Position numbers and translations under genes: made by a program
Shown: positions 1 to 64,000 of the stretch, piece after piece
Numbering within the stretch: the stretch's first letter is position 1
How the letters are laid out: each line of letters starts with the position of its first letter
The notes under the pieces: generated by a model
Database searches by the model: none
What the model saw: the letters and a program-made list of their open reading frames with translations, nothing else
Told to the model about the DNA's origin: nothing
Assembly: GCA_950295325.1 (NCBI GenBank)
Contig: OX485808.1
Span: forward strand, 33,188,527 to 33,252,526
Direction: 5' to 3'
Length of the DNA stretch: 64,000 nt
Source: Polytrichum commune
Taxonomy: Eukaryota; Streptophyta; Polytrichopsida; Polytrichales; Polytrichaceae

Positions 1-283
1 TATATTTATTTTTTAGGGATCTTGGTGGATGGTGTTGTTGGCATGGTAGGGGGCATTGATTACAAGGGGGGTGGCAAAATAATTGATTAGCTATGTTAAG
101 TGCGCTTTTGATAAGTTTAGAAGGAGTGGAGTGGTAGATTTTGAATTCGTCCAGGTTCATTAGAGTGGTACCATTAGGCATGGTAATTTGGTCTAGTGTG
201 ATTATATTATGTACAAGTAGTTTGTGTAGTAATTTAAGTGAGGTGTTGGGATTTAGGCCATGAAGCATTTGTGCTTCCTGCAT

Positions 284-2139
284 TCATGCAATTTCAAGTG
301 GGGATGGGGTTAGTAGGAAATTGTTTATTGTACTTTTTAGGTGGACTCCAGCTTTATGTTTGAGCAAGAATAATGTTCTAGTGATGGGTGATCTAACACA
401 GTGGTGGTATTTAATGCGGGTGATTTCCTTAGAGCCCCCATATTTGGCGAGTATGAATTGAAGTAGACCAACATATATTTTCCCAATTCTACATTTATCA
501 TTGAGGGCGTTTTGTAGTTGTTCTCCAATGCATCTTAAATAGGCATTTTGTAGTGAGAATGCTTCGATTCCGAATAGATTGTGTGGGAGTTGTGTAGCGA
601 TGTTAGATGTGCATTTGGATATTCCGCATATCGTTTTGTGAAGTGCTATGATTTTTTTATCGAGTTGTTTGATAGCTGGTATGGAGTATGGCACTGCGTA
701 GAAGCTGTATGCTATTCCAGCACGTATGACTGTATCTGCCATGTTTATTTTTTGTTTCATAGTAGCTAGGCATGTTACAAGGGCTTGACACTGTTTTATT
801 AGTTTAGCTGTAGTGGTATTTATTTGTGTTTTGCATTTGAGTGATGGTGCAAGATTTATTCCTAGATACGTGTATGGTTCATGTTGGTTTAAGACTGGTA
901 TAGGTTGGTTTCTGTAGTTGATATTGGTAGATTGGATTAGGGCTTTAAAGGTTGTGGGATGAAGTTTGGATTTGTTTGGGCATCTAGTTATTGCGCACTT
1001 GGGTATTCCAAGATCCATTCCTGCCCATTCGCAGAATTTGTCTAGTTTGTTGAATTGTGTTTGTAGTGTCTCTAGTTTATTGGCGATTGCTGCTAGGTCA
1101 TCTGCATATGCTGCTGATGAGATTTTAATTTTAGATGTACCAAAAGTGTATCCATTATTCCCTTGTTGTAGCCATTTGAGGAGGGGTTCTAGGAATATGA
1201 TAAATAGATATGGGCTAAGGGTATCACCTTGTATTGTACCTCTTTGAATGGGAATTGGTAAGGTTTTACCGAAGTGTTCACCAGTGAATATTGTTGAGGA
1301 TTGTGAATATATGTTTCCTATGAGATTTATGGAGTCAGTGGGATATCCCAGATCTTTCATTATGGCTAAAAATCTGGCGTGATCAATGGAGCCGAAGGCG
1401 TTTTTGAAGTCAATGTAAAGGATATATATATCTTGGTTCGTGAGTCTTGCGTCTTCAAGCGCTGCGATTAATAATTGGATTTGTCTAGAAGTGCTGCTCT
1501 CTGCTCTAAATCTTTATTGATTATCGTGTAATATTTGGTATTTTTCTCCATACGCTGATAGGATAGAAGTTAATGTACTCGTGTAGAATTTATATATGGT
1601 GTTAGCTAGTGTAATAGGTCTATGGTTTGTTAGTTGTGATGGGTTACCTTTTTGTATAGTAAAACTGTTAGACTGGTTTTCCATGATGCAGGGATTTGTT
1701 TTTGTTTATAACAATGTTTAAAAAATAAGAAGAGTAATTTATGGAAGCATGGAGGCATGTTTTTTAGAATTGAATTGGGTATTTTGTCTGGGTCTGGGGG
1801 TTTGTTATTATTTAGGTTTTTAAAACAAAAGTCGTATATTTCTTGGTCAAAATACGTGTGTAAAGGGGTTTGGGGTTCTCCTCGTTTGTCAATGATGTAT
1901 CCATCTAAGTCATGCCATGGATATTGCCGGACTCCACATGTGCAGTGTAGTGGGTGTTTATTTTTATATTGGCACGTGGGAACTGTAGGACGGTTACTGA
2001 TGGATTGTTGCGTGTATATTTTTGTTGCGATGTCTTCTGGGTTAGTTAATATATTGTTTTGTCTATCAATGATGGAGTCCAGGAGTGAGGTTTCAATGTT
2101 ATTGAAGACTTTTCGATTTATCTTTTTGGGTTTTTTCAT
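284..2139 (-). pseudogene. LINE reverse transcriptase region (broken)
   Basis: The part at 1630-2139 holds the linker and the first RT blocks (IPASWKTSLTVLLYKK). A frameshift near 1646 moves the frame on to NPSQLTNHRPITL. An in-frame TAA near 1519 interrupts the next block. Motif A (YIDFKNAFGSIDH, with the catalytic Asp) lies at about 1380-1430. The open frame 284-1360 then carries motif B (QGDTLSPYLFIIFLEPLL) and motif C (AYADD), followed by thumb-like sequence with FCEWAGM. The order A, B, YADD is diagnostic for a reverse transcriptase. With one frameshift and one stop inside the domain, this copy cannot make a full enzyme. Confidence 0.85.
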
Positions 2140-2410
2140 ACATTTGACGGTATTTTGATACGGCCTTTAAAATGCAGTGTTTGGTGTATTTTGTGGTGAT
2201 TTTTCTGGCTTCTTTATTTGCATTTTTTGCGATGGTTGCTATGGCATCAATCCATTCAGTAGGAGATGCCGTTGTAACAGGTGGGTGTGGGATGTTTGTG
2301 TGTTGGTGGTTTCGTATATTGTTTAGGATGGGGTATGCTTGCCAGAGTGGATCGTATTGTACAATGTATATGGTTTTCCTGATGAGGTGATATGTGTTGA
2401 GGTGTCTTTT

Positions 2411-2897
2411 TCATTTTCTCGCAAGTTTGCGTGGCAAAAACCCACCTTGTTGTGATGTTCTGTTCGTAAGGTTGGGTAATGGGTCTGCTTTACAGGTTTT
2501 TTCAATTATTTCTGAAATTTTGTATACAATGTGGTCGAATGTTGTACAGGCTTCCGCCCATTGATCCGGGCTTAAGTGTTGGTGGTTTTCAAGTAGGGTG
2601 GTAAGGGCTTTTATTTGTGCAGAGTTTTCTTCGAAGAATGTTATGTTGAATTTTTCGATGTTTTCTGGTGGTATTGGGTTTAGTATTCTAGTTGGTGACG
2701 TGTTTGTGGGGGGTGGGGATCTGGCTATAAGGGTGTTGTGGGGGATATGTAGTACAACTGGATAATGGTTTGAGTTTAGATTCATGTTTGTGTTTGTGGT
2801 AGAAATGAATTTGTTGTTGTCTGGTGAGTGAATGTGGAATCCATCTATTAGACTTGTTGATGTATAATTATAGCCTCCTTGCCTGGAGATGCTAGTG
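2411..2897 (-). pseudogene. LINE endonuclease C-terminus and linker (frame-shifted)
   Basis: The 124-codon open frame at 2411-2785 begins MNLNSNHYPVVLHIP, which matches the last endonuclease block (S-D/N-H-x-P, holding the catalytic His), with Asn where Asp is usual. The preceding bases, 2786-2897, encode a stretch with SLIDGFHIHSP in a continuing frame, typical of the region between the GDFN and SDH blocks. A proline-rich linker towards the reverse transcriptase follows. The segment is separated from the upstream ORF by a frame change, so it is part of the same broken coding region. Confidence 0.6.
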
Positions 2898-4160
2898 TTA
2901 GTTGGGATATATTCTAGGTTGAGTGATGCGGTGAAAATTTTCCATTGGTAATCTTCTTCTTGTGGAGGGGGTGTTAATGTTGTTATTTTGTCTGCGTCTA
3001 AGTGCGATATCTCGGTTAAAGTCCCTACATAATGTATACATGTGATTGGGGTGTATAGTAATTTCGTTAGTGATTTCGTTCTTAAGGTGTGGAATGAGGT
3101 ATGTGTCTTCTAAGTGTGTAGGCATGTACATGTGTATGATTAGCCAAGGTATTAGTGGATGGTTATTTATTTTAATTATTTGTAGGTATGGGGATATATT
3201 TACTGGCGTGGGAATTTTTGTGATATTCCCAGAGAATGCATATTTCTTGTGGATAAGTGTGAGTAAGCCTCCTCTTCCGGGGGTATAAGACATTATTTGT
3301 TGTATGCATCTTGTGAGTGCATGTGTGTTGTTGAAAATGAATTTAAATTCCGGAAATAGGTTTTGTATGTATTTTGTAGATTTATTTGCAGTTAGTTTGG
3401 TTTCTTGGATATGTATGATTGCTGTGTTGTTTAGCGAGTTGTTTATTAGGCTTTGTAGGTTTGGTAATGATGTGTTGAGTGATGACGTATTCCATGTTAT
3501 TATGTTTGTTTCGTGATCGGTGTCGGTGTCGGTATTAATTCTTGGGGTTGGTGTGGAAGTAGCTGGGGGTAGGGGTGGGTGTGAATATTCGTTGATGTTT
3601 TCTAGGCATCGGAGTGCTTCGGTGATCAATTGATTTGGGAGGAAGGGAAATTTATTTTGAAGGGTGATTGGTGTTGGTGTAGTATCTTGGTTGCGAATAA
3701 ATTCATATATCTCTGTGTGTATTGAATTTTTTGGGTATATTATATCTTGATTGTTTTCTACAAAAGTTGTGTAGGGGTGAGGTGTTGATATATGCCTTTC
3801 GGGGGGGTTGGTGAGGTTGGCCAGTCTGATAATCAATGTGTTCGTCCATATGTTATTAAAGTGGTAATTTTGGGGTTGGACTAGTATGTTATTGCATGTG
3901 TTTATTGAGGGGTGGATGGTGATGATTAGAGCGTATAGCATATGGGTTAGTGGTGATTGCCTTTGTGTTTGGATATATTGATGTAGATGCGGGTAGGTGG
4001 TTATTGCTTGAGGGTGTAATGGGTGTGTGTTTTTTAGTATGGGGCCAAATGTGTTTGCTATGTGTTGGTATTCAGGTTGTAGTTTTATATTGTTTGGAAT
4101 GAAGTAGATGTTGGCTCTTTTTTTGTATGTAGCAGGGTATGTATGTAGGATGTTAGGCAT

Positions 4161-4187
4161 TGGTCCGGGGTTGGGTTCTATGTCCCC
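4161..4187 (-). other. 2A-like ribosome-skipping motif (GDIEPNPGP)
   Basis: The minus-strand codons read GDIEPNPGP, preceded by the leucine-rich KLELLKC. This fits the 2A consensus D-(V/I)-E-x-N-P-G-P, in which the bond between the last Gly and Pro is not formed during translation. It sits about 102 residues from the ATG, ahead of the endonuclease, the place where 2A-like motifs are known in some animal and trypanosome non-LTR elements. Skipping activity here is inferred from the motif only. Confidence 0.8.
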
Positions 4188-4435
4188 GCATTTTAGCAAT
4201 TCTAGTTTGTTAATAAAGTAGTATCCGTGGGAATGGAGTGTTTTTGGATTTTTTATGTTTGTTTTTAGATATATTATGATTGTGAACTTGGTTGTAGTAA
4301 AGAGGTTAGGTATAGCGGGTATGATGTTTTCTATTTGTTTGGGTGAGAAGTGTGAGTTTGTATTTTTTATAGATTTTTGGCTTGTTATTGAGTTAGGTCT
4401 CCAGTTATCTATGAAGTGGTATGTGTTATTATTTG

Positions 4436-4461
4436 TGTGGCGAGGCCGGTAGGCCGAGGCC
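4436..4461. repeat. 26-bp GC-rich repeat, copy 1 of 2
   Basis: A GC-rich island in otherwise AT- and GT-rich DNA. The same 26 bases recur exactly 300 bp away at 4736-4761. The core GGCCGGTAGGCC (4444-4455) can fold into a 4-bp hairpin. On the minus strand it overlaps the ATG of the 2A-containing ORF. It may be part of a repeated LINE 5' untranslated or promoter unit, which is inference. Confidence 0.7.
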
Positions 4462-4735
4462 ATTGTATCTTTTGGGTGAGGTTGGTATTTTGAATGAGGG
4501 TTTAATAGGTATTTGAAATAGGGTTTGTGATGGTGTTTGATGTTGAGGTGAGGTTTATTTAAGGTGAGTAGTTTATATTTATTTTTTGTAAATAAATTAG
4601 GTAAGGCAATTATTGTTTTTTGTGTAGTTTTTGGGAGGTAGTGTATAGGTTTAGTATGTTGGTGGGTAGGCTTTGTGATTGTGTTAATGATAGGGTTGAG
4701 GGAGTGGTAGTGTATATATCGTGTTAGTTTTATTT

Positions 4736-4761
4736 TGTGGCGAGGCCGGTAGGCCGAGGCC
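4736..4761. repeat. 26-bp GC-rich repeat, copy 2 of 2
   Basis: Identical over 26 bases to 4436-4461, including the GGCCGGTAGGCC hairpin core, with a spacing of exactly 300 bp. The DNA between the two copies does not look clearly repeated by eye, so the element itself rather than a 300-bp tandem unit appears conserved. Confidence 0.7.
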
Positions 4762-4866
4762 GTATTGTGTACTTTGTTGTATTGGATAGGATATTGTTGT
4801 ATTGTGAGTAAATAGATTTGTTTTTGTAAGGTGTTGGGGGGGGTTTTCTTTGTGAATTTTTGATGT

Positions 4867-4888
4867 TATAGTATTCATGAATACTATA
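4867..4888. repeat. 22-bp perfect palindrome at the presumed 5' edge of the LINE
   Basis: TATAGTATTC followed by ATGAATACTATA is its own reverse complement. It lies where the strand-biased LINE sequence gives way to ordinary AT-rich DNA. It could be a junction feature or a chance AT-rich palindrome. Confidence 0.5.
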
Positions 4889-6594
4889 GGTAGGGTTTCA
4901 TTTTTAGTATATATTAATAATTTAATAATGTTTTTTATTTTTAGTATATAAATATACTATAAGTAATTTATAATTGTACGCCGCCGGGATGTTTGTCGAA
5001 ATTAGTTTGTCAAGTCCATATTGTTTTCAATTTCCGATATGTCCGGATGAGCCGCTTCGATAGCATCCAAGGTAATCTTCATTTGCCTTTGAAGGAGTTG
5101 TATTTGGAGCTTGGAATTCTTGTTTGACTCCGCTTGCACATGGTCGGCATAAACTTTTGCCTCTTGCACAATCTCACCTTTAAGGTTCACCATTTCCTTT
5201 CGTATTTCATCCGTCCCATTTTTTACCGCTGCTTCTACCATCTTGTTGAGATCTTTGTTGGTGATGTTTTGGTGCGGTCCATTCTCCAGAGCTTGGATGG
5301 TGTTTGCAAGTGCGGTGTTCACGTCTGAAAATTCAAGTCTAACTAGCTCTTCTTTACTAGGTGCATTTATTCCGTCTAGACTTTTTGGATGGGGGATAAA
5401 TTCAACATATTTACCAAATATTTTTTCATTTTTCTTAACAAATTTCTTGTAGACAAACGAGTTGAGGCATTGGACATTGCATGAGCCCGTATGCTTCCCG
5501 TTCTCAAGTCTAAAGTAAAAACTGAGAACATTTAGTTCTCCCATGCATTTTCGGATTCCTTCTTCGATTTGCATGGTTGTTTTTACCTTATTGAGGTTAC
5601 GGGCAATTAGAATGAGTGCATTCTTTCGGGCTTTATCATCTTCTGAGAGTTTTTCGTTACTTGCAAAGTTTACATCTACTATTTCATTGAAAAACGAAAG
5701 TTTGAGTGCTTTAATTCTTTTGGCTTCTTCTGGAGAGGGTGCTTTAATCCAAGCAAACTCTGCATCCGCCGATTTTTGCACATTCGTTATTTCAAAGTCA
5801 AGGCCTCGTCGAAATCCATCCCCAACTATTTCTACAAACAAATCATAGCATTCTTTACCCTTGATTGACGGGGTTGTGACTTTGATGGAGAGCATGGATG
5901 CAATTGCAATGGTATCAAAGGATTTACACACTTTGCCTATAGCATGTGTAAATTGGCCAAGCTTGAGGATGAAAGGTCTCAATCCACAGAGAAGGCCATA
6001 TCCATCCATTTCAAGGTTTTTAAGGTGGAGTTTAATAATTCCACTCCATCTTTTGGTCCCATGAATACAAAGGACAGCTATGGGCTCTCTTAGGACTTCC
6101 CCGACCTCTATCCTCATTGTTTTTAGTCTCTCCTTTGTTAAGTTGAGTATCACATCTCTATCCAATTCTATTTTTTCAATTTCAAAATGGATAGATATGT
6201 GATAGTCCAAAGCAAATCCATGGTCACCCACTTCCACATCTGAAGGAATGTGCACTATTAGAAAATCATGACCAAATCAACAAAGAATCAACAGATCTTT
6301 GTCGATCCGGGCACTGCAATGACCGATTTCACTGATTTTTGAATTTTTGTAAAAATCAACAGTTTACTGCCTACATTTTTGTTGATTAGAATAGTACAAT
6401 GACCAAATCAACAAAATTTTAGTAAATGTGAAATCTTTTTTGAATCTTTTTTGAAATATTCTAGGATCTATTGGAATATTGTAAAATCTTTTTAATTTTT
6501 TGCAATTTATGGACTTGTAAGTGTATGGGTATGGAAATAATTACGAATTCAAAGGTGTTTAAATATTATAAATATTATATTAGTTGATAGTTAA

Positions 6595-6910
6595 TTTTAT
6601 ATATATTAATATATTAATATGTATAATATGTATATAATATATGTAACATATAATATATATATGTATATATATGTCTGTATATATATATGTATATATGTAT
6701 ATAATATATGTATACAATATATGTAACATGTATGTATATAATATATAATATATAAATATGTATACATTTACAGTAAATATATACAGTATATATTTACTGT
6801 AATTATATACTGTATATATACTGTAATTATATAATGTAATTATATATTGTATATATTTACTGTAATTATATACTGTAATTATATACTGTATATATTTACT
6901 GTAAATATAT
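6595..6910. repeat. AT-rich simple repeat with tandem tactgtaattata-like units
   Basis: Almost pure A/T sequence of ATAT and TATGTATA units, with several repeats of a unit like ctgtaattatatactgtatat towards the right end. It forms the left core of the CACTA-like element. No coding potential. Confidence 0.8.
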
Positions 6911-6984
6911 ACATCAAGTAGGTAGTAAAGAGAAATTAGTGGCCTTATTCTAGAAAGGTTTAAAACACTTCGTTTATATCATGT

Positions 6985-7215
6985 GTGATGTGATGACCTA
7001 GTGGTTAAGGCACATTTGTGGGTATCACTAGGTGCAAGGTTCGATTCATGTGGCCGACACCTTCGGCCTTGGCTCTGCCACCTATGTGAGTGGTAGGTAG
7101 TCTATACTTGTAGGTGACGTATATCTTGAGGGTTACTTTGGAGGGGTTAGGAATTGCAGATCTGACATTTATTCATTTTTTATTTTTTAATGTTATATAT
7201 ATATATATATAATAA
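6985..7215 (+). repeat. tRNA-derived SINE inside the CACTA-like element
   Basis: A polymerase III A box (tgacctagtggttaagg, about 6994-7010) and a B box (ggttcgattc, 7038-7047) are spaced as in a tRNA, followed by a tRNA-unrelated body and an AT-rich tail with a TA repeat. The stem and anticodon arms of a real tRNA are not intact, so it is a SINE and not a tRNA gene. Confidence 0.75.
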
Positions 7216-7823
7216 GTTTTTTTTTAAAAATATTTTTGTGACCATATCAACAGAAAAAATCAACAAAATTGTGTTACATCATGTCCAGGTCAACGCGTCC
7301 TAAGTAACAACCGCGACCAACGCCTTTCTGTTGATCCGGACGCAAAATTTTCTACTAGTGCTGGGTGAGATTGTAGTGCATTCCCTCCTTACCATCCGTT
7401 CGTATGGAAGGCCACTGTTCTTGGGCAACGAACGGAAATGAGGGAGATGACTCCACCATTTCATGTGCTTCAGACTCACACATATTTTTTTTGACTAACT
7501 CAGTGAAAGAAGGTGTTTGAATGAGAGGCATGTTGGCAAATTTTGCAATTGTGTTCATAGCTTGAAAACCAAGCCAATAGGGGGGGGCGTGTTCTCTCAG
7601 TGGGTGCTATTCCTTTAATTTTTTTTTGACTTGACAATACCACAGCAAGCACTGGACATTTTCCACTTGTAGAATCTATATTTTCATTTTCAAACAACTT
7701 ACGGGATGATGAGGTTGGAGTGATGGTTGCCATTCTGATATAAGCAAAGCAAACAAACGTTTTGTACTTTAGTTTTGAATGAGGTATACTTCTTATTTTC
7801 TTTCCTCTAATTCTTTTCCACAA

Positions 7824-10800
7824 ATTAAGTTGTGGACCTCCTAGGAATTGAGAGTGAAAGAAGAAGTGATTGCATGTTCTAACATCATATGAGTACTAGT
7901 ATGAGTACAACTTGCATTCATCCTATGATAACACCTTTTCCTATTCATATGAATCTTCATATTAGTATTTACAAATTGGTTGTAAGTGCTCTTATGTAGA
8001 TTATGATTTGTCACAACTCTAACATTCCATACATCTCCTAAGCATTTGAGGCAAGTATAACTAAAAGCACAAGCATCTACCGTTACTACCACGGATCCAT
8101 TATTTCTAATGGAACATACATTTATGATATGAACATTAAGGTTGTTATACCATACCTTTGGATTTATGACGTTCTTATATGTGTTTTTAAAGCAAGAGTT
8201 TGTAAGGCATTCCCATGTGGTATGAGAGTTGACACTGAGAGTATATCCAGTATGGTGTGGCTAGTACTAGCCACATAATGATAACAAGGTAGGTTGCATA
8301 TGCAACCTTCATTTTGCTTACTATCCTAACAAACCTATCAATGCTATGATGTGTCTAAGACTATGTGTGTGCCTATGTGCAAATAATGAGAAAACAAATT
8401 TACGTGTAAACTTACCAAGCGGATGAAGGGCAGCAAAACTACTTCTACTTTTAGGGAGCAAAAAAGAAGCTAAGTGCCTAGTTAACTAATGTGTGTGTGT
8501 GTTTCTAATTGATTAAGTGTGTATCTACTGTGATTTTAGTTTGTTTCGTTTGTGTGTGTGTTCTCTATGTGTCTAAGTGCCTATCTAAGTGGGGGTTTTG
8601 CATATGCAACCTTCATACTACCTCCTACATAAGAAATTGCTATGTGACTAATTATTGCTTATGTGTGTGCATCTAAGTCTATGTGCAATGGATGGTTAGG
8701 AATCTTACCTTGGAGTTTTTGGTCGCACAATGGACCTCTAGCAGCTCCTCTTCAGCAGCTCCTTTCGAATTCCAGATAGTCGTTTGTTCCAACTTGGCCA
8801 GCAACTTGCTACTGGTTGGTAATCAAGCTGCAACTAGCTCCTCTCAGCAGCACCTCCGAAATGTATCAACTTAGCAATTTTGGCAGCTCCTCGCAGTGAG
8901 CCAAGTGGACACTTTTCCTTAGTCTCACTGCCACCCTTCACCACTCCTCCGTGACCTCGGGGTTGACTCCAGCAGCTTCAAGTTTCGGTGCAGTAATGAC
9001 TTCGTATACTCCAGCAGCAACCTCGTGTCCTCCAACCAAAATTTTTTTCTCTCTCTAATTATTCTTATAGCAGCAAATAAAATGTACTGTCCTAGCAACT
9101 TCGGTGGTGGAAGTCGAGAAGCAGCAGCAGCTTCGGTGTCAGTAGCAACTTCGGTGGAGAAACAACTCTATTTCTAAATGATTACAGCAGTTCTGATCTT
9201 TGAGAATAAAGGCAGTAGTCAACCCCCACCCCTTTCTCTTCTCTTTTCGGAAAACTCTCCTCTGGGGTTGATCCTTCACCTGTTCAAGGTGACTCTTTCT
9301 CTTCCCTTTCCGGAGAACTCTCCTCCGGAGTTGATCCTTCACCTTTTCAAGGTGACTCTTAAGGGGGGAGAGTCGGAGCTTCTGATCTCTTTCTCTGAGA
9401 CTGTATGAGGGCTGGTATCTCCTTCGGCTTAGCTACCACTTTTCCTCCTCACTCTTAATAACTATGGGTATTATGCGATCTTCACTAAACTAGTATTCTG
9501 GGGTGGATGCTTCTGATTCTTACTAAGGACGAGCTAAGTTCTCCCAAGATCTGATTCTCACTAATCTCTAGATCTTTCTCTATGAACCCACGATAACTCT
9601 TGTATTCTTACTGGTCTCCTCACCCTATTTGCCTCTTTGGTTAGTTTCTATGGTGGTGGTGCTTACCACCTTTGTTTCAATAGTAACTAATAAATCTATG
9701 TTGATATTGGTTGTGCTCCAGAGATCAATGATGTATCTAAGCTAGTTGAATCAGTAGTTTTGGGTCTTCTTGGATTAACTGTTCTCGGCCAGATCGGTAT
9801 GTATGTGATGTTTTGTCACCTTCTATGCACACAGGGTGTCTATTGTAGTAGCTGGTTTGTTTGATAGCAAGGGTTGAGCTAAGATGAAGTGTTTTGAGTG
9901 TGGGTTTTGAACTAAATCTTGATCTGCACTGAGTTGGTTTTGTTTTGAGAGCACCTATCGAACTAAACAATTTCTTCCGACACAGTTTCTTCCCTAAGCA
10001 GTTTGAAGCAGGTTGGATCTAACTTATAGATTTGATCTAGATCTAGTTCTAGTTTTAATCAAAGTCAGAGTTAGATCTAAGCAGAGTTTGGGCTAAGAGT
10101 AACCTGGTTTACTTCGGCTGAAGTTGAAGCAATTTTCTCTTCACGGGATCATGTTTCTCGTTGCTGAAGCGTCACTCCTCAACTGCAACACTTTGTCAAT
10201 TTCACATATCAGTAGTATCACAGCAACGATGTGGTCTCTTCACTGCAAATCAGTAGATCAGCTCTTTCGATCTGTCACTGGTTTAGTTTCTTCTCGTTCG
10301 CAGATCCTTTGTTGTATTCTCGCTATCCGCCTCCTTCCGTGACCGTCTCTTCTACGTTTGTACCACCTTCTAAACAACGTCTTCTTCGGCTGGCTCCTTC
10401 AGTGCCTCCTTCGGTCGCCTTCTTCAGTGCACTGCTATGGATCTGAGCTTGTAATCGCAGATGTGCAGTGTGGTCGATCTATGAGAAACTATGCATCTAC
10501 ACTTCGAGGATTTGTGGCGGCAATAGTAGCAGTGTCTTCGAACTAGTTCTGCATCAGCGGTAGTGTCTCTTCACAAATGTCAGCAGCAGTGTCTTCACAG
10601 GTTGCAGCAGCATCAGCGCTCTCTTCTTTGGTGGTGTTTGACGGAGGTTTCGGAGAGAAAATGAGATGGTTGTGGGGGTGAGTGAGGGGCTTTTATTCTG
10701 TGGGGGAAGTTAGGGTGGACCGCTTCCGGCGTCCTTTCGGCACCTGAAAGGGTGGGTGGCCAGGAGAGAAGTTTCGAGGAGCAACAAAAAATGCCGCTAC

Positions 10801-11035
10801 TACTCTAGTTTCTGTTCCTTACCTCCGGCAGCCTTTCGGCGCCCTGGGGGCCGCTCATTTCTCTACATTAACTAAAATGTCACATGTTTCTTGTTTGTGC
10901 CGAATGTGGTATCAAGTTCTTTCTTCTATAACATGAGCTCGTAACATCTCTCCCGGTTCCATTTGTGTTTGGTGCATCCTTGTTTGTTTTTGTATACAAA
11001 AAATGCATTGTGATATCTTTCAATGAGACAAGGTT
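7824..11035. other. Intergenic stretch without a supported gene
   Basis: Only short chance ORFs are present. Recognisable structure: an 18-bp palindrome at 8291-8308 whose right half plus flank recurs near 8599-8616; a (TG)n-rich patch at 8480-8560; CAG/TTCGG-rich sequence from 8730 to 10640; a 63-bp tandem duplication at 9233-9358; and short inverted GGC/CTTTCGG motifs near 10725-10850. It may be remains of an older transposon, but I see no diagnostic domain. Confidence 0.5.
9233..9358. repeat. 63-bp tandem duplication (two copies)
   Basis: Units 9233-9295 and 9296-9358 are the same length and differ at a few bases; both run from tttctctt to aaggtgactc. The short ORFs across them are repeated only because the DNA is. 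No known function. Confidence 0.8.
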
Positions 11036-11040
11036 GGATA

Positions 11041-11440
11041 TATTGTTTTATTGTAATTAATTGTGATTGTTAAATGACTAACTCGCCACGTCAGCAACTC
11101 ACCACGCCACGCCAGCAACTCACCACGCCACGCCTGCAACGCTTCGAGCTTCTCTGAGCTTCTGGAACTTTCCTCTAGTAACTTGTGTCGATAAGTTTCT
11201 AGACGCTTTTCTCCGAGGGGTATAACTCATGCATAAACAGAAGTGAAGTTAGTTTTTGTTTTTCACTGCTGCTATGTACAGACAATGAGATTGCACTTTC
11301 AGAAGTAACATAGAATTCAGAGACAGATAGCTTACAACAGATAATCATGTGTACACTATATTCGTGTTGTAATAAACTACTTTTCTGTTACATTGTGTTT
11401 TGTATATGTTTGTGTATCTTGTAAATCAATTGGATTCACA
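11041..11440 (+). repeat. 5' LTR of the copia element (400 bp)
   Basis: Starts TATTGTTTTATTG and ends GATTCACA. It carries a perfect 21-bp tandem duplication (11092-11112 and 11113-11133) that the 3' LTR has only once, which accounts for the whole 21-bp length difference. The start is TA rather than the usual TG, as judged from the target duplication. Confidence 0.93.
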
Positions 11441-11454
11441 GGTTATGGGCCCAC
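11441..11454 (+). promoter_or_regulatory. Primer-binding site matching the anticodon arm of initiator tRNA-Met
   Basis: GGTTATGGGCCCAC, directly after the 5' LTR, is complementary to GUGGGCCCAUAACC, the anticodon stem-loop of plant initiator tRNA-Met as I remember it, including the CAU anticodon. It is not the usual TGGTATCA that pairs with the tRNA 3' end. Drosophila copia and yeast Ty5 use such an internal half-tRNA primer, so the same priming mode is inferred here. Confidence 0.75.
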
Positions 11455-11514
11455 TTTGTCGTGAGAGAGATAGGTCCAATTGATTTATGCAAAAACAACA
11501 ATAAGAGAGATAAG

Positions 11515-14500
11515 ATGGAAAAAGAGGGAGGTATAGGATCAATTTTCAAATTCACGGGCAAGAACTTTAACCTGTGGAAACACCAACTTCGAATTGCGCT
11601 GGATGGAAGAGAAATCTTCGCAATAGTTGATGGAACCGAGAAGCTAGCCGATGCCAAAGACAAAGAGGCGTGGAAGAAGAAAGATAACCTTGCAAAATGG
11701 ATCATCACCACATCAGTGGATATGGAGCACCTCAGCATGATTGTCAACTACATAACATCAGCAGAAATGTGGGAGAGGTTAGTTTCCATTCATGAGCAAG
11801 TATCAGCTAAGAGCATGTTCATGTTGATACAACAATTTGTCGACTACAAATTCTGCAAGGGAGATAGCGTTGTTGCGCATATAGCAAAAATTGAGATGAT
11901 GGCTCAGAATCTTGAAGATATTGGACAACCAATGTTAGAGAATCAGATTATTAGCAAATTAATTACAAGTTTGCCAAGTGAGTATAGGCATGTGCTTACC
12001 GCCTGGAAAAGTATGCCAGCAGAATAGAAGACCAGGAAGACTCTGATTATGAGAGTTTTCGAAGAAGAAGCCATGAACAAGATGATCAAAACAAGAGAGA
12101 GCGAAGAAACTGATAGTGCATTGTTAGTAAGAAATAGGAAAAGAGACGAACACACACGAGCAGACACAGACAATAAATATAATAGTGAGCGCATCAAAGA
12201 ACTGAAGAAAAAGTCTAGATGCCATAACTGCGGAGAGATCGGGCATTGGTGGCAGGATGACATATGTTCAAAGAAAACTAACAAGAAATATGGACAAAAG
12301 GGACCTGAAACAAGCAGGAGTGTAGCAAGAGCCATAGAATCAAAAGATACCGTTGTTCTTGTCACACAGTCGGTGCTGCGAACCCCTTTATCAGAAGCAC
12401 TAATTGCAAAAGACAACAGTGAAGAAGTCTAGTATGCTGATGCAGGAGCAACAGAACACATGTTAGACAATCGTGATGCATTCATAAACTTCAAGGAAAT
12501 ACCTAAGGGTACTTGGCCAGTAGCCATTGCAAATGAACAAAACCTGTGGGTATTAGGAAAGGGAGACATCAAGATCAAGAGAAGAGCACATGACCAATGG
12601 CTAGATGGAACTCTACATGATGTCCTATATATTCTTGATCTCAAAACTAACTTGTTTTCCGTTGGAAGAGTTGCTGACAGAGGAGTAGTCACTATTTACA
12701 GGAAGAACACTTGTCAAATGATAGGTGACAATGGATATGGAGACATATTGTTGACAAGAATACGCACAGGGAGCAGTTTATACAAATTGCAGATGAAGGC
12801 AATTGTTATCAATGAAAACACATCATGCGCCTATCAAGTTTCAACCAGAGCATCTAAAGTACATCCAATTACAGAGACTACTGAGAATAACAGCAAACAG
12901 GGAGAGAAACAAGGAGAGCAAACAAGGAGAGAAACAATATTGAGTTATGGCATCATCGCTTTTGTCATATCAACTCTCATACACTACGTCAAACTGAGAA
13001 AGCAGTTCATGGGATGACAATACAAGATAAAAGGACTGACAAATTTTTTTGCGAAGGATGTGTGCTTGGTAAACAACAAAGAAACACTTACCCGGCACTT
13101 ACGGAGAAGGAACGGGACACTGCACCTGGTACGTACTTCCACATAGACTTGTGAGGCCCCATGAGTACTACATCTTTGGGAGGAGCGTCTTATTTCATGC
13201 TGTGCAAGGATAACAACACAGGGTACATGGTCATTTTCTTTTTGAAATCAAAGTCAGAAGCTCTAATATATTTGAAACAATTATATTCATTGATGAAACA
13301 ACAGTTTCAGATTGATATTCAAAGGATTAAGACAGACCAAGGAGGCGAGAATAAGAATCATCAATTTAAAGCATACACACAAGAGAAAGGCATTATACAT
13401 GAGTTTTCAACTGCATATACATCAAAACAAAATGGTTTCATAGAACGCAGCAATCGAACCATTGTAAAAGCCGCAAGAAGTATGTTACATTCCAGAGATT
13501 TACCTCTGACCCTTTGGGCTAAAACAGCTAACACATCAGTGTTTGTATGGAATCGAACTGTTAGCAAACAACTTTCCAATACTACTTCATTCGAACGATT
13601 GTTCCAACAGGTGCCTGACGTATCTTATTTTTGAGCTTTCGGCAGTTTTGCTTATCTGCACATTCCAAAGAAGCAGAGAACCAAATTAGATGCTAAGAGT
13701 CAGAAGCTTATACTAGTAGGGTATGATCAAAAGGGGAGAGCATACCAACTTTGGAATCTAGGTACAAAGCAAATTCATGTTGGAGTTGATGTTATTATTC
13801 ATGAGACTTTGGGTATTTCAATTGGAGACACCAGGTCTAAATACACTGAACCCTCTCTTGAAACCATTGTGGTTACTATCCCAACTACTCATGCTATGCC
13901 AGTTGCACCCATTCATATTGCACATCCACCGACATCAAACGAAAGACTGAGTGTCAGCATGCCGTTGTTAAGTGAAGGCTCAAATCACATACACACCAAT
14001 CATATACTCCAAGACTCAACTCAAGAGCAAGGTACACAGTCTGAAGTAAATTCCATACCTGTAGATTTTCCAGTTGACACCCTAGCAGATATCCCAGCAG
14101 AGCATTTATAGGGAGAGAATACTGAAACTGAACCACAAGGAGAGATCACATAAACACCATTAGAGGGAGAGTTTATTGATCAATCGCACCTTAACCTTCA
14201 ATCACCATCATCAACATCTACATCTCAATCCAACAGGTATGAAGATGATCACCGAAGTAATGAAGACAATCACTCAGACGCAAAAGACATAGAGGTTAGA
14301 CTCAAACCTCGAAGCCGACATTCACCACTCAGATATGGCGATTGGGTTAAGTATGATGACAATAGAAGTAATACATGATCTGCTGCATACATTGCCACAA
14401 AGTCAGAACGGATTCATGAACCCAAAACATACAAGGAAGCAATGCAATCATCACATGCTCAACAGTGGAAACAAGCCATGGCCAAAGAATTTACATCTTT

Positions 14501-16020
14501 GTTAGAAAACAAAACATGGGTTCTGAAGCCTTTACCTGAAGGCAGAAAAACAGTCAAATGCAAGTGGATTTACAAGGTTAAATACAAACCATCAGGAGAA
14601 GTCGAAAGATTTAAAGTTCGACTGGTTGCAAAAGGTTTTTCACAGGTAGCAGGGGTGGGTTATACATAAACATATGCACCTGTAATCAAGTATGATGCGG
14701 TTCGCGCAGTATTTGTCATCAGCAATGAACATGGCATGTTCAAAGCACAATTTGATGTCTGCACCGCATATCTAAATGCTGACTTGATTGATATTATCTT
14801 CATGGAACAACCTGAAGGGTTCGAAGACTCTAAGTGGCCTCTATATGTTTGGTTTTTTACTCAAAAGCCTCTACGGCCTTAAACAAAGTGCGAGACGCTG
14901 GAACAAAACTTTTGGCAAGTTTGCACAACAATTTGATCTTCTGCCCAACATTGCAGATCCCTGTGTATACTATAGTAAAGATCTGACACATCTAGACAAA
15001 GTGGAAACAATCCTTGGGATTTTTGTGGATGATGGTATTGTTTGCTCTACAAATGCAGACAAGCTTGAAGATATTTTACAATACCTTGACAGAGTTTTCA
15101 AGATCACTAGAGGTGACATGGAATACTACATAGGGCTGGAAGTGCATCAATCTCAAAACACATGACTTACTTTCTTACATCAACATAGGTACATTCGACA
15201 TACTCTTGAACGATTTGGAATGGCTGATTCTTATAGCGTTAGTACCCCAACAGATCCAAACATCACTCTCTCACGTGTACCTGATGCATCTAAGACCTCA
15301 TAACTATTACATGTTCCATATAAAGAAGCCATTGGCTGTCTGATGTTCATTTCTCTCCTTACTCGACCAGACATTACTTATGCCATCAACTATGCTGCTA
15401 AGTTTTGTGAGAAACCTCGAAGTATACATTGGACTGCGATTAAAAGGATTATGCGCTATTTACAAGGTACCTCAGATTATGGTATTGTCTACCAACGACA
15501 ATCCTCCATCCCCAAACTTCAAGGTTTCTGTGATGTAGATTATGGCGGAGATCTGGACACGTGCAGATCAAGATCTGGCTACCTTTTCCAATTTGGGTCC
15601 GGGCTCATCGCCTGGAGCTCTCAGGGACAGAAATGCACAACACAGTCCACTACTGAAGCAGAGTACATCGTTGCCTGCATGGCCACCAAAGAAGCAATTT
15701 GGTTAAGAAGATTACTTCAGAGTATTGGATATACACAAGCAGATCCTACGCCACTGTTCGGCGACAACCAAAGCGCTATCCGGTTAGTGAAAAATCCTGA
15801 GTATCACAAAAGGACAAAGCACATTGACATTCAATATCATTTCATGCGAGAGAAATATGAGCACGGAGAGATTGATATTTCATATGTTTCAACCGATCAA
15901 CAACTTGCTGATATCATGACCAAAGCACTACCACGAGACATATTTGAAAGACTTCGTTCTCACCTTCCTATGGCCTCACTCAAAGACATCCTCAGATTAC
16001 CAAATCACAAGCAAGCCTAG
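11515..16020 (+). pseudogene. Copia gag-pol coding region, broken by many stops
   Basis: Gag starts at ATG 11515 (MEKEGGIGSIFKFTGKNF) and runs to a TAG at 12025. The zinc knuckle CHNCGEIGHWWQDDIC (12217-12267) has six instead of four residues before the last Cys. The protease block is YADAGATEHM after a TAG that replaces a likely Trp (12430). The HHCC domain (LWHHRFCHIN to CEGCVLGKQ) needs a frameshift near 12940. The integrase core runs from DL-stop-GP through IKTDQGGE to NGFIERSNRT. Reverse transcriptase begins at about 14500 (WVLKPLPEGRKTVKCKW), has LNADLID, a frameshift near 14850, and FVDD. RNase H (about 15530-15960) shows DVDYGG, TEAEY and DNQSA. At least ten in-frame stops are visible, mostly at codons one C-to-T or G-to-A change from Gln, Arg or Trp. 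Not functional. Confidence 0.93.
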
Positions 16021-16772
16021 GGTTAGCAAACTTAGCAGTATTGCAACATCTTCTGCACATCTTCGGCACGCAGCACACCGCCGTTTTTCACCAACACGTT
16101 TTGCTACACCAACCAGTGTAACCAGGTAACACATGCACAACTTCATCAAGCAACAACTAACACCGGAGCTTCAACACTGGAGCTTCAACACCGGCATTTC
16201 AGTCATTTTGTTTTTACAAGAACCTCAACTACCTCACAACCTCACAACCTCACAGCGCAACTACCTCACAACCTTACAGCGCAACGTCAACACCGAAGCG
16301 TAAACACCGGAGCGTCAACACCGGAACGCCAACACTCCGCTCATCTGGAATCACCTACACCTCATCTGGAATCAGTAGGAGCACTGGACCTAGTGGGAGC
16401 ACCGCAAGTAGTGGGAGGTTTTTTATCTCAGTTTTCATTCATAAACCTACACTCCTCGTACTTTACACACGTAGCTTACACGTACATTACACATAGCTTA
16501 CACGTAGCTTACTCGTAGGTTCTTTACACACGTCATTTCTTACACGTGTTTTTTTTTTACGTAGTTTTTTTGAGCTGTTGTTTTTCCAGTGTTTTTTTTT
16601 CATCGATTCACCTTACCATTTCATCATGATCGTTTTCTTTCATCATTTCTTTCCGTTGATTTTGTCATCATTTTATTTTATTTTTTAGATTGTTTTTTTC
16701 TTTTCACTCATCGTCATTAATTGTGATTGACAAGGGAGAGTTTTTTTTAGACAGTGCAACCACTAATTAATT
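16021..16772 (+). repeat. Copia 3' non-coding region with short satellite-like repeats
   Basis: Between the RNase H stop and the polypurine tract lie repeated short units: caacaccggag variants at about 16165-16340, cctcacaacc units at 16229-16280, and (ta/gc)ttacacgta units at 16450-16550, then a T-rich stretch. No ORF is supported. Such spacers are common upstream of the 3' LTR in large copia elements. Confidence 0.7.
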
Positions 16773-16784
16773 AACAAGTGGGAG
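16773..16784 (+). promoter_or_regulatory. Polypurine tract of the copia element
   Basis: AACAAGTGGGAG lies immediately before the 3' LTR. A purine-rich stretch at this position primes plus-strand DNA synthesis in LTR elements. Confidence 0.75.
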
Positions 16785-17163
16785 TATTTTTTTATTGTAA
16801 TTAATTGTGATTGTTAAATGACTAACTCGCCACATCAGCAACTCGCCACGCCACGCCTGCAACGCTTCGAGCTTCTCCGAGCTTCTGGAACTTTCCTCTA
16901 GTAACTTGTGTCGATAAGTTTCTAGACGCTTTTCTCCGAGGGGTATAACTCATGCATAAACAGAAGTGAAGTTAGTTTTTGTTTTTCACTGCTGCTATGT
17001 ACAGACAATGAGATTGCACTTTCAGAAGTAACATAGAATTCAGAGACAGATAGCTTACAACAGATAATCATGTGTACACTATATTCGTGTTGTAATAAAC
17101 TACTTTTCTGTTACATTGTGTTTTGTATATGTTTGTGTATCTTGTAAATCAATTGGATTCACA
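16785..17163 (+). repeat. 3' LTR of the copia element (379 bp)
   Basis: Apart from the missing 21-bp duplication, I count four differences from the 5' LTR, all in the first 120 bp; the remaining 260 bp read identically. It ends GATTCACA and is followed by the GGATA target duplication. Confidence 0.93.
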
Positions 17164-17168
17164 GGATA

Positions 17169-20030
17169 AAGAAAAATCCACCATATGAAGAAAAAATGAA
17201 TGCACAATTGAAAATAAAGTGTCTAAAAATATGATACATGTTATGGTGCATCTTCTTCATGTTACACGATCTCGTAGCATCTCTTGGAGTCTGATATACC
17301 GGGGATTCATCCTATACCAATAAATTAGGAGGTCTTTGATTCTCCTTAAACTCACACCGCATGCATGCCTATAGTCTCCTACCATGGAATCCTTTCTAAT
17401 GATGCAAACTCTTAATATCCACCTTAAAACATATATATTTAATCTCCCATACCGCCCATGCCCTTTTGAACAACCATGGCATCACCCAACCTCCATCACT
17501 CACCTTAAAGAAACCCAACAAATGTCACACCACAAACTCCTCAAGACCATATTCATTCAACGTCCCATCATAATCGGAAACGTTATTGATTCCACAAGCA
17601 CGTGCATCCTCACCTAGGAAATCTTTAATCTCCAATACAGCAAGTGCATAAAAACTTAGCCAACGAGCACTCGCACACACTTGGGCATTTTTTTGCTACA
17701 CACACCACGAATGCAATACCCGGTGCACACCCCCTTGCCCCCACAAATGCAATAAACTCACCCTCCACCCCCATTACCTTTCAACACAACCCTTGCACCA
17801 ACCCCCCCCCCCCCCGGCCACCCCAAGCCAAATGACCCTGACTATAAAACATATGTCATCAAGGGCATCGTGGTGTATGCATAAACTACAAATTGGATTC
17901 CAATGGAATCAACAAAGCCAACCATATGCACATATGCCATTGGCAAGGCTACATTGACTCGGCAGATACATGGGAACAATAGATAAAACTTGTCCATTAC
18001 AACCATCCATTGCAATTTGGCCATTATGACTCTCAAGGAAAAAATATGCTTAAACAAATAATTTTGGTTGTAACTAGAGGTTTTTGGCTACTATTTTGGA
18101 CAATGAATAACTAAAATTCTACGGTTGACAATCAAAGTGATTTATTTATGCATTTTCTTGCCATGAGTTCCAATTAATGGCCAAGAAAACACACCATTTG
18201 GCCCACCCAATTCTCCACCCCTTGCGACCTATGCTCGCTACAAGAAGCTCGCACATGTCTCCACCTTTCCATGTGCACAAACACCACCTTCAATAACATC
18301 GAACAACCAGGCACAACAAAGCGGTATGGCAAATATACAACTACACCTTTCTCATTCCACAATCAAAGACACACTCCTAATAAATGCATGCACCCACCTT
18401 GGGGGGGGGGCATAGACATAATCCTTGCATGGCTATACCCATGCCTCTACAACACAAGCTCATGCCACTACCTCACCATATTTAAACCTAACATCCTTAT
18501 CATCATCACCACCTCCCTAGAAAAACCCCACATTATACCACCCAAAACTCGAGTTTATAGTTTATTGAATTCGTTTTTTGCCAAAATCGTGACTCCACCA
18601 CCACAACTCAACAGAGGAAACCAAGCTACCGATCACTTGTGGACACCCTTGAAGATCCTAGATGGTATGTAATACTCACTATCGTCACAACATGCATATG
18701 AAGGGCCATCCACACAAACAACATCACCAACTTATTTGAACAATGCTAAATCTATTTAATGCCCATACATGCATGCATGCAACATATCCACTTGATAGCT
18801 ATCAAAGATCTTTCCCTACTCATGCTCAACAAATAAAAATTGAAAAACCACTAACCGCCAATACTCCCCACCTAAGCAAGCACTAACACCACCACATACA
18901 AACAACAAAATCTCAATAATGAATCCTACTACATGATGCCTAAAGTCACTCAATTAGCTCACATAAAGGGATAAACAACCTCTTGGAGACCCCCGCCAAG
19001 AATCGAACCCAACACATGTTACAACAAGTCAGACACCATGCCCTCACAACACCCAGCCTTGAGATACACAACATTGCCTAACAAAAAGTAATACCCCTCT
19101 CCCCTCCCCCCAATGGACCAATAATGCTCCCCGTCGTCGGAAACTAATAGGGACAACCTCTAAAAAGAAGTAGTAGCAATATAGCGGTTGGCGTCGTCTC
19201 TCTCTCTCCTACCAACCAAGGTCCGTTGTCAACCTTCATGATCCATGATTCATAGTCAAGGTTTATAATCCGTCTTTGGTCCACATGCTAATATACACAT
19301 GCCATTAAGAAACCACGTAAGATATGAATTTTGTTCCCAGGTCTCTTTGACATGTTAACCTATGAACCATGAATGTTGGGCCATATTAAGAATACAAATT
19401 TGAAATCCCAAAATCAATCCATGCCATTCCCAATAGAAGGCCTCATAGTGGACATAGATATAGATTGAAGCAACAATACACCTTGGACATTAATATAGAA
19501 TCTTCAAGAATATTATATATATTTCTACCCATGAGCATACATGGATGTCTATACTACACTTGTTTTTTTTTGCTATTTCATAATTGTCACTTAATCAACT
19601 CATGGCCCTTGCCCATCCTTTAGCCATAAGGTATGTGGGTGTCACTTAGATACTTTTCTTAATCGGACCCCTATATTTGTTTGGTGTGTGGTAAGGTGAG
19701 GATCAAAAAACAAAGACCACGAAAAAACATGTTTGAAAGAGATTGTACTACATCTTCAATTTTTATTAACTACTTCACACTCAATAATGAACAAAATTGG
19801 AAGGATCTACGTATTCAATCAAGAAATCAACAAACATATACTTTCGATAACCATAACTAAATCATGGGAGGTCCAATTGTTGCTGATGCTTTCATCACAC
19901 ATTTGCTAATCCAACACAAGTTTCATTGCGTATAAATCCACTCGATCGAAGTTGGATGAATATGAAAAACGAACCAAGTGACCGTACCCACATACCTTAA
20001 TGTGAAGTGGCCCTCAATCTCAGCCGTCCA
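17169..20030. other. Intergenic stretch without a supported gene
   Basis: C/A-rich sequence on the plus strand with short chance ORFs and no recognisable domain. It holds homopolymer runs of 14 C (17812-17825) and 10 G (18401-18410), a SINE-like tRNA remnant at 18985-19075, and near 19655-19700 one end of the dispersed inverted-repeat family described at 28576. Confidence 0.5.
18985..19075 (-). repeat. tRNA-like SINE head (minus strand)
   Basis: On the minus strand a B box GGGTTCGATTC (19000-19010) follows a plausible A-box region with a tRNA-like arrangement (GGGTGTTGTGAGGGCATGG). The acceptor stem does not pair convincingly, so I call it a tRNA-derived repeat rather than a tRNA gene. It is a different family from the SINE at 6985. 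Confidence 0.5.
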
Positions 20031-20042
20031 TCTCCTGATTCA

Positions 20043-20538
20043 GGGCCACTTCACACATGAGTCAAGAGCCGTGACCATGAAATTGTGAGAGCCCAAAAGA
20101 AAGTGTCCAAAGGCCGTCCCAACACACCTCCCAAATCATGTAGTGTGGTCACGGACCCTCAAGTGTAGTGTGAAGTCATGTGTGACTGTCCCTCAACCAA
20201 ATACTATTTCAATGAATGTCTATTCATGCGGGTCCTCACACATGATAAAATAAAATAAATCAGCGGTTGTGAGCGTTCGGAATGCCATGATCTCCAGGTT
20301 TTGTAGTAGGCCTACCTCCAAGAGGTAGTTTTTGAAAATAGTCCAAGCGACCATGAAACATGATCCATTCGATGCCATGTAGGAAGGAATCCATGTAGAG
20401 TTTCCATCCATCTTGCATTCACATACTCTGTTGGTCCCTCAAGCGTAGTGTGAAGCGAACTTGGACCGGTTCCGGCTTTCCCACCAATGAGAGTGCTTGA
20501 AGTGTCACGGGCTCTCAGTCTCGTGTGTGAAGTGGGCC
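20043..20538. mobile_element. 496-bp TIR element in the promoter of CDC20 copy 1
   Basis: The ends are GGGCCACTTCACACATGAG and, reversed, GGCCCACTTCACACACGAG, imperfect inverted repeats of about 19 bp. The triplet TCA flanks both sides (20040-20042 and 20539-20541). In the promoter of CDC20 copy 2 the same flanking DNA is joined without this element and with one TCA, so this is an empty-site comparison within the window. The 3-bp target site and a GG-starting repeat suggest a PIF/Harbinger- or CACTA-like MITE; the superfamily is uncertain. Confidence 0.8.
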
Positions 20539-20578
20539 TCAAGTCCCACCCACTCCGTCGCTCTCAATAGAAGAGATA

Positions 20579-20589
20579 GAGCCGTTGGA
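20579..20589 (-). promoter_or_regulatory. MSA-like element 1, CDC20 copy 1 promoter
   Basis: On the minus strand it reads TCCAACGGCTC, matching the plant mitosis-specific activator consensus YCYAACGGYYA at ten of eleven positions. MSA sites bind three-repeat MYB factors and drive G2/M genes, which fits CDC20. The site is conserved in copy 2 at 55119-55129. Confidence 0.65.
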
Positions 20590-20609
20590 GCCACCTCATC
20601 GGGACCCCA

Positions 20610-20620
20610 TGACCGTTTCC
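20610..20620 (-). promoter_or_regulatory. MSA-like element 2, CDC20 copy 1 promoter
   Basis: The minus-strand sequence GGAAACGGTCA has the AACGG core and the YYA tail of the MSA consensus, with a weaker left half. It lies about 30 bp from element 1, and the pair is conserved in order in copy 2. Confidence 0.5.
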
Positions 20621-20927
20621 TTCGATCTCAGCTGCTGTTCCAAATCGAGCCTCCATCGCGCCTACATCAATCGCACGCTCCCCGCAATCCTCACTATTCT
20701 CTTCTCTCCTTCCGAACATTACTTACGCAACAAATTTTGTGGACATCACTATTGAGTACTAACCTTCCGGTGCACGGATCTCTTTTTGATATTTTGCTTG
20801 AGTTTGATTTCACTGTTCGCTGTGAGTTTTCGGATTTGTTTCTGTATTCGTTGTACTTGTGTATGTTGTGTGTGGATCTGCTTGTTGTCAGAGCCCTAGG
20901 TAAGGGGCGCAAAATTTGAAATCGAAA

Positions 20928-22740
20928 ATGCAGACCATGGCTAAGGCTTTCCAGACCCCGACCAAGAGTGCGAATAGCGCGAAATGGGACTCGTTTCCTC
21001 TCAGGGAACGGTTGAGCCCTGAGCCAGTGGGCAAGAAGACGCCCAAGGCCAAGACTCCTGGCAGGGCGGTGAGTTTTTAGTGCGATACATGTCTTCCTCT
21101 GCGTGTATTCCTGTTTACACTGAACTGCATTAGGAGTTCCTTCCCGTTTCTTTTCGGTGCTTGCTGTTGAGCATGTTTGTTGATCTTTATCGGCATTACT
21201 ATCTAAACGATTGATTGCAGTAGCACGTGATGCTCTCGATACTTTCGACAAGTTAGTTGCTGCAAGAGTATGTTATGCTGAATGTGGGCCATGTATGTGC
21301 AGACTGACCGATTCATCACAGACCGCAGTGCCATGGATTTCGATATGGCTAACTACCTGCTCTCCAAGGAAAATTCAGGAACTACTGTAAACTCCCCTTC
21401 CAAGGTTTGTCTTTGGTCTATTCCGTATAATTCAATGCAGATTGGTGTTAGAAATGTACACATTCTGTTTTTGCATTTGTCGCATGGGCATTGGTGATAG
21501 AAATCAACAGAGACAATGTTGTTGCTCATAATTACATATCATTCTTTCACAGGAAGAATACAAGAAGCAGCTAGCGGAGAATCTGCTTAATGACAATGGA
21601 CAGAAGCAGAGCAGGATCCTGGCCTTCAAGAGCAAGCCCCCTCCCCCTCCAGAAGGATTCGAGAACGGTCGCAAGACTCTCTACTCTCAGAACCTCAATG
21701 ACGGCCCAGCCAAGGTCAAGAAGATGTTCCGACATATACCTCAAGCAGCAGAGAGAACGCTAGATGCCCCCGACCTATTGGACGACTACTACCTGAACTT
21801 GCTAGACTGGAGCTCCAGCAATGTGCTTGCTGTTGCCCTAGGCATGACCGTTTACTTGTGGGACGCTACCACGAGCTCCATTGAGGAGTTAATGACTGTG
21901 GACGAGGAAGGCCCTATCACCAGTGTCTCGTGGGCTCCTGATGGTCAATATTTGGCCGTAGGATTGAACAATTCGACTGTGCAACTGTGGGATTCAACTT
22001 CTCTGCGACAGTTGAGGACATTGAGGGGTCACAGCGCCCGTGTGGGTGCCCTAGCATGGAACGGGCCTACCCTGGCCACAGGAGGACGTGACAACATGAT
22101 TCTGAACCACGATGTGAGAATTAGGGATCACGTGATCGGCTCAATGGCCGCTCACGAACAAGAAGTGTGCGGGCTGAAATGGTCACCCTCAGGACAGCAA
22201 TTGGCCAGTGGAGGCAACGACAACTTGCTTCACATCTGGGACTCTGCTTCCACCTCATCCGGTTCAAACAGCCCTTACCTTCACCGTTTGGACGACCATC
22301 AGGCTGCCGTGAAAGCCCTTGCTTGGTGTCCATTCCAGAGCAACTTGCTTGCCTCCGGCGGTGGAACTGCCGACAGGTGCATCAAGTTCTGGAATACTCA
22401 CACCGGTGCCTGTGTGAACAGCATCGACACCCAGTCTCAGGTGTGCGCATTACAATGGAGCAAGCATGAGAGGGAGATTTTAAGCTCTCACGGGTTCAGC
22501 CAGAACCAGTTGTGTTTGTGGAAGTACCCTTCCATGGTCAAGATGGCTGAGCTGACTGGACATACCTCAAGAGTTCTCCATTTGGCTCAGAGCCCTGATG
22601 GATACACAGTTGCATCCGCTGCCGGTGACGAGACATTGAGATTTTGGCAAGTATTCGGTGCTCCTGAAACCAACAAGGCTTCGCAGAAGAGGACGAAGGA
22701 GGTTGGCAGCGCTTTGACCTGCTTGACCAAGATCCGGTAA
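20928..22740 (+). CDS. CDC20: CDC20-type APC/C activator, copy 1 (476 aa, 3 exons)
   Basis: Exons 20928-21068, 21303-21404 and 21553-22740 join in frame with GT-AG introns to 476 codons, close to the usual plant CDC20 length. CDC20 activates the anaphase-promoting complex and recruits securin and mitotic cyclins for ubiquitination. Exon 1 gives an N-terminal extension ([16 protein letters not shown]). Exon 2 holds the C-box-like DRFITDR (usual Pro replaced by Thr) and SKENSG with a KEN triplet. Exon 3 has the RILAFK region and then seven WD40 repeats from about residue 165 ([47 protein letters not shown]), ending in the Ile-Arg tail (LTKIR) that docks on the APC/C. The ATG at 20928 is chosen because both copies share it; a second ATG lies 9 bp downstream. 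The promoter holds two MSA-like sites and a TIR insertion. Copy 2 is inverted at 52948-54781. Confidence 0.95.
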
Positions 22741-23035
22741 ATATATATCAACTGATCCTTCCTGTACAGGGGCTTGTAAGCACGATGCACACCATGAATG
22801 CTCGAATCCGAGGTACACATTGAGGTAAGTAAACTAATTGTTTTCTGCCGCATGATTAGTGGATGATTATTGGGGACGAGCGAGCAATGATGATGTGAGA
22901 TTATGTAGCAATAATCTCGCCGCCCCGTGGTTGTCTTAATTGTTTGCATTTGGTTCATAGAGTGAGGTCTTTGTGGCTACTATGTGTAGGTCATGGTGAA
23001 CTTGCTACTGTAAATATATGCTTTAATGTATGTTC

Positions 23036-23119
23036 GATTTGCCACATGTTGCCTCACAAGGATTCACTCTACGGTGTTCTATTAACGCCAACACATCCTT
23101 TAAGGATTTTATCACTCAC
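23036..23119 (+). promoter_or_regulatory. Conserved 84-bp block downstream of CDC20 copy 1
   Basis: The block from tgccacatgttgcctc to ggattttatcactcac is over 90 percent identical to 52576-52660 downstream of copy 2, although surrounding 3' DNA has diverged. A shared gaggtaagtaaactaatt-like donor at about 22820 suggests an intron in the 3' untranslated region. The block may be a 3' UTR element or part of a conversion tract. Confidence 0.55.
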
Positions 23120-26100
23120 TTTAAGATTGAATCCTGCGACCCCCAGGATTTTGGTTTCTCAATAGGGCAATGTTTTCCGTATGTGATGTGACCATATGTG
23201 CACGCCAATGGGTAGTTAGGTTTCTGGATTGGTCGCCCTACTTTTCATGGCTTTTTCTGGCATTGTATGTGATGTGTTTATCCTTCTTTAGGAGTTGCTC
23301 TAGCTCTTTTGATTTACCAAAGCAGGTGGCTGTTCTTGCGGTGGTAATAGTTGCTGGACCTAGAGTAAATATGTGCGTCTATAGAAACCTCCGGTACCCG
23401 TTCTGCGGGCCGGAGGATCACTCTGATGCGCATATCGGTTATGGCTCTGGCCAATCTGTTTGCTTGGTTTCCAGTGCTGCTTGTGGTTGTGAATGGATAT
23501 ACCTCATGTAGTCAGGCCTTTGCGTCTTCTGTAGTGGTCTCTTGTCTATGAGATTCCACTGTGCGCAGGGTCTAAAGTGACCGTCACACTGTTTGCGCAG
23601 TGTGGCAGCGGCCAGACAACCGTAGAACTCCTTCCACGGTGCTTGTGCTGTTCCTTGCGCTTGCCCTACTATTCAAGAGTTTACAATTGTCCCATTGTCC
23701 TACTGATAAAATCATCATTTAGAATGGAAGGTGCATGTTGCCATGTTCAGTTTTCCCGGCTCACTGTGTTTACAGGCTCCATTTGAGTCCATGCGAGATG
23801 ACTGTTTCCTTAATAGCGAGTTTCAATTTCCAGCCCCCAGCTTGAAAGACTTCATCGACCCTTGCCAATAAATATCAGTAGGAGCAACTCACGAGAACAG
23901 GTGACATTCTGAACTTTGAAAAAGTTGGTGTTGCAAAATGCTTTGTCTTTCTTGTATTGTAGCAGAATGTAGTAATGTTCACTTACAGCATCGTGGAAAC
24001 GGAAAGATGTAGCAGTTACTTTTGCAACTGGAATTTTTTACTAGCTTCGTGGGATCTTCACAAGCATGACCTTCAGTATCAACAAAAAGACGAGGGTACC
24101 CAAAAGACGTTGGAGGTTTAATGTAATGTGACCAAGTCGGTTATATCAGCAAGCTTCAGCACGAACATCATGTTCTCTCTGAAATGTAGCTGAATTATGG
24201 GAGCGTATGTTAACAGTTTGGTGGCTTTCAAACGATTCCTCTCATTGACTCTAAGAAATTTCCCTTGAAGAAACCATTCACGGAACCCAAGTGAATACGA
24301 GTAATCTCAACACGACTGGTATCTCGAATACAAGTTTAAGTAATTGTAATCAGTTCTCGTAAGAGAATGTTTTGAAACTATTCAAAATCATGTCAAAAAA
24401 CTGCCTATGAATTTGAAAACCTTCATGACATTACAGATATGTTGGAAGCAATTGATGAGATCCACTTCATTATTATATAAATAAGAAAATATTCGGCTTT
24501 GCTTAAGGTATTTAGAGTCACAATGCACAATGACTGGAATTATGATTTTGACTGGTATGGATGTATATGTATTTGGGCTTCCTTTCAAAACAACAAAAGT
24601 CAGAAAGCGGACTATGGGAGTGAACCTCAAATTCTAACTAATGCTAAATACTATCCATCTAATAATTAATTATTTCCAGCAATACGTTGGTTTTTCTCAA
24701 AAAAATCATCATAACAAAACTATTTTCTACCATCTTTAAAAAAATGAGAGTGCCTTGTTCATGAAAAATTTGCATACTTTCCGAGGGTTGGTTGTAGTGT
24801 GGTGGTCTCCTCTTGAGAACAACTATCTTGACTCTGATTAGATGATAAATTTGTAGCAATTGTTCATATATGCTTCTTAACTTGATTTGTCATAACTTTA
24901 ATGACATGGTCCAGAGATTCATAAAATCCGAGGTCCCATTCACCAATCCTTTTTGTGTAGTTTGAAAAATACAAAAAAAATCTTCTTGTAAGCTATTCTA
25001 GATTTGTAAAATCCCAGAATTAATGCAACCATTCTTTCTTGAAAATGCAGGAGTGCATCCATTCTTATGAAGTAATCAAGATGTCAACACACAACGATAG
25101 AAATGATGGAATTTTGTAGGAAAATCAAGAAGGAAAAATATGGGCTGATGGTATAGATTTATATATTATCATGGAAGAGACTAGGGTTTCAATTCCAACA
25201 TCTCCAAAAAGTCTTTGCCTTCTCAATGGGAGAAAGAGTGGACCCATGGCAGGAGACAAAGGCCAAGGCCCCATTTGGTCGGGGTGAAACAACCCGTACA
25301 TTGGTTTCTTGGAGGCAAAGGTTTAGGCATCCAACAAGTTTGCCCAAATCGGCCTCAATTTGAATTTGACATTTTGCAGAATAATATAACTTACCTTGTT
25401 TTTTTGTCATTCTTTACAAATTCTGGCTCCATCTCTCCGCAAACAACGATTAATTTGTCCACATCACTATCCTTCCATAAAAACTTCATCTTCATCTTCA
25501 CCTTCTCTTTCAGTTGCCATTGTTGTAGGTTTCCTTGAAACTACTGTTTTTTTTGGAATTGCCGCTTTAGAATTTTTGGGTATTGCTTTTTATCTTATGC
25601 TATGTGTTTATTTTTTGGGTGTGGTCAAAATTTGTGTGTCCTTCTATGACATCAATTTCTACCATATATATATATATATTCATTTTCTCGCTTTTAAGAT
25701 TTGTGCCTCCAATATCAAAAAGTCTAGAAATCCTCTCCTTGAAAATTGAATGGCTGTAATGCACTATATGTAGTACCTCTCATCCATCCAAAATAAAAAC
25801 TTGAACCCCTATAGGTTTGTTGCCGATTTTTCTTAAATGACCTCTGCACTAACTTGGGGTCTTTATAACTAATTTTGATGTCAAATGAACTTGGCTTCCG
25901 GGTTGCATGCTATTTCATGGTTTTAATGTTGAATGAATGAGAGGTATGCTTGGATACGATTATTCTCTCTCTCCTGGGGATTGTGGCATCTATGTAAACT
26001 CATCCATCGTGACCAAGGGGCTCTAGTCAACAAAAGTCCCTACAAGTTTGAGGGCCGATTCATTCCAATTGGAATCCATTAGACTAATCTAGAATCTTTG

Positions 26101-28575
26101 ATGCCAATTTTAAAATCAAATGATCTTAAAACGAAAGAAATTCGTACTATAGAATAGATTGTGATTATTTCACCTTGCTAACAGATAAGTTTACGCAGAC
26201 ACCACAAATCCCTAGCCCTCTCCTAGGTCTGCTTACAAGTATTGCATAATATTGACCACACTAATCCACTCACACTGATTGTACTCACACCCCTAGAAAG
26301 CAATGAAGTCCACCCCTAATAACATAGTGGAGACAAGAGGGGCAAATGATGGTAATAGGATGATAAATGTGGCCTTACCACTTGTTCACCGCAATAACTT
26401 TGTGCCATAACAACAAAATATACCTACACTAAATAGTCCTAATATTGTGGGCCACAATACTTTTCTAGAGCACATGCTAATTTTCATCATAAGAATTCAT
26501 GCAAGCTATGTTAATTTCCAACCCACGCTAAGAGAATTAGCATGGGTCAAATTACTTTTTTTTCCTAGCATATTAATTGGAATTTGTATAATATTATTTT
26601 AAATTTTAAATTATATATATATATTTGGATGAGATACTTTTGATGTAAAGCAAATTTTTAAAAAAAAATGTTGGTTGAAAGTTTCAAAGAAGATTGAGGG
26701 GAAGACCTAGGTTCTTGGACCCACATTAAATTTCATCATGACTAGAGAATTAGGGTGGCCCATGATAATTTTACATCCACAATAAGAGGATTATTTAGTG
26801 CAGTTTCCTTGTCATGTGTGTCGCATTGACCAAGAGAAAGTAACCCGATAGTAGCACTGACTAAATGTGTTTCCCATTTTACTTTAAACATTTTGCACGA
26901 CACCCCCCCCCCCCCAACCACCACCCCACCCCCCACCCCTACACGACAAGAACATGCAACCCAATCATGTTTTTTTATAAGGTGTAACCTCAGTGACTCT
27001 ATTTACTAGAAATAGTGTAACAAACTGAGATTGAGTACAAAAGATATAACTTTATTCGAGGGACCAACGGAAATTATTGCATAAAGGATTGCAACACACG
27101 ATGGTTTTTTGTGATAGGCCTTGGAAAAGAACTCTGCACATATGGATTCTAGTTGTGGTTGGGGATTAGATATATGCACAAGTGCAAGGTTGCAAGGGAA
27201 AGGGATGGGGAAAGTGACTTGTGCATGCACCAACATATACATGGGAATCATACTCACTTGAAAGGTATACCGTAGTTTACTAGCAGGTTCGGCAACTTGC
27301 TGCCTAATATTTAATTAAAGTTCAAAAAGTAGGTTCGGTACCTAAAAATAGTATATTCATATTTTCAGCAATTTTATCTTTTAATTTATAAAAATTTGGC
27401 TTAAATTCATTTTAAATTTACTATTTAAGATTACATATCGTACATTTCTCTTGCATTGAATGACAAGTAAGATGTGAATGACGGGTTGAGAATGCTCTAT
27501 GCTTTATGCAAGTAGAGTGGAGTTGTGTTCAACAATGCATATGGGATATGTAAACTTTGAGGTGAAGCACCTAGTTAGACTTCATTTTTATAACACGCAT
27601 AACTTTTGCATAGAGTCTTCAAATGACATAAAATTTGTTGGAGGTGAAAGATTACTTGATTTCTAAACTTTTCTTAGACCAATAAAATTCCAAAAATGTT
27701 AATCTTCTATGCACAAATGAGCTCCGAAAAACTGTTATGAACGCATTTAAATTTTTTGATCTTTACACGGCTGCAATGTTTTATCCATATCTTTTGCATA
27801 AAGACTTATTTTGACACAAAACTTGTTGGAGGTGGAAGAAGGATTGATTTCTCAACTTTTGTTAGTTGGACAAAATTCTATAAAAATTCATCTTCTATGC
27901 TCAATTGGACTCCAAAAATTTGTGTACAACACATTTGAAAAGCCTCACCTAGAGTCTTGCTACTTCTTAACCCATATTCTTTGTGGACTAATGTAAGTGA
28001 GCTTGATTACAAAAGGAGCACCTTCTCTTCTTCAAAATTCACATATGCTTCCACTGTAACTAAAACTCTAGTGAGAAGTAAAAATTTCTTACTTTTCGGC
28101 AATTTTGAAAAATAATTAATTTTATATTCGGTAAAAAATGCCAATAATGTTCCAAAATATTAGGCATCTATTTTTAGAATTATTTTGTGCTGAACCTGGT
28201 ATTAAACTAGGGTAGTCATTTTCTACTAACAACCTTTGAAGGCATTGCACCTTACAACCCTCCAAACATTGTCTACCGTTGGTTAAAAACATCTCTTGCA
28301 CTTCACTTTCAAGGCCATTAAGAACCCTTTCTCCTCAACCACCATCTTCACAAGTCCGCAAAACCAAAACGTCAAATCTTATTGGTTCAAAGTAACTATC
28401 CTAGAGCCTACTCTCAATCTTGTGACGAATTCTCAACATATGCCCTCTCTACCAGATTCTTGTTTTTATATTCAATTATACAACCTTTCTCTATACATAA
28501 ATATATAAAACAAGGCAAATAACTATAACTAGATTTCAATTATTCCTTTGAGGTAAGCATGTCTAATATTGCTAC
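23120..28575. other. Intergenic stretch without a supported gene
   Basis: Downstream flank of CDC20 copy 1, then AT-rich DNA with short chance ORFs. Visible structure: a (TA)n patch near 25662, 13 C in a row at 26903-26915, and a tandem repeat at 27585-27940. No domain, RNA gene or transposase recognised. Confidence 0.5.
27585..27940. repeat. Degenerate tandem repeat, two units of about 180 bp
   Basis: Both units contain cttttgcata, acttgttggaggtg(g)aag, gatttct(a/c)aacttttgtta and atcttctatgc in the same order, at about 27598-27745 and 27785-27935, roughly 80 percent alike by eye. Function unknown. Confidence 0.65.
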
Positions 28576-28720
28576 TTAATTGGACACCTATATTTGAGTG
28601 GTGTGTGGATCCAAAAATGAACACCCAAAAGAATTGTTCAGAAGAAATTAAAAAACACTGCATATGATATCATGTGGGCATCCTGTTTGTTTTACCACTC
28701 AAATATAGATGTTTGATTAA
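28576..28720. mobile_element. Small TIR element (145 bp), type member of a dispersed family
   Basis: The left end TTAATTGGACACCTATATTT plus GAGTGGT is mirrored at the right end (reversed TTAATCAAACATCTATATTT plus GAGTGGT), an inverted repeat of about 27 bp with few mismatches. Related ends occur near 19657-19690, 32730-32765, 33475-33520 and 46545-46580. Short length, long TIRs and no ORF fit a MITE. The terminal TTA/TAA would fit a PIF/Harbinger target site. Confidence 0.65.
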
Positions 28721-28801
28721 GACAAATGACCACACAAGGTTGACAAAGGTATATGACTTACCCTAGGTTGAACCTCACTTCCTATGGATGGGGAGATCCG
28801 A

Positions 28802-29177
28802 CTACACTAAATATTGTATTTAGTGTCATGTGACATTTTATGTCACTATGGCAACTTTTCTACTGACACTTCTTATGAATAAGTTTGCAGATAGTATCAT
28901 CCCAACTTACTATTCAATCATCCACTTTGGTATATTCTACATTCTAACATTTATGTGATGAAATATTGTCATGGATGATTGAAATTTGGATGAAAAATCA
29001 CTTAATAAGTGACATTAATTGTAAAAATGTACATCTATAATGCCAATTTGGTTTTACAAAGTAGAAAGAATAATGTTAGGTTTACATTTAGTGTTGGTGA
29101 CACTTCATGTGCGGTTTACAACTAGTATTGAGCAAGACAAATAGAATTGGGGATACCAAATATGTTATTTAGTGTAG
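28802..29177. mobile_element. MITE-like element (376 bp) with 12-bp perfect TIRs
   Basis: CTACACTAAATA at 28802-28813 is exactly mirrored by TATTTAGTGTAG at 29166-29177. An inner inverted pair, ttcaatcatcca and tggatgattgaa, lies near 28915 and 28972. If the repeat is read as CACTAAATA the element would be flanked by TA on both sides, as in Tc1/mariner-type MITEs. No coding capacity. Confidence 0.6.
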
Positions 29178-29727
29178 TTTTAGACGAGTTAGTTGAATTT
29201 GAATAAAACTGGTTCAAGTTCAAGACTTTAGAGTAATCGTCTATCATTTGAGAAGCATAACATTACTCAACACCTACTGTTTGTACAATGGACCCTCATA
29301 ATGTGAATGTTGGATGCTCAGAAAACTGAACAGGAGACCAACCTTTTTGAGCATCCGACTATATACCAAGAACCCACTGAACAAACAATGGGTGCTGAGT
29401 AATGTTCAAAAAATCTATAAAATATACCTCAAATGTATAAAGAAAATACTTAAACTATCAACATGGCACCAGTTGGAGTTGGAATACTTGAATGTCAACT
29501 GATTTTGCCCTTCTTTCTCACCAAAAGGGTCATCCTTGACATTGGTGAAGATTTTCATCGAGAAGGGAGCCAAGGGAACGAGGGAACGTGGAGAGGGGAA
29601 CTAGGGGAACGTCACAAAAGGCTGGGTTGCAGGGCGCGAAGCATTTGTCGCCGAACGAGCTTGTGCTTGCGTCGTCGCCGAGCAATCGAGACGAATAGAG
29701 AGATTGAGGAACAAAGAATCTCAAACC

Positions 29728-31405
29728 ATGAGCGCCTCTACGGTAGCTGCCAGGAGGGCCCTGCAGCAGCAGCAGGCTCGCTATCTCTACCGCCGGGCTC
29801 TCAAGAGCGTCCTCAACTGGGCGGTACACAGAGAAATCTTCTATGTCGAGGTAAAAACACCCACATGCGCCATTCGGAGGCTCGGAAAAGAACAGGAATC
29901 GATAAAATGGACGTTCTCTGATCCTGTGATGTGGAGTCGCATCTTGGATTTCCTACACATTTTGGGCAGTTGAGAATGTTTGTGTGCGTTTTGAAGTTGT
30001 AAGCCCTAATCTGCTTTTACTCTGCGTATGCTTGAGTTTTGCTGTTTGAGAAATTTTTCCTTCGTGCATTGCAGGCACAGAAGACAAGGGAGGCGTTCGA
30101 GGCCAACAAGGATCTGGTATGCATTTATCGACCAGTAACTTTTGTCTGTGGTGAGGAAATTTGAAATGGTTGACTCTTGTTTAAGGGTTTGGCTCGGATG
30201 TGGATTTGACAATTTTCTAGGTTTTGTGTTCTGGTGGGAGTACTTTTTCCTGCATTGGACATTGACAAAAGGACCTTGGCTATCGTGGCAGAAAAATTTG
30301 GAAACCATTGATCGGTTGCTCTATGAGGGCGACATGAGGCTTAAGAAACTTGCACATCCCGAACCTTATATAGGTATGTCTACCCCACACATTCATTCTT
30401 GTGTAGATGGATTTGGAGGGCCTGCATTCTGATTGAGAGAGAAATTGGCGTAAGTCTTTGGATTGAATGATGGCGGCAGGTGCTGTATCTATTTTCTTAA
30501 TTGACAATAAGCTCCGATCTGAATGCAAAGGGAGGACTAGGGTTCATCAGGGTGTGGCCGAGAGCTCACTGATGTGAATTGGTCGAGGTCCTTCCCTTGT
30601 CCACTCTACTTATCTGTTCTGTGACCGATTCGGTCATACAATTTTTGGGCTTGTAATCGTTAAGAAGGTTATTGCGGCAATGTATGGGTTGATTTATCTG
30701 TTGGAGATGAATAGAGCGGTTTATATGCTCCTGAGCTGGTCAGAAATAGCACTTAGCGGCAGTTGCTTGCAATATACGTGCAGCAGTTTGCAAGTTTTTT
30801 ACCATTCCCATGATTTGCAGCTTTTTGTTCTAGGACTTACAGCTTTACATGCAATTAATGTAAATAACATTTAACATTTTTAATATATGCTCTCTGTGAT
30901 GCTGTCTTGCAGCTCCATGTGCTCCAGGAGGATCTAAGGATAACCGTAATCTACCAGTTCCAAAAGAGGTACACATTACCTTTTGTGATGCACTCGCTAA
31001 AACTAATCAAGTCTATGAAAATTTATCAGCAGGCACTTGTGTCGTGGTCTGTGGAAGGATGGCCATTTATACTGTCTATTAGGTTTCAGTAGGAACTGAT
31101 TGGATAGTAATGTTAGTCTTATATTCTATAGCGCCAATGCTTCCAACACGTTGGTTTTGCAATGGTAAATACCTGGATAGTATAATGACAGCATAATTCT
31201 TGGTATGTAAGGTTAAGAAGGGTCATACCTTGGAGCTTAGCAGGAGATAAACTCTTACAGAAATCTATTCTCCTAATGGTTAGTATGGTCTTAAATAGAG
31301 TGCTGAATATGATTTGGGCATGCTCTTCATACTGAACCATGATTTTATGATTTCTCTGTGCAGTTTGAGATTGTGCTTGATTTTGGGCGGCAGGAAAATC
31401 ATTGA
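29728..31405 (+). CDS. NDUFB9: Mitochondrial complex I subunit NDUFB9 (B22), 114 aa, 5 exons
   Basis: Exons 29728-29850, 30075-30116, 30292-30373, 30913-30968 and 31364-31405 join in frame (41, 14, 46 and 13 codons plus stop) with GT-AG introns. The product is a LYR-motif accessory subunit of NADH:ubiquinone oxidoreductase in the mitochondrial inner membrane. LYR-family hallmarks are seen: the LYR triplet at residues 20-22 (RYLYRRALK), LNWAVHREIFYVE, REAFEANKDL, IDRLLYEGD, and the plant motif HPEPYI followed by APGGSK. The last exon, FEIVLDFGRQENH, matches the short conserved tail. Arabidopsis has about 117 residues, so the gene looks complete. The Trp that usually precedes APGGSK is Cys here. 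The start is the ATG at 29728, which gives the family's usual short N-terminus. No close gene neighbours; MITEs lie upstream and downstream. Confidence 0.93.
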
Positions 31406-31889
31406 GCTTCTCCAATTTTGTGTGATCATTAGCTTGTAGAAGACTTGCAGTCCATAGTCTGATGTCATCCTCAAGTATCGATTCCCTTTTTTGGAATCTT
31501 AAACATGTAAGAAGGTCCTCAGAGAAATGCATAGAAGTGTTTGAATGCTCTGTGTTAATCCTGCAATTTCAAACCTTTAGTGTATTCTAGTTGGTCTGCA
31601 ACTATTCAAATAATACAGCACATAGTGCTACACTATGAAAGATTATTATGTCATTGTAACTGCTGTGAATGCCACGCCAATGGTATGCTGAAATTTTGGT
31701 TTACTATCACTGGCTATATCTCACCCTGCTGGTGGTGGTGTAATGCTTAATAACAGATCCATATGCATCTTTTGGTGGGACAGATTGCAGAAATGCCATA
31801 GTTTATGCAGATGATTGAAGCTTACGTCAATGAAGTGGAAGTTGTATACATGGTTTCTACACAGTAAGGTATAATCAAGGGTTGTGATG

Positions 31890-32170
31890 AGATTTTTAAG
31901 TGCCATGGTCTCCCGGTTTCTACACCCACCTCTTTGAGGTGAGCTTAATGCATAAACTGGTAATCATGAAACATTATCCATTGCATGTCATGTAGTAATC
32001 CATGTAGGTTTCACATCTATTCAAACTTGGTCCCTTAATAGGCCCTCAAGCTCTAGTGTAAGGTGAAGTGGGATGATCTTGGCATTTTCCACTGCTAAAA
32101 AGACTAAATAGGTTTCAATGGTCACGAGCCCTCAAGCTGCAGTACAACATGTCGCTAACTGGGCTGAAAG
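31890..32170. repeat. Degenerate relative of the 20043-20538 TIR element
   Basis: It shares, in the same order, gccatg(a/g)tctcc, catgaaaca(t)tatccatt, atgtagtaa/gaaggaatccatgtag, ggtccctcaa and agtgtgaag-like blocks with 20280-20460. Ends are not clear. It shows that the element in the CDC20 promoter belongs to a dispersed family. Confidence 0.6.
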
Positions 32171-32689
32171 GATACACTTTTTAGCATTGCACTAGTGTTG
32201 GACTGGTATGTAGGTAAGGGCATAACGATATCAATAATGGTATGAAAATATCTACCGGACTGGTTACATCACTTGTAATCCTAGGATGATCTTCATATTT
32301 GGTGGAGATCACAACATGAAAGTATTGTGGTATACTTGAGTCATTATTTAGGTCAATGCCAACCTAACATCATATTCATACTAGGGTAGGGTAATTTATA
32401 CTTAGGATGATATATGGAAATAGATTGTTATCCGAAACAAAGTTTCCTTGAATACTCTTGAACCTATTGGTGATATCAAAAATGCAAAATTCTTGATATA
32501 TATTACCCAAGTGGTATGATGTATAAAAAAGTATGATGCCAGTCCAACTCTGCTCTACACCCACTTATCACAGAATATTAAACACATGATTTATAGAAAA
32601 TTCATTTCTCTCATAATTTTTAAAGCTGAAGTTTATATCTTATTCTTTACCAAAGTGAAGATTTCTTGTTAATGGTTATATTAGTCCTC

Positions 32690-33530
32690 CCAGTTATGCT
32701 GAGTATTTAATCTAGAACATCCACAACTAACCACACATTATTCAAATATAGGTGTTTGATTATAATGACAAGTAATTGAATCATGCCAACTGACCTTAGT
32801 ACCTTGCCTCTGCAAGGATTAAGGTAAGTGGACCTCAAATGGACACTTTTAGCTCTACACTCACCTCTCATAGGATATGAAACACACAATAAGTGCAAGA
32901 TGATTACAAATCCAAATTGTGTCCATAGTCATTTTCCCCATAAATTTTAGAGCTCATATATATATCTTAAGACTGTCAAAGTGAAGATTCTTATGCTCAT
33001 TAAATGGTCATATAGGCCCCCAAACCATGTTGACTTGCCTAGAATGATGAACAAATTATGAGCACAAACTCTAGTCTCCTTCTCGGGGGGGGGGGGGGGG
33101 GGCAGTGTGTTAAAAAGTTAAGGATATAGGTGCGAACAACCACTATTTTATAGGGGGGTATTACTTTCAATTCTCTTTTTTTTTTCACATGCTATCATTA
33201 TGTAAATTTCTACTTTGGGTTAATAGAAAAATGGCTTGCATTACTTATAATTCCAAATTACCTATTATTCCATACCCTATAGTACTTTGAAGATGTCCAG
33301 TGCCATTTTTGATACCCTATATTACTCTTAAGTCCATTTATAATTTTTTGCCCCCATGTTTTTAAAATACCCTATCATTTGTTCGCACGTATATTGCTAC
33401 TCCAACCAATGACTACCCTCCCGAGGTCTCCTTTAAACACATGACATCCTTTTGGTATGATCTGTTCTTACATCCACACCTACCACACATCACTAAAATA
33501 TAGGTGTCCAATTGAGAGCAATCACCAAAT
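32690..33530. repeat. Dispersed repeat, interrupted by a nested insertion
   Basis: The parts 32690-33080 and about 33405-33530 are similar in order to the continuous stretch 46230-46600 (shared blocks: aggatatgaaac, ccccataa-ttt-agagttcata, tcaaagtgaagattct, aaatggtcatatagg, cttttaaacacatg). The break at about 33085-33400 is filled by unrelated DNA with its own inverted repeats. Outer ends carry the inverted-repeat motif of the 28576 family. Confidence 0.6.
33085..33400. mobile_element. Nested TIR-like insertion preceded by an 18-G run
   Basis: Inverted motifs ataggtgcgaacaa (about 33125-33138) and ttgttcgcacgtat (about 33379-33392) face each other, with AT-rich DNA between. An uninterrupted run of 18 G lies at 33085-33102. 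The absence of this stretch from the related copy at 46230 supports a later insertion. Target duplication not resolved. Confidence 0.45.
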
Positions 33531-34539
33531 AAGGATTGCGTATACACCTAATTGCCCTATGATAAACCTTGCAATTCCACTTACTAACGAACCACTTCAT
33601 CAAGTCACAAACAACTCATACCAATGTGCAAGAACCTACCCCACCGGGAGCCACTAAAAAAACACTAGATTTCCTGCCACAGGGCTTGTTGATCTTTCTA
33701 CTTTGGACATGACCACATCACATGATAGAGGGAACCTCGAGGGACAATAGAGGGGACAATGTCAACCCTTAAAATATGTTTTCGGAAATTGAGATGAAAG
33801 GCTTCTAAAGCTACAAAGAGGAGAGGAGGGGAGCAAGGAGCCTCTCTTAATGTGAATGTATTTGCCTCCTCTTTTATGGCTCACGGTTGGGAGGTTAACG
33901 TACACCATTCTCACCACTAGCACTAGAATCTACAAGAATTTCTACACCACCATGTTGTGTAGTATGTTATTATGTCGAAGTTGATCGTTTTCATCATTGG
34001 TTTGTAATATGTTGTTTTGCTAATTTAAGATTAAAAGGTAATGTAGTGTAGTGGAGTGGTGGGTGGGTGGGTGGGTGGCCACTGCAATTTTTGTCTATAA
34101 TGTGTATTTAGGGTGGCTTTGCTCCTCATTGAACCAACGTATCTAGTATCTATCTATCTATCTATCTATCTAGAGTCCAAGGTGGAGGCTTTGTCTCAAT
34201 AGTCATATTCTAGGCTTGGCATTTGTATAAGCATTGAGCTATTGTAAGAGAACTTGAGGTCCATTGCCATTGCCATTTGGACTACAAGAAAATGGGAGAC
34301 TCTGTACTAGGCTTTTTATACTAATTAGGCGACAAGATGAAAGGAAAACTCCGTAATTAAACAATGTATCAGTCATGCCTGAGACATCAAATGTGATCTG
34401 TACTCACATTTAGATTGATTAGCTACCAACCAGAATGTAGGAAGCAATTTACAGTCAACAACCTATAATTTTATATATAGATGAAGAACACAGCTTTGCC
34501 TTTCCATACACTTTGTCTTTATATATGTTAAGAGTAAAA

Positions 34540-35390
34540 ACCCATCACTGACTACAACTACAAATTGCAACTACAGCTGCAACTACAGCTACTTCACCAA
34601 CTACGATACAAGGCAGGGTAGTCTAGTCTAGTTGTCATGGTTGTCACTTATATTCTTTGGTTCTATTTTATTTGTAGTCACTATGTGCAGGCCAAGGACG
34701 AGAACTGCTTCAAGAGCACCATAGCACTTATGAGAGATGGAAGGTTTCTAGGAGACACATTTAACCTAGAATCCACACACACACACTCAGGTGTTGCAGT
34801 TACTATGTGGGGGCACAGGAAGAGAAGTCCTTCAAGGCCAAAGCAATATGCATGTATGATGGGAGATGATGGAAGGTATGTGTGCCGCTAAACTCTTCAA
34901 AAGATGTCTGCAACACTTTCAGGAGGTTATAGATGAGACCATGAAGGAAGGCTGCTTATATACAACCACAACCACTATGGTGGATAATGTTCTCAAAGAT
35001 GAAGTGCAGTGACTACAACTACAACTACAATAATTGCAACAACAGCTACAACTACAGCTACTTCATCAACTACCACACAAGGCAGCCTGGTGGTTGTGAT
35101 TATGTAGCTTACGTTCTTCGGTTTTATTTTTGTTTATAATTATAGTTACTTTGTGCAGGCACCGGAAGATAAGAACTGCTTCAAGAGCACCAAAGCACTT
35201 ATGAGAGATGGAAGGTTTGTAGGAGCAAACTTTACACTAGAAACCATACACACACTTGACAAGTGTTGCAGTTATAGTTCCTGATTGCCGGCACAGAAAG
35301 TGAAGTCCTTCAAGGCCAAAGAAATATGCATGTATGATAGGGAAATAATGGAAGGCAATTTGCAGAAGACAAAGTTTGTAACAAGTTTAG
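34540..35390. repeat. Tandem duplication (about 470-bp units) downstream of the STIG1-like gene
   Basis: Unit 1 (about 34545-35010) and unit 2 (about 35011-35390) share caactacagctacttca, aaggcag, a T-rich tract, then gaactgcttcaagagcacca and acttatgagagatggaaggtt, and later gaagtccttcaaggccaaag and atatgcatgtatgat. In both, an acceptor-like tgtgcag precedes a short open stretch (NCFKST-ALMRDGRF), but the downstream frames differ. Whether a tiny duplicated exon exists cannot be told. Confidence 0.7.
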
Positions 35391-35412
35391 AATCCATAAT
35401 AAGACATGACAT

Positions 35413-36577
35413 TTAGGCGCTGTTGTAGTTACAAATTCCGTAGTGGCAGGTGGCGCCCTTCCAGCCGCACCATTTTCCACATGCGCCGCAGTTGGAAGCA
35501 TCGGCGGACCAGATGTTGGTGCAGACGCCGTTGCAGCAAACCTTGTCCCACGCGCATGGCCTGTTGCACGCACCGCAATGCTTGCTGTCACTCGTGGTGT
35601 TGACACAACCCACATTGTTGCAGCAGCTCAGATTGGACGCACAGCCGTTATTACCCAACCAACAACTGTTGATGAGGCGCCGCCCGCCGCCACGTCGCAT
35701 TAAGACTCTTCCACCGGTAGCAGGTCCATAATCAACCAAATTTAAAGAGGTGCGGACCAAACTAGAGGTGCCGGAAAGTACTGGGTAGTCGAGATCTGCT
35801 GTGTAACACAAGAACAGTAAGTTAGGGACCACGTACAGTCTCATATACATCAAAGTTTGAAAGAAATTCCACATAGGGAAAATTCAACATCATCTTTATA
35901 AGTAAGCTTCTTGCAAGAACACACGAACAAGGGAAATATCGTCATGTGAATAACATGCATCACAAGAAATGTGCGAAGTCGATATGTATTTTTCCCTTCT
36001 AAATACAGAACACTAGGGTAGGGGGATTCAGTGACTGAGTGACTTGACGACCGGTCACGTATGACATGGAATTTAGGACGAAAGTCTAGATAGGGGAGAT
36101 ATAAAAGCCCAAACATCATCATAAAAAACTCCCTTGCAAAACCGAACAAGGAAAGCATAGTGTGGAAAACATCATAATAACTGTGGTCTTTTGGCTGCCG
36201 GAGAGAACTGGGAAGTCGAGGTCTGCTGTGCGACAGAAAACTAGGGAATTCAGTGACTGGGTTACTTGAGGACCACTACTGTAGTACTCATATACATGAA
36301 ATTTTGGAAGAAATTCCAGATAGGGGATATACTGTAGCTCGCCAAATTAAAAAATCAATATAACCAAATTTCTTGCAGTACCGAACAAGTGAAACATCAT
36401 AAGAAATGCGGTCTTTTGGCTGTGGGAATCAAAATGTGGCATACCTGCTTCAGCTCCTGCAGCAACAGCCGGATCAAGCTGCTGATGTGCAGCTCCAGAA
36501 GGAACCATGAGGACCATCGGCACTGTTGTAACAATCAGAAGCACCACAATGGCTGCAAAATTTTCCACTTTGATCAT
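35413..36577 (-). CDS. STIG1-like secreted cysteine-rich protein (172 aa, 2 exons)
   Basis: Exon 1 (36577-36445) encodes a signal peptide, MIKVENFAAIVVLLIVTTVP and on, with a likely cleavage after SGAA. Exon 2 (35798-35413) encodes the mature part, starting DLDYPVLSGTS. The C-terminal 80 residues hold 15 cysteines in the STIG1 pattern: NGCASNLSCCNNVGC, HCGACNRPC, KVCCNGVCTN, NCGACGKWC and CHYGICN. STIG1-family proteins are secreted to the apoplast; in flowering plants they act at the stigma and in pollen-tube growth as receptor ligands, but older land plants also have them, so the role here is unknown. A basic stretch (MRRGGGRR) precedes the cysteine domain and could be a processing site. The ATG at 36577 starts the signal peptide directly; an upstream in-frame ATG at 36622 would add 15 residues. 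The intron is built of repeats that duplicate the exon 2 acceptor. Confidence 0.88.
35782..36440 (-). repeat. Three-unit tandem repeat across the STIG1-like intron and exon 2 start
   Basis: Units of about 200-220 bp begin near 35782, 35986 and 36200 and share gaagtcga(g)-tctgctgtg, tcagtgactg, gaagaaattcca-atagggga, ttcttgca-a-cgaacaagtg and aacatcat. The outermost unit keeps an exon-2-like start with its own acceptor at 36225 (DLDFPVLSGS). The middle unit has lost it. The real exon 2 uses the innermost copy. Confidence 0.75.
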
Positions 36578-38222
36578 AGTTCCTCCTCTAATTTCGACCC
36601 AAAGGAATCCTGCAAGCAACAAGCTTGACGAGAATCTTGATGATCTCCAGCTTCCAGTTGCAACAATTTTCCAAACCTGATGAGTGGCCTAGCCTTTCCT
36701 GCAGGACTGCAAACTCGTGATGATGGATGAATGCCAGAACTGTAATTTGCAACTCATCAGGGAAATGCAAGCACCTGTAACACAACTGATCGATTGAGAA
36801 GGAGACGATCGATAGTACTGAGATTTCTACGCAAGGGATCGAGAAGATGAGGGGAAAAGCCAGCTACAACAAGTCTAGAGTAGACTAGTGTAAGTAGCCT
36901 AGCTTTTAACCGCTGCGTCTGCTTCCCTTCTGGCTCCTGGCCTGCCGTTATAAACCCAAGATATCCTAGCTTCAAGGTGAGGGCCAACTAGCTAGGTAGT
37001 GTATAGTAAGATCGTGAGGAGTCGCCGGAGAGCATCATTTTGGAAGCAGATTAGTGGACATGTGTTTAGAATTTCATGCATGGTCCATAGACGAGAGTGA
37101 GTGGTATTAGGCTTGGGGAGGTGCAAAAAGTCCATCTATGGTGTCACGTAGTTGTTCGTTAAATGTTTTTTGAAGACATGGTGTAGTACTGTGGGTGCAA
37201 CATACACATCAGAGTTAAGTAGGTTGGTGGGGTATAGACATCGATAATTGAGGACATGGTGACCTTGCTGTCCCCTTGCTGCGTTGCTTTGATTTTTGCA
37301 TGCCACATGTGCCACGTTTAGTGAATTTGCCTAACATCATGCGTTGGTCGTATGGAATTTCCTTTGAAGAAAGATTGAATTTTTCTCAAGAACCTGAAAA
37401 CATAATGAAAATGTTGTGTACTTTATCTAGCGTCACTACTTACGTCACTTGAGCTTGGCTTGATGATTCGATACGTAAAGTCTGTACCAACGCAAAAGTA
37501 GGCTACAATTGTAGGAACAAAATTCTGTTTCACTGAGGATGTGTAAGAATGCCATTCTGTATAGATATGTCAATCGAAAAGGTCAATTGAAATAGGTAAC
37601 AATCTGGCTTATTCCCAACACCACCCTTAATACCAGCACCATCACTGAAGAGCCTTCATGTCAAAAATATTATGTCCTACCATTCTAAATGTTGGAAACT
37701 GTGACCTATGTGTAACCTATGTGTGACCTATGTGTGTCACACATAGGTTACGCATGTGCATTGTTGTTTCAAAGCAAAGAGGAGCTATACCTAAGCACAC
37801 CAAAGTGCAACACACAAAAAAATAGAGTTGTGATTTCTCAGAATTGATGTATGATAATTTCACAGTTACATGTGAGGGTGATTGAGTTGCAATGAAACAA
37901 GAACAATAAGGCTCACTACAGCCCTGCACAGCGTGGAGCTGTTCACAACCTTTGTGACATCTTGCGCTCCACCCTCTGGACAAGAACCAACAAGAAGTTC
38001 CATCAGTTCTTAAGGTGCGGATCAGAATTTAATTTTGAAGCAATTAGGCGACCAAAGCAGGGACCGACCAGAGCAACTAGGAGAAAGTATACTCTTGACT
38101 GTCAGTTGCAATGGTGCAGAGTATCCATGTGCTTGTAACCTTGGAAGTTTGCAGCCACACTATTAGGACGGAAACTCCCTATTGATTCTATTAGCCCGGT
38201 TTAATGAGATTAAGGTAAACAG
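36578..38222. other. Intergenic stretch between the STIG1-like and lipase genes
   Basis: Upstream flank of the STIG1-like gene and downstream flank of the lipase gene. No gene supported. It includes a perfect 15-bp inverted repeat at 37712-37751 (GTAACCTATGTGTGA arms, 10-base loop) next to tandem cctatgtgtga units at 37703-37736. Confidence 0.6.
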
Positions 38223-41200
38223 TTACTTGGTCATAGCAATTTCAGTAGATTTGAGACGGACCTCTAATAGAGCAATGTAGTAGAAGTCTTCCATATGTTG
38301 CATCAGAGCACTCCCATCACGTATAGCACGCAGCATAGTAATTTCTGTTTGCAGAAGTTTCTCCAGCATTCTCCTCTCCCCTTTCATCTGAATGTGAAAT
38401 CACAACCAAATCAGACGTTACAAATAGATGAGCTGACATGTTTCATACTTGCATTTTTCGCTTCTATTAGAAATTTGGGTGGAAACTTGTTTCATGGTGC
38501 TATGAAGGATTAGTTGTACTTACAACATTTTCAAGTACAAAGTCAGGGGTAACTTCGCCAATTACGTCACCCTGATATCCATCTTCTAAGAGATCACGCT
38601 CAACCTGCAAACATGCAGTCATTAGTTGTCAAAAACTGTGACAAGGAGTTCAAAAATCACTGGAACTGGACATTTCTTAATCCACTTTCTCTCTTTTACT
38701 GCGCAGAGTGGTCCTTCAGAAGTACCCATGAACAATTGCCATGCCTATGGTGTTGGCTATATATTCCAGATAGAAAGGACCTGATATTGGAGCCAAAAGA
38801 AATCGCTCACATTATACATGTGCTTAGCCAGATTTATGTCAGGTAAAGTGAACATACAGTATTATCATTGCGTCCTCCAGCTGATAGATAGATGGGTTGT
38901 GCAACATGGCAGTAGCCCATGAGCCTTGGCACTGTTGGAATGATATCACGATGATTCACCACCCTCCAGCTATCCTTGACTTTCTGCATTCCAGAACATC
39001 CGTATCTTGATATAAATGTTTGATATATATGCCTGAAACAACATAACTTCCCACACCCTGAATATCGTATTGTTCGGTGATGACCTTGAAGAATTGGTTA
39101 GACTTTGAAGTCAGCAACCAGGGCACATTTCATTTTGTGCAACTTTTTATCAAACAGAAAATTACTGGATCCAGGCAAAAACGCTTGAGAATTGTACCTC
39201 GTTGTACATGTCAGCAAATCGTTTGTTTCCAACTCGTGGTGAACCAAAATTATACATTGTGACCTGCACATGCGAAGCTCTGCCACTCCCAAGTCATTCA
39301 TCAAGGATGATCCAGACGTTGACATTCAGCAGGTTTTTGCTCTTAGAACATACAGTTGGTCGACTTGTCAACTTTACCAAACAACTTCAAACTAGGCAAC
39401 GCATTGATGCTTTTAGACATAATGTTTGTCATGTTCTCAACCTAATCTTTCAAAAAGAATATTTATCTTCTAGGTACTGAGTACAAAAAGGCACCCCTTT
39501 ATGTACTTCAAATCTAGAAAATTATTGACTCTTACTCTAGCCCTAATTTGTTACAGTTATGCTTATTCTTACTCTTACTCACCTAGGCTCAAGTCACGTG
39601 CATTGGGGACTAAATTGCATTTTGGGGAGATTGGCATGCTTTTCTTACTTGGCAAGTTTGGATGAGGAAAGCTCAAGGGCAAACAGTGTAGCTAAGGCGC
39701 CACCGAGGCTATGTCCTGTGACATATATTTGCCAACTTTGTCCAGAGTAGTTATCAATTTCCCTGTCAAAAGAGAAGTGTGCCTCATGGTCAGCAAGCAT
39801 TCTGATGCCTGATACATTGGACTCTCCAGATACATGAGAACTTAAGAACCGTCATTTCTAAGGAGGAGATTAACCTAAAAAGTCTAGAGAGTCCATCTCT
39901 AATACATTACTAGATTTTTAAAGTATTGAGCTTCACTGTTGATAAACTTCAGTACATAGATGCCCTGGAGCAGTGCCAAGTATGTACTCTGACAGAATCA
40001 TGAGTACTTACACTAACCTGATACCCAATGAGGCTTGCACAAGAGTCATCAAGCGATGTCTCACAGAGTCATATGCATTTAGGAAACCACCGTGAACCTG
40101 TTTAGACATAAGAAATGTGAATGCATGTATCAGCATTTCACTCGTTGGTTGGAGATTTTAACAAATCCAAACGATAGCAGTTGGAGACCGTACCATCACT
40201 TCCTCCTTGAAGTCACCACCAATTCGCTCTGGATTGAACCTGATCAACAATTCAACGTTAATCCTAGAATTTTGACTGGGGAGAAAATAAATTATCTACC
40301 AGCAGAGTATATTATATTTGAAAAGTGGTTGGGGACTTTCATCTGCTGATCGCTGATGGCTGTCGCTTTTGAGATACAATCTATCAATCTAACGATCTTC
40401 ACAATCAACTACCTTGGTTATTATAATATTTTTTCTCATGTCCTTTAACTCTTGAACAAAGGGAGTTTTCCATTGCAAGAAACAGTAAAAACAAGGAAAC
40501 GATTAAAGCCCTGAGCTCATCAACATTGTAGCACAGTTTATTCTTATACCCAACAGGAATGACATTGATGTCTGTTGATAAATCCTTCCACTTTGTCTGC
40601 ACAAGCATCAAATTCAGTTGAAAATACAGTAAGATTTCAAAAGGAGATTCTGTCTACAAATGTAATCAATAGAGATCATTAAGCACACAATAGCGTAATC
40701 TCTGTTGCACGTGCCTTAATGACAGTGCTTTAGAAGGTCATCAAAACAAGATAAGGAGACAATATGAAGGTAAACAAAGATTTAGATTCATACCTGCTCT
40801 GTTCCACGAAATGCAACAACTAATCTACGTCTATTTAGATCACGCCAAAGAGCCACCTGAAGAAAAACGAAACAGAAGATGTCAAGCCTTCGCAAAGAAA
40901 TTAGAAGTTAAAGAGAAGAAAGATGTGCCCAGGTCTCCCAAAGTTTCAGGTCAGCCGAGCACCTTTCTCTAGTGATTATCACAACAATATATCCTGCAAA
41001 TTCACCTGAATGCCTACGTAATGGTAACTACTTCACTTGTTTAAGATTTAGTTCTGGATCCATTCTGTGTTTTCTGTTCTTTTAAATACTGTGAAAGGAC
41101 TCACCTCTGTGTCTGTCCGTTGGTTCTCAAGGAAGCAGATTTTCTCAAACTCCGATTTCACAAAACTCTGACCACCTAAAGAAGTGGCGAGCATAGCCCA

Positions 41201-44200
41201 TGCTTCAACAGCACTTTCAGCAGTCTGGAACATCTGTTTTGCTAACTCATCTTCCAGAGTATTCTTGCATTCATCGTCTTCAGTTATGTTTTCATCTGAT
41301 TGTCCTGTTCTTGTAACAGCTTGATCAGATGCAGTATCTCCATATTGATCCTTCTCTTCCTGGTTAGGAATAAATGAGGAGGCTACCATTGCCCACACAC
41401 CCAGAAAATTTTCAGTGTTGCGCAACATGGTTCTTGAGAGCTGGTTTAATTGCTCTGGCGATGGCTCCTGGTCCTGCACGATGTGAACACATCACGAACA
41501 TCTAAACTAAGGATAATGCCTATGTTTGCCAACACTAGAATGAATTATAGTCTCTTCACCCCACAGGCTACTGCCACAATTAAGAGGTGAACTTTTTCTA
41601 ACGGCCATAACCGGGGCAACTTGATCGCCTTTTGTTCCTCCCCTACTAGGCAGTCAAGATGCCACAGCTTTTAAGACGCAGTTAATCTGGTGACCCCGTA
41701 AAAGACGATTGGGTCGACCAAAGTGGAAACAATATCATGGCATGGTGGAGAAGGAACTCCACACCACTTTCAAGGTGGACATGACTCCCAACCACTCAAG
41801 CTATTGGGTTGATGCTCACCTAAGCCGATTCAATAACATGCATCGTCAGTTCAAAAGGATTTCTGGTGTGAGTATCTGGAGGTTAAACTACTGATTGATG
41901 CTCACCATGCAACTTCAATTAACATGAATCATCAGTTCAAAAGGATTTATGGTGTGAGTATCTAAAGGTTAAGCTATTGGATTGATGCTCACCTAAGCAA
42001 CTTCAGCTAACATGCATCATCAGTTCAAAAGGATTCACAGTGTGAGTGTGTAAAGGTTATGCTATCGGCTTGATGGTCACCTTAGCAACTTGAATAACAT
42101 GCATCGCCAGTTCAAAAAAATTCTGGTGAGTACCTGAAGGTTAGCCTTGGAATTTGATTCGCCTTTTCCATCTAATAGAGCCAGTCCACTCTCAACATAC
42201 TCTGCGTCAGCCTTACGCTGGAACTCTAACGCTAGCAGATTCGTGGCTTCCTTGCTTGCATAATCAAAAAACGGAAGACCTTCAACGTCAACTCCAAGTG
42301 ATGACAATGTGTGACCCATTGCTTGCACGACATCTTTTACATAATCACCTTCAATGTCTTCTTCATTTGAGATACCTTCTGCCTTGTTGTTTTCCTTCTT
42401 ATTATCTATCTGAAAGCCAAACCACCATCCAGATTGTTGTGCACTTTCTTTACCTGTCCCAGAACCACTAGAATCTTTTCCCTTGATTTCCTTTCCGACA
42501 TTGTTGTCAGATTCATTCTTCACAACTTTTTCTGCCTGCACAATTTGGTGGACATGATGTTGTGACGAAGAAAGATTGACACCTGATTCGTCTTCTAAAG
42601 ACCTATTTTGGACCAACATTGGCAAAGAGCCAAAAGCAGACTTTACAAAATCGCCAGCCTTGATGCCTTCCTTGCCAAACACTTTGTTGTAGGCATTTTC
42701 CACACTATTGAGGTGAAAAAGTTGTGTGAACGATGGAAGACTCCACCACCAGTTCTTTTCTGCGTCCAGCTTGGAGAAACTCTTATATTGGACCTGAGGT
42801 TCATCACCAGCAATATTTCAAAGCATCATGTTATGAACCAATCTATTGAACGAAAATGTTGCCTCTTGTTCACATTGTAAAAGAATCGGAGGAGCTCAAA
42901 AGGAGTAAAATAGCAATGCAACCGTGTGTTGAAGTGAACTGTAGTGGATTTGAGTCCCACGTTGAAGAAGATTTTCTTACAAGAAGTTGTTCTGCTCTCA
43001 AAGAACATTCTTAGAAGAACCTGGGTAATGTGAATGACAATGCTGCACTTCAATGATTTGTCATTCATATTCCAATGTGTCTTTCAATCCGGTGGATCCC
43101 CTGTTGTGTTCTGGATAGAATTTTATTACCTCTAGCTGAATAGAACCTCCACCACCCATGCCTCGTAGTTGCAGTTCCACGTCATGCTTCTGGCCTGTAA
43201 TTTTATGAAGGTTCCTCAGATTCTTCAATCAAAATTCTGAATTCTGAGAATTTCTAAATAGAGTATGTCTAGCGCTTTAAAACAGGTTCTGCAATCATAC
43301 AAGTGATCAGTAGCTTATATATCAGGAACTCACCATCACCCAAATCCTCCAAATTCAAGCTTGTGTTTCCCATTCGACGATGAGCAGTTACGAGATTAGC
43401 ATCCCATGCGGCAATCTGGACACACATACAAATACTTCAACAAGACAATATAGAAGACGAATTTCTATGAGGATAAATGTAGCAGTAAGCGCAGGTAACA
43501 ACATAAACCTAAGGTTTAAATTCCTTTCCACCATTTTCAAGTACACTTCCCACTCTTAGAATCTCCAAACAAAGGCAATGTGTGAATCTGCTACTGAAGT
43601 CTTGTACTTGGGCATGGATCCTATTTGACCTATCAAAAAACCCTCACTGAAAATGGATTATTTGATCCACAAGGTGTCCACCAAGGTACTCACAGTGAAT
43701 GTATTATGAGCAACAACAAGAAAGCCAACCCATATGCCTTTTCAGGTCACAGTTCTTGTTTTTGCTGAAAACAATGCTAGGACAGAGTTATACCTGGAGG
43801 GACTGAGAAGTGGGATCTTTGATGTTGAGTGTGAGTTCCTCATTCCAAACGGGATCTTTTGTTCTGGTGTTCACAGAAAGAATGTTATTCATTGTCCTCC
43901 TTGATTCCTGGTCCTCAAATTTCATGTTCATTGAGGAAATCTTTGAGGTAGGAAAATGCAAGGCGAGCTAAAGAGGTTAATTCTGGTAATAAGGTAGTCC
44001 ACCCAGGTCAGATTGAGTTACCCCCATGATAAATTGGAGGATGAAACACGCCGTAAGTCAAGATTACAAAAATTACTGCAGGCCAAGCTGAGCCACTTAC
44101 GCCCAGATAACTCTGCTTCGTGCTTCACAGTCTCCGCAGCGTATAACTACATAAGGATCACTTGTTCCCTGTACATGCAAATAAGACTACTAAGCCTTTC

Positions 44201-45657
44201 TGAATTCACCAGAATCACAGACAGAAAAGCTCATCAAATACATTCGAATGCACCAAAAAGCAGCAAAAACAAATCTGTATTGAAGCTTACCCAAAGGTCA
44301 AGCCCAGGAAAATGCATACCGTTCTTCAGCTTTATAAAGATTTGTCCATCATAAATCTCCCGCACAAATTGCCTACACATTAATTTGATTCTCAATTGAT
44401 ATTCACTTCGACACACAACCAATTGTGCTTACTGCAGTCGAAAATAAGCATCTCCAGAAAATCAAGCAAAAGAGTCATACTTTCCCCACAAACCAAGAAC
44501 CTGTTCAGCTTGAACTGAACGGTTCCCCTTTAATTCTCCATGTAAAAGTATAACCTGCACACTTCCTCAACCGATGAAAGCAGCATCATCTTACTCAGTT
44601 AAATAAATAGTTTCGCAATCACCCGCATCCTTCTCACGCACACCCACCTTCTCCTGTGAGAGGCAAAATACATTTGCAAAAACGGTGAGTTTCACAAATG
44701 TATCTGCAGATTATTTGCACCATATGTAATTAGGACACCTGATGACATGCACATCGGTTGATACAAATTCTGAGGATTGAGTAATTAATGGTCACAGTAA
44801 CAATCAAAATTGTCCGATTTGACACATCGCATTTGATGGTGCAAGAAGCCAGCCATATTGCCAGCAATGCAGAGATCATCGTATTATTACTGCGCCAGTT
44901 TATTACTGACACAGTCCAGCTGCAACTACGAATTTAACAAGAACAAGAAAAACTGAAAGACGGTGAGTTTGCCAAATATATGTGGGATGTATCATATGTG
45001 ATTAGCATATCTAATGATATGCACATCGGTTGATTGCAAATCTAGTGATTCAGCAAATAATGGTCACATTGACATCAGAAATTACTCAATTCAACATATC
45101 GCAAATGATGGTACAAGATTCGAGCCATGTTGCCAGAAGTGCAGAGATCATCATAAGATTTTTTTGTGTGTGATTACTGACACAGTTCAGCTGCAACTAC
45201 GAAATTATCAAGAAAAAGAAGGTGAAAGACGCACAGCAGGGGTGTTGTAGGCCTCGAAAGCAAAACCGGCGAGGATGACAGCAAGGTCAAGATCAAACGG
45301 AGGCCGTTCTTTATGGAAATCATCCTCCGATAGATGTCTTCCACATTCCTCACTCCTAGTCCTGTTCGCCTCTTCGAAATTGGCGATCCCCACCTTCCGT
45401 CGCAACTGGCTTGAAATCCTCCCATGGTGGTAGTACTCAAGCCTCCTCAAACAAAAACTCCGGTTCCCCTTGACACCACCAAGATTGCAGCCCTTGTGGG
45501 TGAATGCGGTGAATGCACATCTTCGAGTAGTCTTCGGAACAAGTCGTAAGTAAAAGAAACTATTCCTAGCAGCAGTCGCAGATAACGAGCATTTGGTCCG
45601 CAATTGACCACCGGTGCCCGTGAGGCACAATTTGCTTGAAAGAAAAGCAGAATCCAT
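38223..45657 (-). CDS. C2-domain class-3 lipase, probable plastid protein (898 aa, 18 exons)
   Basis: Exons (minus): 45235-45657, 44481-44554, 44291-44372, 44101-44168, 43794-43863, 43334-43415, 43130-43194, 42134-42793, 41105-41473, 40794-40856, 40550-40596, 40194-40239, 40018-40097, 39649-39762, 39198-39279, 38858-38983, 38524-38604, 38223-38387. All phases fit and total 2,697 bp. Residues 1-100 are Ser/Arg-rich, transit-peptide-like. A C2 domain spans about 167-288 (FVREIYDGQIFIKLKNG, GTSDPYVV, WNEELTLNI, AAWDA). Charged spacer exons follow. The lipase_3 domain begins LVVAFRGTEQTKWKDL, has the nucleophile Ser728 in GHSLGGA, probable Asp788 (HRDIIPTVP) and a candidate His874 (QHMEDFYY). Conserved NFGSPRVGNKRF is present. 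It should hydrolyse acyl esters of lipids, with C2 aiding membrane or calcium binding. The closest plant relative I recall is the At4g13550 type. The start at 45657 is preferred over an in-frame ATG at 45687. Confidence 0.92.
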
Positions 45658-48480
45658 GGCAATTGAGGAACAAAGATGATGAACCACTCAATTACGAAGG
45701 AGATAATTCTTCATACCCATCACTGATTTATGAATTCGATGAATAGATTGTACACACCCATCACTGATTTATGCATTCGATGAAGAGATTGTACACACCC
45801 ATCACCAAACTGTGTCTCCTACTTGCAATTCAGACACAGGAAGGGTGAATCTCGTTTGAATGCTTCTCAATAGAGGACATAGTATCTACAAGTACATGTA
45901 TGATGATGGAAATGTCTTCATACGCATCACCAATTTCGGCATTCAGTGAAGAAATTGTTCACACCCATCACCTACTTGCAAATCTGACCCACGAGGGGCA
46001 AATCTTGTTCGAGTCCTCCTCAACCTGTAAGTATGGTATATGTACGTATAAATAAGTGTATATGTGTATGTGTATGTGTATGTGTATAAATACAAGATAT
46101 AGAGTATCCAATATATATACAGTGACATTCAGAGAAGTAGATAGTATGGTTGTGTGGTCCCACCAATTCGGGCACCGAAAACAAATGCGTCTGAGGATTC
46201 AAGGGCCAGTTGAGTCAAGGCAAATAATTTTGTCTAAGGTAGAAGATGGGTCTTCAATGGTTACTTTTTTCGACTAGCCCATATTTCCTAGGATATGAAA
46301 CATGCAATTAGCACGAGGATGTTAGCAAATCCATATCAAAAGTTGTAGCCGCTTTCCCCATAATTTCAGAGTTCATATAAATATCTTATTCATTATCAAA
46401 GTGAAGATTCTCGTGTTTGTTAAATGGTCATATAGGTCCCTCAATCTGTTGATTGTTGATTCTTGAACGATTCTCACATTTCCATCATGTAGTCCAATCT
46501 CTTTTAAACACATGTCTTTTTGGTATCCGTTCTTGGAGTTGCACCTCATTACATGCCACTCCAATATGAATGTCCAACTAAGATTCGTAACCGGATTAAG
46601 ACACGTCTACCTTTTTGAAGGGTTTGGTGTCCGCTTGTCACCTAATGGAAATGTTCAATAACTCTTGTTTACTTTCCAAGGTGATTTATGTTGTGTATAT
46701 GCTATTTCTATAGTTCATGGTCAACCCATGTTACAATCAAAAGCGTATGGATATATAATGCATTTACTACCAATAATTCTCTCTACAACACTACTTGTGT
46801 ATCTACAACTTGAAAAACATCAATTCATGTGTTCATAAAATATGTTTTTTTTATGTATAGCTAACGCAGTGGATGAGTGGTGGTAGGAATGGAGGAGATC
46901 ATGGGAGGAGGGTTACATCGGTCAAATCCGACAATCCAGAAAGCACAAGCAATGTGGCCTCACCAGAAGCCAAAAGTTGCTTCTTGATAATTCAATAGAC
47001 TTCTTCTTGATAGTTCAATCAATGAAGTTTTATGTGAAACATCAAGGTCAATTTAATTGGACAATTTATGAATAAGTTTTTATTGACTACATGGTGCAAA
47101 ATTGTGTCACCAATGTTCATTCCTCTCAATACATTAGAATTCAAAAATTTCAACCAATCATCACCCATTGCATCATGGAGTGTTACATGCATAGCATTAT
47201 AACAATGGCTTTATGTTGCAAGCACATGGACTACCCAAAAAAGATGACAAAAAACAAGTACATGATTGGTGTGGATGTCATGATATCATAGCAGGACTTT
47301 GAATAAATGAGAGAAAATGCTTTTAAAAGAATATGCCATATAAGAGTGGAGTTTCAAGGTCCAAGTTCCCCCTTTTTAGACACCTAAGCTTACTCATTTC
47401 CTATACCTATAACTTTGAGGTGAGATGCCACATCAATGTTCATGTGCCCTCACCATTCTAAAATTCCAAAATGGTTGACCTTCGATGTCAACATGATGAG
47501 AAATCAACATGGGGATGACTAGGGGCATCAATTCACATGCACAAGTGTAACATGCAAGGAGTTGGGGATGACACGTGTCATGGACCCAAATTTGTAAAAT
47601 AGAGTAGTATGGGCCCATGCAATCCCAACCCTTTGCATCCATGCACATGACACATTGCTCCCCCACCTTTAAGGAAGGTGGAGAGCATTGGGGTGACCAC
47701 CTCATCACCACTGCCACCACGACATCGTCCATTGTATTTAGATAATATGCTATAATATTATCCTATATATATATATTTATTTAATGGGGTGGTTGAGGCG
47801 AGTGGATGAGGCTAGGCAAAGTCGTGCGCATTGCAAACCATCGCGAACCATCAGTGTTGAGATTAAGGTCGTTTGGTAAAGATTTTCAATGGCCATCTCG
47901 GATAACTTAACTTGACAATTATGATATTTAGAATCCCTATTAGTATAATTATCACGTGATGTGTACTATTCAAATTTGATTCAAGACCTACCTCATAGTT
48001 GATTTCACTATATATATAATATTATGGATTGACATCCTAATGGCATAAAAAAATCCAAGTTGCAACGCAACGAGCCACAATGCTAGTATATTATATAGGG
48101 CGTGCCTAGCCGGACGCTTGGGCAGGCGAAATTTTATGCACCCGGGCAAAAGACGGGCAGGTCCGGGTAGGGCAGGGCAGAGGCACAGCCCCAAAGTCTG
48201 CCTTCCCGGGCCCACTCCTCAAGGCAAGACCCACCGAGAGTTTCAAGACCCACGAGGGTCTTGGGGTGCCTTATCCTAAACCCCGAAAGCCCTTGTATAG
48301 CCTTCTGGCTATGGCGGACGCCTGAAACACGAGACTGCATCAGTTTTTGAGTTCGGTGTTGAAGGTTCCAGGTGCACATTGCACAATTCCTTCACACCGA
48401 CGTAAATTCATTCCTTTTGCGAATCTGTGGAACTGATCGACCCGATATTGGAAGAATTTGTGCAAAAGTTGTTGCACATC
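45658..48480. other. Intergenic stretch between the lipase and ferredoxin genes
   Basis: Contains a duplicated block (atgaa(t/g)aga-ttgtacacaccatcac) near 45735-45800 and again in weaker form at 45945-45970, a (TATGTG)n microsatellite at about 46048-46088, and a dispersed repeat at 46230-46600. A short GC-rich patch at 48100-48260 (cccgggc, gggcagg units) lies upstream of the ferredoxin gene and is of unknown nature. No gene supported. Confidence 0.55.
46230..46600. repeat. Dispersed repeat, uninterrupted relative of 32690-33530
   Basis: Blocks in common with the 33-kb copy run in the same order (aggatatgaaac, tttccccataa, caaagtgaagattctcgtg, aaatggtcatataggtccc, cttttaaacacatg) and it ends in an accactccaatatgaatgtcc motif, a degenerate form of the 28576-family terminus. 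Confidence 0.6.
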
Positions 48481-49011
48481 ATGGCAATTTCTCTGGCCTC
48501 TACCTCGCAAACCCTGTGCAAGCTGCACCTGGAAGCATCGTGCAGCAGCAAACAACTTAGTAGGCCGGCAGAGTCAGTGCAAAATAGTTTGTCATGGAGG
48601 ACGAAAATGTCGCCCTCGCTCTGGACGAATATGATCGTGGCATCTCGGACTCCTCGACAGCTTGCAAAGGAAATTGGAAAATTGCAATGTAGGGCGGAGA
48701 CGTTCAAGGTGGAGGTGGAATTTGAGGGCAAGAAGCACATGCTGGATGTTCCGGAGGGAGAGACCATTCTGTCTGTGGCAATTGAAGCAGGGTTGGAAGT
48801 GCCGTATGATTGTCAGCTTGGCGTGTGCATGACTTGCCCTGCCAAGCTTGAGTCGGGGATTGTGGACCAAGACATTGGGATGTTGAGTGACGATGTGGTT
48901 GCCCAGGGTTACGCTCTCATGTGTGTGGCAGTCCCCAAGTCTGATTGCTCCATTCGGGCCATCCCGGAAGAGGAGCTCCTCGCCCTACAACTTGCCACCG
49001 CAGATGACTGA
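48481..49011 (+). CDS. FDC1: Plastid [2Fe-2S] ferredoxin with C-terminal extension, FdC1 type (176 aa)
   Basis: An intronless ORF. Residues 1 to about 70 (MAISLASTSQTLCK) are Ser-rich and read as a plastid transit peptide. The mature part, FKVEVEFEGKKHMLDVPEGE, has the ferredoxin fold with cluster ligands Cys111, Cys116, Cys119 (YDCQLGVCMTCPAKL) and Cys148 (YALMCVA). The C-terminal extension IPEEELLALQLATADD is the hallmark of FdC1, nearly the same as the Arabidopsis ending LATAND. FdC1 accepts electrons at photosystem I but is a poor donor to FNR, so it is thought to serve other acceptors. The usual Ser in the cluster loop is Gly/Val here, as known for FdC1. I chose the ATG at 48481 because the upstream in-frame ATG (48427) adds residues unlike a transit peptide. 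The 3' end is followed by tandem copies of itself. Confidence 0.93.
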   Translation: MAISLASTSQTLCKLHLEASCSSKQLSRPAESVQNSLSWRTKMSPSLWTNMIVASRTPRQLAKEIGKLQCRAETFKVEVEFEGKKHMLDVPEGETILSVAIEAGLEVPYDCQLGVCMTCPAKLESGIVDQDIGMLSDDVVAQGYALMCVAVPKSDCSIRAIPEEELLALQLATADD

Positions 49012-50165
49012 GGACGAATTAGTTAATTGCACATCATCTTCATCACCCTCTTCTTCAGGCAAATCATCAGGCTTTCTTAATGCCCTTGCACCTTTGGTTC
49101 GGCAGGGTTTATGCAGAGAAAAATGTGAGATGTTCTTACGACGGTAGGGTTTTAGGTCAGATTTTAGATTCGAACATCCTTGTAGACACACACACTGTTG
49201 CTATGAAAATTGAAACTTCTGAACAAATTTGAGATTTTTAGTTTGCAAAGTGGCGCATCATATGTCACTATTTTTTATAAGAGGTTTCGGTTTCTTCTCA
49301 ATCGGCCACTGCGAATGACTGAGGACAATAAGTTAATTGCATATCATCATCATCATCAGGTCAACTTATCTGTCATGCCCTTGCACATGCTCTGGTTTGG
49401 CAGGGAACAGGGTTTGAGTATAGGTTTTGAGTAAGGGTTTCCATGTAGAAAATGTGAAATGTTCTTACGAGAGTAGATGTTTTAGCCGAGATTGTAGATT
49501 CGGACATCCTTGTTATAACAAACTGATGTTATGAAACTTGAGATTTGTGATCAAATATGAGATGTTTTAGTTTGCAAACTGTCACTAACTTTTATGAGGT
49601 TTTGGTTCCTTCTCATTTAGCCGCTGCGGATAACTGAGGAGAACAACCGTATTTAATTGCACATCATCATCATTAGGTTAATCAATCTTTCATGCCCTTG
49701 CACCTTCTCTGATTCGGCAGGGGAGAATAGGGCTTGAGTACAGGATTTTCGTGGAGAAAATGTCCGATGTTCTTATGACGATAGGGTTTTTGGTGAGATT
49801 TAAACAACTGAGATTTGTGAACGAAACTGGGATTCTTAGTTTGTAAAGTGGCGCGTCATGTGTCACCATTTTGCTTTTCATGAGGTTGCTGTGTCTTTGC
49901 AATTGGTTGCTCGCTCCCCATCACTTCAGTATTTGAGAGCTTCATGACAATCTAACATAACATTACCGTTTGTAGGTAGAGAATATGTGAAATGCCCTGA
50001 CGACGATGGGGTTTTAGGTGAGATTTTAGAATCGCACATCCTTGTAGACACTACTTTGCTTTGAGATGTGTACACATTTGAGTTACTCAGCTTGCAACCT
50101 GGTGTGACAAGAGTCACAATAATTTTCATGAGGTTTCGGTTTCTTCTCATTCGGCGCGCTCCTCT
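48995..50165 (+). repeat. Four degenerate tandem copies of the ferredoxin 3' end
   Basis: Units of about 260-320 bp start near 48995, 49303, 49620 and 49899. Unit 1 contains the last FdC1 codons and its TGA (49009-49011). Units 2 and 3 keep the same last codons and TGA (AATGACTGA ending 49322; GATAACTGA ending 49637). All share attgca-atcatcatcat, catgcccttgcac, ggcaggg, gaaaatgtg-gatgttcttacga, gattttag and agtttgcaa-tggc. Unit 4 lacks the stop part. Confidence 0.82.
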
Positions 50166-52575
50166 CATACCAGTAAAGGAGATTCTCATGTCAAGAAATC
50201 ATGGGATTCCCATTTGTTCGTGACCTGGAACCTGGAGTAAATCAGATCAACTCTTATATTGTTGGTAAAATTAACCTATTATGCTTTGAGCATATCTTGG
50301 AACGGTCCGAATATAAACTGGAAGTTAAGCTGACACAAGATCTCTATCTTACATTCTTAGGGTTATAGCGGTTGTAATTGTGTACATCGGTATACCATCG
50401 CCCAAGTTGCCAACAAAGCGGTCATGCACAAAAATAAATTGAACGTGAAATGATCGCAAAGCCACAGAAGGGTGCACATTTCGAGTCTCTCATCACAACT
50501 TGAGATTGTAGAATTTTATTTTCATCTGTTACAGGTTAGATACTTAAGGTGACTCAAGTAGTAAACTTAGATACTTCGTAGTAAACAATTAATAAAGCTT
50601 CATGACTTACAGCAATTGATGTATGTAGATGTATTGATGGTGAATATGCGAGATAAGTTTATTTTCTCAGTATCTTTCATCTGCACCAAATTTACTTCCT
50701 TTTTAAAATTCTTCAAACTACGAAACCTGCTAAAACTACGTAGTTGCGCTTCAGTAGCATCACTATTTAGCAAGCTGACAACATGAAGCCTGACCACACT
50801 CCAATATTCAAGAAACAAACCCCAACTTGAATTCTCTAAAGATGGCACCAGGAACATTAGCAGAACTCACATTTTAGTCAATTATTTAGAATTCAGTGCG
50901 GAGCTCCGCTGAAATGATCCGTGTTTAAAGCCACAAAGCAAGTTGTCTAGATAGCAAGTTGTCCAATCGGAGTAATAATTTGAAAAGCCGGCGTATCTGG
51001 TCGTCCGTAACCTGTTTGAAGACAGGAATAGAAAATTGAGTGCGTAAGTGATGAATTCAGTTGCAGAGCAGGACAGAACGGAGAAAACCTCTATAGCAAA
51101 ACTACCGCAGCAAGCAGAACAAAACGAATTTCTACCAAGACCATGTGGTAGCTTACCCCGGTCGATGAGCACACATGAATTTGATGCAGCACCTCGCGGA
51201 TGGAGCACAGTAACGAACTTCGGTAGAACATCACTCCAAATCTATTTAAGTTCTCCATGTCCTTGAAGAATCCTCGCAACAGTGTTTTACGTCATGCATG
51301 TCAAACAAAATGGTAGTCAGACACCAGCCCGCTCGGTGATTGGCAGCAAGGGGAACCAAACAGTCAGGCATTGTTTCTTGCTCTTTCACTACTTTCAAAG
51401 ACCCCCTGAAGCTGGTGACAACTTCCCAGTACCTGCTAAATGTATCTGTTTCCCTCCCTTTTCAATCCATCTTTCGGTATTAACCAAAGACCCATCTGCC
51501 AGCAGCAAAGAAACAAATCCAGCATTTTGGGAAGAAACACTTACATTCATTATTTTGAGAGTCTCTCTGGGTTGAGGTATGTATACTGTTCTCGTGTGTA
51601 CTCGCAGGTTTGGAATGAAGCCCACCTACTCCAAAACGAGAAATATACTGCAGTTGTGCTAACAAGACTTAGTTTAGTCCCGGGTTTCGGACAATAAACA
51701 CGTCAACGAAAGTCCGAACGCCTACAATAATCCTGAAGAGAATTTATGCCTGGCTGCCTAGAAATTAATCCCAACCTCGGTTTCGAAGATTACATTACGA
51801 GAAAATCGAAAAATTTTGTTACAAGCGCAGGCGATCTTGTGGCATCATCAGTGAAGTGGTTCTGCACGATGGGAATTGGACAATTAAAGTTGAACTGGAA
51901 TTCGTCGCGGGATCTCTGTGGACACACTGCAAATTCAGTATTTATCGAAACGCAATTACACTGTAAACATCGCTTTGTTCAATAGAATGACCATGTACAC
52001 CTATGTAGGAAGTTGGAACAAGTTAACCTGCCAGAATTGTAGGAGTTGTAAGTTACCTAAGTAGCCCTTAAGCAATTGTACAAGGGAGTGGCGGGCAGAG
52101 TAATCCCAGAGAAGCTGGCAGATGTAGCGTCACGGCCATCCAATCATGAAGCATGCTGAACCCCTGAACAGCTCCTGAGAGACAGCCTCAGTAAATCCAA
52201 TCACCTAGAGAAATGTAATTGTCCTCTGCAATGCATATTACGGAAAACCTCGATTCTAACAGGAACTCGAGTAAGGAAGACACTGCCTTTAGGCCTCACT
52301 TAGAAGTACCGTGAGGACGGGCACAGATGCCTTTTTTCGACTGGCCAAAGAAACTCAACCTATAACTGCGCGCATACAAACCCTTACTTCTATGCAAGTA
52401 TGCTATCGTTGCATCCGAATTTATCTAATGGTTACATAATGATGGATACGCCGCCTTTCAGCGCAATCCACAGCTGTACGTAAACCCATTGAAGCCACTC
52501 TGGCCAGAGGCCGGTCACAAGACATAGCCATCCTAGGAAACGACAATCCTGTAAGTTGCAGAAATTGATCTCATG
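50166..52575. other. Intergenic stretch without a supported gene
   Basis: Several short ORFs on both strands (up to about 108 codons) overlap each other and show no domain. Base composition is ordinary. It could hold untranslated parts of neighbouring genes, but nothing is recognisable. Confidence 0.5.
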
Positions 52576-52660
52576 GTGACTGATAAAATCCTGAAAGGAT
52601 GTGTTGGCGTTAATAGAACACCGTAGAGTGAACCCTTGTGAGGCAACATGTGGCAAATCA
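52576..52660 (-). promoter_or_regulatory. Conserved block downstream of CDC20 copy 2
   Basis: Counterpart of 23036-23119. The acceptor of a likely 3' UTR intron would lie between the stop codon region and this block. Differences from copy 1 are few in this block, while flanking DNA on both sides differs clearly. Confidence 0.55.
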
Positions 52661-52947
52661 AGCATACATTGCAGCATATATGTACAGTAGCAAGTGCATC
52701 ATGACCTACACAGTACCCACGAAGACCTCACCCTATCCTAACTAATTTCACAGAATAATCCCTACCCAACAGAGGCGAAATTATTTCCAAATAATTTCAT
52801 AACATGATCACTATTCCCCATTAAACATCAATTAATGCGGCAGAAAACGAATTAGTTTACATACCTCGATGTGTCCCTTTCATTGACCTTTCATGGTGCG
52901 TATTGTGTTGGCGAGACCCTGCACAAGAATGTTCAGTTGACATCCAT

Positions 52948-54781
52948 TTATCGAATCTTAGTCAAGCAGTTCAAAGCGCTGCCAACCTCCTTCGTCCTCT
53001 TCTGTGAAGCCTTGTTGGTCTCAGGAGCACCGAATACTTGCCAGAATCTCAATGTCTCGTCACCGGCAGCGGATGCAACTGTGTATCCATCAGGGCTCTG
53101 AGCCAAATGCAAAACCCTAGAGGTGTGTCCAGTCATCTCAGCCATCTTGACCATGGAAGGGTACTTCCACAAACACAACTGGTTCTGGCTGAACCCGTGA
53201 GAGCTTAAAATCTCCCTCTCATGCTTGCTCCATTGTAATGCGCACACCTGAGACTGGGTGTCGATGCTGTTCACACAGGCACCGGTGTGAGTGTTCCAGA
53301 ACTTGATGCACCTGTCGGCAGTTCCACCGCCGGAGGCAAGCAAGTTGCTCTGGAATGGACACCAAGCAAGGGCTTTCACTGCAGCCTGATGGTCGTCCAA
53401 ACGGTGAAGGTAAGGGCTGTTTGAACCGGATGAGGTGGAAGCAGAGTCCCAGATGTGAAGCAAGTTGTCGTTGCCTCCGCTGGCCAATTGCTGTCCTGAG
53501 GGTGACCATTTCAACCCGCACACTTCTTGTTCGTGAGCGGCCATCGAGCCGATCACGTGATCCCTAATTCTCACATCGTGGTTCAGAATCATGTTGTCAC
53601 GTCCTCCTGTGGCCAGGGTAGGCCCGTTCCATGCTAGGGCACCCACACGGGCGCTGTGACCCCTCAATGTCCTCAACTGTCGCAGAGAAGTTGAATCCCA
53701 CAGTTGCACAGTCGAATTGTTCAATCCTACGGCCAAATATTGACCATCAGGAGCCCACGAGACACTGGTGATAGGGCCTTCCTCGTCCACAGTCATCAAC
53801 TCCTCAATGGAGCTCGTGGTAGCGTCCCACAAGTAAACGGTCATGCCTAGGGCAACAGCAAGCACATTGCTGGAGCTCCAGTCTAGCAAGTTCAGGTAGT
53901 AGTCGTCCAATAGGTCGGGGGCATCTAGGGTCCTCTCTGCGGTTTGAGGGATATGTCGGAACATCTTCTTAGACACAGCTGGGCCAGCATTAAGGTTCTG
54001 AGAGTAGAGAGTCTTGCGACCGTTCTCGAATCCTTCGGGAGGGGGAGGGGGCTTGCTCTTGAAGGCAAGGATTCTGCTCTGCTTCTGACCATTGTCATTA
54101 AGCAGATTCTCCGCTAGCTGCTTCTTATATTCTTCCTGTGAATTTAAGAGATGTAATTATGAGCAATGCATCGATGCAACGCACACAACGGCACAGCACG
54201 CCAATGAATCACAAATACCCCTATGCATATCAATCACCAATCTTAATTAGGAGGGGCAGAGTAAATGCGGACCTTGGAAGGAGAATTTACAGTAGTTCCT
54301 GAATTCTCCTTGGAAAGAAGATAGTTAGCCATGTCAAAATCCATGGCACTGCGGTCGGTGATGAATCGGTCAGTCTGCAAATACATAGCATAGCACAGGT
54401 ATCCGCTAATGAGCTTACCAACACCAAAACCATCGTGAACATCACACTACGAATACAAACACCAATCAACCCGTGCTGTTGACTTAACTAATTTAGGTCG
54501 TGATGCCAAACGGCTAGGACAGAAGAGAACCCGGACGAATCACCAATGCAATTTCGCCCACTTCAATAATTGATCTGAGGACAGGAGGAACACCAAAAGA
54601 ACACGCACAGAAACACAAATCTACGGCCCTAGTCACTCACCGCTCTGCCGGGAGTCTTGGCCTTGGGCGTCTTCTTCTTCACTGGCTCGGGGCTCAACCG
54701 TTCCCTCAGAGGAAACGAGTCCCATTTCGCGCTATTCGCACTCTTGGTCGGGGTCTGGAAAGCCTTAGCCATGGTCTGCAT
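52948..54781 (-). CDS. CDC20: CDC20-type APC/C activator, copy 2 (476 aa, 3 exons)
   Basis: Exons 54641-54781, 54273-54374 and 52948-54135 have exactly the lengths of copy 1 (141, 102 and 1,188 bp) and give 476 codons. The protein differs at only a few positions, for example PVKKKTP for PVGKKTP, PQTAERT for PQAAERT, AEMTGH for AELTGH and SALNCL for SALTCL. C-box-like, KEN, RILAFK, seven WD40 repeats and the Ile-Arg end are all kept. Introns cannot be aligned with those of copy 1, while the WD40-coding bases are about 99 percent identical, including silent sites. The gene lies about 30 kb from copy 1 in opposite orientation. Both MSA-like promoter sites are conserved; the TIR insertion of copy 1 is absent. 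It looks functional. The two copies probably act redundantly or differ in expression. Confidence 0.95.
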
Positions 54782-55089
54782 TTTCGATCTCAAATTTTGC
54801 GCCCCTTACCTAGGGGTCGGGCAACGAATAGATCCACAAACAACATACACAAATACAACGGATACAGAAACAAAACCGATAACTCACAGCGAACAATGAA
54901 ATCAAACTCAAGCAAATTATTCAAAGGAGATCCGTGCACCGGAACGTTAGTACTGAACAGTGGTATTCCCTAAATGCGTTGCGTGCGTAGTGGTTGGAAG
55001 GAGAGAAGAGAATGGTGAGGATTGTTGGGGAGCGTGCGATTGATATAGGAGAGATGGAGGCCTGAATTGGAGCAGCAGCTGAGATCGAA

Positions 55090-55100
55090 GGAAACGGTCA
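55090..55100 (+). promoter_or_regulatory. MSA-like element 2, CDC20 copy 2 promoter
   Basis: GGAAACGGTCA, identical to the counterpart in copy 1 (20610-20620, opposite strand). AACGG core with a good right half and a weak left half. Confidence 0.5.
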
Positions 55101-55118
55101 TGGTCCCGATGAGGTGGC

Positions 55119-55129
55119 TCCAACGGCTC
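55119..55129 (+). promoter_or_regulatory. MSA-like element 1, CDC20 copy 2 promoter
   Basis: TCCAACGGCTC, identical to 20579-20589 and one base from the full MSA consensus. It lies about 340 bp upstream of the ATG, in the part of the promoter shared by the two copies. Confidence 0.65.
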
Positions 55130-55199
55130 TATCTCTTCTATTGAGAGACAAGAGTGGGTGGGAATTGAATCAGGAGATGGACGGCCGAGATTGAGTTTT

Positions 55200-58100
55200 G
55201 GTAGTATTCCGGGATTCAAGATCTACGCTTTACACCTAGAGGCCGGGCCAATTCCCCTTGAGGCCGATTGCATGGAATTTCAGCCCCTTTTGGGTTGGAG
55301 GCCGGCCTCAACTACACATTATAATAACATTATAATGGGGTCAATATGCAAATGAGGTACAAATAGTTTCAATTTTTGTGTGGAGGTTAATATAATTGTG
55401 TATAGTATTATATAAAAACATGAGCACCAAATATGCTTATCAAGTGGGCAGACTCTTATAAATGTTCTTAAATATAGCCATGTTGCAATATGATTTTTGA
55501 GAGAATCGTAAAAACTTCCAATAACAATGTCCAAAATTCTATTCATTTGCGAAATTGCAAAGACGTGTCACTGTTTATTAAAGGTATTGGTGGCCTACAT
55601 CATTATTGATAACATTTATTTGCCTTAAGTTAGCATTTTTTCAACAATATTTATCAAATTTTTTGGTAGGGCACAACACAAATCCAAGTATAAAATGAAA
55701 TTGAACAACCTCACAACTCATGTATTAATTCAATTTAGTTTTTACCATTACACCTAGGTCTTAAATGAAAACTAGAACCCAACATTTTTATATTAATAAT
55801 GGATCCATTCATTTTGAACCTATGTGCACTTTGGTATCATTTCATTTTGAGCCTTAGACTTGGACCTTATACCTAGGCCTAAAATGGAAAATACAACCCA
55901 ATGCCCAATATGTATTATTAATAGGTTTGGTCCTTTGGAACCTAGGTGCATGTTAGTATCAATTCATTTGGTGTCTTATACGGAGTATCTAGATTGAGTA
56001 GGTTAGAAATTCGAATCAACACCTAATTTTATGTATAATAAATTGATTCATTCATTGAGGATAGATTAGACAATTATTATAATTACTAAAATTTGAGCAA
56101 AACCTCCATTAGATCAAGATACCGTTGAATTAATTCAGTTTCAACAAAACCTTGGTTAAGCCAAGGTTTTATATACATTGTGGTTAAACACAACCACGGT
56201 TGGACCAAGATGTTAGTTTAAACCAAACACATTGGGTTTGAAAGTCAATTGATTTAGCTTGGCGTGTATGTAATAATAATCGATTCATTCATTGGGAAAG
56301 CTTGGTGCACCTTGGGACTTTGCTATCATCAATCGATTAATTTATTCATGACCTCTTATGCACCAAATAGAGGTTTTTCCACCTATAAAATATTGTATAT
56401 TGCATTGACTTGAACTTGTACAAAAGATTTAAGGTTTAGTTCTGCTCAATTCTTACTGGAGTGTAATATCAAAAGACTTGTTTTGTATTGGTGAGGAATT
56501 ATACAAGGCATGTGAATGAACATAGCTTATGAATATGTGACACTACGTTGGTTTCCATTGGATTTGAAATTATGCGACTAAATATTTGATGAAAAATGTA
56601 ACCACATCTTGGTTTGTAAAAATTTCGAACAGTTTAACCCAACACATACACGTTGTTCATTGAATAGGTACGTAATAAAAAGTAATTAAAATCGATGCAA
56701 ATCTTAGTTTCACCAAAATGTTATTTGTAGAATATAAATAAAACCTTAGTTAGCCCAAAGTATTATCAATTTAACATGAGCTTCACCTTGTTTAGACCTA
56801 GGTATTATTAAAGTTTGAATATAGGCAAGACCTCTAATAGACCTCTAATTATATAATTTAAGTTGGGTTGGCAATATTTGTAAACTTATACATAAAATTA
56901 TGTGAATCTATGCAGAAAACTTATCAGAGTGGCATAAAATATGATAAAAATCATAGATATTATATAAAGTGTATACAAGAGTACGTGCCTAAAGATATCA
57001 TATAAAGTATGTGCCTACAAATTGGCTTATTAAGTAGCGTTATTGAATTAAGAAAACTTTCATTTTAAAAATACTTAGAAGTTTGGTAATAATATAACAT
57101 ATGTAATAATATATTCATAATTACATTTGATAAATATCAAAAAATGAGTAGGTAAGATTATGATTCACCAAATCTTATAGAATCTATTGTTAGTAATCAC
57201 CATAATGTCATTGAACTTTGGAACAAAAATAACTTGACATGGTTGTGATTCACCCGATCTTGAAAAATTGGTGTACATCATTCTATTGTTGAAATATTAT
57301 AAACATATTACATGAGTGAGATTCGCCTTAATACCAAGGCAATTTAAGGTAAAGTGACTAACAAATAACTTCCAATGTGGCATTTTGTTGGCTCTTCTAA
57401 ATACATAATTAGGGGTTTGATGGAGACTCATTTGTATCAAAACACTTCATCTTTATTGTAAGTATCATATTACATGTAATTTGGGAATATATAGGAGTGA
57501 CATTCAATGCAATATTCATAATTTACAATGACAAATAATGGAAACATTACAAATTATATAGTGGATGGTGAGATTTTACCTATTCTTATGGGGAAGATTG
57601 AGGATGTGAAGGCAAATTGTCCAAATGTTGAAATTATATGTATTTTGACTAATTTTATGGGTTTGAGAGAAGTTTGCAAAGAGTGGAAGAAGGAGATTGA
57701 GGACATGGTTGAATAGTACACCAACATTGTCAGTTTGGAATGTTGGATGTAATAATGTACACCTCAATTCCAATATCATTATTTTTCATCAACAATACTT
57801 ATGGAACTTGGAGATATTTTTTCCAACTCAATGATTGGTGATTCCCATTGAAGATTACCAATTGACGATGCCCCTAATTGTTTTTGACAAACATTGATTT
57901 AAGAAGTATAAGGAATATTCCCCACTTGGAACACATTCAAATAGATGTTTTTCCTTCACATACATGAGAATGGGAGACAAGACAAATATGAGAAACTCCA
58001 GAAGAGAGATAAAAATATTCATTTGTAGAATAAAGTCTGTTTGAAAATAATTATGCAAGTATATTATTTTCATGTTTGATATGATTTTATTGATGCTTAT

Positions 58101-59960
58101 TTCCAACCTTTTCCATCTCAACACCCATGTTTTTCCATCCATTCTTTTTTTCATCATATTTCCATCTGCCTCAGCCCTATCTCCCATTTGCAACCACTAG
58201 GAGGTGGTCACATGCCAACGTGGGGGAAATTCTAGCATTGTGGTCTACCTCTCCTGCACCCCTTCCGTGTTTTGCATTTTAGTATGCAAAATAAGAACAG
58301 CAAAGCATAGGCAGAAGCGGAGCTCTGCAATTCTTTTGTTTGTGATTGTGTAAGATTGTGAGCACTTGTTTGAGATTGTGAAAGTTTGGGTAAGATTTGA
58401 GAATTGAGAGGTTTAAGAGATAATATCTTATATTTTAGATTGAGAGGTTTGGATGTGAGAGTTGGGGTTTGAGTGGAATTTATGAGTTGTGAGTGAGTAC
58501 GTTGCACATTCCAAATTAGAGGGTGATTTGTAAAAATAAACAATAGATTGAGTGTTGTGGGTTAGATCCAAATAACTTTTTCAACGCCTTCCACATCAAT
58601 GTGAGTTACTTTGTCTCTTAATCTTTAAATCATTCTCTTGCATCTTTGAACCATTTTTTCTAGCGTCTTGAATCATTTTCCATTGATTATCTATCCCTTG
58701 TATTCTTAAGAGCATTTTGTTTTTTAAAATTCAAATCATCTTGTATCTTGCCTTAGGGTGAACTTTATAGAGTACTGTATTGTTCTCAAATAAAAAAAAA
58801 ATTATTTCCTTTTTTTGGTTTGATGAACAAAAAATTTGCCATCATCAATTTTGAAATTTCTTGAAATCCAAGATTCCATGTTTTGACTCTTCTCTGATAT
58901 GTTTCATCTTGTCAAGTCTAGAATGATTCATATTAATATTTCTTATCATTTTAGATATTCTAAATTCACCCCCTCGATTCAACTATTTGAAATCCTCAAA
59001 TTTGATACCCAATTCTCATTCTTTGGATTTTGCAATCTTAGCAATCTATAGTTTCTCATTTGTTGCAATCAATCCTCTAAACTCATTTCAAACTATGCAT
59101 TGGTGCATAGACATTGTCATCCCCACTAAATGTTTTATGAATGTTATACAAATTCGCATTTGTAGAGCAATGTTTGCATTGCTTTTCACAACCAACTAGA
59201 ATGTGGCATCCTTCATATTAATTCATACGTATATGTATAATCCTAAATGTATGGAACACCCAACCCGCACCTAAAACGACGCATATTTATGAATGTGTGT
59301 AAACATGAAACAAAAATTCGTTATGTGTAGATGGCAAAACCAATTAGAACCACAATCAAGTAGTTTGCAATGCTGACACATAAACACATAAACCATAAAG
59401 GAGAGGGAGAATGCCAAGGTGCAGTTGTCTTCGTGGAAGGTAGGTATACGAACAACCATTTGTAAACAATACCATCATCAATTTTTACGAATGAATGTTT
59501 GTGAAAACACTGCATATCACTGTTGATGTTTGGTGAAATGTGCAAGCATTTTGTGACACGATGGTGGACAAATTTTCTTCCATTGACATGAAGTCCACAA
59601 CCACAAAATCAGTCTTTGAGCTAAAAGAAGAGCTCATACTAATTTGCTTTGCCAAAGAGACATGAGAGATGTGGACAACATTCTTTGACGCACACAATGC
59701 GGGAAACATAGTGAACCCGTGAACTGAAGAGAATTGTAACGTTGAGAATAATGGAAAGACCAATTTTAAGGAAGTTTTTTTGGCTCCTCCAAGGATTACA
59801 AAATTTTAATGGATTTTCACACTCCTTCCTTGCTCCATTAACTAGTTCGCCGCTAGTCACGTCCAAGCCTGGCATAAACACCTCCCAAGCTAGTTCCTCA
59901 TCCCTAGACATCTCCTTTGACGTACAATCCCCTACAACTTCCGTTTAATGCTTGAAACAT
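55200..59960. other. AT-rich intergenic stretch without a supported gene
   Basis: Many short AT-rich repeats, for example cctaggt(c/g)-taaaatgaaaa and attaataat-gattcattcatt units between 55730 and 56300, and a perfect 10-bp-arm hairpin at 56146-56170 (AAAACCTTGG, loop TTAAG). A 62-codon ORF at 57528-57716 and others are too short and featureless to call. Possibly old transposon remains. Confidence 0.5.
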
Positions 59961-59970
59961 GCCCTGGACA

Positions 59971-60240
59971 CTACCTACCAGCTCACGTTTTTGGCCCAAT
60001 CAGCCAACTTACGGAGGTCGTTTCCACAATATAAGCTTGGATCTGCCATCTCTTACTTCCTACCAACCTACAATATGGTTTTCGGGCCATTCTGACCACT
60101 TTCATATTTTCGACCAGCTCACGTGTTTGGTTAGATCCGGCAACTTCTGGAGGTGTTTTTCGCAAACCGAGTCCGGATCTGACCTCTCTAACCTTATACC
60201 AACCTATGGTACATTTTTTAGGTCATTCTAACTACTTGCT
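59971..60240. repeat. Degenerate tandem repeat, two units of about 135 bp
   Basis: Units near 59979-60112 and 60113-60238 share ccagctcacgt-tttgg, caactt-ggaggt, ggatctg-c-tctct, accaacctat and ggtcattctaac-act. The stretch 60240-61100 that follows is unremarkable apart from repeated aactagtaaaa motifs. Confidence 0.65.
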
Positions 60241-61110
60241 TTGGACGTCCTCCCATAAGCGTCACGTCCGTGCATACCCACCCTTTCTATTTTCGAATGC
60301 ATTCCTTGGTACTACATCACCAGTTGTCCGATGCACATTTTCAATAACACATTCAACTCCTTTGTCTTGTCAACACTAAGACTATGTTAGTTTCCAAGAA
60401 GGTTAGTGATAGGAGAACACCAACAATGAATCTACTCTTCAAATCCCCCCTTCAACACTTTACTGCTTGTTTTTCCAAGACTGTGGTTTTGTTCGGACTG
60501 CACTACACTTCCAGATTGCCACCCGTCCAAATCTAAAAACTCACAAGCATACATATCTTCTCTAAGGGTCTAAGTCATCTCCGCATATGTAAACTAAGAG
60601 AGCCAAAAGGCTCTAGGACAATCCTTATATACTTCAAAACAACTACCACTAGGTGGATCAACTTGGTAGGTTGCCACCCTGTCAAAACACTACAACTAGC
60701 TGTCCTGACGCGTTCATGCCCACTGTCCAGTTCATGACCAGCTGGCACACTGAGGTCATAAAAAAAATCAACTAGTAAAAACTCCCAATGCCATTTTAAT
60801 AACTTTGGACCTACAAGTCATTTTCTGATCACCTAAGTTACTAACATCAAATACTTCTTACTATTGAATAGACAATTCAGTAGTAAAATACTAAAAACCA
60901 ATTACTGGACGTTCTAACAATTTATTGCATCAAGGGCAAATTTGACGTCAACTAGTAAACTAGCATTTTTTTGCCCTTTTGACAATTTGTGACCAACTAG
61001 TCAGTTTTTGACAGCTTAAAACACAATGCTAAATTCTACCTTAACATTATCCCCCCTTTCGATTCTTTGTCGCGTCCTCGTGACAAACATTTTGTGCTCT
61101 ACCAGCTAGT

Positions 61111-62314
61111 TTACTGGCCGCTTGCCTGGGGGTCTGAGAGGGGGATGAATGCGATTGCCGTCATCAGTTTTTGTGATGTCCGTTGAGGCTGGCCATAATG
61201 CGGTGTTAAGTCATGAACTGGTAGGTGTTGTGACGTCGAGCTACCAGTTGGTCGTAATCGTGAGGACGGGCTACTAGGAAGTTGAAAACGAGTGGAAGGA
61301 CTGCTTGCGGATGGCCGACAGAAGTTCGGAGTATCTGGTAGGTGAGAACGTGAGGACGGACTACCAGTTAGTCGGGACGTCCTATTACCTTGTCCAGAAA
61401 GAGGGGTGTCTTGTTCTCCACTATCTTCCAAATCACTCCAATAAATAAAATGAGGGTATGCCGTGTCGACTCGTTACAATTGTTGGCGGTAAGTTACTTC
61501 ATCACGTTGGTAAGCCTCAAATGTCTCCTGAATGTGTACCTCAAATTTTGACTGGAGTGCCTGGAAGTTGGAGGGGTCCAATGAAGGGTTTTTCTTTTCT
61601 TTTCTTTAAAACATCCAGAAGGGCCTTAGCGGAAATTACTTCACATTGCATTGCCTCATAGTTAGCCAATCGTGCTTTGTTCCGGGCTTAAGTTGTAGCT
61701 ACAGCCATAGCTTCATATCATTTTCTAATAACTTTGTCCAATTTTTTCTTCAGATTAACAACTTCATTGTGGACGTCGGATTGACTTGGCAGACGTGCTT
61801 GGTTGGTTGCCATTGCAAGTTGTTGATGGACATTTAATAATTGTCCCAGGAGTTCAGTTTTTGTTATTGTCTACTCACACTCCATAGTCCGTACAATATA
61901 ATCTGCCACTTGAAGCTGGCTGCAGAGAGCGTCCCCTTCATTAAGAGCAACTTGGACGTCCATTTTTTTAATATTCAACTCTAAGGTTAAGGATGCAATT
62001 TGCTCCGTCAAAGCTAAATTATTTTTAGCATGTTGAGTTGGACCGGTCCATGTTTGGCTCAAAACTAATTCTGCTCGTAATTGCTCAAGGTCATAGGCTA
62101 ATTTGGCGGATGCTTCCCGTAATGCCTCAACCTCCTGCTCGACCTTGAACTTCTCTTCTCTGGCCTTGTTGGTCGATTCTACTAAGGCCGTCTGCAAGGT
62201 TTGGTTTTCTTTTTGCATCGCGTCTCTCTTTCGCCGCAAATATCGTGCTCTTGATTTCGATCGAGTAAGTTCTTGTTGAGTGAGGTCAAGATGCCATTTC
62301 CATTGCTTGGCCAT
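61111..62314 (-). pseudogene. Unclassified coiled-coil and Ser/Pro-rich ORFs, probably repeat-derived
   Basis: The ORF at 61871-62314 (147 codons, minus) starts MAKQWKWHLDLTQQEL and is a continuous, charged, heptad-like helix with Glu, Lys, Gln and Leu throughout (for example QEVEALREASAKLAYDLEQL), a good coiled-coil candidate. Downstream, 61111-61431 encodes a Ser/Pro-rich repetitive segment (LTGSPSSRSHLP, LPSSPSSRLRP). They are in different frames with stops between, so they are likely parts of one decayed coding region. I do not recognise the family. Gag-like proteins of plant retroelements often have such helices. Confidence 0.4.
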
Positions 62315-62769
62315 CCCAAAATTCTGCTATGTGTCACATGCAGCTTGTAACACTGCAGCAATTAAGGCTTGCAAATTGTATGTTGGATGTGGCCAGGGGT
62401 TGAATATTTTTGGTGGAGAGTTGCACAATATCGATTCATCCATTGGATTGCTACTAGAGCGTGAACTCTATCCAACCACTAGGTCATCCAGTGCAACTGG
62501 TTGGGGACTGCCCGACCCTAGACGAATGATCCCAGATTTTGCCTCTACATTGTGAGACGGTAATATAATCCGATCTATGTGAGGATCTGGACTATCCATG
62601 TCCTATCTTGATTAGGTTGAACTATAAATCCATCATCTTGTTGCACATTAGGTTGGCCAAGAGAGGATGGGGCTATTTCGTCCTCTGGTGGGTTGGTTGG
62701 AAGGATCATACATGAGGGAGTTACATGCCAATCTTGTTGGCATTGCTACGGCTTGTTCATCGGAATGCT

Positions 62770-63953
62770 TCAACGATGGTGAAGACATAAAATAGTGTAT
62801 TGGTGGCCTCTGTGGGATCTCTGCACGAGCTGCTTGACGTGTAAACATCCGATGTGGTATTTGGATGTGGACGGGTAGTTGGCTAAGTTATACCAACATG
62901 CGTTGCTTGGGTGGTTGCGACCGCATTTTTCCATCCTCTTGTGCATTTTTTGGATCTCTATGTCGTCGAGTCCTCTGTATCGTCGGCACTTGCTGCGTAT
63001 CGGCACTGGACTGAGCATGCTCGTCTCGAGGTTAATCGGATGCGGCGGCACTAGACGGACGTCCTTGGTCAGAGACGTCCACCAATTCATCGTCATTATC
63101 GTCTTCAGTTGGTGGGAAAACATCGCGGAATAAGAGTTCAATCCATTGCCCTAGAAAAGAAAATTTTATGCGCCATTTTTTAATATTGTTTAACTATTTT
63201 TCAATATATGCTAACAATGTTGTTGCCCAATTGAAGGGTGGTTTTTAATGCGACGTTAATATTTCCGCAAGGAGTTGACGACCAATGTAGGAGTGTTTTT
63301 TACGCATCCGTATGACCTCATTAATTGCTCTAAACCTGAATGACCAACGTCCAGGAGCGTCCCTAACTGGATACCCGGACTGATCTTCATTCCATTCGTC
63401 TGGTAAAAAATATTCAGAAATTTCTATATCCCATTCTTGTTGCGAGATGATAACCATAGGTGTAGGAGTAGTATCAGGGGAGATATGGGGAAACCTGAAA
63501 ATCTGTACGATGTTTTCGGTGGTGTAAATTAACTCTCGTCCGCGAATGAGCACGACAATGCGCTCCAAACCCAACACTCGGACACCAACAACAAACTTCT
63601 CCAACAACAAACTTCTCCAACAATTTTTTCCGCGGCACCACACGAGTCTAGTTTGTAGAGAAGACGGGTTGAAGTCCAACTTTGTTCGCCCACTCTATAT
63701 CATCAAGGTCCTGCTACTTGAATACGGACATAAAACACTTCCAGATTGGGATAACCATCCACGTCTTTCCTCCGAGAGGGGCTTGAGGTGGACTGATACA
63801 TCCAAGTTTTTGCCGCATTCTGTCACCACCTGTGTGTTTGCGTCTAACCATTCTTGAGCCTAAAGGCCTAGGAATGGCTACTGCACCTTCTTGTGGTTTA
63901 TGCAATCCGTCCCTATTCTTTCTAAGGTGAAGTAGACGGAATGTGATACGCAT
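62770..63953 (-). pseudogene. Unclassified ORF chain, probably the N-terminal part of the same decayed element
   Basis: Reading towards lower coordinates, 63714-63953 (ending WMVIPIWKCFMSVFK), 63245-63679 (with RELIYTTENIVQIFRFP, DEWNEDQSGYPVRDAPGRW and INEVIRMRKKHSYIGRQLL) and 62770-63141 follow each other in different frames. A 17-bp tandem duplication near 63594-63625 probably causes one frame change. The middle ORF looks like a real folded domain by composition, but I cannot name it. The shared strand and spacing with 61111-62314 suggest one large element that continues beyond the window. Confidence 0.4.
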
Positions 63954-64000
63954 GAAACTACAAAGAACATTTGGTATAGAAAGTTATACATTATTGTTAA

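Follow-up and report, generated by a model that had tools for sequence, protein, structure and literature searches.

Motifs of the 2A type are known ahead of the endonuclease and reverse transcriptase (RT) of sea urchin and trypanosome non-LTR elements. The locus considered here raises the question of whether a LINE family in a plant genome carries such a signal of its own, and what the signal would do there. In a six-frame reading of the window (the whole 64-kb stretch of DNA that was analysed), the minus strand encodes a 2A-like block of 16 residues, KLELLKCGDIEPNPGP, at 4208-4161; the copy at 4184-4161 is the sole NPGP and the sole (D/G/N/C)(V/I)ExNPGP in the window. The first-pass annotation had reported an in-frame D-I-E-P-N-P-G-P block, naming no strand, at 4161-4214 and about 102 residues after an ATG. 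The block is present, on the minus strand; the span given for it takes in the 16 residues but also two upstream codons that do not belong to them, and the last P of NPGP is residue 101 when counted from the ATG at 4463, which has the sequence context gatacaATGGcc and opens a 521-aa frame ending at 2898. The features of the locus are as follows.

4161..4184, minus strand: 2A/StopGo core octapeptide DIEPNPGP, from the motif scan and genome-wide counts, with a predicted break between G and the last P
4161..4208, minus strand: 2A with its L-rich upstream context, KLELLKCGDIEPNPGP, by the context classes in section 10 of PMC12846837
4161..4463, minus strand: quickly evolving leader, read from ATG 4463, 101 codons to the last P
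4439..4458, minus strand: GC box CTCGGCCTACCGGCCTCGCC, 20 nt, conserved as DNA and found in all three frames relative to 2A
4739..4758, minus strand: the GC box again, 300 bp further upstream
2898..4463, minus strand: first open ORF2 piece, with leader, 2A, N-terminal domain and the beginning of the APE endonuclease (identified as APE from its likeness to the related locus L031)
2411..2785, minus strand: ORF2 piece with the end of the APE domain and the following linker
284..2139, minus strand: RT, in ORF2 pieces 2139-1630 and 1360-284 (PF00078 in 1360-284, E 1.1e-14)
5002..6255, minus strand: C-terminal part of ORF1, the upstream cistron

The ORF2 copy of the window is damaged, being spread over the frames 4463-2898, 2785-2411, 2139-1630 and 1360-284, and a match to later ORF2 lies just beyond the window edge (C6:33186564-33187064). 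The ORF1 piece at 5002..6255 has no Pfam match, and its single-sequence fold (mean pLDDT 35) was not used. ORF1 is split by an apparent CACTA transposon with ends at 6253 and 7360, as read by eye; this CACTA-like DNA element, judged on its ends only (CACTATTAGAAAA and TTTTCTACTAGTG), occupies 6253-7360. Elsewhere in the window, a Copia-type gag at 11461-12027 on the plus strand (PF14223, E 3.4e-29) belongs to an ordinary plant retrotransposon.

We consider that DIEPNPGP is probably (at roughly 0.8) a natural 2A (StopGo) signal of ORF2 in a large, two-ORF, Dualen-like LINE family of this plant genome, and that it would free the enzyme from a leader. What is observed is the motif, its copy number, its constraint as protein, the open frame ahead of it and its serial copies in frame; skipping activity, the mode of entry into ORF2 and the role of the leader are what we infer from these. 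Ribosomes would move into the ORF2 frame at the ORF1 stop itself or shortly beyond it, or would start from a later ATG inside the leader. A leader of about 80 to 560 residues would then be translated, which would have to stay open but whose sequence would be of little importance. At DIExNPGP the leader would be released, and translation would resume with the last proline to yield an enzyme of the order APE-RT-PCIF1-like-RNase H-CCHC/RPD with a fixed N-terminus. The 2A signal would thereby allow the fast-changing region between the ORFs to be translated without spoiling the enzyme.

The motif is abundant. In the genome searched (407.8 Mb, 64 contigs), D(V/I)ExNPGP is exactly encoded 268 times (141 + 127) and GDIxxNPGP 420 times (228 + 192), and each reversed pattern 0 + 0 times; these counts show that the motif is not due to chance. 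Retention was assessed with a query independent of the motif, the 56 residues after NPGP of one copy, for which the best 150 of 494 candidates were scored. In contigs C1 and C2 up to 64.47 Mb, the stretch in which every motif place was listed, 55 of 64 matches have a perfect motif at most 15 nt from the expected place. Among the other 86 matches, 20 loci (L078-L097) were chosen across the identity range with their motif state not known beforehand, and 15 of these have a perfect motif when read. A leader query, which itself contains the motif, gave 48 of 56 in the same C1/C2 stretch. Exceptions among the copies read have K at position 14 (p14), NPRP, NLGP or NRGP, or else GNIEPNPGP (L022) or a stop inside the motif (L065). 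The check proposed in the first-pass annotation, whether D-I-E-P-N-P-G-P is kept across copies, thus comes out positive for most copies examined, which bears out its claim that a LINE in a plant genome has a 2A-like motif in front of its endonuclease, here of the APE type.

Matches to the leader and 2A lie on all seven large contigs, C1-C7 (the best 150 of 739 candidates being scored), a spread that speaks against contamination. The host is photosynthetic, since contig C8 has an intact rbcL frame that matched Rubisco large chains in PDB over residues 7-475 of 475. With the RT query, six stretches of viral contigs fit a pattern, and none of them encodes a relative. Some pairs of copies have identical scores (C3:10652309/10736142, C5:26401503/26477180, and C6:30137254/30539720) and are perhaps segmental or assembly duplicates; the copy counts include both members.

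The anatomy of the element was read from three copies with long ORF2 frames: L031 (2625 aa), L032 (2924 aa), and L058 (at least 2836 aa; 2919 in the post-2A search). In all three, the order is leader, 2A, an N-terminal stretch, APE, RT, a PCIF1-like stretch, RNase H, and a C-terminal block of CCHC and RPD...EFTY. The N-terminal stretch between 2A and APE has no Pfam match. The APE endonuclease ahead of RT matches PF14529 (E 1.6e-4) and PF03372 (E 9e-3), both below the curated cut-offs; the APE motifs WN, IQETK, GDFNRD and SLIDG are present in L031, L032 and L058, and SDH(Y/S)PV in L031 and L058. RNase H is recognized by PF00075 (E 4.6e-13 in L031 and 3.6e-12 in L032). The three copies share CxxC-x9-H-x4-C and RF(R/K)PD...EFTY at the C-terminus, a block with no PDB match up to E 10 and no Pfam match. 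Rfam at gathering scores gave no match in six loci.

The RT of this family matches R2 (6e-25) better than L1 (5e-11) among PDB proteins, and an L1-type RT of the same genome, used as a control, scores in the opposite way (L1 2e-28, R2 1e-15); this points to the R2/Dualen side. On this PDB comparison, the RT falls outside the L1 clade, and the element does not belong to the normal L1 type of plants; the earlier label of plant LINE is therefore right as to the LINE and its genome, but not as to the usual plant type. The element is Dualen-like, and membership in Dualen, which we take to be the nearest clade, is likely. By description, it resembles the Dualen/RandI elements of green algae in having APE in front, an R2-side RT and RNase H, and perhaps in a C-terminal block that may be RLE-like; Dualen is described, in the portion of the source consulted, as encoding both APE and RLE (PMC4640811). 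The 2013 survey, as far as the portion consulted goes, gives 8 families of RandI for green algae, and for flowering plants no clades but L1 (233) and RTE (7) (PMC3747384), and the literature surveyed by title or abstract start holds no report of Dualen/RandI in a flowering plant.

A PCIF1/CAPAM-like domain lies between RT and RNase H (residues 1871-1966 of L031 ORF2, and also in L032 and L058). PF12237 recognizes it above cut-off (E 3e-10), and PCIF1 structures match only at E 0.12-0.3. Copies read have HPHN or HPPN at the position of NPPF in PCIF1, so the domain may be inactive. The literature surveyed by title or abstract start contains no report of a PCIF1-like LINE.

The core of the motif is strongly constrained as protein. 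In 455 pairs from 42 sequences, pN/pS comes to 0.12 for the core (bootstrap 5-95% 0.10-0.14), 0.25 after 2A, 0.66 before 2A, and 0.54 for the leader (158 pairs alignable without gaps), making the core the most constrained of the segments measured. The set comprises the 20 blind loci, 14 of L059-L077 (L064 dropped out), L002, L010, L020, L030, L032, L040, L050 and L058; nine of the 14 were chosen for lacking a perfect motif, so that bias runs against a low value for the core. The 20 blind loci alone (111 pairs) give 0.10 for the core, 0.28 after 2A, 0.87 before 2A, and 0.60 for the leader from 4 pairs only.

The 100 GDIxxNPGP places listed, out of 420, fall into 71 DNA haplotypes, with variation at synonymous sites. 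In the same 100 places, p14 is E in 60, Q in 19, H in 14, K in 5, R in 1, and Y in 1, and p15 is most often P (38) or T (29). According to section 14 of PMC12846837, motifs with H at p14 are above 95% active and E14Q is partly active. The upstream context LELLKCG ahead of D at p12 matches the L-rich class ending in (A/S/C)G, as that class is given in the parts of PMC12846837 consulted, and by eye the contexts ELLKCG, LILLSG and LLLLCG fit it as well. A StopGo role is likely.

The 2A frame is also kept open upstream. Between the ORF1 stop and 2A lie 821 nt in L031, 1646 nt in L058, and 1663 nt in L032, a gap in which the 2A frame has no stop in 273, 548, and 554 codons, respectively, with 19-39 stops per other frame; these three loci were selected for long frames, which biases a count of open gaps taken from them. 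In 29 anchorable subfamily-1 loci, chosen by leader similarity and, being related, not independent, 7888 upstream codons hold 53 stops in the 2A frame, compared with 587 and 497 for the other two frames; over 272 upstream codons, 15 of the 29 loci show no 2A-frame stop. Removal of the gap by splicing, considered as an idea only, is disfavoured by the 2A frame staying open across it. The gap reaches about 2.5-2.8 kb in L055 and L056, where it includes decayed copies of the 2A unit. The interval between the ORFs contains a variable count of decayed repeat units, similar to the monomers at the 5' end of some LINEs but internal to the element.

The same interval contains the GC box. The genome has 275 exact copies of CTCGGCCTACCGGCCTCGCC and none of the reversed control, and for 59 of 68 boxes on C1 a 2A follows downstream on the same strand within 3.5 kb (8, 36 and 15 in the three frames). 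Since every frame relative to 2A is represented, the conservation of the box is that of DNA or RNA; the box is possibly a promoter, ribosome-entry or RNA structure element.

The leader could itself be a functional protein, such as a targeting or RNA-binding peptide, which 2A would yield as a separate product. The moderate constraint among close relatives (the leader pN/pS of 0.54) is in keeping with this, but the leader is only 29% identical between L031 and L058 and 48% between L031 and L032, compared with 65% and 90% after 2A, its open length varies from about 80 to 580 codons among copies with a long ORF2, the GC box is read in differing frames, and the 98 residues of the L031 leader have no Pfam match. 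Such a function is thus unlikely. The first-pass annotation had proposed a leader of about 102 residues, begun at an ATG, with a hydrophobic FTIIIYLKTN that could act as a targeting signal. That stretch is seen, but among copies read it is restricted to subfamily 1 and close kin, and the targeting signal is unsupported; nor is the leader conserved as protein. Its start at an ATG is not general either: in 10 of 20 diverged loci (L035-L054), the sequence from the last stop, or from the limit of what was read, to the 2A adjacent to the enzyme lacks an in-frame ATG. These ten (L038, L039, L043, L045, L046, L047, L049, L050, L051 and L053) may be decayed.

The ORF2 frame overlaps the end of ORF1 by 22 nt in L031, 88 nt in L058 and 77 nt in L032. 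Relative to ORF1, L031 and L058 have it at -1 and L032 at +1; one frameshift rule therefore does not cover all three, and the idea of a fixed -1 shift into ORF2 was abandoned on account of the +1 that L032 needs. In L032, an ATG begins 5 nt ahead of the ORF1 stop, an arrangement like that of termination-reinitiation, and the first in-frame ATG after the ORF1 stop comes at about 120 nt in L031 and 105 nt in L058. Most subfamily-1 loci have more ATGs, at -97 and -28, the former in what we take to be a good plant context.

The ORF2 protein could instead begin by ordinary initiation at the ATG after NPGP (GP-MPNIL), with the upstream block serving as leader RNA. This would suit the ATG found directly after NPGP in most copies read and the diverged loci that lack an upstream ATG, but it would not account for a core conserved as protein while synonymous change is free, for an upstream frame that stays open, or for subfamily 3, which keeps the motif despite having L, P or I in place of M after NPGP. 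We regard it as quite improbable.

Equally doubtful is that the motif is a relic of a 2A that was active in an ancestor and is now unneeded, ORF2 working as a fusion with the leader. A lineage in which E has been replaced by K at p14 speaks for it. Six loci of this young lineage (L032, L059, L061, L070, L071 and L072) have DIKPNPGP, within GGDIKPNPGP, and open frames of 1076-2924 aa; L032, L061 and L070 are 99.8-100% identical over 501 bp and L059 about 97%, so the lineage has near-identical members and has spread while lacking the canonical E. Other loci with K at p14 are L062, L063, L067, L069, L082, L088 and L091, and the NPRP, NLGP and NRGP forms point in the same direction as the lineage. 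Either K is tolerated here or 2A is dispensable. The K lineage is the strongest point against an essential role of 2A, which may be dispensable, and is a natural experiment. Against a relic stand the core being the most constrained among the segments measured and a young group of six loci (L011, L016, L018, L019, L024 and L025) that retains DIEPNPGP; these are 99.2-99.7% identical over about 3.36 kb, which indicates that the family moved recently. By eye, L032 (C4:34917500-34927400) is recombinant-like, its ORF1 end resembling subfamily 3 (L057 and L101) and its ORF2 subfamily 1.

Serial 2A-like motifs, two or more in a row, mark subfamily 3. When the 100 listed GDIxxNPGP places are taken together with three of D(V/I)ExNPGP, 15 of 16 motif pairs less than 1 kb apart are in frame; of the 14 distinct spacings, 13 are divisible by three (P 6e-6). 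L103 has DIQPNPGP and DIHPNPGP inside one open frame, and L101 has its two motifs in different frames. At C1:66446877-66447859 (plus strand), four 2A-like motifs with Q, E, Y and H at p14 lie within about 1 kb, in one frame by spacing. That NPGP is a chance or purely structural peptide unlinked to translation, for which only the shortness of the motif speaks, is extremely improbable, given that the constrained positions are those of the published StopGo core, that H and Q at p14 agree with the tolerance reported in the consulted part of PMC12846837, and that serial copies recur in frame.

The 2A signal that we favour can be set beside known systems, by description only for the animal and trypanosome 2A LINEs. 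Like them, the family has 2A ahead of endonuclease-RT in one frame; it differs in its plant host, in an RT nearer R2 than L1, in the CCHC/RPD block at the C-terminus, in repeated units within the leader region, and in one subfamily with serial 2As. The viral StopGo L-rich class (motifs 2 and 6 in the portion of PMC12846837 consulted) shares the L-rich context, (A/S/C)G and then DIExNPGP, but has S at p15 where the LINE mostly has P or T, and belongs to viruses, in contrast to a cellular element. As in the 2A signal sequences of sea urchin NLR proteins, so far as these are described in the part of PMC4981915 consulted, an N-terminal-proximal 2A would set the N-terminus of the main protein; unlike those, the LINE lacks a conserved leader resembling a signal sequence. 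Within its consulted parts, PMC12846837 gives no natural use of 2A by plant viruses and describes cellular use as rare. No natural plant 2A is reported in the literature surveyed by title or abstract start, although earlier reports are possible.

Taken at its fullest, the reading is that a large, recently mobile, Dualen-like plant LINE family uses 2A skipping, partly serial, to cut off a disposable leader, and that this is the first StopGo native to land plants; from the sequences we lean slightly towards it. If so, LINEs of the APE+RLE type would be extended to a plant host beyond the recorded L1 and RTE clades, and the family would suggest a role for 2A besides making two useful products, that of insulating an enzyme from a fast-changing upstream region. 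Signals of the 2A type are standard tools of plant biotechnology. The family supplies natural variants of the motif and, if the reading is true, would provide a natural mutagenesis record of it, with E, Q, H and K at p14; plant ribosomes would then encounter StopGo naturally, from a native family numbering hundreds of copies.
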